A DNA stretch of 64,000 nt. Source: Bryum argenteum. Its lineage: Eukaryota; Streptophyta; Bryopsida; Bryales; Bryaceae. Numbering within the stretch: the first letter of the stretch is position 1; each line of letters begins with the position of its first letter. Both the position numbers and the translations under genes were made by a program. Location: contig CM073329.1 of assembly GCA_037043015.1 (NCBI GenBank), positions 3,488,648 through 3,552,647 of the forward strand, read 5' to 3'. A model generated the notes under the pieces. It saw only the letters and a list, made by a program, of their open reading frames with translations, had not been told where the DNA came from and searched no databases. Shown one piece after another: positions 1 through 64,000 of this stretch.

Positions 1-3000
1 AACGTCCGAGAACTTGCAGCAAATTGTGAAGAAACATTACATCATGATAAACAACGTTTCCAATAACTTTGATAAATTTGATTAGAACATTGCTAAAACT
101 AGGTAGAGGAGACATTCCTTCTTGTTTCTAGTGCGTCACATTATATTTGAGCTTTTATATCTCAACTTCTATGTTTCAGCTTCTAAATGCCCAAAGTGGA
201 GGTATTCAGAAACATTTGGTGAAGTATGATTGAGTAGATTTTACGAGCTCGTAAATAAATCTTCTTTAATGAATTGAAGAGGCTGAATCAGGTACTTTAT
301 AAAGTTTATTGAATTCCTAGTTCTCTCTTGCCTGCTTTCAGAGAGAGCTCATCGTCAACCTATGTCAGCTCACGGTTGAATCGTTTTCAATAAAGCGTTC
401 GTTCATTCGAATGCAGTGATGCTGAAAACTCTGATGTAAATGAGTACGTACACATACGAAGCGGCTCAGTACTTAGTCGAACGAATCAGGTGAGCCCACC
501 GATTCTTCCTTCACCGACCACTAATGCTCCACCACATTGCTTACGCTCAGCCAGGTCTAGTTATCATCTCCTCGACAGTTGTAGTTGTCCTCCATCTCCA
601 CATTCGTCCGGCTACGAGCATGCACAATCTCAATCATGTGCTCAGAGGAGTGGCGTTTCATTAGCAGCATTTTCACCTTACGAGCTTTGAGCTCGTCAGT
701 GGCTACTTCCTCGCATCGCTCCTTCTTGCGCTTTCCAGTGCTCCTGTTGGTCACCACCAGATGGCTGCTCCTGCACGTCACCGCAAGAGGGGTGCTCCTC
801 CTCATCACCACCATATCGCTGCTCCTGCACGACACCACTATGGCGAGATAGCTGGCCAATGGCTGCTCCTCCTCGTCATCTCTACATCCTGCACGACACC
901 ACTACGACTAGATAGTTGTTCCTACTCGTAAGCATAGCTACACGCCACGGATGATGATCGGCTCGTGCTTCACGGTAGCTATGTCGATGGAATGGTTGTC
1001 TTCGGTGGCTGCTTCCATACTTGGATGAGTAGCTGAACACTCTCCAGCCAAGCATTCTACGCATATTTTTTCTAGCAGAATTGGCCATGGTGTAGAGAAA
1101 GTAGAGGACTTGGAATACATGTGAGGAGAAAGGGGAAGACTTGGAATGCAAGTGTAATGAGATGGGGTGCTAGTGTGAAGCAAGGCGGAAGGTTTATATT
1201 ACAAAGAGTGAGAAAGGAGTCGCCATGGCTTGTGAAGCATATATGATGATTGACATGGACGTGCTACTCTGAGAGCATTTATGGAGTGTTACTAAATGGC
1301 AAAGACTTGCATGTTTTGAGTAAGATGTGTAATAATTGAATATTGAAATAAAAAAGAATGGAGAATAGAATGGAAGTTTGTGCATGTTGTTGCAGTCCAT
1401 CTTTGGTGACTGATGACAGGGAGATTCTTAGACTTTCTAAGTGTGTTAATTATTCAACTTACAATTTTTTTATGGTGTTAAGTTTGAAGAAATTGGAGGG
1501 TTTCTTTAATGTGGATTCGTAACATTTTGGTGTATGAACCAAGCGAAACCATTTGAAAAACTTTCTTCTTTCTCTCACATATGGGGACCATTACGATCAA
1601 AATCTTCTTTTCAAGCATTCTACAAAATGAACCATGACATTGGAAAGTAAATCTCATGGGAATGGCATGTAAGAGTGATATTAACTTCTAAAGTTGCAGG
1701 AAGTGAGATCGGGATCGTTTTGATTTTGTCTATTGTCTCAATTTGATTCATTTCACATTGATTAAAGTTGAAGCGTTTTGTAAAGTATAGAATCTAAATA
1801 TCTTTCCAACAAAACCATTAATGTTTCAAAATTAAAATTAAAAAAAAAAATAAAAAATAAAAAATTGCAGGACTCCTAATTCTCAAAATTGATACACCTC
1901 ATCAATCATGTAATTCTCATGATGTATAAAAAACTCACTACACACTCAATAGGAAAAATATTTGCATCAAAAATCCTTCGAGTAGAAAGTTAATGGAACT
2001 CACCTTCTACTTATGAGGGAAAAAAATCATGCACAAATAATCTGACTCCACATAATTGGCTTGCAATTGTAAAACATGAAACATGATAAAAAAAAACCCA
2101 TGCAAGCTATTTATTTGACTCAAATTTTTTTATCTGATTTTAATCTTAGGATTCACTCAAAGGGTCGTGCACGCTGGAGGGACCATAATTTTGCCAAGCT
2201 GCCCGGCAAAAAGGAGTACATATTGTACACGGTGTACATTATGTTCACTCATCGGAGTAAGTGGAGCCGTCACATAAGGGAGACAGAAGCAGAGAGAATT
2301 CAGAGGGTTGCAATTGACTACGTTGCGTGATCCAGCCATACTGCGCCACGATTTCTGACAAGGCGCGAAGTGCAAAAGCTATTTGAAGAATGTTCACCGC
2401 CTCATATTGAATTTGGAAATAAAATAAAGGAGGGTCTTGGTGACAACTTCATTAGAGGAAATGGATCTGAGGCAACTTATGTGCAACGTAATCAGAGAAT
2501 GAACTTCATCCTCTTATAGAATGCATATAAATTTTTTGCATGGTTAAACCTATGTTTCACTAACGTTTATAAGTTTAATTTGGATGAATGATGGATGAAA
2601 TTTAATGACCACTTATCCTCATACATAATTGGTAGGCAGGAGTACATGGAAGACAAACATTTGCTCTACAATGGCAATTTTAAAAGGTCACATTATTGGG
2701 TTAATTGTGATTAGTAATTTTGTTTTGTTCTAAAATACTTATGATTACTCTTCTCCTTACTAGAGTGACAATCATAGTGCATAATGGTTTACGATGAATG
2801 TGTCGCAAACCGATTGGACACTTATTATCATTTGAAGTGTAAGGGCACTTGCATTGATTTCATTATAATAATACATGTCATATTGAATATTCTTCAATTT
2901 TACAGTTGTACTATCTTAGTGAACCATGAGTAAAGTATAGTAATTCAATTAGAATATGATATAACGTATATTTGGAGGTTTGATAGGAATGTGGATGTCT

Positions 3001-4584
3001 ATATATATACTTCACAGTGAGCATACATAATTTTATGTCCAATTACTAAATATTTCTTATAAATTTAAATGTTGACTAATGTTCAAATTTAGCAATCTAA
3101 TACTAAGTATTGAAGACAAAATATTATATGTACTATTTAATTCAAGATATGTTTTATTTGAGAGTCTCCCTTGGTTATAGTCTTGTACCATTTAGTTCTA
3201 ACTAAATTTCTACAACAAATCATCTTTGAAACTTACTTTTTATGTACATCAAATATATATACTCAATCTTCATTGCAATATTTCAATACTTATTGTTGGA
3301 ATGTAGGAATCATACATTTGTTGTAACAAGTTTGTCTCAAGTTTACCATAGGAATTTCTATCCATGTTTAGAATGAATCATAGAAACCCATACTTCATCC
3401 AAGTCTTACCATTGAACTTTACGAGTACAATTTAAATTTGTTAATAGCACATACTTGATCTTGGTTAGTAAATCAAGAAGTAAAAGGTTTTAATAAACGA
3501 GTGATTACATTAGAAGTGTAAGTTTTTTTAGAGTAAAATAGGGACAAGATTTGGTTAATTTTTACATATTGAGAAATTGAATTACAATTAAGTGTGAAAA
3601 ATCATGGATAAATCATGATAACCATAGATTATTTCATATCATAGGAATTGATGTCTCTTTATTTTATTTTATTTGTCCTTGAGTTATGTAGATCTTACAA
3701 GGAATTCAACTGGTGATTGTCGGTGGCAGAAGTCTCGCGTTTGTTGACTACTAGTGGTCACCAGTCTTAAGTGGGGATGACCAGCGATCACCGCTTATCA
3801 TCTCGCACCTCGTGTTGACAGGGTGTACAAGAGATTCAATTAGTGATTGCGGGTTACAGCAATCCAGGTCTCTGTAGAGAACTGGTGATTACCAGTCGCG
3901 AGAGGGAGGGGGTGACGGGTGACCAGCGGTTACCATCTCGCACCTCCCGTTGGGGTTTTAGCAGTGGGAGAACGTGCGCCCCAGTTTTTGAAAATTTTGG
4001 AGCCGTAGTGAGCATGAGCTTTTGTGAGGCTATTTTGAGGGTTTAGGCTTGTAGGTTTCCTTCAATTTTGTATTGGTTTATGGAGTTCGAGTGTTTTCAC
4101 TTGCCATTTAGGGTATGCATTTGTAAGTGGCTGTGCATTTAGTGTATGCATTTGAACAATTTTCTAGTTGGAATTTATGTATCGGAAAAATTAAAGTTAT
4201 ATATATGTTGTGATGTTCCTATTTTATTAAATTGACTAAACACATGGTTTTTGAAGAGCGCTATATATCCTTCAACCATTGCTACAATGCAATGTTATTT
4301 GTTGGGTTGAAATCCAATCCATTAAGTAGTGGTTTTTTTGTAATAGAAATCTTAACTCAACCCAGGGTGTAATGAGATATCACATTTATTTTAGGGCAAG
4401 CTTTATAATTTTGAGTTGTTGATTTCTTTAACATTTGAGGTTGTTACCTCTAATAAAAGGGTCTTCTTTGAGCGAAAGAAAAAACATTCAGTAAATTTTT
4501 TTTTGGTACAAGGGTATTCATAAAGTAAAGAAAATAGCTTTCTTAATGGTGTTGTTTGGTAAGAATAAGTTTTACTATAGTATA
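1..4584. other. AT-rich left flank, no recognised gene
   Basis: I see no gene in this stretch. The first 120 bases resemble sequence near 24.03-24.12 kb (the 'aataactt..ataaatttga..ataacattgctaaa' pattern), so this is dispersed repeat. Bases about 740-900 hold short imperfect direct repeats built on 'ctgctcctgcac' and 'cacgacaccacta', which keep several short frames open on both strands. Those ORFs have no recognisable domain and look like repeat artefacts. Confidence 0.6.
3700..3955. repeat. Two-copy direct repeat of about 120 bp
   Basis: Two diverged tandem copies. Each contains 'agtgattg/tggtgattg', a run on the theme 'gtgaccagcgatcacc', and ends with 'catctcgcacctc' (about 3,800 and 3,930). 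It is GC-richer than its surroundings. No function is seen. Confidence 0.6.
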
Positions 4585-4594
4585 TGTTTGCCTT
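4585..4594 (+). repeat. Left target-site duplication of the giant element
   Basis: TGTTTGCCTT, identical to 22,378-22,387. It directly abuts the left inverted repeat. Confidence 0.8.
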
Positions 4595-4650
4595 GGACGT
4601 TGCTACCGTGTGAGCGTTGAGCAGTGAGCGGTGAGTGGTGAGCGGTAAGA
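4595..4650 (+). repeat. Left terminal inverted repeat
   Basis: Begins GGACG and runs through TGTGAGCGTTGAGC into several GTGAGCG-type heptamers, ending GCGGTAAGA. It pairs with the reverse complement of 22,321-22,377. The clustered GTGAGCG units may be transposase-binding repeats (inference). Confidence 0.75.
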
Positions 4651-6510
4651 TTTAGAATTTTTAGGGCTGAATTTGTATTTTTAGTAAAAATATTTCTAAA
4701 AATAGTTTTTAAAAAAATTTGAGAATAATTTTCGAATATTCCGAATATTCTCAAAAATATTCGAATATTCTAGACTTATAACCGTGGATTTAGTGACCCA
4801 AACCCGTGGAAATAAGGCTTAAATTCCCTGAATTTGTGAGACTTGAGCTACAAAACTCTACAGTAAATCACAAATTTTTAAATGTCAAGAGGTTTCTAAG
4901 GTAATATTTCTAAGTGAATAGTACTCCGAGTTAGACAAAATGGCAAGGTCTGCTGTACATGTAGGTACTGGTATAATAATTTTTAATAAGTTGTGAAAAA
5001 ATATCACATATAGTGTGGAGCACCCAATCATTAGACTAACATATAGCATACGTAGATGAGGAGATATAAGGCATTCTAATCTGTAGCATGGTCTAGGATT
5101 CCTCCCTCCAGAATCTTTTTCACCTCGTTGAAACTAAGAGTGGCCGCGTGGATGAAGAGGTCAGCATCCGGATCAAATTTGCAAACCAATACCGTGATGA
5201 AGTATAGGTGCTTGCACGGTCGATATGGATCTCTCCTTCCTAACATAGAAATTGTTTTCTTGAACACTGGGCATGAGCAATCCGGGAATTTACTAATTGA
5301 AAGTCTATAAACTGCATCCGAATCCGACTCCAAGTCTACGATACATCCAAAACCAGGCTGCGGGATTATGGTCACTTTCATAATTTTGGCCCGCATTGAG
5401 GTGGTGAGACTCAATATTCTTCATGTGCTTTGAAGTCGCATTTGGAATGCGTTTCATGTTCTTCGATCTTCTTGACCTAGGGAACACGTCCGGCTTCTCC
5501 GGGACGGGAATATGGGACAAGTCTCTTGGTGGGGCAGCATTATTGAAAGTGCGGTTCGTAGGAAGCTGTTCTTTTTGTGGTAGTCGGAAGCCCGCATTCT
5601 CCAACGCCTCCATTTCATCACGTGTAAGGTTAGTCCCTATCTTTACAGGCTATATTGAAGGAATAGGGGGTCTGTCCTGGCTTAGAGAGAATGGCTCAAT
5701 CCACTTGCGACGATGACCCTTCACACACCTCTCAATATCATCTGCACAAAAAAAGAACTGATCAATTTTTCTTGGCCCCTCTTGAGGGTGTTGCCATACT
5801 CCGGTGTAAGTTGGAGCTGCGGTCGCCTTCCCCTTCTGAATAATTCGTGAGTCACATCTTTTTTTACTCTTTCGCATGATACCCCAACATGCCTTGGCGA
5901 ATTCTCCCTCAAACGGGCAATGTGCCACGACCTCTCGTCTACTTTAGTCTCCGAAGCAATGGTCACACGTTCAATACTTAGGTCCAGCAAAGGTGGATGG
6001 TATTGTCGGTAGCTCCTCAACTTCATCCTCTTCATGGATAGTACTCGATTTTTCGACAAGCTCGGGTAACCCTTCTTCTTCCATTCGAGGACGTGAGTAG
6101 CTCAAGGTGTCGTCTGTGCGTTTCATCATCGGCTCAATTGGAACATCACCTTACGTTTCTTGGATCCGAACACCTCGGCCCCCTCAAGGTGGGCGTCTCG
6201 GTACAAATCTTTTCTCGCTCCTGGATAGTCGAAGCGCCTTTGTGAGGCTCGATGGATCGCCGGTTCGTTGAGCTTTATGGGCAAGACGAAGTAAGAGTTC
6301 TTCGGATGTTGGTCCACTACCACCCTTGCCACCTCCGTTGAAGTCGTGGTAACCCACAACTTGGAGGAAAGCACGAACATAATCATCAACAGCTGCAACG
6401 TACAAGTCCCCACCCTTGTTGCCGGACGCTTGCAACCATTTGTTATGGATAGATTCCGCAAGGTTACATGAAGGCATCTCCGCCAACTCCTCTGCTGAAT
6501 ATTTATTTTC

Positions 6511-6751
6511 CTGCAAGGTGCAAAGACATTTGACTTAGTAACAAAAAAAGTTGATCACAATATCCAGAGCGGGTTAGACTTGCGTCACAGCAAGTCTGAT
6601 CTAAAAATAGATTATTATTATTTTTTTAAATGATTGATATTGAAAAAGATTAAGAAAGCAGAATATTCTATACTAAAAAGTAAATATATTTTTACGTAAT
6701 TATTAGACATCAATTCACGTGTATATAATAGCTACAGTGATGTGGACTCAC
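6511..6751 (-). other. Intron of the MULE transposase
   Basis: On the minus strand the donor GTGAGT follows ...ATGGAATTG and the acceptor TTGCAG precedes GAAAATAAATATTC. The flanking protein (GGFMEL | ENKYSAEELAEM) is continuous across the splice, which supports the call. The intron contains an imperfect copy of the palindrome found again near 14.4-15.2 kb. Confidence 0.75.
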
Positions 6752-8644
6752 CAATTCCATGAAGCCACCCCACCGCCTATATCGGAAATGCCGAATGCAA
6801 GCCGGTGTTCGAGGTGACCTAATCCAACTCGGAGGTGGCTTGCGCCGACGCCCACCACGCTCGGATCGCTTGAAGATCTTGTCTCCGCCTCGGCCATGGT
6901 GCGTGCATTTTTGTATTGCTTACAGAGATGTCGATGTTGATCCCGTAGTTCGCACGATGTATTGTTTGGTGTGTTTCTCTAGGGATTGCGTCCAATGGAA
7001 GTAGCAAGTCCGCTCGCGGCCTTCCATGGGCACTTTAGGGTCTCCGGAGCCATAAATGATCCGCACAGCTGCGTTCGGTTGGCTCCTGCGCACCGTCGGC
7101 CATGAACCTTGAAATCTGGGCGCTTCCACTCCGTTCCTGCCCATGACGTGGTTAAGATTCTTCCAGAAGACGATTTGAGCATCCCCGTCTTCAGACTGGA
7201 AATCACAGCATGCAATAGTTAGAATGCGGCAGATTTTCGAGTCATAAACGTGGCATGCCATGGTCGTCCAGTTCTTGACACGCTTGACGTGGTCGAACAT
7301 CATCCAAGCATGTGACAAGTCGCCTCCAGGCTGCATACGACGAACAAGGTCAACACCGCTTCCGGGGCCGACCTCGGACATCTTAAAAATGAACACTTTG
7401 TCACTTTCATCTCCCTGGCCCGGAAGCGGTTACGTTGGATGTAAGCCCGATTCTGCCGAGGCCTCGAAGCTTGGTGATCCCATCAAGAACATCGTATCTG
7501 CGCAAGTGCTTAAAAGTGGTAATACGATTCCTGACGCTGGGAGAGTTCAGCTCTTTACACTGATCGAAGATAGGTTCTAGCTCCTGGAGGGTGAGCTTAG
7601 AGGTTACAGGGTCACCTTCTTCACGGAGAAGTAAGTTTCCGAGTAAGTCCTTGCTAGCCTCCATAACTATTTTAGATGTGGTAGCTTGTGGGTTACGTTC
7701 TACGTACTCCTCTATTAACTCATCAATCATTTTACGTGCACATCTGTAGTCTCCGACCTTAACAGGATGTTCGTGCGTACCGATATGCACACATGCCCTC
7801 TCTTGACTCTCCTCTCCGAATACGTAGAATATTTTAGCATGGCATAAAGCAACACAAATGGGAGGTTCTTTGCAGATCTTACAGACCAGTGATGACGAAG
7901 GAGGAGGCGCTTGGCCGACCGAGAAGGGGTCCTTGGTAAAGCCCTCAAACTCCACCTCATTAACTTGTGATCTACGGTCAGGTCTTAGCAAGAATCCGCA
8001 GTTCCCATTGTGGCATTGAAGATGACCTACACAGTTAGAGTAGCGGAAAGACAAACCGAGGTTGTTACTGATGTTAGTAGTCATTGTCCTGGTCCACACA
8101 TGGCCGTTGTATCTTTTGTCCATCCCTTCCATAGATTTCGCTACCTTGGCAGCAGTAGTTGGTAGAACAGGAGGGAGAATGTACAGGACATCACCATTGA
8201 AAGTGTGAGGCAGGAAAGAGACGCTGTGAGTTCGGATGGAATGGAAATCTATTTTTTTGAGTATAGTTTTGTTGCGAGACATACTACCTAGTCTACAGAG
8301 CGAGGAAAGAATGTTTTTGGGTTTTACGAATTTGGACGCGGGAAGAGAAACGGGGGTGGTTCTAAGACTGTGTTCAGAACCTGAGGATGGAAGAGGCAGA
8401 TTCGATGATATTCGACGGGACTGGATGGACGATTTTCTTTCATCGTCAGATGAATCCGAAATATCAGGGTTGTCTTATTAGACACAGACGGACGTCAGAC
8501 AGACACAACATGTCAGACAGACATTGAGCCTCAGAATGTCTAATAGAATCTACAGAATCTTTTTTTTACCCTGGATTTACCCTGTCCCACGTTGCATCCT
8601 AGGTGGCTGCCACGTGGCCTGTACAACTCAGCAATACGCTTCGC

Positions 8645-8865
8645 GACTGCGCCACGTAGGACTGGACCAGCGGTCGCGTCATCTAGACCGGCGGTCGCCT
8701 TGGCCGGACCGGCGGACGCCTTCTCTGGACCGGCGGTCGCCTTAGCGACCGACGATCGCCCAGGTCGACCAACGATCGCCCATGAGCAACCGACGTTCGC
8801 CCCTGGGCGACCGCCGATACAGCGGATGGGCGAACGTAGCTCATAGGGCGACCGGTGGTCTACCC
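8645..8865. repeat. GC-rich near-palindromic array (element 1, left)
   Basis: Many copies of a short unit on the theme gGCGACCGgCGGTCGCc, separated by about 10-20 bases, in otherwise AT-rich DNA. Each unit is close to self-complementary and CpG-dense. Open frames here are artefacts of the repeat. Confidence 0.8.
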
Positions 8866-10295
8866 TCTAGAAACGAAGGACATGAACTTTGAAGAGCCAT
8901 AACTTTTTCATTCGGACTCTGTTTTTGACGAAATCACTTGGGTTGGGTCCCAAATTAAGCCTTGTTTATGTGGTAAAAATTGCACACTCACAAAATTAAG
9001 TATGAAAAAATGGCATGCATTTTAGTGAAGGGAGTACTTGTTTCTTGGGTTTTTAAACATTTGGCATGTTTTACCATTGCAAGCCTATTATGTGACATCA
9101 AAAAGGTTTTTGCATGATGTGTTTTAGACAAGTGTGATCTTTAGATGCATCCCACAATCTTTGTAGTTGGAAGTATTTTGATCCAGATAGTTTTAGTATT
9201 GGCTTTGCAATGATATTTCTACGATGAAAAAAGTGAAAAAGTGGATGATTTTTGAAGAGATAGATCTCCTTCAACTATTGTTAGATTTTGAATTTACTTT
9301 TTAGAATGGGTTCCAATTACAGTGTTGTATTGGTGATAGGAACCTCGATCCATTCGAAGATATATTGAAGATAAGGTATAATTTGAGTGTAAGGGGTCTA
9401 TTACTGGACTATATTAATTGTTTTGTAAACTATTTGGCAGTTTTTATCATTGCAAGACTACTATTCAAGCCATAGGGAAGTGTAAGGTGTATAGGGAAAT
9501 AGAGAGGGAGAGTAGTATTTATACTTTTCCTATGTATTTTATATGAAACATGATCAAAAGTATTGGCCTATAAGATGAAGGTAAGTAGTTTCTATTAAAT
9601 ACCTAGGATTAATTAAATTTGTTGAAATGGGGTGTGTATAAACCGAGGGAAGAGATGATTCACTAATGATAAAAACCGCCAAATATTTTACAAAGTAATT
9701 AATATAGTCCAAACTTAGATCCCTAGCACTTAAATTATACGTTATCTTCAATATACCTTCGAATGAATCGAGGTTTCTATCACCAATACAACACTCTAAT
9801 TGGAACCCATTCTAAAATGAAAATTCAAAATCTAACGATGGTTGAAGGAGATCTATCTCTTCAAAAATCATCCACTTTTTCACTTTTTCCATCGTAGAAA
9901 TATCATTGCAAAGCCAATACTAAAACTATCTGGATCAAAATACTTCCAACTACAAAGATTGTGGGATGCATCTAAAGATCACACTTGTCTAAAACACATC
10001 ATGCAAAAACCTTTTTGATGTCACATAATAGGCTTGCAATGGTAAAACATGCCAAATGTTTAAAAACCCAAGAAACAAGTACTCCCTTCACTAAAATGCA
10101 TGCCATTTTTTCATACTTAATTTTGTGAGTGTGCAATTTTTACCACATAAACAAGGCTTAATTTGGGACCCAACCCAAGTGATTTCGTCAAAAACAGAGT
10201 CCGAATGAAAAAGCTATGGCTCTTCAAAGTTCATGTGCTTCGTTCGAAGAGGGTAGACCGCCGGTCGCCCTATGAGCTACGTTCGCCCATCACCT
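8822..10295. repeat. Long inverted repeat arms of fold-back element 1
   Basis: Bases about 8,822-9,450 are repeated in reverse at about 9,665-10,295, nearly identical over some 630 bp, with a spacer of about 215 bp. The arms include 'gaactttgaagagccataac' and 'atggcatgcattttagtgaa'. A transcript crossing this would form a very long hairpin. Confidence 0.85.
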
Positions 10296-10505
10296 GGATC
10301 GGCGGTCGCCCCAACAGGAGGGGTCCAGATTGGCTCGCGGACACTTTGTCCTTGCCCCTAAGGTCGCCTAAAAGCGGTTGCCAGGGCGATCGCCGGTCTC
10401 CATACTGGACCGCCGGTCGCCTTCTCGCGGTAGCCAGGGCGATCGGCGATCGCAGTAGGCGACCGACGTTCGCCCCGGTGCGACCGTCAGTCGCCTAGCG
10501 AGGTT
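10250..10505. repeat. GC-rich near-palindromic array (element 1, right)
   Basis: Same unit family as at 8,645-8,865, lying just inside the other end of the element in mirror position. Confidence 0.8.
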
Positions 10506-11148
10506 GCCCACTGTGACGTGTATTTTGATTTTCCACGTCATTATCAACCCTACGCCACGTAGGAAAATAGCTTTTTACCTCAAGGTACATCTCAGCAAGT
10601 TTTTTACTATGTAATTTTTGGTACGGTCGACATTTTCGTCGACTCGACGTCTAACAGACATGTCCAATACGACAAATCAGACAGACATTCCCAAAATTGT
10701 GTCTAATAAGACAACCCTGCGAAATATCGATTCGAACTTGGAGTCCGGGTTCGACCTTGACACGAGCAAGAACTGGAACAACAGTGGAGATGGTAGAAGA
10801 ACTACGAGGAGTGAGGAGGACGGTGGAGGCGTTCATGACGGACTCTGTCAAACCATAGAGTCGATACTGACCGGGCCGTAGCTTATACATTTTAGAGTGA
10901 CTCTCTAAGGCGACTGGTTCGACAAGGACAGAGTAGTCGACAACATTAGTGTTTGGATCCAAGACCTGATTCTCTAACCAGAGAGACGACTCATCAAACC
11001 CGAAACGAACTGCTAGCAAAGACGGAGTGACTTCTGCCAACCCATCCACCCCCGGAGGAATGCAGATGGGAGGACTTAAGTCTTCAGACCTAATGGCAAT
11101 GACGTTTGCAGCGGGAGGCGAGATAGACGCAGGCGAGAAAGACAGCAT

Positions 11149-11661
11149 CAACTAGCGCGCGGAGAAAGAGAACCTTTGGTGCGTCACGGAGGTTCAAATA
11201 TGAGAAATTAATGTAATGTATTTGCATACGTATTGAACACTTATTTGTCGTAATTTCATATAATACAACCTACAGATACTCGATACTCCTAATCGTGAGC
11301 ATGATAATTTGAAGCACGTTACTTAGGATACTTAAAATATCCCGACTGACATAATTGCATTAAGTGCTTAGGATTATAAATATGAGATCCGTCGATAAAA
11401 TAAGTAGGGGTAGAAGGTGAAGTGACGGCGGCAGTCATTGTCAGAGTTTTAGTAGGATAATAGATGCGTTCAAAAGTTATCTTATTTTGGATTGTCAGAC
11501 ACGGTCACCGCGGAATGTTAGGGAATACACGGTGGCTGATTAGGGTTTTGCTAGCCGCATGGGAGAACTTAAAAAGGGACTACGAACTCATAGATCAGCC
11601 TCTTCACTTGCTCTGAGAACACTTTGAATCGTTAGGTGGAAGTTATCTCATTGAAAGCAAC
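11149..11661. promoter_or_regulatory. Divergent intergenic region between transposase and cargo genes
   Basis: The 513 bp between the transposase ATG (minus strand, 11,148) and the next gene's ATG (plus strand, 11,662) must hold both promoters if both were expressed from the element. A TATAAATA box-like sequence lies at about 11,375-11,382, plus-strand sense. No other element is recognisable. The promoter role is inferred from layout. Confidence 0.4.
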
Positions 11662-12393
11662 ATGGACGAAACCGCGGGCGGTAGTGATAGAGGAATGGAA
11701 ATAGGCCAGAGAAAGAAGAAGCGGAGGGGTGGTACGAAGTTTACTAATTCCAAAGCACAGAGGCGTAGTGCTTTGCGGAAGCGGGATGGGAGAAGCTGTA
11801 GTGGCGATGATCGGGAACCAGACGGGTACGATATCTTGATCGACGATGATGTGCTACCGCCATTCAGGCGGACCATCAAAATGAGATCGATCAACCTTGA
11901 CAGTGTCGTAGAGAGTGTTGGAACAGACGAAGTTGAAGAAGAGAACGAGGAAGGGCGTAGGAAGCAGTTCAAGACGTCTAGCGATGTTTGCGTGTATGGG
12001 GATGATGATGGAGCTGTGGACTCAACATATGAGGTAATGATATTCTGTACGATATAAGATTGTGAATATTCGTAATGACTAAGTAATTTCCGTATACAAA
12101 TATGGATTAATATGAACTTCTGATGATTTCAGGGCTGTAGAGGATCGGAAGAGGAATCCAGTCGATCAGGAGATCTAACAGTCATGTTTGATGAGAAAAG
12201 AGTCACTGATATGGGCGAGAGAGCAGAAGCCACTTTGGATCAGGAAACACAGAATGATGTAGCAGATGGATTTGAGACAAGTGCTGAAGAATTAGAGGAG
12301 GTACATGAGAAACCCTACTTCCTGGTTTACTGGGAAGACTTAGGGTTGGTTAAGTATACAATCAACGAGAATTCATTCTTCAATTCTATGTAG
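11662..12393 (+). CDS. Cargo gene A: 210-aa protein with basic N-terminus and acidic middle, function unknown
   Basis: Two exons, 11,662-12,033 and 12,133-12,393, joined by a GT-AG intron (GAG|gtaatg ... ttcag|GGC) that keeps the frame, giving 210 aa. Residues about 18-45 are strongly basic (GQRKKKRRGG, then RRSALRKRDGR) and look like a nuclear localisation or DNA-binding tail. Residues about 55-125 are rich in Asp and Glu. The C-terminus contains YFLVYWEDLG, faintly reminiscent of a chromodomain strand, but this is too short to claim. It is the first plus-strand gene after the divergent promoter and lies inside the giant element, so an accessory role comparable to the second gene of MuDR is possible. 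That is inference; no homology is recognised. Confidence 0.65.
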
Positions 12394-12724
12394 ATTGGGC
12401 TTTTGACAATTCGATGTAATTCGGACCTTTCACAATTCGAGGAAGGTTGGACACGAGACCGTGTAATATATATTATAGTGATTTTATAGTGACAACGGCG
12501 TTTCATTTTGCGGGCCCCAATCTCGAAGTTGCGGGTCTCAATCTCATAATTCCGTGTCCTAAGTACCTACTTCCGGAGTAAGTATATAATGGAAATGTAA
12601 ATGCAGTTTTTGAATAAAGATTACGAAGTGATCTAATAAATGTAAAAATAACGTAAATATTGAATGTGTCTATAGCAAAGACGAACAAGCGAGGGTACAA
12701 CTTAGGTTGGGGGGTGTGGGCTGA

Positions 12725-13095
12725 GCGGGGGATGGGAATCGGCGGGGGTCGGGTCTCCGCGAGGGCCAAGTGGCCGGTTTTCGGCAAGGGCCGGGTCTCC
12801 GCAGGGGCCCGGTCAGGGTCTCCGCAGGGGCTCGGCTAGGGCCGGGTCTCCGCAGGGGCCCGGTCAGGGTCTCCGCAGTGGCTCGGCTAGGGCCGGGTCT
12901 CACCAGGGGCCCGGTCAGGGTCTCGGTCAGGGGCCCGGTCAGGGTCTCCGCTGGGGCTGGGGAAGGGCCGGGTCCTCGCCGGGGCGAGGCAAGGGCCGGG
13001 TCTCCGCTGGGGCGCATCTCGGGAGATCCCATCTCCGCTGCGGCGCATCTCGGCGGGGGCCGGATGTCGGCTGGGCGCATCTCGGCGTGATGAAA
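12725..13095. repeat. GC-rich minisatellite, period about 51 bp
   Basis: Tandem units containing GGGTCTCCGCAGGGGC and CTCGGCTAGGGCCGG; 'ctcggctag' recurs at about 12,831 and 12,882, giving a 51-bp period. Because 51 is a multiple of three, long proline/arginine-rich frames stay open on both strands, and I do not take these as genes. It lies upstream of cargo gene B. Confidence 0.8.
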
Positions 13096-13390
13096 ATTCC
13101 TTCGAGGCATTGATGTTGGCTGGCTCTTCGTTTGCGTGAGGGGTCGGTCGACGAAGCTCCGCCTCTAATCGCGGTGTAGTGACGATCGCAATTTGTCTTT
13201 TTGTTACTTTTATCAACGCCAATGCAGGGAAGAAATGACAATAGGCTCGGCGACTGTTGACTAAAAATACATGGAGGGAACAATAGTCACTGAAGAATGG
13301 GAATTTCTCATCTGATACTTGTGAGGTTTGTGAGGACGTGTTTTGTTGAAGTTGATGAGTGTTATCAGAAATTTGTAGGAAGAAGACAGA

Positions 13391-15757
13391 ATGGCGGATC
13401 CAATCGAAGAAGAGGTGGCAGTACAAGGAGGAGGAGAGCACATTGAAGAAGTTTTGGAAAATGTGAGTTCACAGTCGACCGATTCTAGTATTTGCTCTGC
13501 ATTTGACAGGGCACGCCGTTATGCTCCAAGAGATGCACTGAAGACAGAGGCGGAGCTGGAGGCCTGCAACTTCAAAAATATCAAGGTATCTTCAAGATCT
13601 CTTACTGCAACCTGTAATTGTATGTTAGCTAGAAACCCTAAATTGGATTTTTCAAAATTGGATGTCTGCTGGATGCGCTCTGTGGAACTTGCGATCCGGG
13701 AAGCTGGCTCCTCCTGCGATCCCGCGATGCGCCAGTGATGGTCCTCCTCTGATTCGGCAAGGCTGCAAGCCCTTTCCAAGCTAGAAGATTGAACTTGCTG
13801 GCTGCACATCCGTAGCGCTAGTGAATGTCGTCCTGGGATTCGTCGAACTCCGAGCCGTGATCGTGCTGTGAGGTGGAGGGTGCTGGATAGACATACCAGT
13901 GGTCGTGATGGTGTTCTTGGAGTCCAGTTGTTTTTCAAATTAGGGTACGTGCTTGATGCGCTCTGTGAATAATGAAAGGGAGGATGTTGGCTCCTCCTGC
14001 GTAGCTTCCGATAAGGTCCTCGTGGGATTCACGCACCCTGGGAGCCCTCTGCAAGCTGGAAGCTCGAAGTTGCAGGTTGTGCTGTGTTGGGCGCGGGTGT
14101 TCCTCGTGGTATTCCGCTCGAGCCATCGAGCCCTCACCGAGCTGTGAGCTGGAGGGTGGTGGAATTACATCCCCACGGTGGTGATGGTGTTCTTGCTGTC
14201 GATGCATGTGGATACGGGCCAGGCCAGATCGCCAGCAAACCAGTGCGGGCAAGGAGGCTTCTCACTGAGCCCGAGCATGTTGGATCCCCTTCTTGACATG
14301 AGCTTGAATGTTTTGTGGTCAAGTGTGATTGAAGATTGTTGATTTGAGCGGACGAGTGCCAGGCTTGCGTCGACGCAAGTCTGACACTTGTCCGCCAAGT
14401 TGGTCTTTTTTTTGCCAATTTTCCGTGCTTGCTTGCTGCGTTCTGTTCATGTTGGGATCGGGATGGCTGGCTTCGTGCCCATGATGATCCTCTGTGGGAT
14501 TCACCCACCCTGCGAGCCCTCTGCAAGCTGGAGCTCGAAGTTGCAGGATGCCTGCGTTGGGCGCGTGGTGGTCCTCGTGGTATTCCGCTTGAGCCTTCGA
14601 GCCCTCACCGACCTGTGAGCTGGAGGGTGGTGGAATTACATCCCGACGGTGGTGATGGTGTTCTTGCTGTCGATGCATGTGGATACGGGCCTGGCCATAT
14701 CGCCAACAAACCAGTGCGGGCAAGGAGGCTTCTCGCTGAGACCGAGCATGTTGGATCCCCTTTTTGACATGAGCTTGAATGTTTTGTGGTCAAGTGTGAT
14801 TGCAGATGGTTGATTTGAGCGGACGAGTGCGAGACTTGCGTCGACGCAAGTCTGACACTTGTCCGCCAAGTTGGTCTTTTTTTTGCCAATTTTCCGTGCT
14901 TGCTTGCTGCGTTCTATTCATGTTGGGATCGGGATGGCTGGCTTCGTGCCCATGATGATCCTCGTTGGATTCACCAACCCTGCGAGCCCTCTGCAAGCTG
15001 GAGCTCGAAGTTGCAGGATGCCGCGTTGGGCGCGTGGTGGTCCTCGTGGTATTCCGCTCGAGCCTTCGAGCCTCACCGAGTTGTGAGCTGGAGGGTGAAT
15101 GAGCTTGAATGTATTGTGGTTTTCTGTGGATGCAGATTCAGGTTTTGAGCGGACGAGTGCCAGACTTGCGTCGACGCAAGTCTGACACTTGTCCGCCAAG
15201 TTGGTCTTTTTTTTGCCAATTTTCCGTGCTTGCTTGCTGCGTTCTGTTCATGTTGGGATCGGGATGGCTGGCTTCGGGCCCGTGATGGTCCTCCAGGGAT
15301 TCACCGACCCTGCGAGCCTTGCAAGCTGGAAGCTCGAAGTTGCAGACTATCCTGCGTTGGGCGCGTGGTGGTCCTCGTGGTATTTCTCTGAGCCTTCAGG
15401 CCTTCACCGAGCTGTGAGCTGAAGGGTGCCTGCTGTAAAAGTGGTATTCTTCATACCCCTCCAAATACCTTACCTATGATGTTGTAACTCGCTGAAACCC
15501 TAAAAATTCTCAATACTGCTCCCAATACTGCTCTCAATACTGCTCCCAATACTGCTCCCAACACTAACTCAGAAATCTCAACACTTAAGTTTAACACCTT
15601 TACATACAAATCATTTCATAATGTCATTGAAAAAAATGATAGTGGTACAAGCATTTCCTGCCCTGGCAGTGCTACCTGGTCCTTCCAGGTACCATGAACT
15701 GACCTAAGCCGTGGTTCCTGTCCCTATCACACACCACACACACGCTCCTAGCTCCAG

Positions 15758-15791
<34 letters not shown>

Positions 15792-16956
15792 CCAAAACTC
15801 CCCCAAACCCTGGCCGCCAAACCCTATTCTCCAACCCTAGCCGCCTTCATCCATCCACAGGATTTCATCCATCCACAGGATTTCATCCCAGCGCAGGATT
15901 TCATCCCAGGACAGGACTTCATCCCAGCACAGGATTTCATCCCAGGACAGGACTTCATCCCAGCACAGAATTTCATCCCAGCACAGGATTTCATCCCAGA
16001 ACAGGATTTCATTCCATCACTTAATAGACTACTAGAGGATTTACTCTTTTACTGGCTAGGTAAATCCCCGGTTAACACCTGCTTCATGCTCTGTGTGCAA
16101 GTTGGGATCAGTAATGCTGGCTTACCTGCGTAGCTTACGTGATTATTGTTGTTGGATTCTCGAGCCTTCGAGCCCTGACCGGGCTGTGAGCTGGAGGGTG
16201 TTGGAATCACATTCCCACGGTCGTGATGGTGTTCTTGGTTTGAAGTTGCCAAATTCTTTTTTTATGTTTGGGTGCTTGCTTGATGCGGTCTGTGCATATT
16301 CGGATCATGGATGCTGGCTCTTCCTGCGTATCGCCCGTGGTAGACCTCGTGGGATTCAGGAAGGCTGGACCTTGTGGGATTCAGGAAGGCTGCGAGCCTC
16401 TTGCAAGCTGTGAGCTTGGGAATGCTCCTCCACATTCCCTCGGTCGAGATGGTGTTCTTGGTGTTGATGCTTGAGAATTTGGGCATGGCTAACTTGAGCA
16501 TTATGATTTGACTTCATTTTGCGTAAATTATGATTTTTGTGAATGTTTTTGTGATCTAAAGGTGGATTCATTAAGTATATGTTACTTTAAGTTTGGGTTT
16601 TTGTAATTTGGTACTTATTTCTCTGGTTCTTTGGGTTTTTGCAGGATCCATTAAATCGGGTTGCAGATCATACAGATGAGGATTCCGATGGAGATAGCGA
16701 CCTCTCTGTTTTGAGAGATCATGTGTTGGCTATAGTGGAGTCCCGTCGATTAGTTATCGCATTGACTTCGATTCCAATTACTCCACCTCCTGCCTCACCT
16801 GTCCGTCACACTTCATGTAGCGACGTTGATCGGCTCGCAGTTAACATGCGAATTAAAAAGAATGAGGCCAGAGCTCGTCGTATACAGGAAAAGGAATTTG
16901 CTAGACTTGCACCTAGACGTTCTCCGCGACTTGCCGCAAAGATGCAATCTCTTTAG
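13391..16956 (+). CDS. Cargo gene B: 168-aa protein with basic C-terminus, function unknown
   Basis: Exon 1 (13,391-13,585) starts MADPIEEEVAVQ and ends FKNIK at AAG|gtatct. Exon 2 (16,645-16,956) follows ttttgcag and reads DPLNRVADHTDEDSD to a stop, in phase 0. The protein is acidic at first and ends in a basic segment with ARRIQEKEFARLAPRRSPRLA, likely nuclear. No domain is recognised. The 3.06 kb intron is inflated by tandem repeats. The next gene starts 140 bp downstream with an ATG placed right after a good acceptor (tttcag|ATG), so exon 1 could also splice in phase 0 straight to the ParB-methylase gene, skipping exon 2. Confidence 0.55.
13586..15430 (+). repeat. Diverged tandem repeats within the intron of cargo gene B
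   Basis: Units of about 470 bp (one shortened to 330) share 'tggtctttttttt..gccaattttccg' at 14,401, 14,872 and 15,202. Each carries 'gtgagctggagggtg' and 'ggtgatggtgttcttg'. Older, more diverged copies extend left to 13.67 kb and right to 16.45 kb ('cttgatgcggtctgtg'). Short open frames inside are repeat artefacts. Confidence 0.8.
14361..15184. repeat. Three copies of a long perfect or near-perfect palindrome
   Basis: GACTTGCGTCGACGCAAGTC, which reads the same on both strands, is centred at about 14,372 (one mismatch), 14,843 and 15,173, once in each tandem unit. In the last two copies it extends by at least one further paired base on each side. An interrupted relative (AGACTTGCGT-cac-AGCAAGTCT) lies at 6,576-6,596 in the transposase intron. 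Confidence 0.8.
15761..16012. repeat. (GA)n microsatellite and 18-bp minisatellite
   Basis: A pure GA run at 15,761-15,789 is followed by about eight copies of an 18-bp unit (CAGGATTTCATCCCAGCA and variants) from about 15,858. It lies in the long intron of cargo gene B. The in-frame reading (DFIPAQ repeats) is judged a by-product. Confidence 0.85.
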
Positions 16957-17096
16957 TTTTACCGAAACACTACATGATATGTTTATCATATACTAAGTTA
17001 CAAAAAGATTATGTACTCATTTTTATATATGATTATTCATTTTGCACTATCTTATGCTTATTGTGGTGTGTTGTATTTGATTTCGTGGATTTTCAG

Positions 17097-20000
17097 ATGA
17101 GCATAGCTCAAGTCCATCTCAATCAAGATGAAGAAGTCAACCCGCTTCATCTTAACCCTCCACAAAGTGCATATTCCGTACTTGATAGTGTGAGAAATGA
17201 TGATGGCTTGAGAAGTGGAGTTCCGCAAGAGAGTCCTGATCCCCAACCTCTGGAAGGCGAATGCAATGCAGTTACAAGTGACAATCCTCTTGAAGCTGCA
17301 GTTATTCATCTACCATCGGAAGACCATGATGGACACCAATCTCTCTCGGATGATGAAGAATCTACTTTGCCTGAAGGTGTCAACGTTGGAAGCATTCACA
17401 TGCCCGCCCATCTTCAGAACAAGGACCCTGACTGGAGTGCTAACGAGATGCGAATCCTTCACAAGAGTGACTCGATTGCAATCATCAACAGGTTACGCTA
17501 CAAACCTGTTAAGAAGTCCCGTATGCTAATTCCACTTTGTCGCCTCGTTTGTTATCCGAAGGTCCGACCGATCTCCGAACAAGACGTCCGAAAGCTGGAG
17601 AATGAGTTCAACAAAGGCTACCGCGAAGGTGATCGAGTGATGTACGTGTCTCCCTTTGACAGAAAAGGCCGTCAAAAAATTGTTGACACTCAAGATGCAC
17701 TTTGGACTAACCCGCTTTAATTTGGAAAGCCGCGAATGAAGAGTTCGAGAGTACGCTGCGGGCTGATCCAGATCTTCATAACCTTTGTGACAAATATTTC
17801 TATGTCTACGAAGGAAACCACCGTGTTACAGCGTGGATGCGCCATATCGAGAGGTATCACAAAAATGATCCCTCCTGGTACATTTCGGTTGATTGCATCG
17901 TACTCGATGCCCGTGGAGAGAGCAATCTACTTCTCGATGCTATGAACGACATTAACTGGTAAGTGAATGTCGCATTTTTTTAAAGTTGTTTGTTTTATGA
18001 TTTTGTCATATACAATTTTTCTTATCTTTCAATCTATGTTGTAGGTCCACTGAACATGATCACGTCGAGGACAGTTTGTGTGCGAAACTCCAACGCATGA
18101 GGAAGTTTGGGAAGTTGAAACTCGAAGATTTCAAGGACGTCATTTCTCCAGAAGATTTCAGGATCTGTAAGAACGCCAAAGCCAAAAAGGAGACGTGGTA
18201 TCCTGTCACAATAGACGTTTTTGTAAAATTTCTATACGCGGTACGTTCACTTTATATGTGCTCGACTCCTTTTCTTTAAACTTATTTAAAACATCTTCTC
18301 ATTTCTCTTTTGGTTGTTATACAGAGGAGGTTAGCAAAGAAATCTGACGACGCTGAAGCTACGTACTACGCCACGGTTCCAAAAGATAAACAAACCGGAC
18401 CAGGAGTATGGAGTGCCATGGATAACGCAATCAAGGCTGAAATCAAAGTAATTTGTGGCAAGAATTTCGACAAAATGGTCGCTGTGGCCAATATCAAACT
18501 CGGGAAAGTCTTTGCGAGAGAGGTATTGTTGGATGGGTTCTTCGATTTCTCACACTCTAACTGTCTCTACGTTCTACTGCTCTAATCAAAACTGTGATTG
18601 TGATGTGCAGATTAATTCTCATTACAACCAGAACCTGAAACCCGATATGACAATCGATCGCTTACAAATGGTGGCCACTACTAACGTGCACTTCGATTTC
18701 AAGGGAAAGTGGCTCCAATGGTGGAACTCATCAGACAAAGTTCGACGATCATTTCGATTCCCACAGGAACGCCCGATGAAAGACAAAGCTCTGGTTTCAT
18801 TTCTACATCGTGCTTCTCTTTGGGCACATGTAACTTTCATATTTGTTCTGTGATTACAGTATTTGAGATTATATGTTACTTTTAATACTAACATGTTTCA
18901 TGTATTCTCAGCTTGAGCAATCACTTGAAAGTGAATTGCAGAATCTGGTAGATAACGAGAACCTCAACATTGAGTGGTCTAGTGTTGTCCTCAAGCCATC
19001 CGCGTACATCGAGAAGTGGAGGTTGCTCTTATGGGAGAAGGCATTCGGAAACTATCTTGCTCCAAATGCAACTCCGAAGTTCATTAAAGGCTCGGATCTT
19101 CATAAGATTACTGGAGGCAAAGCTACAATTAAGCGACTTTTATTCCGGTATGTAATTTTTTCTTTCAAATATTGTTGAATGTGGAACTTCAACGTACTCA
19201 ATTTTCCTTATCTAATTTGTTTACTTTTTTGTAGGTACTTAAAGCAAGAGCTCGTTGCCAAGGGTGCATTAGCTTCGTTCTCCGTTCCAATGGAGTTCGA
19301 AGACGTTGCAGTGACGAATGATCCACGTAGCTTTTTCTCCTCAGCCCAGCAAGAGCGGTTTACCAACTCCCAATTGACGACCGGTGGATGGTTCCTTGAG
19401 TGCGACAACAACTATGTGCCCAAGGAGGAGAAGCATCTTCTTCGGAATCTCGCTTTAAACCCAGCTGACTCTGAACCGATGGACATTGACGACGATGACG
19501 ATGACGACCTCTCCATTCAGCCAGTCGCTCCTGATCCAATCTCTCCTCCTTCTTCACCGGTTGCAGTGCCCAAGTCTCGTGCAAACAGGAGGCGACGCAA
19601 CGCTGTTGCGGAGCCTGTTGTAGATCTTCAGCAAGAATCCGAAGATATTGCTCCCCTCCAAGAAGACATTGCAGCCCCTGAAGATGCTGATCTGACTCAG
19701 GCTTCAGAGGGTGCGACAAACAATGCACATCGACGCAGTGCAAGACTCACTCAACTTTCAACAGGTGGACTTACGAATGCTGGGTCCCCTCTTCAATCAT
19801 TCACCGTTGACCACAACTCTCAGCAGTCTCCGCGTCGCCTCAGCCAGCCAGTATTTGCCAAACGTCCTCTTCCGAAACCAAATCACATTGGTAGCAGCTC
19901 GTCGTCAAAAATTTCAGTCACTCTGCCAATGTATCTCGAGAAGGGCAACATTGGAGATTTGGTTCATCAGTCGTCGAAGACTGCAAAATGGGATTCGCAA

Positions 20001-21425
20001 ATCCTGGATATTGTCGAGCACATCAAGAAGGTATAATTTCATACATTTGTCATTTTTAATCTCCCTAATTACGTTTTGTACTTGTGAATCAAGTAACCAC
20101 TTTCTAATTATTTACGTGTACTTCAGATTGGCAAAGACCGTAAGTACCCGTGTTCGGCGATGGAGTTTGATCCGAAGCATCCAGGGATTGATCTCATTTT
20201 TGCAGATGCTCCCGAGAACTTGCCTGTACCGGGTGTGTCTCCAACAGAAATTCCATCCTGGAACCGGCGGGAGAAAACCTACTTTGAGAGCCTCTTTGTG
20301 TTTGCCGCCTATCATTTGACAGACGTTGGAGCCATTCTTCTGATGCATCCCAAATGTCGTAGAATCGAGCGTACTCTCGATTCTGAGTCTGCAACATATA
20401 GTTTTCGTCTAGTTCGAGACTGGTGGGGATATAATCCCCTACCTATGGCCTCTACCGTACCCAAACCGAAAGAGGTACGGAACAGATTCTAGTTTCAAAT
20501 TTCACGACTCATAATTATTTCCGTCTATGCTTCTATGTTAACGTATTTGTACTTGTGTTTTGCAGACTCACTGCTTCCATATCGAAGTCTATGTTCGTAA
20601 AGGGTATGTTTCGAAGTTCCAAACTCGGCAAGTGTCACACGCATACGCGGGTGTGGCAATCGTACCTGATGAAGAAGACCACCTCTGTAACTTTGCAGAG
20701 AAAGAAACATTGCGTTATCGTCCGGACGGTACGCCCTGGCGAGGCTCACGAGAGAAGTACCCCTCCTTCATTCAATTTTTCGTCGATTGTCTCACGGACG
20801 ATGGAGGTATTGTATTCGACTGGAGCGCAAGTACAGGTAATGTTTCCATAATCACTACTTTAGAATTTGTTTATACATTTCGCATTTCTAACGTGTGATT
20901 CTGATTTTGTAGGTGCATCTGTGATTGCTTGCGCGCGCTCCAACCGACACCTCATCGCTATGGAACCGGACGAAGAAATCTTTGATGGCGTACTAGCGGA
21001 GTACAAGAATGGTCCTCCCGGTGATGAAGAAAGTGGAGAATCGGCCCCTCCCGCGGATTATGACTCTGACGAACCGGTCGTGAAGAAGCCACGGAAGTTC
21101 ATTGGTGTGTAATACCATCGTGTATTCTGTTTATCGATTTTTAATTACGCACTTACAATTCGGTAGTACTGACTTTCCTTGTACTTTTAGGATCGCAGGT
21201 CTGAAGGAGCGATTGACTCGCAACGCTCATCTCTACAAGAGCCCACCATCAAAATTCACCCTTCCATCGAACGCCGAGCGTCTTGCTCAAGAGTTTGTTC
21301 AAGCTCCATCTCCTATTTTGTTTGACACTCCACGTCGACGTTATAACAATAGTGTGCTTAAGTTTATAGACTTTGAGGCTGATCAGTGTGATCAGCACTT
21401 TAATGGTACTACACCGTCTGCCTAG
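17097..21425 (+). CDS. Cargo gene C: ParB-like plus permuted DNA-methylase-like fusion protein
   Basis: Ten exons: 17,097-17,958; 18,045-18,240; 18,325-18,522; 18,611-18,829; 18,912-19,147; 19,235-20,030; 20,127-20,474; 20,566-20,836; 20,913-21,104; 21,199-21,425. All have GT-AG borders and phases that match. With one apparent -1 frameshift at 17,717-17,720 (CTT|TAA) they give about 1,181 aa. Residues about 230-287 look ParB/sulfiredoxin-like: YFYVYEGNHRVTAWMRHIER, then WYISVDCIVLDA. A linker has an acidic run (MDIDDDDDDD) and Pro/Ser-rich sequence. The C-terminal domain has IDLIFADAPENL (about 858-868, the place of a DPPY motif) and then GGIVFDWSASTGASVIACAR...LIAMEP (about 1,033-1,065, like the SAM-binding motif I). 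That order is the one seen in permuted N6A/N4C methylases. The catalytic DPPY is DAPE, so activity is doubtful. Function inferred: DNA binding or modification linked to the transposon. Confidence 0.65.
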
Positions 21426-22320
21426 TTTGTGATTTGCTTTCTGATAGGTACTGGACATGGTAGAGCCAGACATTCGTAGTTTACTATGATCTATTACTTA
21501 CATACTATCTATATGAGTTTTGCAATATATATGGTTTTATATTTTTATTTATCGTTATTTTCGTTTAAAGCTTAAGCTACATTAAGTGTTTCAACTATTA
21601 CTCTAAGTATCTGAATACAGTGTAATCTAAGCCATGCATGCCTTTAACGGTGATGTCAGCCCTAATTTTGTTGCAACTTCTTCAACTCCAATTTCGATGC
21701 ATCGGTGTATGTAAATGTTTAAGTTTTAAACTCAATGCAGACTAAAAATTTTATAATGTTTTTTTTTTATTTTCCATTGGAGTGAGTGAATCTTGCCAAT
21801 GTTGGTAGAGGCTATAGTTCAATATTTGTATAGCTCAGGATAGCTGCTGTACGACGCAGTGCAACGCTCAAACGAGGCCGAGGAGAATCGAACTCGGACC
21901 ACTACAATGCCTCGTGAATGTCTTTCTGTACACCTTACAAGGAGACACGGAAGGACGACTTGTAGTTATAAACTTCAGATTATATAAACCGAAGCATTTA
22001 CGTATAATTCTGATAAATGTAATAGGAAATTGATGACGTCAGCCCTAATTATACTCTACAGCTTCAAATTATTAATGTACATTTATTGAATTGTATGGGT
22101 TTCACATGATGATGTCACCCCTAATGTAAGGAACTTTTATTTAAACTTGCAAATGTGGATTACTTATGAAATATTGTAGGACCCCATTACAATATATCGA
22201 AATAGATAAAGGACCTATGCCCACGGGTTTGGGTACTTTTATACCTAAAAATAACCATTTCAAAATTTCGGAACCACCCATTCCATGGTAATAGGGTCAC
22301 TAACTTTAAAAAAAAAATTA
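21426..22320. other. Right subterminal region of the giant element with repeated motif
   Basis: No gene. A motif on the theme GATGAYGTCASCCCTAAT occurs three times in the same direction, at about 21,651, 22,033 and 22,110. TTAGGGCTGA, the reverse complement of its core, occurs at 4,661-4,670 just inside the left end. Repeated subterminal motifs are common transposase-binding sites in plant DNA transposons; that role here is inference. Confidence 0.5.
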
Positions 22321-22377
22321 TTCTTACCGCTCAAACTTTACCGCTCACCGCTCAACGCTCACACCGGTGGTTTCCCC
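22321..22377 (-). repeat. Right terminal inverted repeat
   Basis: On the minus strand it begins GGGGAAACCACCGG and continues TGTGAGCGTTGAGC, GGTGAGCGG and GCGGTAAGA, matching the left end at 4,595-4,650. The plus strand next reads TGTTTGCCTT, the target duplication. Confidence 0.75.
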
Positions 22378-22387
22378 TGTTTGCCTT
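22378..22387 (+). repeat. Right target-site duplication of the giant element
   Basis: TGTTTGCCTT, identical to 4,585-4,594. Confidence 0.8.
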
Positions 22388-25300
22388 AAAAGTTAAACTT
22401 TTAAGATTCCATATTATTCATTTAGTACTAATACAATATGATTTCGTATCAGTGGGGCCGAATTACTCCAAATTTGATCTACTTTATCTACACTAAGTCT
22501 ATTACAAAATTGTAAGGTTGGGATCCATTAGAATAGGAGAGGGAGGTTTGCACCATTCTAAAGAAACATTGCTCAAGTAAAGCAATGTCTTTGTAATTGC
22601 TTGAGCAACATTTTAACCTCAAATCCATGAAATGTAGTTAATGTTGATTGAGTTGTTCAAAACATTGCTTCACTTTAGCAACATCTGACAAAAGAAAATG
22701 TTACAACCCCCTCTCTTAGTCTATATTAGATAGGGTGTATGAGTTCTTAAATGCTTTTCGACATGGATTATTTTCATACTTCCGTACAAATTTTGTAATG
22801 AAGCAAATGGAAAAAATTTGTTTAATGAGAGATAAATAACCATTACGATTAACATTTGTTCTTATTTCGAGCTTCTCAAAATGAAGCATTGTATTGGAAA
22901 GTGAATTCATTTCAAAGCCGTTGGGAATGGCTTCTAAAGGTAGTGTCAACCCTTACCCGTCCCTAGTGTTGAAAAAGGACATTTTGGATGAAGGGCAAAA
23001 ACTTTGAAGACGCATAAATTACTATGTCTAAATTACATTTTCACCAATTCCTTTGGATTGAGTGACATATTAAGTGTGGTTTGTGTGGTAAAAGTTGTAT
23101 ACCCATCAAATCAAACCAAACTTTCTTTGAAAATGTCTTTTTGGCTAAAAATAGCCCAAGGAGGTTTAGACGTAAATATATAAATAGTTCAAAAAGTGAT
23201 TTTTACAATTCAAATAAAATATATTCAAGTAATATGAAAATAGAAACATCATCACTTGTTTTTAGTAAATACAAGAGTATAAATTTCAAAACAAAAATCA
23301 CCATTACCACTATAAATTAAAAACAAAGTATTTAATATCAAAAGAAAATCTTATAAAAAATTGATAAAATACCAATACAATGTAATATATACTATTTCTT
23401 ACTTACGAGCTATTGAAGAGTTAATTGGTTTCAACCTTTTGACATAATAGTAATCAAATCAAGAAGACCCACTACACTAAATTTGATAATTAGTGCTAGA
23501 TACACTAATTTACATAAACATGTTATAAGTTTTTATTGTTGTTCAATAATTTTACCCACTATATTGGCCAAGATGGGGGTCCTTATATAGTATCAGAATC
23601 AATGCTCTTGGTAAATTTTTTTAAACAAAAGTAAAAACTTATAGCATTTTCAAATCTTATAATAATCTAACACTAATTATCAAATTTAGTGTAGTTGAAT
23701 GTGGGGGGCTTGCAGGATTTTTGTGTTAACCATTGCTCAAGTAAAGCAACGTCGTAGAACTTGCAACAAGCTAACCCCTAACTCTCCTTAATGCAAAACG
23801 GTCTAAGTTACAAAACTTGACCTTCTTTCAAATTAAGCTCAAAAAATCTCAATCTAAGTCTTATTTAGAATATTCAACCGTAAGATTTCAAAGTTCACTT
23901 GACATTTATCTTATATACCAAATTTGAACTGTTCATTCTTCCTCATTTGTGAGATTATAACCGTCAAAGTTGGTTGAGTTTTTCTCCTGCTCAAACCTCC
24001 AAAACCCGTTTCCGGTTTTAAGGAGAGTAAGGGGTTAAGCAAATTGTTATGCAACGTTACATTTTGTTAAACAATGTTGTCAATAACTTTCATAAATTTG
24101 ACTATAACATTGCTAAAGCTAAAGCATGGATGAAAACTTTGCTTCACTTAACCCCTAAAAATCCAAGCGTTTCCTCGACCTCCAAAACCAAAAACTGCCA
24201 TTTTTCACCTTCATTGGGAGATGCGGAAATGGAGAAACTTTTTTTTCTGGTTTAGACTTTGAACCGTAAGATCTTGTACCTAACTTGTATACAAAGGACT
24301 AGTCAAAATTTCAACCGTTGGATGTTTGTCATTTGTGAGATCATAACAATCAAAGTTTGACCAACACTTTTTTTTGCCGCTGCGTGAGAGGCATTGTCTA
24401 AATGGTGCCAAGGGCAACTTGATGATTGTTACTCCAAACATTTTTCCCTCATTTTTTTTCATGTAGGTAATCAAGTTGGGTACGATCATGCAAAATTTTA
24501 GAAACCAATTCCACTTTTTGACCTTAATGTAAATTATTTTATGAAAGAAGGTCTAAAAACAACAATATAGTAAAACAAGCACCACATATGATATATTTAG
24601 TTTGAGAAAAATCTAGACGATGAGTAGGTGCATTTATGAGAATGTGAATTTTGAAAAAAAAAATCTTGGAAAAAATCCAAAATCTCAAATTTTGGCAATT
24701 TTTGAAAGAAAAAATTGTAAAATTACTAGAAATTGTGAAGATTGTTTTTGAAAGTTTTGGAGGCTGCCCTTGTAAAATTGGTAAACTTTCTGACTTTGGA
24801 TACTTTGGAATTTGAATAGTAATTTGGTAATGAATATATTTCCTGAAAAAAATACTTCAAAAAAAAATTATTTTAAAGTGCCCGTTTTGGACTTGAAACC
24901 TAAAATTTCTAGATGAAGGTTATAAAATTAAAATTTGGCTTTGCAATTTTTACCACATACACATTACACTATGGGGAGTGTACAGTAAAAATCTTAGGCA
25001 GAAATATCAATTTAATTGCTTAAAATGAGCTGCCCGAAATCTCAGAAAACCGAATCGGTTTTCCTGGATTTTTAGGGGTTAAGCAATGTTTCAACAGAAT
25101 GTTATAGAAAACATCACAAACTTTCTCTCAATTTTATGTCTTCATATGCATTGGATTTGAGTAGCTCACATGATTCAGATGCCTAAGAAGTCACATCACA
25201 ATCACGATCACGCCTAATCATCATGATCAAAGTGGCTGCCCCTCAATTGTTCCCATATTGTTCGCAGTTCCCCAATTCCGTTCCCCAAAGATTGATGGTC

Positions 25301-25496
25301 GAGTTTCAAGCTCTGGTGATGTGCGGCCAGAAGTTACAGTGAGGGAAAGGCGGGAGAGAGGCACTGCCCTCGTTGCATCACGTTATCACTTTTTTGTTTG
25401 AGGCATCGTAGCAACCTCATGTTGCTTCTTCGCATTATCGGACTGCAATGCGATGAGCTTGTTTGAGTATGTACGAGTCTTCTTATTGCAGAAATG
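22388..25496. other. Intergenic AT-rich old repeats
   Basis: No gene seen. Bases about 22,980-23,110 are a diverged relative of the fold-back arm start ('aaaactttgaaga..cataa', 'gtggtttgtgtggtaaaa'). Bases about 24,280-24,960 match, with divergence, 49,080-49,570 ('gttggatgt', 'attgttactccaaac', 'aaaatttggctttgcaa'). Short frames here have no coding character. Confidence 0.6.
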
Positions 25497-26367
25497 TACA
25501 GTCCCCTACATATTGCTTACGAATTCTAGCCGCAGTGAAGTACAGTAGAAAAACTGTAAAACTTTGGAATGCGAGAACTTGCTCAAAAATTGATGGATTT
25601 CAGAATTTCAAAGAGCGTTGGAATGCTAGAGAAGTGTACTTCAATATCACAGAAAAAAATATACATATAAAGGTCAAAAACAAATAAGCATTTTTATTTC
25701 CTTACACACTATCTACCACCTAGTACTTCCACCCCTAGCTGAAATCACTGCTCTAATTCGATCGGGCATGGTTGAAATAAGGCGTTGCAACTGCTCTAAG
25801 AGAACCTCATTCCATACTTGTTGAACGCATTCTATCTATTCTAGCTTACTTTTTGGCATGGTGTGATAACAAGGCCGATCTTTAAGTATCTTCCACATGT
25901 TTTCAATGGGATTTAGATGAGGTGAGTACGGAGACCAATCCAACTCCTTCATGCCATGAGCTAGTCTCCAATCCTCTGACAACTTACTTCGATGAATAGG
26001 AACTTCATTTTTCATGAGTATGAGCTCATGAGGACTATCGTGCATGAAATAAAACCCGCTCAAAGTACTTTCATACACATTTTTTACAAAATGTGCAGCA
26101 CTTCTTTCTCCTTGAGGCATAATAACTAATGGAGATTTGTCAGAACCAGTGAATGCACCCCAAATCAGGGTTGTCTTATTAGACACAATTTTCGGAATGT
26201 CTGTCTGATTTGTCGTATTGGACATGTCTGTTAGACGTCGAGTCGACGAAAATGTCGACCGTACCAAAAATTACATAGTAAAAAACTTGCTGAGATTTAC
26301 CTTGAGGTAAAAAGCTATTTTCCTACGTGGCGTAGGGTTGATAATGACGTGGAAAATCAAAATACAC

Positions 26368-26660
26368 GTCACAGTGGGCGACCGCGGGTGGGCGACCTCG
26401 CTAGGCGACTGACGGTCGCACCGGGGCGAACGTCGGTCGCCTACTGCGATCGCCGATCGCCCTGGCAACCGCGAGAAGGCGACCGGCGGTCCAGTATGGA
26501 GACCGGCGGTCGCCCTGGCAACCGCTTTTAGGCGACCTTAGGGGCAAGGATAAAGTGTCCGCGAGCCAATCTCGACCCCTCCTGTTGGCGCGACCGCCGA
26601 TCCAGGTGATGGGCGAACGTAGCTCATAGGGCGACCGGCGGTCTACCCTCTTCGAACGAA
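26368..26660. repeat. GC-rich near-palindromic array (element 2, left)
   Basis: Repeated GCGACCGGCGGTC-type units, nearly identical to the array at 10,250-10,505 read in reverse. Confidence 0.8.
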
Positions 26661-28414
26661 GCACATGAACTTTGAAGAGCCATAACTTTTTCATTCGGAC
26701 TATGTTTTTGACGAAATCACTAGGGTTGGGTCCCAAAATAAGTCTAGTTTATGTCGTAAAAATTGCAGACCCATACAATTAAGTAAAAAAAAATGGCATG
26801 CATTTTAGTGAAGGGAGTATTTGTTTCTTGGGTTTTTAAACATTTGGCATGTTTTACCATTGCAAGCCTATTATGTGACATCAAAAAGGTTTTTGCATGA
26901 TGTGTTTTAGACAAGTGTGATCTTTAGATGCATCCCACAATCTTTGTAGTTGGAAGTATTTTGATCCAGATAGTTTTAGTATTGGCTTTGCAATGATATT
27001 TCTACGATGGAAAAAGTGAAAAAGTGGATGATTTTTGAAGAGATAGATCTCCTTCAACCATTGTTAGATTTTGAATTTTCATTTTAGAATGGATTCCAAT
27101 TAGAGTGTTGTATTGGTGATAGAAACCTCGATTCATTCGAAGATATATTGAAGATAACGTATAATTTGAGTGCTAGGGATCTAGGTTTGGACTATATTAA
27201 TTACTTTATAGAATATTTGGCAGTTCTTATTATTGCAAGGCTACTATTTGAGCCATAGGGAAGTCCAAGATGTATAGGGAAATAGAGAGGGAGAGTAGTA
27301 TTTATACTTTGCTTGGACCGGCGGTCGCCTGAGCAACCGACGATCGCCTATGTGGTTGAATTTATATGGGGATATTTGAATTGCGGGGTTTGAAGCACGG
27401 GGGCATATGTAAATATATAAGCAAAAAGGGAGTGGAAGGGGTGTTGATAACTTTCCTAGGTGATTCATATTGTGTAAAAAATATGGTATAAATCTTAGGG
27501 GCACGGAGACTAACGAAAGTATTTTTCCCAAATTTCTAAAAATTAAATAGTCATGTGAAAGTAGGCGGTGTGGGCACATGCATACGAAAACAAAGTGGGG
27601 AATGTAATTTGAACATTTGGACTACACTAAATAGGTACATTAGTGTTAGATTTTTATAAGATTTGAAAATCGCTACAAGTTTTTACTTTTGGGATAAATT
27701 TTTTACCAAGAGTATCGATTCCAATACTATGTAAGGATCCCCATCTTCACCATTGTAGAGGGTACAAATATTGACTAATAGTAAAAACTTATAGCCTATT
27801 TATGTAAATTAGTGTATCTAACACTAATCTACCTATTTAGTGTAGGTAATATGGATCATATAAAAATGATGGAACCATCAAAAATATTATAGGACAACTT
27901 TGTACTAAAAATAAGAAAAAATCCATAAAGGGGGTAAGGGGACAATTTAAACCCTTAGACTACCTAATGATGACCCTATGGAAATGATGGTGTTATTTAG
28001 AAAATCGTGGGGATATGTCAGCTATAGGTCATCATTTACTTGTAAGTCATTTGAATGAGTAGAATATTGAATGATATACGGAAAATAGATTTGTGGAAAG
28101 GGATAACGATTTTAAAACTTGTGTTGACTAAAAAATACCTTATAAAAATTATGAAAGAACAAAATTTCCCGTAAGAGAAACGTATCTACATGTTATGATT
28201 TACTTTGACTTTGTAGGATGCTAAGTAATAGAGGAAGTTATACTAAAGGGGGGAGGAGGTGGTTTTATTATTTTCTCTAACCGTATTAAATATATTAAAT
28301 CATGAAAGAAGCCACATGGAACTTGGATTTACATGGAAGGAAATACTTGGTGTTAATTTGATTCAACCCTGGCATGGTATAGGATACTTGGTGTTAACTT
28401 CATTCAAAACCTCC

Positions 28415-28870
28415 AAATCGCGCGACCGCCAATACAGCGGATGCACGAACGTCGGTCGCTAGGGCGACCGCCGATCCAGTTGATGGGCGAACGACGCTGA
28501 CATGGCGACCGGCGGTCTACGTGATGGGCAAGGCACTCAAGGAGAAAGTGTCCGCGAGCCTCCGCGCACCCCCTCCTGATGGGGCGACCGCCTATCCAGC
28601 CGATGGGCGAACGTCGGTCGCTTGGGCGAACGTCGGTGGTTAGGGCGACCGCCGATCCAGTCGATGGGCGAACGACGCTGATAGGGCGACCGGCGGTCTA
28701 CGTGATGGGCAAGCACCCAAGGAGAAAGTGTCCACGAGCCTCCGCGCACCCCTCCTGACGGGGCGACCGCCGATACAGCGGATGGGCGAACGTCGGTCGC
28801 TAGGGCGACCGCCGATCCAGGTGATGGGCGAACGTAGCTCATAGGGCGACCGGCGGTCTACCCTCTTCGA
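28415..28870. repeat. GC-rich array with internal duplication (element 2, middle)
   Basis: The longest array. A block of about 210 bp containing 'gatgggcgaacgacgctga', 'ggcggtctacgtgatgggca' and 'gagaaagtgtcc' is present twice (from about 28,460 and 28,645). It therefore grew by tandem duplication. Confidence 0.8.
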
Positions 28871-30244
28871 ACGAAGCACATGAACTTTGAAGAGCCATGA
28901 CATTTTCATTCGGACTCTGTTTTTGACGAAATTACTTGGGTTGGGCCCCAAATTAAGTCTAGTTTATGTAGTAAAAATTGCAGACTCATACAATTAAGTA
29001 TGAAAAAATGGCATGCATTTTAGTGAAGGGAGTATTTGTTATTTGGGTTTTTAAACATTTGGCATGTTTTACCATTGCAAGCCTATTATGTGACATCAAA
29101 AAGGTTTTTGCATGATGTGTTTTAGACAAGTGTGATCTTTAGATGCATCCCACAATCTTTGTAGTTGGAAGTATTTTGATCCAGATAGTTTTAGTATTGG
29201 CTTTGCAATGATATTTCTAAGATGAAAAAAGTGAAAAAGTGGATGATTTTTGAAGAGATAGATCTCCTTCACCCATTGTTAGATTTTGAATTTATTTTTT
29301 AGAATGGTTTCCAATTACAGTGCTGTATTGGTGATAGGAACCTCGATCCATTCGAAGATATATTGAAGATAAGGTATAATTTGAGTGTAAGGGGTCTACT
29401 ACTGGACTATATTAATTGTTTTGTAAACTATTTGGCAGTTTTTATCATTGCAAGACTACTATTCGAGCCATAGGGAAGTGTAAGGTGTATAGGGAAATAG
29501 AGAGGGAGAGTAGTATTTATACTTTTCCTATGTATTTTATATGAAACATGATTAAAAATTTTGGCCTATAAGATGAAGGTAAGTAGTTTCTTTTAAATAC
29601 TTAGGGTGAATTAAATTTGTTGAAATGGGGTGTGTGTATAAAAGGAGGGAAGAGATGATTCACTAATGATAAAAACCGCCAAATATTTTACAAAGTAATT
29701 AATATAGTCCAAACCTAGATCCCTAGCACTCAAATTATACGTTATCTTCAATATACCTTCGAATGAATCGTGGTTTCTATCACCAATACAACACTCTAAT
29801 TGGAACCCATTCTAAAATGAAAATTCAAAATCTAACAATGGTTGAAGGAGATCTATCTCTTCAAAAATCATCCACTTTTTCACTTTTTTCATCGTAGAAA
29901 TATCATTGCAAAGCCAATACTAAAACTATCTGGATCAAAATACTTCCAACTACAAAGATTGTGGGATGCATCTAAAGATCACACTTGTCTAAAACACATC
30001 ATGCAAAAACCTTTTTGATGTCACATAATAGGCTTGCAATGGTAAAACATGCCAAATGTTTAAAAACCCAAGAAACAAATACTCCCTTCACTAAAATGCA
30101 TGCCATTTTTTTTTACTTAATTGTATGGGTCTGCAATTTTTACGACATAAACTAGACTTAATTTGGGACCCAACCCAAGTAATTTCGTCAAAAACAGAGT
30201 CCGAATGAAAAAGTTATGGCTCTTCAAAGTTCATGTGCTTCGCT

Positions 30245-30525
30245 CAAGAGGGTAGACCGCCGGTCGCCCTATGAGCTACGTTCGCCAATCACTGGATCGG
30301 CGGTCGCCCCATCGAGCGACGTTCGCCCATCGGCCAGATCGGGCGGTCGCTTAGGGGCTTAACGTCGGCCGCTTATGGGCGATCGTCGGTCGACCTGGGC
30401 GATCGTCGGTCGACTTGAAGCGTCGTCTTGTCGCTAAGGCGATCCCGGTCCAGAAGAAGGCGATCCCGGTCTAGATGACGCGACCGCCGGTCGATCCCCT
30501 ACGGGCGTGATCGCAAAACCATATT
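30245..30525. repeat. GC-rich near-palindromic array (element 2, right)
   Basis: Units with CGACCGCCGGTCG-type cores plus a variant 'gggcgatcgtcggtcgac' in tandem near 30,380. Confidence 0.8.
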
Positions 30526-31921
30526 TTCGAGCCGTCACACACTACGTGGCAGCCACGTAGAATGCAACGTGGACAGGGTAAATCCAGGGTAAAAAAAAGA
30601 TTCTGTAGATTCTATTAGACATTCTGAGGCTCAATGTCTGTCTGACATGTCGTGTCTGTCTGACGTCCGTCTGTGTCTAGCAAGACAACCCTGCCCCAAA
30701 TCATCACATATGTTCTTCCAGATTTGAAGGTAGGCGCCAAACATTCTGCCAAATATTTTTCATGAGGTTTTCGCCATATTCGAATTTGTCGAGAATTCTT
30801 TTGAAGTTCAAATGACGATTCATCTGTCCAAATGACCTTGTACCAATCTTCTTCCGTCCAATGCTTATACTTGCGAGCAAATGCTAACCTAGTTGCTTTA
30901 TGCACTACATTGAGATATGGCTTTCTTGAAGCTATGCGATTTCCAAAGCCTAGCTTACGTATATATTTTCGCATGGTATTGTGATGCACCTGATATTTTG
31001 CAGCAAGACTAACAAGACGTTGACGTTGATCTTGATGAATGCCTTGAGTCAAGATGCGTAGCGCGCGATCAAACAATTTGCACAATCTGTGTCCCCCACT
31101 TTGAGTTGTCATGCAACCATATATCTTCCATTTAGTGATAACTGTTGAAATTGTCGAGCGAGGCATGCTCAATTTCTCTGCAATATCAGATGGCCTCATC
31201 CCACCTTGGTGCATTCCAATAATGAGTGATCGCTCCTCATTTGTAAGTGTTCGCTTCCACATTGAACCTTGATGTAAACTGTGCTCAACTAGTTCAAAAG
31301 AAAAACATTTCATTAGTTGAGATATGCAAACGGTATGCGACGGTGTGCGAAAGTTCTCATAAACACCAGCCTAGTACACACTCAAATGCTAACACAATCA
31401 TCTATACTCAATTGATGCTCACATATTAGTTGCTATACAAAGAGATGAGTTGGGAGACTCACTTTCAATAAACAGAGAACTCTGCTTTCTAATGAGCACA
31501 CAAATCACAAGACTGGAACCCTCACATGAAGATGACCAAGCTTGGAGTCAACTCAGAGAAGCAGCTCTCACTTAAAGATATTATTTGATCAAATCACCTC
31601 TCCACACAGGTAGGACTTCCAAATCAACTCATACATCACACTGCTGGTACTCACTCATGGACAATCCCCATTTTATAAGCCACTACCATTTATACAATGG
31701 TGTATGCATGGGTATGCTCCTCATCATTCATAAGCCCCCTTTACAAAATACCACATGTCTAAAACATATTAGAGCATTGATTGCTCAATGCGGCATTGCT
31801 AACACCAAACATACTTGGTTGTGTGTGTCAGGCCACTTTTCAAAGCAACATTTTTTGGCCATTTGGTGGATGGTGGTGAAATTCTTATCACCATAATGAA
31901 TGCTCCACGCCTTCATGCAAA

Positions 31922-32011
31922 ATATTATATTATCCACACATAGGACAAACTTAGGAGTCTGTTGAATATTATAATATCCACACATAGGACAAACTTAGGA
32001 GTCTGTTGACC
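31922..32011 (+). repeat. Tandem duplication of about 48 bp
   Basis: 'atatccacacataggacaaa' with the following 'cttaggagtctgttga' occurs twice, head to tail, near the right end of the Tc1/mariner-like element. Confidence 0.75.
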
Positions 32012-32129
32012 AAATTTCTTTGCAAGAGGTGCTCTAATCTGGGAGTTCTAGACAATTTTCCACTCCTGTAAGACATGAAGCTCAAGGACTGGAGGCATAG
32101 AATTCGTAAGCAATATGTAGGGGACTGTA

Positions 32130-35100
32130 CAACTTAATAATGGATTGCAATTGTTCATAAAGGAAATCTCTACATATCAATGAATTGAGGTGAACACATG
32201 TTGAATCTCCTTACAAGGCTCACAAATTGCCCATTTTGTGGAGAGAATGTTGATCGTAAAGGTAGCTAGTTAATCTTATTTTGAGGATAAACCAACTAAC
32301 ATACTTGAATTGTACGAGTGTGAAGATCATGAAAACATAGTAATTATTAAAAAAAATTGGAGTTGGGGTAGAATCATGCACTTGCAAATTGATGGTTCGA
32401 AAAATAGCAATTAGAGGAATTAGGTGGACCATTCCATCCTCAAAATATGGTAGTTTATTCTTATATCCAAATTTTGAGGATGTCCTTATTTTTTTTTGGT
32501 TGCTACACAAGGTGGACTAAATAGATCTGTCAAATATTATGACCACTGCCATGAATGTTTCAAAATTAAAAGGGTGTTTGAACAATATATATGTGCAGTC
32601 ATAATCATGGTTTTGAGAGAGAATTCTCATGCTTTCATTTGTCGTTGACTTACTTTGGCCTAGATTTATTTGTGCATGAAAGTATATTTTTTTTACTAAG
32701 AAATTACCATAATTAGAATATTTCAAAAACGCTCAAAGTTACAAAGAAGAACATATGCAAAAAAAAAGACCGTTTCCACAAGTATAGGACAATCCTTGTA
32801 GTCTAATAACTATGATAATAATATCATAGAACACAAGCATTCCATTGGAAATATAAAATCTACTCCATTTGAAGATTATTATCTCACCACAATTGAAGTT
32901 TATTTTGGGAAAACTTCGAGAAAACTTTAAAATTGACATGCACATTACTGAAAAAATTTAAGCTCAATACTTCTTAATAGGTAGATATGAAGTATTTACA
33001 AATCTTCATGCCTCTATACTTTTCACCTAGTAACCTTCATGCTCTACTCTCTTATTTTACCAAAACTAATTTTTCATGTAAACTCATAACTTATTTGTCG
33101 TAAATATGCGTTCAATCAACTACACGTGCAAGATTTAGAACTCAATGTAATGCTATGAGAATGGGACTGCAAAATCACAAATAAGGGGGCATTCATATTT
33201 CATAATGCACAAGCATTTGATAAAAAATTGAGCAAAGGTGCCCAAGCACTGTTGAGTACACAACTGATTGACTCACTATATAAGGTCGAGGCACCTAATA
33301 CCGACCACTTAAGAGAATTCCTACCTAAAGGGGAGGTGTATAATCGGAGAGTGATTTTTCCTTCATAGAGAAATACATATCACCAGGAATGCAACTTTAA
33401 TTTTTATACTTTCTCCAATATGTAAATTACTATGAGTTTTGAAGGCCAAAATTTTACTCATACACTAAACCGATATGTAGGTTCACCTAAAACCGTATGT
33501 AGGTTCACCTAAAACCGATAATGAAGCAACTAACATTTTTAATACTTTTTAAATATTTTTTTAGAATCAATCAATGTAACATATCAATTAAGAGAAATAC
33601 AATCATGAACCTAAGAAGCATAGCTACTCAGCGAGGAGATTTTCTATGAGTGGATTTGGAATACTCTACTGGTTGGTTATGGGTATGTGGTCGGATATGG
33701 GTGTCTTGACCTTAAAGCTCGCCATCCAAAAACGTATGGAGGCAAGGAACTCCTTTTAAACCCACAAGCACCCAACCTAGGTAATTTCCAAGTGCCCTGA
33801 AGTGCCCGAGAAAGTACCGAAGAAGGCACAAATGACTTTTTGGTATTTTGGGCGACTTAGATGAATAGTAATAGTATAGTGTTTTAGCCTATAGTACATT
33901 GTGGATGTGACAATATATACATGGTGTATGTGGTAAAATTTGCAAAGTCACATTCTTTTTATCCAATCTCTTGATGTACATTTTAGTTCACAAGTCCAAA
34001 GGGGTACTTAGAATAAGCCTTTTCACATAAAATATTTTTTAAAATTCTTTCTTTGTAATTTGTTCGCAATCAATTTATTAAGTGACGCAAATTGAAATCA
34101 TAACAAATCTTACAAGGGCACGCTTCCAAGTTTTAATTGTTAAAAAAAAGTCTTCCAAAATTTGTCAAATTAAGAGATTTAGAAATTTCTATTATTATAA
34201 TTCCTTTAGTTTCAAAATTATTAATATATATAAAACTAGAATTCACAAACTTATGAATGTAACTAGTCAACTTTTAGTTTTTTTCTCAAACTAAATATAC
34301 CTAATGATGCAATGTAGGTGTTCATGGTGCTGACATGAACTGCTCAATATCTCTATGTCATTCTCTAGTGCTATACGTGGTAAGACTACCTGCTTGGTAA
34401 CATGTCTCTAATGGTCAGTGCACCCTTCTCATGGTGAATTGATTCTAAGGAGTACTAAGGTAGGCTCCTCAAAATTGACTAAATATCAAAAATGGCTCCT
34501 TAGAGCTTTTAACACATAAATACATTATAGTTTTGATGTTCAGTTTTTCATTTACTTGGTTTCGGAGATTATAAGATGTCATTTTAGGGCACCATTTTAG
34601 AAACCCTATAAGTTCAACATCAAAAACTTATAACATATTGTAAGAGAGTCCAAAATTGATGATTCCACTTGATTTAGTATTCCACTAAATTTCCAATTGT
34701 AAAAAAAAAAAAAAAAAAAAAAAAAACATTTTTACTCAATCTCAAATTCCTTGTGCCATTATTGAGCAGTCTAGCTTATACATCATGGGATAGTTGAAGA
34801 GAACATGGTATGGCTCATGTATGATTCTCCCCACCTTTAGATTTCTCATCTTAGTTTTTGATTTGTATATTTGTAATTATTTTATTTTTTTTAAAATTTC
34901 ATTGATTGATTTTTAATTTTGTCATTTAATATTCTAAATTTTTAAAAACTCTTACTCTGTACTAGTATTTATTTTTATTGTGCAGTACTGTAGTAGCTAT
35001 GATTCCTTAGGGGACAAGGTCTATGGATTATGCAACCATCCACAAGCCTTAATACATAAATAATTGTGAATACATATAATGACCTCCGCTATAAGAAATG

Positions 35101-36900
35101 GTTAAGGAAAATAGTTTCTTTTTTAGGGAAATCCTTAATTTCAAGTAAGAAAGATCAAGTATTTGCATGGCAAAGTAAGCCGAGCAACACAACAATCTTA
35201 TGGTCTCGATTGATATTCCAACATTCTCTTTTATAATAACATTACAAACCAGAATATGGTTTAGATATTATATGAAGGAGTTATCATTCGCTAAAAACCC
35301 AGGGGGTTTAAAAAGACTTAAATATAATATGACCCTTGGTAACTCTAACATGGTTTTGTTCAAAGAAAAAATGACTCTAATGCTTGAAATAACTGCTACA
35401 GTTAATATTTTCAAATAATGATTATCTGAATTAAGAGATTCAAACTTTAAAATTCAATAAAAATAATGTCATTTGTAGTCAATTCAAAACCTTGAAGGGT
35501 TGTCACAATTAAGAATGACATGTTCCAAAAAACTAAAAGATTTTAATGAAAAATTAGGAAGTCAAGAGTTATTTGCTATTTACTTATCTATATTGGGTTT
35601 TATATTTGATATCTTATACGCTTTCAAGGACTGACAAGGTGAGAATATTTTCATGCGTAGTTTTGAGGTACTAATTTTAGCCAATTAGGTTCAAGCTTTA
35701 CAATGAGGTGGGTTCTAATTCCAATTGTCCAATTTCAAATGAAACATTTTTTACAATGACACATAGGGTTTAGGGCCACTCGTGATTCTCTTGATCTCCC
35801 ATTTTGTGTAGTAAGAAAACTTGAAAATATTTTAAAACTTCTTGCACCAAGTACCCAAGAATATTCTTCTATCACAAACTCTTTAATCTTATTCTGAAAA
35901 TATAAAAGTTCATTCATTGCTTAATCTTGGAGAAAGCCAAAACTTTCTATACCATTGGGCCTTTAGGGAATAAACACCTACAAAGCGAAAGCAAAGAAGG
36001 TTATTACACAAAGATGCATCAATGTTCTCAAAGGTGGTTTAGAGTTGGATTGGGTATCATATGAGGTGCTACATGCCATAGTGCAGGTCGCAATGGAGTT
36101 TGCGGATCAATCGACTATATGGTACATTTGCACAAGTGTAGCACGTGGAGCCATGGTTGGTACCAAGAAGGAGTCAACACATTAGAGAAGCACTTAGTCA
36201 ATTTTAGAATCCTCCTCTAAGGAATGATGATAGAAATGTAGTAGAAGATGTATATCATATAATTCATGATGTACTTTATTGCTTCATAAGCAAAACAATG
36301 TTATGTTCTTACTTGGTATTTCATAAAGCACGAGTGATTTGAGTTTTCTAAATATTTGTGCAAAAATATATATTCCAACCCAATGTATTCGTAAAATATA
36401 TGCAAAAAACTTGCGAAACCACAAAAGTTGCATACAAAATGATAACTTGTATTAAATGGAAAGAACTAAGTGGAATGGATGTACAATTTATGTTCAACCA
36501 AATATGAATGAAATTATGATAAATCATCATGAATGTTCAAATAATATATTTCAAAGGTTGCAAGTTACAATTGATATTATTGGTATGTCCTTTAATGTAG
36601 AAATTTGCGTACTTTGCATTATTTATTGACGATTTGGTATACCCATTTGAAAAAATTGTTGATTTTGACATAACATCGTCCTAATGGACATTGCACTTAT
36701 TGGGTGCAACTTTAATGAATATGGTGTTTGAAGCAATTCACAAGTTAAAGAATTCAACATGAAAAAAGCCCTCTATAATTGGCAGTCACGCCCATGTAGG
36801 ATTTGACGTCGTGGTCAAGACCGCAATTAATGAGTTGCACCCATGACTGTCCCTTCCTCCTCTCATTGCTTTACAAGGCTCTCCACCCTCACTCCATCTA
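32130..36900. other. Gene-free AT-rich region
   Basis: No gene or transposon with clear ends seen. Two copies of 'aaaccgtatgtaggttcacct'-like sequence lie near 33,470-33,520, and a pure A run of about 29 bases lies at 34,699-34,727. Parts near 34.0-34.3 kb resemble, in reverse, the repeat near 24.5 kb. The short frames lack domains. Confidence 0.55.
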
Positions 36901-36904
36901 TTCC

Positions 36905-36995
36905 CTCTCGCGCGGTCATTTCCATTTCATTTCCAAGCATTTCCTTTCGCGCGCTCATTTCCATTTCATTTCCAAGCCTTCCCTTTCACGCGCCC
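36905..36995 (+). repeat. Tandem leader repeats upstream of the coiled-coil ORF
   Basis: About three imperfect copies of a unit of about 43 bp with 'cgcgc..tcatttccatttc' and 'atttccaagc' directly before the ATG at 37,017. Pyrimidine-rich; possibly a 5' leader. Confidence 0.6.
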
Positions 36996-37016
36996 CTTTT
37001 CCATTTGTTGTAGACG

Positions 37017-37445
37017 ATGGCCAATTCAACAGAACGCACCAGGGCGATACTTCGAGAGATTATCAATGCGTGCGCGAACAAGATTGCATCAATCGATCCA
37101 GACTCGGAGCCGTCCACCAAGGACGAAATTTCTGAAGAGGAGGGAGATCTTGCACCTGTTGAGCTCCAGCACTTGCAGGAAGTCACCACGGTGGAGTTTG
37201 CACGCAATGAAGAGCAACCTGAGCAGCGCACGAGCAGGAAGCGCAAGATCGAGGGAGCAATTCTCAACCTGGAGGCGAGCTACTTGAAAATGGAGACTAA
37301 GAAGTTGGAGTTCCGGAGAATTGAGGAGGATCTTGCGAACATTCGCCACCGGGAGACCATTCAAGCCCAAAGGAACACGGCGAACGTCATTGCGAAAGCA
37401 ATCGCTGAGGCTGTCACCAAATGCCTGGCGCCTCGCGGAGCTTAA
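37017..37445 (+). CDS. Small coiled-coil protein, unknown function
   Basis: A single-exon frame of 142 aa starting MANSTERTRAIL. Residues about 30-75 are acidic and Glu-rich, followed by SRKRKIEG (a likely nuclear localisation signal at about 73-80). From residue about 81 to 125 the sequence has a heptad-like pattern (ILNLEASYLKMETKKLEFRR), predicting a coiled coil. The C-terminus is IAEAVTKCLAPRGA. It is GC-richer than its surroundings and has an ATG context ACGATGG. No family is recognised. It could be a real small gene or a fragment of a transposon accessory protein; there is no splice-site evidence either way. Confidence 0.5.
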   Translation: MANSTERTRAILREIINACANKIASIDPDSEPSTKDEISEEEGDLAPVELQHLQEVTTVEFARNEEQPEQRTSRKRKIEGAILNLEASYLKMETKKLEFRRIEEDLANIRHRETIQAQRNTANVIAKAIAEAVTKCLAPRGA

Positions 37446-37546
37446 TCTGAAGAAATCTGGAGACGCTACCAACGCGACTGACGATGTTTGAGCCGATCAG
37501 GCCCTTGCAGAAGAGACGGACGTGGTGCGAGCATGCATTCAGTTAC

Positions 37547-37898
37547 GGTCGAGTGTCCTAAAACCACCACCTTCCCCATCTCTGATATGTAGACCTTTCT
37601 TAAACCACCACAGTTGATATCCAGAAACACCAAATATTGACCAATCCCTGCAAAGAAAAAGCCGGTGGTTTTGGGTACCGCATGGTGTGACAATGGGAAA
37701 ACCTACAGATCGGGTTTGGGTCTCGAAGTACTTTTACCTTCAGAAATTTGTATCTATTTCAGTATTGGGCAGAAAATTCCGAAAAAATTTGCATTCTGTT
37801 AGAAAATAACTTTCCTACATGGGAAAAATATACCCCAAGAATAACTCTGCAAAAAAAAGCTCAGAATCCTTAAGTTGGTGGTTTTAGGGCAGTCGACC
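37547..37898. mobile_element. MITE of about 352 bp with GGTCGA..CCTAAAACC ends
   Basis: The left end GGTCGAGTGTCCTAAAACCA pairs with the right end, read in reverse as GGTCGACTGCCCTAAAACCA. It has no coding capacity. TTA lies beside both ends (with one extra base on the left), so a 3-bp duplication is possible but not proven. Related in its ends to 47,625-47,905. Confidence 0.7.
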
Positions 37899-37901
37899 TT
37901 A

Positions 37902-38713
37902 GTCGGAGTCTGCTTTGTGCATGCAAACGGAATTCGCTGCGCGATTCCTTGAAACATTGTTTACAATATAATACAGTTTCTGTCGCGCTTTTGTCATTTC
38001 TGTGCAAGTCCTGTGCAAGTCCTGCAGATATTTGAGATTTTGAGATTTTCCGGAAGTTGCGATGTCGGTGACTGTACAGGAAACGGGAGCGAACTTTCCG
38101 ACTTTAATGGTAAGCTGGCAAGTTGTTCGCCAGGCATGCACGCAGCTAGTGGACAGTGCGCCACTTGCGTTATGAGTATTTCTCGGAAAGCTGGAGTTGT
38201 TGAAACTGTTGCGATACTTGCAGCGTGTTTTACTGAACTCTTCATCAGCTCAAATGTCTAGATTCTAGCTCACGGAAGAGTACACATTTTTTATTTTTTA
38301 GGCGATACATTCTGCAGGCGAGAAATAGAGCTTTCGTTGTTGTATGAATCGTTTGCCGTTGTTGTATGAATCGTTTGCCGTTGTTGAGAGATCTCAAATA
38401 AGAGACAGTAATTGACGTTCTTATTTGTGGGCACCGCGTAACGACTGGCTGAAAGAATGACACAACTTTTTGAGGAGCTAGATACGCCGGCGAAATCTAT
38501 GGCTAGGAGTAGCAGTGAAGACAGCGCAAAACTGGTATCTTGAGCACATTTCTTGTTTCTAGAACTCTCGAACACTTTCATGTTGTGCTTGGATAGGGTT
38601 TCGTGTATTTGCCAGTGAGATCGTCTTGTACTGCTGCTGCGGCTAGCTTCGATTTTGTTCACGCGTTCGTTGTCCCACGTGCACAGGATCTGAAACGGGA
38701 AACCAGTATACCA
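37902..38713. other. Region upstream of the F-box gene
   Basis: No gene recognised. A short direct duplication 'tgtatgaatcgtttgccgtt' occurs twice at about 38,340-38,380. The sequence leading into the F-box gene contains a possible acceptor (gtgcacag at about 38,679-38,686), so a 5' UTR intron is conceivable. Confidence 0.5.
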
Positions 38714-39880
38714 ATGTCAGGGTTGCCGCAAGATTTAGAGGACCGGGTGCTAGCCCGGCTGCCAACAGCTACGCTCTACAGAGTACGCATAGTGTGCAAG
38801 CGATGGAACACGCTACTGACGAACCGGCCGTTCCTCACCATTCGAAACGAGATCCAAGGGCGTCAAGAAGCAACGTTTTTCCCGCTCGTTTTCTGGAACG
38901 ATGGGAAAGCAACGCTTAAAATATCGCGAACCGGGAGCAGATTAGAGTCCATCGAAGATTTGGAGCCGATCTACCCGGACGAAGTGAGCGAAGGAGGAGG
39001 CGGATCAAGCTCAACCTGGTCATGGTTAGGATACGACTCCGCAAGAAGACGATGGCAGACAATGAAGCCGTTCACGACGCCGATCAACGTCAAGAATATC
39101 ATCACAGGCTCCAAGGGTTTGCTGTGCTTGCGCGGTGAAAACTCATTGCTAGTGGTAAACCCGATGACCGGATTGCAGCGAGAGGTGCCATTGAAGGAGA
39201 ATGTGGTGCAGTTGGTGGTCGACACGGAGCAAAACTCGTTCAAGATCCTGTGCGCTGCGTCAAGGAAGCGAACGAAGGTCTACGACTCACAGACCGGGCT
39301 ATGGAGCAAGCGAGGAAGACCTTCACCGAACTTAGCCTTAATAAAACACATCGGAGCGTACTTAGATGGCGTCTTGTATTGTGTGGCAAGGGAAGAGAGG
39401 AGCGGGCTCTGGGGAGTTGTCAATTACTACATCGACGGCCATGCTCGGATATGGAGCAACCTGATCTCCTTCCCGTTAAAAGCTGGTGAGAGTTGCGTAA
39501 AGGCGAAGGTGATCGAGTTCGACAACGAGCTTTTCGCCTTGATCGAGAGAGAGGATGAGGACAGCACCAAGAGCTTGTCTCTATGGAAGTTGGAGAGAAG
39601 TTCTCCAAAGTTGCATTGGCGTCTTGCAGGAGTAATGCCAACACCATTACGACAGCACCTTGTGAATCTGGATGATTTCGATTGTGTGGCGCTCAACAAC
39701 CGGCTGTGCATCCTTAACAAGAGCACGTTCAAGGCTGTGGCGTGCTTCATCGATTCCTCTAGCGTTGTCACGTCTTGGCAAGAGTTCCCTCTCGATTCTT
39801 ACTTCTCTGCTGATACCGCTCTTGTTGAGCGTTGCATCGTTCGCTTCGCTTTTGAACCAAGCTTGCTGGTTTCCGTATAG
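38714..39880 (+). CDS. F-box protein (SCF ubiquitin-ligase substrate adaptor)
   Basis: A single-exon gene of 388 aa. It starts at MSGLPQDLEDRVLARLP, because the F-box begins at once; the frame is open 37 codons further upstream without conserved sequence. Residues about 4-42 are a clear F-box (LPQDLEDRVLARLPTATLYRVRIVCKRWNTLL), which binds Skp1 in SCF E3 ligases. The rest has WSWLGYDSARRRWQ, GLLCLRGENSLLVVNPMTGLQREVPL and VYDSQTGLWSKRG, typical of the Kelch/FBA-type beta-propeller C-termini of plant F-box proteins, which capture the substrate. The length is normal and there are no frame breaks. The substrate is unknown. The 3' region is tandemly repeated downstream. Confidence 0.9.
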   Translation: MSGLPQDLEDRVLARLPTATLYRVRIVCKRWNTLLTNRPFLTIRNEIQGRQEATFFPLVFWNDGKATLKISRTGSRLESIEDLEPIYPDEVSEGGGGSSSTWSWLGYDSARRRWQTMKPFTTPINVKNIITGSKGLLCLRGENSLLVVNPMTGLQREVPLKENVVQLVVDTEQNSFKILCAASRKRTKVYDSQTGLWSKRGRPSPNLALIKHIGAYLDGVLYCVAREERSGLWGVVNYYIDGHARIWSNLISFPLKAGESCVKAKVIEFDNELFALIEREDEDSTKSLSLWKLERSSPKLHWRLAGVMPTPLRQHLVNLDDFDCVALNNRLCILNKSTFKAVACFIDSSSVVTSWQEFPLDSYFSADTALVERCIVRFAFEPSLLVSV

Positions 39881-39923
39881 CATTCTTTCAGATTTGTGTA
39901 CAGCGATAACAAATTGTTGTTGG

Positions 39924-41510
39924 TTGCCGCCATAGCTCTGTGTAGCTTTGGAAGAGCGAAGCTTGATTTGTCGATCAAGCCATTCTCTTGTAGCTTTATG
40001 TCTTTATATTTTTCATTGGATTTGTTACAACTTTTGCCTTTGCAGTGAGTTTGCACACAAACGTTGCTTTGTGAGCTTTGCACACAAACGTTGCTTTGTG
40101 AGCTTTGCACACAAACGTTGGTTTATGAGCTTTGCACGCAAACGTTGGTTTATGAGCTTTGCACAGCAGATGTTGTTCATGAATTGAATTGGTGAGTTCC
40201 GATTTCCTTTTTACACCTTGATCTTATCAGCTTGCTCAGGCTTCTGAAGCTTGCAATCCAGGCTTGTGTTGTTTTCTTAAGTTGCTTGCCGCCATATCTC
40301 TGTGTAGCTTTGGAAGAGCAAAGCTTGACTTCCTTTCAGCATTGGTCAGGCCATTCTTTGTAGTTTGATGTGATTTTAGTTTCGGTTCATGATGAAACGG
40401 TTTTTCTATATCATTCATCTCGGCAGTGAGTTCGTTCACTAACCTTGATTCATGAGCTCATGAAGGATCGTATAACAAATGTAAATGTCTTGAATCCGTG
40501 TGTTTTGATTGCTTCTTACACCTTGAGTTTTCAGCTTGAGGATTCTGAAGCTTTGAAACCAGTCTTGTGTACACGTCTTAGTTGATTGCCGTCATAGCTC
40601 TGTGTAGCTTTAGGAGAGCAAACCCTAATTCATCTCTGAGATAGATCAGGCCATTCTCTGTAGCTTTATGTTATTCTAGTCTTGCTTCATTTTGAAATGG
40701 ATCTGCTATATCTTTTACCGTTTCAATGAGTTTGTACACTAACGTTAGTATATGAGCTCACGAAGAATAGTGTAGCAAATGCTAATGTACTGAATCCGTG
40801 TCTTTTAATTGCTTATTACACCTTCAGCTTGATGATGTTGAAGCTTTAAATCTAGTCTCGTGTTTCTCTTGTTTTTGAGTTGCTTGCCGCCGTGGCTGTG
40901 TGTAGCTTTGGACGCGCAAAGCCTGATTCTTCTCTAAGTCCATTCTCTGTAGCTTAATGTGATTCTAGTTTTGCTACATCTTGATGTGGATTTGCTTTGT
41001 CTTTTTCCTATGCAGTGATTTTTTATACACCAACCTTGGCTTATGCGCTTACACAGTGTAGTGCATGATTTGAATTGGTGAGTGTTGATTTGCTTTCTAC
41101 TCCAGTTCTCAGCTTGAGGTTTCTGAAGCTTAAATTCTAGGTTTGTGTTGTTTTCTTTAGTTCCTTGCCTCCATACCCCTGTGTAGCTCTGGAAAAGTGG
41201 AGCTTGACTCTTCGCTGAAGACTGAAGGCCATTTTCTGTAGCTTTTTGTGATTCTATTTTTGCTTCCTCTTGAAATGGATCTGCTGTATCTTATACAGGT
41301 CTTTTCAATGAGTTTGTACACTTATTTGGTATATGAGCTCACGAAGAATAGTGTAGCACATGCTAATGTATTGAATCCGTGTGTTTTGATTTGCTTTTTC
41401 ACATCTCGAGTTTCCAGCTTGATGTTTTGAACTTAATTTGTGTGTACTGTTTTAGGTGATCGCCTTCATAGCTCAGTGTAGCTTTGAAAGAGCAGACCAT
41501 ATTTTGGAAT
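39924..41510 (+). repeat. About six diverged tandem repeats of about 300 bp downstream of the F-box gene
   Basis: 'ttgccgccatagctctgtgt' followed by 'agctttggaagagc' and, about 150 bp on, 'cagtgagtt..ttcacacaaacgtt' recurs at about 39,924, 40,286, 40,586, 40,881, 41,164 and 41,460. The first copy begins 44 bp after the F-box stop codon, so the array seems to be built from the gene's own 3' region. Confidence 0.8.
40051..40175 (+). repeat. 27-bp minisatellite
   Basis: Four to five copies of a 27-bp unit containing 'ttgcacacaaacgttgcttt' and 'gtgagct' within the first copy of the larger repeat. Confidence 0.85.
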
Positions 41511-42529
41511 GTAATTTTTTGGTATCCGAAAATGGATATGCTATGTCTTTTGCCTTCGAGTTTGTACACCTCCTCTGACTTTTGAGCTTTCACAGTATCG
41601 AAGACGAATGTCCAGGTGTGTTTTAATTTGCTTCTTACACTTGAAGCTCGCACCAGATATGGATTAATTTTGTAAGTAGGGTTTCATTTCTATGGTAAGT
41701 AGGGTTTCATTTCTGTGGTAAGTTTAGTTTCATTTTGCAGGAAGTGGCGAAAATGCTCTTTGTCCAGCAGAGTGATGGAATCCGTCCTTCAGGGTGCCTC
41801 GATAATTGTTAAATTACAGGCTTGTGGTAACTGTTTGAGGAAGGAATGTGTCACTGTTTAGCTCTATGTAGAAGTTGCGTGCCTGGCTACCAAGATTGTT
41901 TTACAAGTATATGGTTGTGTTTACGTTGAAGCATTGTGTGTAGAGAAGGCTATCAAGAATCAAGTATAAGTGATTGAGGTGAGTAGAATAGATTTCTATT
42001 TTGATATCAAATTCTGTTACCTTGTTGGCATATTGAAGTAAATTCTATGATTATATACTCAAATTCATCGTAGAGTAAATTTTGTAATGGTCTTACTTGA
42101 ACTTTGAAGGAGGGAGTGTGTTAAGAGATTGAACTACCGAAAGGTAATGCTTATTGTTGAGGATTATATTCTTGCTTCTTTGAGAGGAATCCATTTGTAG
42201 GATCTTTTTGAATCTGTTTTTTTTCAAATTTAGAGTTTTAAGCACATGTGATTGGTACATTTCCACCTCTAAAGATCTAATCAACCATTCTACAATCGGT
42301 GCTGAATTGTAAAGGTTGCAATGCAAATGTAGAAAGGAAGGTTGTGGTTTAACCCTTTAACGCCAAAGCCCATGGGCTTGCTTCTTAGTGTACTTTTCAC
42401 ATTGTTGGGTTAACTTGTGAATGCAAAAAGAGGATCACCCTTTCAAATTGTCACGTGAAAATTTAAAAAACTAAGTCTTGGTTGTTAGTGGCATGAAACA
42501 TTTTATATTCAATGTATTTGTAACAAGCA

Positions 42530-43520
42530 TGTATGCTATCAGATGATGGTTGAACAACTTGTTAGTGGTGGAAGGCATCACCTCAAATTTGATTGTGTTT
42601 GTGACTTGATTCTTATATAAATAATAGTTGAACAACTTGTGAGTTGTGAGGTATTTTCTCACATTTGATTGCCTTCGTGACAAACTTGTTTGCTATCTTA
42701 ATAATAATTGAACAACTTGTGAGGGGTGGGAGGCACCTCTCACATTCAATTGTGTTTGTGACAAACCCTGTGTACCTCAAATATGATTGTGCTTGTTACA
42801 TGTTTACGATCTAAATAAAGATTTTACAACTTGTAAGTAGTGAGAGGCATTCCATTGTACCTATGACCTGTTTACCACCTAAATAATGGTTGAACAACTT
42901 GTGAGTTGTGGGATGCATCTTTTAACATTCAGTGGTGTTTGTGACGAATCTATCAGTAGTGGGAAATTAGTATCTAAATAGTGATTTAATATCTTGTCAG
43001 TGGCAAGAAGCATCCTCTCACATTCAAGTGTATTTGTGATGAAACATTATCTTCGTACTCATTGAACAGCTTGTCACTAAATACAGTATTGAGGAAAACC
43101 GCTCATGGCCAAGTGCGGTTTGTGCTTGTCATAACAATTCAAATATAATGTTAATGTAAAAAAATATTGGTAGAATGAAATTTAGTTTGAAGGAATGCAT
43201 AGCCTTTAAAAAAACTACTTATTAGATGTGCTCGTGACAAACCTTGTCCACCTTAGATTAAGAAAATGGTTGAACATGTCAATGATGAAAGGCATTCCCC
43301 TCAAATTTGGTTGTGTTTGTGACCTATTTAGTATTTAAATAATAGGAAAGCAATTTGTACACTGGTGGTAGGCATCTTCTTACATTTATTTGTGTTTGTA
43401 ATTGCACTTTGCAAAATGGATAATCTTTGTCAGTGACAAGCATCCATTCACATTCAATTGTGCTTGTGACAAACTTGCCCACTATCAATACAATTATCAA
43501 AAGGATGTTGTGTCTTTTTA
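42530..43520 (+). repeat. Degenerate tandem array, unit about 80-110 bp
   Basis: About ten weak copies on the theme 'ggttgaacaacttgtgag', 'gtgggaggcatc', 'tctcacattcaattgtgttt' and 'gtgacaaac' follow each other with variable spacing. Confidence 0.7.
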
Positions 43521-44279
43521 CACGCAATTGTGCCTTGAGCGTCAAGACTAAGTAAGACATCCCATTTCTTGCAATAGTACATTGTGTATGAAGTCTCATT
43601 AACTCATCCTTTGGAATCAAAGATTACATGTTTTGTTCAATAAAACAAAACCTACCAAACTTCTTCCTAGAAAATTACTTCATACCATAGAATATTATTT
43701 AATATGAGATTATTATGAAAATAAATTCATAAACTTTTAGCTATACAAATACTTCTCAAACATGGCTTCGAACCTCAAAACACCTCGTAACTCTTCCAAT
43801 ATTATATTCTAAATATCCATATTGATCAAAATGATTTTATCTGAAAGTTCTTAGAAATTATATATTAGAGATTGATTGTGGCATTGTTTTAAGTGGATAT
43901 AGCTTGTGACAAACCGATTAAGAATTTTAAACTCCTTCAAGAGAATTTCATGAAAACTTTATACTCACTTTAATGTTGGAGTGGAAGGGATACTAAGAAT
44001 TTTCCACCATACAATAGACTCAACAAGAACATTGAATCTTGCAAGTGGAATCTAAAATTTACGTCTTTACATAGGTACACTTGGTGTTGCATGGATTTAA
44101 AGCTACTTACCTCTTGATATTCAAATCCAAAATTTGTATACTTTTGAAGTATTACATGCTTAACTGAAACTCCATACTTCTTGCTAAGGCTTTTGCAAGA
44201 TATAAAAGTTGGTTTCTGTGATGAATATTGTGATTTGCTTATAAGTCAGAAGGTTAAATATTGAACATTCTAAAAAAGT

Positions 44280-45290
44280 AATTTTGTTTTATGCAAAGAC
44301 AATGATAGATTTGTGTCAGTCCATGCATGACTTTTCAACTCTTTGTACACAATAGGGTTTTAAATTTTCTTTTCCTTAATGTGCATGACTATAGAAGATG
44401 TCAGCCTCAATATCAATTAGAACTATAACATGAGGCAACCCTGAAGGTTCAAATTAATAAAAATGACATAGAAGTGCCAGCAATGTTCAATCCACACACT
44501 CAGTCAATCAACACACTCTCAGTCCATGGACAACCTTGACTTTTGAACTTTTTACAACACACTCAAGGTTTTGAATTTGCTCTTATTAGCATGCATGACT
44601 TTACAACATGTCAACCTAATAATAAATTAGAATAATGACATAACGCGGCTATTCAAGGTTTCAAAATTATTTTGATAACACACTAAATGAGTATTGTCAA
44701 TCCACACACTTACTTGTCTTGACTTCCTATTGTATACACGATAGGGGGTTTCAGATTTCCTCTTATTGATGTGCATGACTTTATAACATCTCACCCTCAC
44801 CATAAATCAAGATAATAACATTAGGCCGCCACTCAAGGTTTCAAATTCATACTAACAATGCACAAGTGCCAACACTTTGAGTCTATGCATTGGGTCTTAA
44901 CTTTTCAACTCTGTACATGATTTCCTCATGTACATGGTTTCAAATTTCCTCTTATTGATGTGCATGACTTCACAACATATAAGACTCACTATCAATTGGA
45001 ATTATAATATGAGGTGGCCACTGGGTTTCAAATATATGTTGATGACACCCAAGTGCCTGTCAATCCACGCATCGTCTTGACTTTTAAACTATGAACATTC
45101 CATGATAGGTCTCTAATTGGCTCTCATTAACGTGCATAACTTCACAATGTGTCACCCCGACCATAAATTAGAGTAAAAACATGAGGCCGTCACTTAAGGT
45201 TTTAGATTTATCTTTATGACATATAACTGAAGTACCAACACCTAACCTCAACATGTAAGCCCCATGTATGAACACTGGACTCACACCCAA
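44280..45290 (+). repeat. Degenerate tandem array, unit about 170-210 bp
   Basis: 'tttcctcttattgatgtgca' with 'tgactt' recurs at about 44,370, 44,577, 44,755, 44,952 and 45,122. Each unit also has 'ataaattagaataa', 'acatgaggc', 'ctcaaggtttcaaat' and 'cttgacttttcaac'. Confidence 0.7.
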
Positions 45291-45354
45291 TTACTAGTAA
45301 AAAAGTAAAGAAATGGAATTATCTTGTGTTTTTAGCCCCTAAACATCCCTTGTG

Positions 45355-45780
45355 TTGGATGAAGGGTAAGAACTTTAGAGAGCCAAAACTTCTTCATGAA
45401 GACTCTAATTTTGACAAAATGACTTGGATACTAAAGTATGAATAAGTGGCATGCATTTTAGTTAAGGCAACCTTTGTTTCTTACTACTTGAACATTTGGC
45501 ATGGTTTACCATTGCAAGCCAGTCGTGTGGAATCAAAATTAGTATTTCATGACTTTCTTTTGATAAGTGTGATCTTTGGATGCATCTCAACAACTTCATA
45601 GTTGGAAGTTTTTTGATCTAGATAACTTTGGTATTGGATTTGCAATGATATTTCTACAATGAAAAATTTGAAAAAATGAATTATTTTTGAAGAACTATAT
45701 TTTCTTCCTCCACCATTAGATTTTGACTTGATTTTTTGGATAGATTTCGATATTAGTTTAGTTTTAGTGATACAAATCTT
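45355..45780 (+). repeat. Relic of a fold-back arm
   Basis: A diverged single copy of the arm sequence of the two fold-back elements: 'agaactttagagagccaaaa', 'agtggcatgcattttagtta', 'acatttggcatggtttacca' and 'gcaatgatatttctac' appear in the same order as at 8,880-9,320. No CAGGG end or GC array is left, so it is much older. Confidence 0.75.
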
Positions 45781-47279
45781 CAGTCAACAGTAACCCTTGC
45801 TTATGGTAAATTGCTTATGTTTATTTTCATCTATGACACTTTTTTGGAAATAGTTTTTTGGCTAAAAATACCCCAATGATGTTTAGGGGTTAATGAAAAA
45901 ATGAATGGATAAGAATCTTTTCATCATGAGCATTTTGGTCGCATGAACACCTCTATCACCCTAATGACAAAGCTACTATTAAGCTCGGGGGGGGGGGTAA
46001 CTCCATAGGAGGTTTGGTACATTACGTGCGGCAAAGGGGTAATATTATAGGGGGTATCTTGATAACCATGATGAATTAAATAGTCCCTTATCTTGCCTAA
46101 TTTCCAAATCATAATGTTTTCTTACCCCCTACATTTAAAAACAATCTGAAAGGAGGGGCAATAATTTAGAACCTTAATTTTTTATATGAGAAGATTTGGC
46201 CTTATACAAATATTTTCATTTTCATATTCATCGATGATAGTTGATTGTCACATGCAATTTTTCATCCATCCAAGCGGATTCCTAGTGCGATAATTGGCCC
46301 TAAAAATGTTTTCCCAGTTTTATTCTTATCTTTTAGGGTATCTTAGAAAAAAAGTTATAAACAGGAGGGACTGTTAACCAACATATCTTACTAATAATTG
46401 AATATTCAATGCTTAGTAAACCCTATATTATCTCAAAGTATTTTTTTATTTCTTAAACACCATGATATAATACCTTTCTACATTATGCCACATAGAATGT
46501 ACCAATTGATGAATAACATAACATCACATAACGTACAACCATATGATGATGAATAACCAAAGAAATTATCAAATGATGAGGTGATTGGGTTAAAAAGTGA
46601 TCACCACATATCAATATACTCTTCAATTAAAACATGTGTGAGTGCATACATGATAGGAACATGTATGCATTCAAATAAGCAACAATCTAAGATAACCTTT
46701 TAATAAGGATTCAAAATTTTCAAAATTAGAGATCTAGGGATTTTTTCAAGAACAATTTCCAAAATTCACAAAATCATAAAGGCACCTTGTACTTACCATT
46801 CAACATTTTTCAATAATGAATTATATCTAACGTGGTGTATGTTTTTCTATATCATTGTTTTTCTACCTTCTTCAAGGAAACAATTTGCATGAAGGTCAAG
46901 AAAGCAAGAACGAGTCTCTAAATTTTGCGTGAGCGTACCCAACTTTATTACCTACATGGAAACAAAAAATTTGACCAAAATTTCTAGGGTTACAATTTTC
47001 AAATCTCCCTTTGCACCATGGAGACAATGTCTCTTGAAGACATAAACTTTGGCTGTCACGATCTTGCCAATGAAAAACATCCAATGGTCAGTTTTAATAT
47101 AGTATATCCCAGATATAGGATTAAATATAAGTCAGATCTTATGGTTGAGATATCAAAAAATATAAAAAAATCGATTCACACCTACATGAGTACATAAAGG
47201 TAGAAATTCGCCAGTTTTTGGGGGTTCAAGCTCTCAAAAACACAAGAATTTTTAGGGGGGATAAAATTCTTGGTGAGTA

Positions 47280-47377
47280 CTCCCTCTCTCCCATTATTAT
47301 TGTCTAGTAAGTTTAAATCTACTTCTAGAGGTAGATTTGAGAAAACCTACTAGACAATTATAATGAGACAGAGGGAG
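47280..47377. mobile_element. Stowaway-like MITE (98 bp)
   Basis: The ends CTCCCTCTCTCCCATTATTA and, in reverse, CTCCCTCTGTCTCATTATAA match the CTCCCTCCGT-type termini of Stowaway MITEs (Tc1/mariner-derived). The flanking TA is kept on the left and has become TG on the right. Confidence 0.85.
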
Positions 47378-47624
47378 TGCATAGAAATTAGTCTTCATAG
47401 CTATTACGAGTAGGCCACTTTTGCTACAATGGTACTTAAGAATATTTGGGGAATGATGTTCATGGTGACTACATTGAAAATAGCTTGCACAACTATTACA
47501 AGTACCTCCTCATGAATAAAATATGTAATTTTTTTGGGTATAATGGTACTCTTCGATTCTTAGAAAATAAAACTGAAAACAACCTTCATAACCAAGTTAT
47601 TACAAATTCCTCCTCCCCTAGTAT

Positions 47625-47905
47625 GGTAGGCAGTCCTAAAAGCGCTCTGTACCCAAAAGCGATCGGTACCTCATTTGTAGATTGTGAAAATACAGATGTA
47701 CCTCATTTGTATATAACGCATTTGGGTCAAATCTTACTTAGCACTTTGGAATTTTGTATAAAATTCACAAATGCGAATTACATGTTGCAAATTTTTGCAA
47801 TCCTCCCGAAAACCTATTTCGAATGTGGTCATAATTTTATTTTGAATTTACTAGTGCTAAAAATAGGTCAGATCTCTTAAGGTGGCGCTTTTAGGACAGT
47901 CTACC
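47625..47905. mobile_element. MITE of about 281 bp with GGTAGR..CCTAAAAGCGC ends
   Basis: The left end GGTAGGCAGTCCTAAAAGCG pairs with the right end, in reverse GGTAGACTGTCCTAAAAGCG. The outer part resembles the MITE at 37,547-37,898 and both are followed by TTAG. No coding capacity is claimed. The target duplication is unclear. Confidence 0.7.
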
Positions 47906-47969
47906 TTAGACCAATGTTGGTATTGCACCAATTTTGAGCAGCCTACCTTATAAGTCGCATATACTGTAG

Positions 47970-48185
47970 GACTGTAATCGTAATCAGGCAGAATGTACAA
48001 GTCAACTATACGGCGATACTCTTGGAGTGTACACCATCAGCAACTACAGCAAGGATCTCTATCCACAACCACAGTTGCCGGCTCCAACAGAATCTTATTC
48101 TTTGCTTGTGAAAGCGGCATGGAGATTCCGCTCTAGATTCTTCATCAAGGTTGGAGTTCTAATTGGTCTAAACCAAGATGGATAG
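47970..48185 (+). other. Possible orphan exon or gene remnant
   Basis: A frame of about 71 codons without an ATG runs from a stop at 47,967 to a stop at 48,183-48,185. It reads DCNRNQAECTSQLYGDTLGV and later VKAAWRFRSRFFIKVG. Amino-acid composition and local GC look more coding-like than the surroundings. No family is recognised and no clear splice acceptor is evident, so it may be the last exon of a lost gene or chance. Confidence 0.25.
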
Positions 48186-51100
48186 ATAAGAACTCTGGTC
48201 CTCTTTTGAGTAGAGTGTATGTTCGTCTTGACAATCAGCCAATGCCCACCAGTCTAAATCAATGTATGATTTGTTTTGAACATATCAAGAAGTAGGTGAT
48301 TTTGCGTACAATGGTTGACCTTGCGCGTGTATGTAGCTGATAAAGAAAGTGGATTGAAAGAAAAGAAAAGAAAAAGATTGGTTGTCTTAGAAGAGAGAGA
48401 GAGAGAGCCAATTTCACTCGTGATTCTATACGCTATGACGATCGGTGTGAAGAGGATATGGTGTACGGTAACATGCTCTTGAGAAGTTCCTCATGCAGTG
48501 GTTAAAGGAATATATTTTAGGGAGAAAGTGCAAACTTTGTTTAAGAGAGGAATCGAGTATTTTAAAACTTTTCTTTTCTTGGTTATGAATATAATTGGAA
48601 GGTGATGTCCTATGTGTTGAAGATTTTTGATGGCATTATTTATTTGAAGAATTACGTTGAGTATATATGCATGATCACAAAGTATATACATATACGAAAA
48701 AATTCTTCTTTGTAGACTTGGGGCAACTTTCACTATTGCGAGGTTATTACTTGAGTCAAGGTTGACGTTTGTTGAGGTTTTAGCCTAATATGAGCCAAAA
48801 AACACATCTGTTAAAATAGTCTCATAAGTGAAGATGAAAGTAAGTAATTGAGATTTCAAATGTACCAGCTTTTAATTGACGTATTGTCCGTCATGTGTAC
48901 CAAATCTTGAGTCAAAAAGCCTCATAGATTGCGAGATCATAATGCACCAGCACTCAAAACACACCACAAAGTTTCATCATTTTCACTTGTAGAGATTGAT
49001 GTATGGGTGAAGATTTTACTGCTTCAAAGGAGTTCCAAGTATAAGATCTCAAATGAAGATACTCGTAGAATTACCATGTCAAATTTTGACTATTGGATGT
49101 GCACCAATTGTAAGATGATAACATTCAAACTTTCTTTGGGCATTGTCCAAGGGACATACTCTACTTTGTGCAGGATTGTTGCTCCAAACCTTTTGCTCAT
49201 ATTTATTTCCATGTAGATAACTAAGTTCAAGAGTATGCCCATGCAATATTTTAGAGACTTATTCCGCTTCTTGAACCTTCATGCAATCTCTTTTTTATAA
49301 AAGAAGGTATTAAAACAACAATTCGGAAAAGCAAGGATCACATTTATTGTACTTTATTTATACAAAAAGTTAACGGTGCAAAGTTACCTTTATGAGTTTT
49401 ATGATTTTTTTGTCTAAAGACTTTTTCAAAAACTTCCAAGATCTTGACTATTGACAAATTATGAAATAAATAAAAGACTAATTTGATATTGTTCTTTTTG
49501 AACTTGAAACCCAAAATTTCTAGTTGAAGGTTCTAAATTAAAATTTGGCTTTGCAAATTTTACCACATACACTTTATAAGATAAGGAGCACACTTTTTAA
49601 CAAAAATAATACTCTTAATCCCTTCATCTATGCTGCCCAAAATCGCAAAAAACACAATCGACTTTCTTGGGGTTTATAGTGTTACCAACTTTTGTGCATG
49701 GGCGTTAAAATTGCAACCTACAATGTACACTCCCACTCAATCAAACATGAGATTCTGAAGCTATTATACATGTACCTCTGATTGGTGAACCTAGTGAGCC
49801 ATTATTGGAACTGCTCCATTTTCAAGCACTCTACTTTACTTGAAAACTACAATGCATGAAGAGATTCCTTGATTGCAACACCTACTTGAATATTTTGACT
49901 ACGGCTACTTGAATAAATCGATTGCTTGGATACCATTAGTACTTGACGACTAAGGTACAAGGCTTACCTACCTCAAAATTTACGTTTCTAAATACATGTT
50001 CTAATATTTCTAGCTAGGCAAGAGATTTTTTTCTCTTATAATGATTATTATATCTTTCAACCAAATAATAAAAAAGGAATGTTCAAATGTAAAAACCTTA
50101 CAACAACCATGATTAACCCTGGAACGTCGAAGCGGCCATTTTATGTCCGATGAACAGAACATTTCTCACTGTAACCTATTATTGCGGGATGAATTTCATT
50201 CATGATTTTTGTAATTGGATTTATGAATGATAATAGCATATCATGGAATTCATTTGAGGTCATTTAAGGTATTTCCTAAGATCACATGTGGTATGAAAGT
50301 TGAAAGAATGGTTAAAAACAAATCACCACACAAAGTGCATTTTCGCAACTTTTTCCTACTTTTATTAAGTCTCAAATTTAGGCAACTAAATGATCTCTTT
50401 TGAGTTCAAGCTCAATTCATAAAATGAATCTTACCAAGTCTTGTTTTACTCCAAGTTAGAATTTCAAGAAATTCCTAATATCTAGTGATTTCTTGACACC
50501 TTAAGTTTACATGCCTATAGGGTCTCTTTCTCAATTTTCAAATATAGCATGACACGAAACCAAGGATTACACCATGCTATTCTTCACTACAATGTCCCCT
50601 TATTCTAAAAATTTCAGATTTTTTGAAAGTGATTTGTATTTGATATGAATTATTTTTGGTTTTTCTTTGAAAATTCACTTGAATTTCAAATCTTCCCAAA
50701 AAAATCTGAAATTTTTACAGCATATGAAAAGCATGTGATCACATCTACGAAAAATAAAATAAAATATTTTACTTTCAGGTAAAGTGGCGAAATGGAGGAT
50801 TCAGAGTAAGGCATATCAAAGTTCAGGCCACGGTTATGGGCTCCGACGTTCTAGGGTTAAAACGTGCACCACAAGGAACTTACTTCTTAAGGCAGATTGG
50901 CAAGAGGTTGTTTCTCGTTTGGGAAGCTTGGAATGATTATTTTCATTTATTTTTTTTGCAATAGTCAATGTATTTATCACCTGAGATTTTCATTTCATCT
51001 TTCAATCAAACAATAAAGAAAGAATGTCAAAAGAATGTACAACAAACATGATTAAACCATGCCCCACAGGTAACGTGCTTCTCCAGGCAGATTGGCTACA

Positions 51101-53430
51101 ATTGTATTTTTCACTTTATTATACATAAATTGCTTAAAAGGCTTAAAAGGAATATTTTAAAAAAAGCACCATAAGTACAATAAGAATTGTCCACAAATTC
51201 ACCTTGCTTTGTGGCTATGGAGATAATAAAAAGTTCCTAAATGTAGTAAAACCAAAATAACAAAAACAAACATTAAAAAGGACAACATCAAAAAGAAGAA
51301 GAAGATCCTAACGTTTTTCATCACCGCCTTCCTTTCCAGTGTTTCTGGAATTGTACCAGGGTTTCGAGCTATGGCGATTCAAGCTTTAAGTGAATTCCCC
51401 TCATGGAAGGCAAGACGGCATCATTCCATTCGATTCTAATCTGTCAGAATGACTTCAAAGTGCTCATTCATCGTTTAACGGTGGATCGTCGATCGACGAG
51501 GCTCAACGTGACGAGAGAGAGCTCTTTCCGGCATGCTAGAAGAATGTTTTATAGTAAAAGGTCAACTAAAAGCTCACTGTTACCGAGAGCCTTTTTACAT
51601 AATTTGGAGCTTGTACTGTAACGTGGCGAGTGTCTGCAATGTACATGAGTACTTGGTCAGAGTGTAGGACCTACGACGTGGACAATCTGGTAGTAAAAAA
51701 GCGCATGAGCTTTTTAACCTTTCTGTTCAATTTCCTTGGATGTCGAACTCTGATTGTGTCGCAAAGTCCACGAGCGTGGAATCGCTTTTTGACCTACTTT
51801 GAAGCAGAATTTACTGATTTCTACCTGCCGGGGCCTTGACGCCATTGTCGATGTCGACAATGTTAGGTCCGTCCAATAACACTCGATGAGTGTTGGCCTA
51901 TCTAAAACGGAACTCCAGGTGGTAACTGTTCTACATTAGTACGTAGTGCTGCATTCATGATGCACTTTTTATAATTCTACTTTTCATGCAATAGCATGTA
52001 CACCTCATTTTTTCTTTTGCAGATGCATGTGACCATGTCCTGAATTATCTCTGGCGCTTGTTTACATAGTCAAGAGTCATGTACCTGTACAGTACAGCAG
52101 AAAGATTACTTCGAGATGACGTCGCGTTTCTTTTTGGATGAATTTGTAGACGGTCGGGGAGGAAAATTGCTACACTGGAGATGACGAGTAAATTACGCGA
52201 GTTTTTGCATGTAGAGTGGACTGCTATGGTGCGAGTCTCAGGACGGCCCCGTTGCACAAGAGCCAAAAAATGCCGTGTACTTTGGAGAGTCTATTTACTA
52301 GGCTACCGAATGGACAAGAATGTACTCTGTTAAGATTTCCGAATTGAGGAAGACAAAAACCAGGGCCTACGAAGAAGGAATACGTTACCATGTCATCATC
52401 ACGCATGCTGGTGCTGCACGGAAAGTAGCCTTACCTGCCGATATGTAAACCCCGAGCTTCCGGCTCAATCTGTGATATGGTGAACATTGCTGCACTTCGC
52501 AGTTCCTCACGGTTCGTTGCGCTCTCTTCGCAAATAAATGACATTCCATTGTCCTGCTGCTCTAAAATATAGCCTCAAATGGAGCATTTTGGTGGTGAAT
52601 TGTTTATTAGTACTAGAGATGTCAGTACTCAGTTTTCGCAGTGTCACAGAGAACGTGTCCCGTGCCAATATGAAACGTGATTTGTGCCAAACCAAAATGT
52701 GTGTTGTGCCGAGGGGACTTTTATTGTGAACATGCTTCGTTCTACAATCGGTTACTCTATTTACTTTCCTTCCCAGTGCAGCAGACTTTCGTCCGTCATG
52801 TGACTTAGAATGCAGTCGTCAGCGTTCAACTCGTTGTCAGTGCACTAATTACTTAAGACAGTTCAGATTTCGTTTATATTGTACTGCAATAATTAGTTCA
52901 GATACTGCTTTCTGCAATCTTCAGCACAAGGGATCCTGTCCAGGTTCAGAAAGAGCTCGCATGGCATTCAAGGCCGTTTCGCTTAGAACATTGATTTATC
53001 AATTTATGAAGTTTAACTACGTTAGCGACTGAAAGAGATGCGTGATTGTGCAGGTAACAGCCTCTGATCGTGCAAGAGGTTGCATCAGTCTTGGTGAGGT
53101 AGCAATGCAAGCCACGTTTTCTTGAAACATCAATTGAATGTCCTACAACTTACTACAGGTAGCAATCACAGCAGAGAAATGAGTGGACTCAACATCATAC
53201 ACGATTGTGCAAGCTCCAGACCTGTGAACCTAGTGTTACTTTGATAGGACTTAGTAACGGATGTGTGATGCAGGCACCTTTAGGACCGTAGATTGGCCAC
53301 GCTATGAATAGAATATCCAATGGTTCACATGCCGAGTCGTCAGTATGTGATGACACCTGTCTGTTCCTCTAGTGACATTGACCAACGTCAACTGTATGCA
53401 ACTCAAACTAGTGGGACGTAGAATGTTGCA
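48186..53430. other. Intergenic region left of the beta-glucosidase gene
   Basis: No convincing gene. There is a (GA)n stretch at about 48,391-48,408 and old dispersed repeat at about 48,950-49,700, related to 24.2-25.0 kb. From 51.3 kb to the gene the base composition is less AT-rich and several short frames exist, including one starting MAIQALSEFPSWKAR at about 51,372 that stops after 22 codons. None has a domain. Confidence 0.5.
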
Positions 53431-53439
53431 CTGCCCGAT

Positions 53440-53445
53440 TATAAA
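53440..53445 (+). promoter_or_regulatory. Possible TATA box of the beta-glucosidase gene
   Basis: TATAAA in the context 'cgattataaacctc', 56 bp before the ATG at 53,501. The distance suits a short 5' UTR, but a 'tgcag' at 53,471-53,475 might instead mark a 5' UTR acceptor. Confidence 0.3.
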
Positions 53446-53500
53446 CCTCTTTTCTCACTTTCTTTTTTAATGCAGCATTGCACTTCAAATTTTGGCGACA

Positions 53501-56500
53501 ATGGCCACCTTAAGAGGAGCTTGGGTGACTTTCGCAGCGACAGCTCTGTTGCTCACTGTATTTGCGGAGGAGCTTCCGGTAGTCGAGAGAGCTAGCTTTC
53601 CTGAGGGGTTTATATTTGGGTCTTCAGGAGCTGCTTATCAGGTACTTGGATTAAGAAGCAAGTTTGTACACTCGTGTAAGTTTGAGTCTTATACCTGCAG
53701 GAAAGAAAAGAGTGACGAGCATTTGATATTAGAGGCCATGATGATGCAAAGGTTTGAGTGCGTTTCTTGCTACTCTTGCAGTATGAAGGAGCTGCACACG
53801 AGGGTGGAAAAGGCCTTAGCATTTGGGACACCTATACACGGCAGCCAGGTAGGTGTTTACCATGTGATATCTGTACCCAAGTACTTGTTATTGCGAATAC
53901 TGAATTCACTGATTTGGGAAAATTTAGGAGTCCCAGATTGGCGTGCATCGAGATCATTGTGTGTAATTCCAGTTTCTACAGTACTCCCTGTTGATCAAAT
54001 TTGACCTTCATGATACAATGAGATTAGTGTGGTATGATAAGTGGTTTTTTTTCGGTCATATTATTCTCCAGCAAAGATGTATGGCTTTGCTTATTTATTT
54101 CAGAGTTCTACACTGTAAGCAAAGATGGTGACCGTTTTGTTTGGTTGGTGTTTTTTTCTATTTTTTCAGGAAATGTTGCAGATAACACAACTGGAGACGT
54201 TGCTGTGGATCAATACCACCGATATGCTGTACGAAACTTTCTAGCCTACCATTGACATGAATAAGAGTTTCTCTACTGCTCACAACGCACTCGATCAATC
54301 TTAATTCCTTTCACCGTATTGTCTCGTTTTCTGTTTCTCAAGATAACGAAGTTCCATTTACTTTTCCAGGAGGATATCTGGTTGATGAAGGACATAAACA
54401 TGGATGCCTATCGCTTTTCCATTTCATGGCCCCGTATCTTTCCAAGTAAGCGAATTAATGTTCCAATAATTGCTTCACTGGAATAACCTTAACTTAATGT
54501 TTCAATACTTGCTTCATTGGAATATCCAGTAGTTGCTTAATTTAATTATCCAATAGTTGGTTATGAAATATAATTAAGTTATTCATCACTCTTGAATCTT
54601 TCTACTGCAGAAGGAGTAGGGGATGTGAATTGGGAAGGAGTGAGATACTATGATACTCTCATCGACGAACTAGTGAGATCTAACATTCAGCCGTTCGTCA
54701 CTATATATCATTGGGATATGCCTCAACATCTTCAAGATACAATGGGAGGTTGGCTGAATCCAGATATTATGTAAGTAAAGTCTGATCATTTTTTTTCATT
54801 TTTACTTTATCTTCTTGATAACTTTAGAACGAAGAGTAACTTTTCAAGAAAATTCTTTAACTGGTACGTGTGACTGTGATGCAGTGAGCCTTATACGAAA
54901 TTTGCTACATTTTGTTTCCAAAGGTGGGGTCCGAAAGTGAAGCATTGGACTACAATGAATGAAATCCACATCTTTGCTGGTTTTGGTTATGGAAATAGAG
55001 GAATAATGGCACCAGGGCGGTGTTCGGACCGAACCGTATGTGCGGCTGGCAACTCCGACACAGAGCCTTACCTTGTTAGCCATCATGCCTTGATAGCACA
55101 TGCACTTGTGGTTGATATTTACAGAAGAGAATTCAAGGTAAGAATTTATTTCTTTCTTTGTACATTAAATGCATATCTGTTACACGGGGGTCTTGCTTGC
55201 ACTTTTGTATAATTCATAATCATCCGTTACATGGGGGTCTTGCTTGCACTTTTGTATAATTCATAATAGCCGCTACATGGGGGTCTTGCTTGCACTTTTG
55301 TTTGTTAGATTTGGATTTTTCAGTAGTAGTTTCCTCTCCTTTTTCTTCCTTTCATCCTCTCTTATTTTTTACCTTTTCTATGATGCAATTGAGGTTTCAC
55401 TGAAGTGTTATGATCTTACTTTGCTCTCAGGGTGCACAGAAAGGTGTTATTGGTCTGACTGAAGACACCACATGGTTTTACCCTCTTGATCCAAATTCAC
55501 CCGAAGACCAAAGAGCTGCAAGAGAAGCTCAGGAAGGAAGTTTAGGATGGTAAGTTCAAGGATCTTCATGTAATGAACTATGCAAGTTCTGTTTCGATTT
55601 TGAAAGAGATAAGTTTGATGTTTTTTCTTTTCGAAAGCTTCTGTTCTTTGTCAGTTACGATCGAAAGTGGTGTCTGAAGTCAAGCTCCACTTGCAGGTAC
55701 TTTGATCCATTGGTTTTTGGTGACTATCCCGCTTCAATGCGAAAAGCACTAGGCGATCGGTTACCAACTTTCACAGAAGAACAACGTGAACTTCTCATAG
55801 GCTCATTTGACTACCTTGCAATCAACCACTATTCTTCAAGTTATGTAACATTCAAGGATGGCATCTCTAGCAGGATCGCCAAGATCAATGGCCAAATCAC
55901 TATAACACGTATGCATCAAATACCCTCCGCTCATTGAACTGATTCTTAAAGTACTTTTTCATGATCTAATTGCGTTTCTCTTTTTGGGTCTGATGCAGCC
56001 TTGAGAGATGGTGTAGAAGTTGGAATACCAGTAAGTTTTACTCATGCTCAAATGCCTATTTCTGTAGGTTGACATTGAACTTGTCCAATTATGATATTAT
56101 AATACATGAGAATAACTTACAAATTTTTATAATGCTTGCAGAGTGGTTCATTTTGGCTATTTGACGAACCTACCGGGATGCGAAAGATATTGGCTTGGAT
56201 TCGTGAGCGGTACAACAATCCAACATTGTACATCCTTGAAAATGGAGTCTCTGAACTCGATACGGACGGACAGATGCCACTTGCAGACCAATTGAAGGAC
56301 AATGCTAGAATACATTATCACCATGGCTACATGCAGAACTTGCTCTTAGGAATCAGGTAATTGTCCCCTTCATGCTTTCATCATGCACATGTGAATGTGT
56401 GACTTCCATATTTGTTTGCTTGAAATGTAACATGATTGTTTTCTGCTCTATTCAATGAGGATGTATTCCTTGTAAATATCGAAATGACTCATTTGGTAGT

Positions 56501-56725
56501 TGTCTTACATGTATTCTCTTTGGTTGCAGAGACGGCTCGGATGTGCGGGGCTACTTTGCTTGGTCGTTATTGGACAACTTCGAATGGAGTGGTGGATTTC
56601 GGCAGCGATTTGGATTGTACTATGTAGATTACAAAAATGGTCTGGCTAGATACCCCAAAAGATCCGCCATGTGGTTTCAAAGGATTCTGAAGAGAACAGC
56701 GAACAATTTGTTAAAATCCTCATAG
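53501..56725 (+). CDS. Beta-glucosidase, glycoside hydrolase family 1
   Basis: A retaining beta-glucosidase that hydrolyses terminal beta-glucosides such as defence, hormone or phenolic glucosides; the natural substrate is unknown. Eleven exons with GT-AG introns: 53,501-53,641; 53,782-53,848; 54,170-54,228; 54,370-54,445; 54,611-54,770; 54,885-55,137; 55,431-55,549; 55,697-55,908; 55,999-56,030; 56,142-56,356; 56,530-56,725. They sum to 1,530 nt, or 509 aa. A signal peptide is evident ([20 protein letters not shown]), so the protein is likely vacuolar, ER or apoplastic. Family landmarks are [42 protein letters not shown] (acid/base Glu194), YILENG (nucleophile Glu406) and WSLLDNFEW. Two substitutions are unusual: Ile after the acid/base NE, where Pro is usual, and Leu for Thr before the nucleophile. 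The gene looks intact. Confidence 0.92.
55177..55315 (+). repeat. Tandem repeat of about 47 bp in a beta-glucosidase intron
   Basis: Three copies of 'gttacatgggggtcttgctt' followed by 'gcacttttgtataattcat' start at about 55,177, 55,224 and 55,269, between exons 6 and 7. Confidence 0.8.
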
Positions 56726-57616
56726 AGATAGTTGCAGAAATATCTGGTATGGTATATAGTCTGGTTGTATATTTGTCAACGATGGTCATGTGTACTATAC
56801 ACAGAGATCCTGATGACACATTCTTGACAAGTTCATCTAGTTCATTTTTATGAAATTATACTCGCTACAGCTTCACTCTTTTTTCTTCACCGCTAGCAGT
56901 CCTTATATTTTCAAATTTAATTCTATTTTAGTTGACAAGTGATTCAATGAGACAGTTACTTCGAAGCTCCTTTTCCAAACTCACAGTTGCAGTATAAGGG
57001 GCCAAAAGTGGTGGACACATCTTGTGTGCGTATGCAGAGAAACACGATGAATTTGTCTTCCCTACTTTGAAAGACAAAGCATTGAATATCAATGTCATGA
57101 AGATATGAGATTTTCTTGCAACAAACGGTTGTCGTCATCATATAGTTTGCCAATAGGATCAGTACAGTGTGCAAAAAATTGTGGCTATTCAATGAAGTAG
57201 CCTTGAGTCAATTGTTGTGCAATGTCCTACACTACTTGAAAAGTGGCTCAAGTACACCCTGCACTATCTACATCCAAGGTGGGGTGTAACTTAGAGGGGT
57301 TGGTGTGCTCAAGCCACTTTTTTACTTGTGCAAAGAACTTTTGAAATTATACAAAACAGGCATATTGTTTAAGAATATTATGAGTCCTCTTTTGTTACCT
57401 TTCTAGTACTCACCTTCATGCACATCATGTTGAAAAGGAAATGCACGGAGATACCTTCATGTTGAAAAGGAAATGCACGGAGATACCTTCATGCACATCA
57501 TGTTGAAAAGGAAATGCACGGAGATAGGCGTGTAGAATTACCCCACGGTCATAGGCCTCTCCTGTCGCACTCTCCTGTATGTAGCACCCTCACTTCCATC
57601 TGCTATACGTAGAAAA
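56726..57616. other. Spacer between the beta-glucosidase and SDR genes
   Basis: No gene. At 57,412-57,525 there are three copies of a 32-41 bp unit ('catgttgaaaaggaaatgca' plus 'cggagat'), close upstream of the SDR gene. The rest is presumed 3' UTR and promoter. Confidence 0.65.
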
Positions 57617-60444
57617 ATGGCCAACGAGGGAAGGGTATGCGTGACAGGAGCAAATGGATTCATAGCGACATGGCTGGTGAAGCTATTGCTGGAAAAGGGC
57701 TACTCCGTCATTGGAACCATCCGTACTCCAGGTACTCTCACTCACCTACTTCTCATTTTCAAGCTCCAACTCTTTTAAAACTCAAGAAGATACCTACATT
57801 TGTGCTGTATGTTTGATTTTAGGGTTCCAAGCATTATCTTCCAGTTGGCTCTATGAGAGCTTTCTAGCTGCACAATACAACATTTGAATACTGCCGGTGT
57901 CTAGAAATAAGGGCAATAATGACTCTAATTTTTGGTTTTCTATGTTTGATTATAGGGTTGGATAAGAACCCTCTGTCAAATGAGTGAATGTTGCAATCGT
58001 CTCTTTGAGAATGTCCTTAACTTGTGTTTGCAGCATTTGAGTACAAGTGCCCTCTCTATTCGTACCCTAGGATTGGTGGTCATAGGCTATGCTCTTTTTC
58101 TGTTCTCGAGCATTTTGAATGCAAACTCAGATGAGTTGGTGAGGTTTGATGGCCTTGCAGAGAAAGGCAAGCATTTGTGGAAGCTGGCAGGTGCCACTGA
58201 GCGGCTGAAGCTAATAGAAGCCGATCTTTTGCAACCTGGAGCTTTTGACTCTGCTGTGGAAGGCTGCCATGGTGTTTTTCACACTGCTTCACCCTTCTTG
58301 GTGGATGTCACCGACCCTCAGGTTTGTCAAAGAATCCAACCAACACCGGACATTCAAGTGATCGTTAGCGAATCCAATTTGCATTGTGGCTCTAATGCTT
58401 CATCAGTATCCATACTTGGGTAATTTCTGAGAGTTTGAGTTACTAATATTCCTGGAGGAGCAAATGACAACATTGGGCTTCACAGATGAAGGAGCAAAAG
58501 ATAACATGTTGGATAGAGACTCGTTTAGACTAACAATGGTGTAAACTCTTCTTACGTTATTGAGCATTATAATTCTTTGTAGAGGAAATAAGAACTCTGT
58601 GAGTAGCTGGTATCTATGAGAGCTTTGTTGATGATTTGTGGATTAGGGTTGCAGGCTCAGCTTTTAGACCCAGCTGTGAAGGGAACATTGAATGTGCTGC
58701 AATCATGCGCCAAGGCCAACACTGTAAAGAGGATTGTGCTCACCTCCTCTGCAGCAGCTGTGTCCTTCACTCCCAAACGAATTGGAGCTTCTGTTGTGGA
58801 CGAGAGCTTCTTCAGTGACCTCGACTTCTGTCGACAGGAGCAGGTCCCCAACATTCTACCTTTTGCTACACTTTCAATTCCTTGATGGTGCTTAATGCAA
58901 GATACATCGATATCTATTCTTAACAATCATACAAAGCTGAAAAGTGAACACCATTCTAAGTAAGAGTTTACCATTGACAGATAAAGAGGCAGCTTACGAA
59001 TGCACAATGAAGCCTTATTGTGTTTCAGAGTAAGCTGAATAGAAGTTGAATCTATTGTTCTGTAGAGGCTTCCGTTCTGCTCCAGTTTCACTATTTTTAT
59101 GGTACTTGAAATAAGACACCCTGAGATTCGTTTCTAAAATCATGCACATGGCACTTTTAAGACACTTCTCAGTCTGAATGATGAATGATGCACTATCGAT
59201 CTTACACAAAAGCTACCTTTGGCAGATAAAGAAGTAGCTCATGAATGCACGATGAAGCTTATTGAGTATTGTTCTGTTTTAGAATTCGATGATATTGTTG
59301 GTGAATGGTTTGGCAGAAATGGTACAATATGTCGAAGACAATGGCAGAGATGGCCGCATGGGACTTCATAAAAGCTCACAATCTGGATATGGTGGTCGTC
59401 AATCCCACCATGGTGTTAGGCCCTATCTTGCAAGAATCCATGAATTCCAGCAACGACTTGCTTCTAAGTTTTCTCAATGGTAAGTGTGAACATCGACCTC
59501 TGCTTTTATTGGCAAGTGTGAACATCGACCTCAATACGATTGAACCAACATTTATGCATGTGCTTTTATTGATATGAAGGGGTATTTTTTGTGCTTTTCG
59601 ATGCTAAATGTAGTCATTAGTACTATAACACGCTTTGCTCGTTTTCTAGTCATGCCAAATCTACTCAGTAATTGCTCTTTCTTTTCTTTCATCACTTTCC
59701 ACTTTTAAATTCATCATTGTTTCTGCTTTTCTGTGCCAATTCTAGACATTCCATTGCTCACTACACTACTGTTCCTTCCTCTTGTTCACTTTTTCACTCC
59801 AGAAATCATCATCTTTCCATTTTTTGTCCCTGTTTGATTTTTGCCAAAGACCTTTGCATTACTGAACTAAATTACAAAGTGCAATTTTCAATTTTAGCAG
59901 TACATCAGTATTCGATTTCACTAAAGTAGCTTTTCATTTATATTGTGATGATTTTTCTTTTGGTTTGTTCAGGCACTGCAAAAGCATTTCCTAATGTGGC
60001 TATTGGATGGGTGGGAGTGAAGGATGTGGCCATGGCTCACATTGTGCTCTACGAGAATCCACAGGCACATGGTCGGTATATCTGCAATGAGCGTGTTCTA
60101 CACTATGCTGATATGGTGTCTTTGTTGACTAAGCTTTACCCTCAATCCCCTATTGTGGCCAGGTATCTGCTCTTCACCAGTAGAAACTAAAACTTGCTTG
60201 TGCTCCTAAGAATCAATTCAATGTTGGTTTGATATTTTGATCTTATTACTGGTATAGAAACGTTTGTGGTGGAAAGCTGAAGGTGGTTTTGTGGTCGAAT
60301 TGCAGGGATGCAGAAGACTCACCAAGGATTCCCGCACATAACCTGTCGACTGAGAAACTGAAAAGTCTTGGATTCACTTTTCAAGCTTTGGAGGATGTTA
60401 TACATGACACTGTCGCTTGCTTCCACAAACTCAAATACTTGTGA
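57617..60444 (+). CDS. Extended short-chain reductase of the cinnamoyl-CoA/dihydroflavonol reductase superfamily
   Basis: An NADPH-dependent reductase of phenylpropanoid, flavonoid or polyketide-type substrates; the exact substrate is not determinable. Six exons: 57,617-57,731; 58,131-58,321; 58,655-58,843; 59,317-59,479; 59,973-60,162; 60,306-60,444. They sum to 987 nt, or 328 aa, the normal family size. A Rossmann motif [12 protein letters not shown] lies at residues 9-20, the substrate loop GVFHTASPF follows, then [14 protein letters not shown] and VKRIVLTSS (catalytic Ser about 133-134), and YNMSK with catalytic Tyr168 and Lys172. The true CCR signature KNWYCYGK is not present ([11 protein letters not shown] instead), so a CCR-like, tetraketide alpha-pyrone reductase-like or aldehyde reductase-like enzyme is more likely than lignin CCR. 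The exon 3 donor (CAG|gtcccc) is weak. Confidence 0.9.
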
Positions 60445-60721
60445 TGATGACCCACGGTTGTCTTCATGCTAGGGTTGAAACCTTGTCTTTTTAGGACAAT
60501 TTGTATATGTGTTTCTTTACATTCTATTAACAGAAAAATTTCATCAATAGAAAGTGATAGGATTTACACCTTGAAGTAAGAAAGTGGTTGGTGTTCGAGA
60601 GATTCTCAATTGCAATTAAAGCGAAATATAAAACGAGATTCTCATGTGGAGCGTCTTTCACAGGTCTGACAGGTGCGAAAACTCCAATCAGGTCAAAACT
60701 TTGCAAAACTGATCTTGGCAG

Positions 60722-60803
60722 CGTGCTCAGCAGGATTCGAACCTGCGCGGGCGAAGCCCACATGATTTCTAGTCATGCCCGATAACCACTCCGGCATGAG
60801 CAC
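60722..60803 (-). tRNA. tRNA-Ser (anticodon AGA)
   Basis: On the minus strand an 82-nt cloverleaf: acceptor GTGCTCA pairs with TGAGCAC, followed by discriminator G. The D-arm has GAGTGGTTATCGGGC, the anticodon stem-loop is CATGA-CTAGAAA-TCATG (anticodon AGA), the long variable arm is GTGGGCTTCGCCCGC as in class II tRNAs, and the T-arm is GCAGGTTCGAATCCTGC. There is no intron. CCA is not encoded, as usual in nuclear genes. A TTTT terminator lies about 20 nt downstream. Confidence 0.95.
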
Positions 60804-63289
60804 ATGTGCATGGAGGTTCACAATTGCAACCTATACTCGAAATGGATCAAGAGAAATTGACAGACGAGATTTGCCGATGCTTTCGTGCTCTCATACCGAC
60901 AGTTCTTCACTTTGCACGCTCACACTCGAATCATACAAAACGTCCTCTTTGTCGTTGAAGTTTTGGTTATAAATAATTTAGCAGACTGAGTTTGTCTGTA
61001 AGATGATTTCTCAGGGTACTGATTGAAACAATGAAAACCAGCAGACCCTAAATTTATTCGTCCACTGAGTCGAACGAAGTCATACAATGTAAAAAAATGA
61101 AATAAAAGCTTACTCTCTCCTTATATTCGTTGGAAGCTCAAACACCGAAACCTCAGTCAATCGCAAGTCCCCTTCTTTAGACAACTGATACTACAGCAAC
61201 TGGAACTGAAAATTCACTAATCAAGGATCCTTTAGAGCCTCTTTAGCCTTTACTTCAATCTTTCTTTGTAGGTTTCTTGCTGATTGGTCAAAATGAGATA
61301 TTTTTCCGATGGGGACTCTCATTTGATCGACGATCATTTGATAGCAGCACCTCGGGTTCTTCTAGACTTTGTCTGAGTAAAATGCCATCATGCACAGCTA
61401 AAGTTGTAAACCGTGCCACCAGTTGTAAACCGTGCCACCGCCACTCCATCACGGAATACTCTGCAAGCCACGACGTGTGCATAAGGTTAAGTCTGTCAGT
61501 CGCTTGTAGCTTGTTGACTCCACTCGTAGTGGAGGACCTACAATCCGAACGCGATCGTGAAAGACTGTGCGTTGTGCAGGATATAGGAATTCCTTGGACC
61601 TTTATCAGGTCAACTTCCACCAGATTATGTGATCCTCCAACTGTCCTTGATCTGCCCAGGCAAGGGAGCCATGTGGTTGCATTGTGATTCAACTCGACCG
61701 AGCCATGAGTCATCTGGCTCACCTTGAACTCCTCCTGCCATCTCAAGGTCAAAATCAGTACAAGATTTAGTCACAATCATCAAGTTTAAGAAGAGGAGGG
61801 ATGTTTTTGTATCACTAAGCCTCTCGTACGTGCGTTGATAGTTCACGGTGATGGCTAACCGTGAACTCGACCTGCCATCTCAAGGTCAAAATCAGCACAA
61901 GATTTAGTCGCATCAAGTTTAAGAAGAGGAGGGATGTCCTGAATCACTAAGCCTCGAGGCGAGAGAGGAGATTGATATTACATTACTGTAGAAAACTAGC
62001 GCGAGACTTGACGGTGGAGAAAATCGTTGGTAAACAGTCTACACAACTCAAGGCCGAGATCACGAGGCGACTAACGAGAAACTACGAAATCAAGACACAC
62101 GTGTACGACTTCTTTGTGACAACGGACACTTGTTTGGGCGACACACATGTCAAGCCTCTCTACATGAATTGCGGCGCCTGGAGTTTCGCCAATCCCGCTC
62201 GGAGACTGTGGAGGACGAGATTGCTTGACACGGTCTCCGGCCGAATCCGACACGATACATCGGATTATGATGGAGCATGGACCGAAATTGGCGCAATGTT
62301 TGAGACTTCGAGGATTTCGACTACATAAACCAGGTTTGTGTTAGTATGCCATTGAACCGTTAGTAAGCTTTCTCATCAACACCTCTCTCTCCTCGCTTCC
62401 CTACACGTTGTGCACACAGATCCATAGTTTGCGATCAAATGGCGATCTCCATAGTGAAGCAAGCGGACAGGCTTTCTCACCAACACCTCTCTCTCCTCGC
62501 TTCCCTACAAGGTTATGCACACAGATCCATAGTTTGCGATCAAATGGCGATCTCCATGGTGAAGCAAGCCAGGACCGGGCATGGTGGCTCTGGCGATTCT
62601 ATTGGTGGCGTTCTCGCTCATGAGCGGGGTGGACCGGCAGTGAGTCACAGATGACTCATCTCCGTTGGCGATGGCGAGAGAGGACATTCAATCTTGATCT
62701 TGATCATGCATGGTGCATCATGTATGTACGGATGCATCATCATGTATGCATCACATATCATGCATGTGTCATCATACAATCGTCGCAGACGATCTGAAGA
62801 ATATTTTTCATGAGAATGTGATTTCATCCACTAGATGATTATCATCCATTTCGACTTGATCGGGAGTGATAGCCGAATTCTCACTCGCCAAATCCAAAGA
62901 TGTGATTATTCGATTGCAATTTGTGATCGAGCTTCCGATGATCGTGACAAATGAGGTTTCGACGCATGCATCAGCAAGTGCCAGGTAATTCTTTTGTATT
63001 CAGCCATTACTCGTCTCTCGTCTAAGCATTGCAAGAATTCGTTCTGGAGAGCTCCTGAATTGCAACAATTCTGTGCATGAAAATAGGGTTTCGATAATTT
63101 GGAGGCTTATGAGGAAGACAATCATGCTTTGTGGCAGAGTGATATTCTCGCGAAAGTATGCTCGTTTCAGTAACTTGTGATGTTGGATCCATTGCAAGGG
63201 ATCCCCTTCGTACTATGATAAATTTCTTACAATGACCTTCATAGGCACTTCGTTAGCTTACACCGACCTTTTGTAGCGGATAGTGTGCA
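60804..63289. other. Intergenic region with small tandem duplications
   Basis: No convincing gene. Bases about 61,560-61,685 can be read as DIGIPWTFIRSTSTRLCDPP, faintly like part of an isoflavone-reductase-type protein, too weak to call. A duplication of about 136 bp ('ctgccatctcaaggtcaaaa' at about 61,735 and 61,871) and one of 104 bp ('aacacctctctctcctcgct', units from 62,367 and 62,471) follow. Bases 62,700-62,780 are a 'gcatcatcatgtatg' low-complexity stretch. Confidence 0.5.
62367..62575 (+). repeat. 104-bp tandem duplication
   Basis: Two near-identical units that include 'agatccatagtttgcgatca' and 'aatggcgatctccat'. The short frames across them are shared by both copies and not considered genes. 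Confidence 0.85.
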
Positions 63290-63558
63290 ATGGAAGTCGC
63301 CTCCAACAAGCCAGATTTCTGTGGGGTTCAGCGTCGAGCACTTTTGCTTCGAAACTTGCATTACTTTGACCGCATGAATCATGCTCGTGGGTCCAGGCAA
63401 GCTTCGAGCACTGATCTTGTCGCATTTCCTCTCAAAGTTAGTGCAAGCTCTATCTCGAACAATTTTATTGTTGCTTCTTAAACTGTATGTGGAGATGCAT
63501 TAAGGTCGTATCCCGGAACTTAAACCATCAGTCACGAAGCATTCCTAAACTTGTGCAG

Positions 63559-63863
63559 GTTGCAGCAATTGGTGTGCGAGTGTCAAGGTGGAACACGTAC
63601 CACGGGCTTCCATTAAATATACAGATCTGTCGCCATTTTCCAACATTCTGCCATGCGGTACCTCGGACTACTCTGCCACGAGTGTGGGGAAGCTTTTGGA
63701 GGACTCCAGGCAGGTGGACGATGCGAGTTTGTTAAAGCTTTTGCACGATTGCTTGCTTGAAGAATTTGCAGCGAAGTTCGATTTGCATTTGGTTACTCCT
63801 GCTACACTATCACCATTCCCCCATGTACTTGTTCCTGGAGCTGGAGACCTGGATTCGAAGTAA
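63559..63863 (+). pseudogene. C-terminal fragment of plastid-type lipoyl(octanoyl) transferase, frameshifted
   Basis: After an acceptor (ttgtgcag) the sequence reads VAAIGVRVSRWNTYHGLPLN and then, one frame over, TDLSPFSNILPCGTSD, followed by LLHDCLLEEFAAKFDLHL and a stop at 63,861-63,863. This is the conserved end of LIP2/LipB octanoyltransferases, which move octanoate from acyl-carrier protein to lipoate-dependent enzymes; the 'VRVSRW.TYHGL.LN' form resembles plastid LIP2p. One base is missing at about 63,615-63,625 (aat-at-aca). The family motif upstream (RGGDVTYHGPGQ type) is not seen in the preceding kilobase. It is a decayed copy, or a partial gene with an assembly error. Confidence 0.6.
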
Positions 63864-64000
63864 AGCCCTTATTGTAACCTCAAGGTCACCTGGCTTGAGC
63901 TTTTGTTACTGTACCATATTCCGATCGAGTTTCTGGGAACTTATCAATATTGACAGTCACAATATTTTTTCACATATTGTGTTGTTACAGTTATTATCGA

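Follow-up and report, generated by a model that had tools for sequence, protein, structure and literature searches.

A MULE-like transposon of the moss Bryum argenteum with a ParB-methyltransferase-like gene and palindromic repeats that may form a self-marking system

VANDAL elements of plants are multi-gene MULEs carrying vanA, vanB and vanC (PMC5735166, PMC6446971), and a MULE with several genes, which the original prediction had taken to be unusual, is thus already on record. In VANDAL21, tandem repeats that carry a motif lie upstream of VANA21 and inside introns of both VANB21 and VANC21, and VANA is described as more conserved than VANC (PMC5735166). In Ectocarpus, the large transposon Sola1-1_Ec32 bears, opposite its transposase, an accessory gene for a 1,104-aa protein with ParB-like and N4C/N6A methyltransferase parts, and green and red algal transposon proteins of like kind are cited in the same account (PMC12477816).

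The locus described here lies in a window of 64,000 nucleotides of the Bryum argenteum genome (contig CM073329.1; Table 1), and is almost certainly a high-copy moss DNA transposon of 11-18 kb, cut-and-paste and MULE-like. Like the VANDAL elements, it is a plant Mutator-like element with a transposase and two accessory genes (PMC5735166, PMC10398659), in which an element-specific motif is arrayed in non-coding, apparently intronic, tandem repeats and an accessory gene outdiverges the transposase (PMC5735166). It departs from them in that VANC is built of DUF1985 and DUF287, whereas its gene B is ParB-methyltransferase-like (Pfam finds no VANC-type DUF1985 in gene B or in the scanned exons of gene A), and in that the motif is palindromic. 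Like Sola1-1_Ec32, it is large and bears opposite its transposase an accessory gene whose product is close to 1,100 aa long (in one copy, exons 1-9 of gene B are open over 1,087 codons) and resembles methyltransferases and, less clearly, ParB. In Ectocarpus the host is a Sola1 element in a brown alga, whereas here it is MULE-like, makes 10-bp duplications and resides in a moss, and it has palindrome arrays and one further accessory gene; by text count, the word stem "palindrom" is absent from the Ectocarpus paper (PMC12477816). Within its partial coverage, our literature search found neither an account of this element nor a ParB-methyltransferase in a moss or a Mutator-like element. Marchantia possesses a 4mC methyltransferase that is a bacterial-type amino-methyltransferase in a eukaryote, and both this enzyme and that of bdelloid rotifers are, as far as is known, host genes. 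The bdelloid 4mC methyltransferase is also of bacterial type (PMC8885841), and the methyltransferase-like gene of the present locus differs from both in belonging to a transposon.

Table 1. Features of the element, in window positions
Feature	Position	Strand	Basis or remark
Whole element	4595-22377 (17,783 bp)		terminal repeats and flanking duplications
Target site duplication, left (TGTTTGCCTT)	4585-4594		sequence and comparison with other copies
Target site duplication, right (TGTTTGCCTT)	22378-22387		identical 10 bp to the left one
Left terminal inverted repeat	4595-4662	+	GTGAGCG heptad repeats
Right terminal inverted repeat	22310-22377	-	
Transposase gene	5721-11151	-	intact copies have two exons, the first of 708 aa from Met
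Palindrome core variant, transposase intron	6576-6597		
hAT-like foldback insertion inside transposase	8465-10719 (2,255 bp)		
Gene A, unknown protein	11662-16956 (approx.)	+	splice-site comparison
Gene A exons	~11662-12033, 12133-12348, near 13373-13650 (less conserved, putative), last 16645-16956	+	
Tandem-repeat array	14017-15428	+	5' of gene A last exon
22-bp palindrome core, array copy 1	14361-14382		one change; centre of 46-50-bp inverted repeat
Palindrome core, array copy 2	14832-14853		
Palindrome core, array copy 3	15162-15183		
Gene B, ten exons	17097-~21424	+	splice sites conserved among the 11 copies aligned
Gene B exons 1-5	17097-17958, 18045-18240, 18325-18522, 18611-18829, 18912-19147	+	
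Gene B exons 6-10	19235-20030, 20127-20474, 20566-20836, 20913-21104, 21191-~21424	+	exon 10 putative
ParB-like region, gene B exon 1	17097-17958	+	EGNHRVTAW motif in other copies
Beta-class DNA methyltransferase-like domain, gene B exons 7-9	20127-21104	+	open in window

Accessory genes and the likeness of gene B to DNA methyltransferases

Three plus-strand genes had been predicted beside the transposase; this model was dropped after comparison of splice sites over 11 copies, which, with the positions of stops and starts, gives two gene models, A and B. The exon-median dN/dS of exons 1-9 of gene B is 0.03-0.21 (7 of the 11 aligned copies), and by this codon-based measure gene B is under purifying selection; in the window copy exon 1 is frameshifted and exons 2-9 are open. 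Exon 1 of gene A has a median dN/dS of 0.21, the gene A exons scanned against Pfam gave no match, and the tandem-repeat array is probably the last intron of this gene.

The exon-1 proteins of gene B all match phrog_1033, a ParB-like partition protein (7/7, best E 0.0055). A Pfam scan of the exon gave no match, a genome search with ParB_N (PF02195) returned a single place, at E 1.49, and a PDB search with the ParB exon found no relative. Compared with PHROG methyltransferases, the window's own exons 7-9 gave 4.6e-5 and 1.0e-4, and those of copy C3:19.39 6.5e-5 and 6.7e-4. Gene B of the element by itself reached 13.8 and 16.3 bits with Pfam N6_N4_Mtase, under the cut-off of 26.7 bits, and L033, a diverged relative of gene B elsewhere in the genome (28% identical), passed it with 32.5 bits, the match covering positions 1-214 of the 221 in the profile. 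A profile built from the window, C3:19.39 and L033 found DpnA (1.8e-5) and CcrM (1.4e-4) in the PDB, the latter across nearly the whole domain; since the profile of the two element copies without L033 found no methyltransferase there, this structural link hangs on L033. The genome has 32 PF01555 places, and not one comes within 2 kb of any of the 150 gene B exons of the element among the matches listed. Gene B very probably encodes a ParB-methyltransferase protein that resembles the beta-class CcrM/DpnA enzymes, the ParB likeness being the weaker, and it is set apart from those enzymes by being a spliced plant gene with a degenerate motif IV and a ParB-like N-terminus.

Motif IV of active DNA methyltransferases reads (D/N/S)PP(Y/F/W), commonly DPPY. 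The gene B copies of the element have DAPE or DVPE at this position, so that an intact motif was not found, a second family has DIPE, and motif I (FDWSASTGAS) contains STGAS in place of the GSGTT of DpnA. These changes would suit a catalytically dead methyltransferase acting only as a DNA- and SAM-binding scaffold, which we regard as a real possibility although not the likelier case, given that exons 7-9 are still under purifying selection (median dN/dS 0.10-0.15) and that L033 carries DTPF, which is closer to the usual motif.

The palindrome and the possible role of gene B

The palindrome occurs 54 times in 13 sequences (the window and the 12 loci that were fetched), where shuffling yields 0.55, and 253 times in the genome, against 0 for the reversed pattern. 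Of 26 clusters, formed by 50 sites among those listed, 13 occupy the expected slot, defined by gene positions among the matches listed (random mean 0.41), and the other 13 adjoin no gene among those matches. The two arms covary: 17 distinct cores score 0.268 against 0.099 when shuffled, and for 29 array variants the outer arms reach 0.385, their shuffles 0.232 (0/500 shuffles in each case), these counts being taken over related sequences. Two of the five covariation measures are not clearly above the shuffles (20 and 16/500 for the cores, 84 and 369/500 for the outer arms). The outer-arm sequence varies among copies, and symmetric change occurs there too. Symmetric change may also come from quasi-palindrome correction.

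In five of the 13 sequences (the window, C1:5.06, C3:0.10, C9:5.16 and, in degenerate form, C4:15.67) the core occurs at two places, the transposase intron and the array; the other eight have it at one place or none, several sequences being partial. Only degenerate palindromes are present in C4:15.67, C1:17.15 and C1:23.26; the arrays of C2:8.06 and C5:8.99 have none, nor has C10:9.57, which was fetched in part. That the variant of the palindrome tracks the gene B lineage is no more than suggestive, the intron copy of C3:19.39 being too diverged to count. By association, the palindrome is a candidate binding site of the gene B protein.

On the whole, the locus is best explained, at what we consider an even chance, as a MULE-like element with a self-marking system in which gene B reads the palindromes. 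The gene B protein would bind the palindromes of its own element through the ParB-like part, the methyltransferase-like part, active or not, would mark or open the chromatin of the element, and the transposase and accessory genes would thereby escape silencing. Gene B would then do the job of VANC in the VANDAL elements of Arabidopsis, using different, bacterial-type parts. This anti-silencing role, argued by analogy, is tentative, and we place it somewhat short of an even chance.

Gene B also diverges out of step with the transposase. Between C2:8.06 and three other copies, dS is 0.26-0.34 in the transposase, and in exons 2, 5, 6, 8 and 9 of gene B it is at least 1.48 or exceeds what can be estimated; in C5:8.99, identity to the probe is 100% over the matched transposase segment and 60% over ParB. 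Diverged gene B cassettes may be swapped between elements with a common transposase, which would alter target specificity. The broader proposal, that a land-plant transposon encodes its own epigenetic reader/writer of bacterial ancestry along with the recognition sites, with a swapped specificity cassette, as a convergent counterpart of VANC, is again a plausible but less than even bet. If it is true, plant transposons evolved anti-silencing self-recognition more than once, by means of unrelated proteins, and bacterial-type DNA amino-methylation machinery has entered a land-plant mobile element. The locus provides a testable pair of protein and palindrome, at least 100 copies in which the divergence of protein and site can be compared, and a candidate binding site for the ParB-methyltransferase genes of algal transposons.

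Two other readings are unlikely, to a similar degree. The gene B protein might act in transposition itself, in the assembly of ends or sites or in replication timing, with no role in silencing. ParB-like proteins cluster their sites, as ParB gathers parS, which would suit such a task. Accessory genes required for integration do exist, as mudrB shows (PMC6446971). However, the palindromes are internal, in inferred introns and not at the element ends, and C1:17.15 and C1:23.26, which have ends and perfect duplications, lack the transposase and keep a broken gene B. Alternatively, the palindromes might be hairpins of intron RNA (a source of small RNA, or involved in splicing) or by-products of repeat expansion, with their symmetry maintained by quasi-palindrome correction and the targets of gene B being unrelated. 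Their position in the inferred introns and the symmetric change of the outer arms fit this account, whereas the presence of the core at both places in five sequences, and its better conservation than that of the repeat-unit flanks, argue against it.

The element and its family

MULEs frequently capture host genes (PMC6446971), but accessory genes captured as host fragments in the Pack-MULE manner are very improbable here and were rejected: the order and orientation of transposase (-), gene A (+) and gene B (+) are preserved in 9 of the 12 fetched loci (in two of the other three, exon 1 of gene A and the transposase are missing, and the third was fetched partially), and the accessory genes are under purifying selection. 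The predicted single mobile element with a dedicated cargo is borne out by these copies, in which ends of this kind enclose the conserved gene set.

The two ends had been predicted to carry inverted repeats with an identical 10-bp sequence outside each, and both hold: self-comparison of the window pairs 4608-4662 with 22310-22364 (55 nt, 80%), the outermost bases of the two repeats being unlike each other, and TGTTTGCCTT flanks the element on both sides. Among the eight copies with both ends located, the window included, seven have perfect duplications, at equal relative positions, of 10 bp (11 bp in C3:0.10) and of different sequence in every copy; the eighth, C4:15.67, has none. The terminal repeats are abundant, with at least 46 genome matches for the left (best 40 of 622 candidates scored) and at least 42 for the right (best 40 of 439). 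The suggestion that the ends are two unrelated solo elements, compatible with this high copy number, is the least probable of all and was rejected on the exact duplications, here and in six of the seven other copies, and on two related element-free loci, where the joined flanks align contiguously across the junction.

A divergent MULE transposase had been predicted; the minus-strand transposase-like gene opposite spliced plus-strand genes stands, while its MULE identity is unconfirmed by sequence. Even with E values as high as 5 allowed, its pieces gave no Pfam match, to PF10551 (MULE) and other Mutator models included; among the matches listed, none of the 74 PF10551 places coincides with any of the 114 transposase copies; against three MULE frames of the same genome it scored no better than shuffles; and a PDB search found no relative. 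By eye, D, D, CxxH and E-like motifs can be discerned, and exon 1 has a median dN/dS of 0.10-0.18 (5 copies). MULE target site duplications measure 9-11 bp, and the label MULE-like is given because of the 10-bp duplication and the terminal inverted repeats, not the transposase sequence.

By the transposase matches listed, the family has at least 114 copies in the genome, and probably more. The window copy is itself broken: beyond the frameshift in gene B, its transposase is damaged twice, by a frame change near 7407-7429 and by a nested hAT-like insertion with CAGGG ends, a 22-bp perfect inverted repeat and 647-bp arms, flanked by an 8-bp duplication CGAAATAT. The predicted length of 17.8 kb is right as to the ends, but it is inflated by this insertion, which the prediction missed, the seven other two-ended copies measuring 14.0-16.5 kb (six) and 11.5 kb (one).

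Element ends, gene order and copies

The element is bounded by terminal inverted repeats of 55 nt (80% identity) with GTGAGCG heptads within them, and TGTTTGCCTT stands identical on both flanks. The window (C9:3488648–3552647) comes from a genome of 258.8 Mb in 25 contigs. A LEAFY SAM-domain search of this genome found five places above the cut-off, which points to a land plant or a close relative; the best LEAFY locus has KPKMRDYVH, with the D of mosses at a position where flowering plants have H, and we therefore regard the plant as a moss. Across the genome, we found at least 46 matches to the left end (40 of 622 candidates scored) and at least 42 to the right end (40 of 439), at least 114 to a 355-aa piece of the transposase (86–97% identity, self excluded, among the matches listed), at least 150 each to gene A exon 1 and to the stretch holding gene B exon 7, and at least 145 to the stretch holding the start of gene B exon 1. 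Twelve related loci were fetched (ten of 20 kb, two of 16–17 kb); they were selected for having matches, so the sample is not unbiased. The eight copies with both ends located, the window and seven fetched loci, measure 11.5–17.8 kb; seven have perfect target duplications, each of different sequence, and one, C4:15.67, has none. The gene set is kept in other copies: with five peptide probes, nine of the 12 fetched loci show the regions for transposase, gene A exon 1, ParB and the methyltransferase in a single order and orientation. Of the other three, C10:9.57 was fetched partially, and C1:17.15 (L023/L024) and C1:23.26 (L021/L022) lack the transposase and gene A exon 1; in these two, both ends and perfect duplications are present, gene A is partly kept and gene B has stops or shifts. 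These are non-autonomous elements still holding an accessory gene.

The original prediction also proposed looking for an empty site in a related accession. Element-free related sites were found on C10 and C9 of this same genome, where the joined window flanks match at 77% (positions 1–419) and 73% (positions 36–342), in both cases crossing the junction at 209 without the element. Judging from these alignments, the window flanks are part of a dispersed repeat and the two matches represent related sites that lack the element rather than this locus in another plant. The 96.5–97.1% identity of C1:5.06 and C1:12.52 across two long alignable stretches suggests that the family moved fairly recently. 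By hand count, C1, at 44.09 Mb the largest contig and 17% of the genome, holds 38 of the 114 transposase matches listed; it may be repeat-rich and is perhaps a sex chromosome.

The first transposase exon, followed by a second, is open from Met over 708 aa in five of the seven copies with the donor site found, with dN/dS of 0.10–0.18 (ten pairs, five copies). Motifs recognised by eye include D, D, CxxH and NLAES (E), together with a CxC...CxH pattern resembling SWIM. The transposase and its C-terminal exon matched no Pfam family at E up to 5; none of the 74 places found in the genome with the Pfam MULE model coincides with the transposase copies among the matches listed; and, with shallow profiles, the score against three MULE frames of the same genome was not above that of shuffled sequence and hhalign gave no match to MULE. 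We therefore term the element, first described as a MULE, MULE-like.

In eight fetched copies alignable on both sides, 8465 adjoins 10721, so that the intervening window segment is an extra piece. Marked by CAGGG ends, a perfect inverted repeat of 22 bp, foldback arms of 647 bp and an 8-bp duplication, it is taken to be a hAT-like non-autonomous insertion. Since the transposase frame is broken by this insertion and changes once more, and gene B exon 1 is frameshifted, the window copy is probably not autonomous. GC-rich subterminal repeats were also noted in the insertion, and similar ones elsewhere in the window suggest related copies.

Coordinates of features in and around the window copy (window positions unless a contig is named)
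Feature	Position	Remark
Element	4595–22377	ends
Palindrome variant	6576	AGACTTGCGTCGACGCAAGTCT variant, transposase intron
Transposase frame change	near 7407–7429	
Insertion	8465–10719	
Gene A exon 1 start	11662	MDETAGG
Palindrome	14361; 14832; 15162	AGACTTGCGTCGACGCAAGTCT; one change at 14361
Gene A stop to gene B ATG	16957–17096	~140 bp
Frames resembling Tc1/mariner transposase pieces	25836–26270; 30615–31370	minus strand; by eye
Repeats resembling those of the insertion	28604–28852; 30376–30475	
Matches to joined flanks	C10:9863675–9864095; C9:3483396–3483699	
L033; L034	C4:20498341; C7:9878472	

Gene B and its relatives

The element carries a conserved gene, gene B, whose domains are assigned by similarity. 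Its ten-exon model has conserved GT/AG sites in 11 aligned copies; exons 1–9 are open over 1,087 codons at C3:19.39, and in each of the other ten, window included, they are interrupted by one or more stops or shifts. Median dN/dS values of these nine exons are 0.16, 0.03, 0.08, 0.12, 0.13, 0.21, 0.15, 0.12 and 0.10 (15–21 pairs from seven of the 11 copies, with four frameshifted exons excluded and stop codons skipped).

That the C-terminal domain is related to methyltransferases is well supported. Pfam N6_N4_Mtase scored 13.8 bits against C3:19.39 and 16.3 bits (E 0.0099) against window exons 7–9, both below the 26.7 cut-off, and NCBIfam PRK13699 gave E 0.044; PHROG methyltransferases matched at 6.5e-5 and 6.7e-4 (C3:19.39) and at 4.6e-5 and 1.0e-4 (window). 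A PDB profile search with the window, C3:19.39 and L033 aligned returned DpnA (1.8e-5) and CcrM (1.4e-4, over 16–239), and with the two element copies without L033 no methyltransferase was found. The N-terminal exon, with the motif YEGNHRVTAW, matched the ParB-like partition protein phrog_1033 in all seven copies (best 0.0055), and Pfam ParB_N was not found in it. It is probably ParB-like, a label helped by the same pairing of ParB with a methyltransferase in an Ectocarpus transposon accessory protein (PMC12477816).

The Pfam methyltransferase model found 32 places in the genome. Seven loci (L035–L040 and L042), dispersed over C2, C3, C6, C8 and C10, belong to a second family whose very similar copies carry a methyltransferase-type gene of this kind; in the three members where the exon with motif IV was picked up, the motif reads DIPE. 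This is probably another transposon family with such an accessory gene. L033 and L034 are a nearly identical pair with motif IV DTPF, and L033 reaches 32.5 bits against N6_N4_Mtase, above the cut-off and over nearly the whole model; theirs is possibly a host or transposon amino-methyltransferase.

Palindromic sites

The palindrome recurs 54 times in 13 sequences (up to six mismatches), compared with 0.55 in block shuffles, and AGNCTTGCGTCGACGCAAGNCT has 253 sites genome-wide against none for the reversed control. Grouping of the 50 listed sites, which all lie on C1, gave 26 clusters, of which 13 lay at places expected from gene A/gene B matches (random mean 0.41); the other 13 may reflect gene matches beyond those listed or sites outside elements. 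The array unit varies in length among copies and its flanks diverge, while the core persists.

With 17 distinct cores oriented as the element is, 87.7% of cells are paired and 13 show two-sided change, compared with 3.5 in shuffles. The covariation score of 0.268 (shuffled 0.099) was reached by none of 500 shuffles, and two other measures by 20 and 16 of 500. The array palindromes extend to 46–50-bp inverted repeats, whose outer arms vary in sequence yet are complementary in the window copy, C1:5.06, C1:12.52, C4:23.48, C3:0.10 (one of two gap-free) and C9:5.16, and partly in C3:19.39; they are not complementary in C4:15.67, C1:17.15, C1:23.26 and the intron copies. Scored over the full set of 29 distinct array variants, covariation of the outer arms is 0.385, compared with 0.232 after shuffling (0 of 500) and no more than 0.186 after sliding, and two further measures were not above shuffles (84 and 369 of 500).

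Possible exchange of gene B and its proposed role

In matched pairs of C2:8.06 with three copies, transposase dS is 0.26–0.34, whereas that of gene B exons 2, 5, 6, 8 and 9 is at least 1.48 or beyond estimation; for C5:8.99, identity to the probe is 100% over the matched segment of the transposase and 60% in ParB. Such low transposase against high gene B divergence indicates either that elements have exchanged gene B or that the transposase has been homogenised.

The nearest functional model for gene B is VANC. The motifs that it binds are arranged as tandem repeats, both within introns and upstream of VANDAL genes; VANC brings about a loss of DNA methylation, and its conservation is lower than that of VANA, the transposase (PMC5735166). 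The authors of the Ectocarpus study suggest that accessory proteins of the ParB-methyltransferase type may bind their own transposon and modify it epigenetically (PMC12477816). Joining the two, we propose that the gene B protein would read the palindromes and mark or open the element; binding, modification and anti-silencing are inferred by this analogy, and a non-catalytic role is possible because motif IV is degenerate. Proteins of this type are already on record in algal transposons, and VANDALs follow the same logic; the combination of a moss, a MULE-like element and palindrome arrays was not found in the literature searched.

Gene A is conserved in exons 1 and 2 and the last exon, with median dN/dS of 0.21 in exon 1 and 0.38 in the last (seven copies each), and its scanned parts have no Pfam match. 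An AG directly precedes the gene B ATG in ten of 11 copies. Genes A and B may be on a common transcript by alternative splicing.
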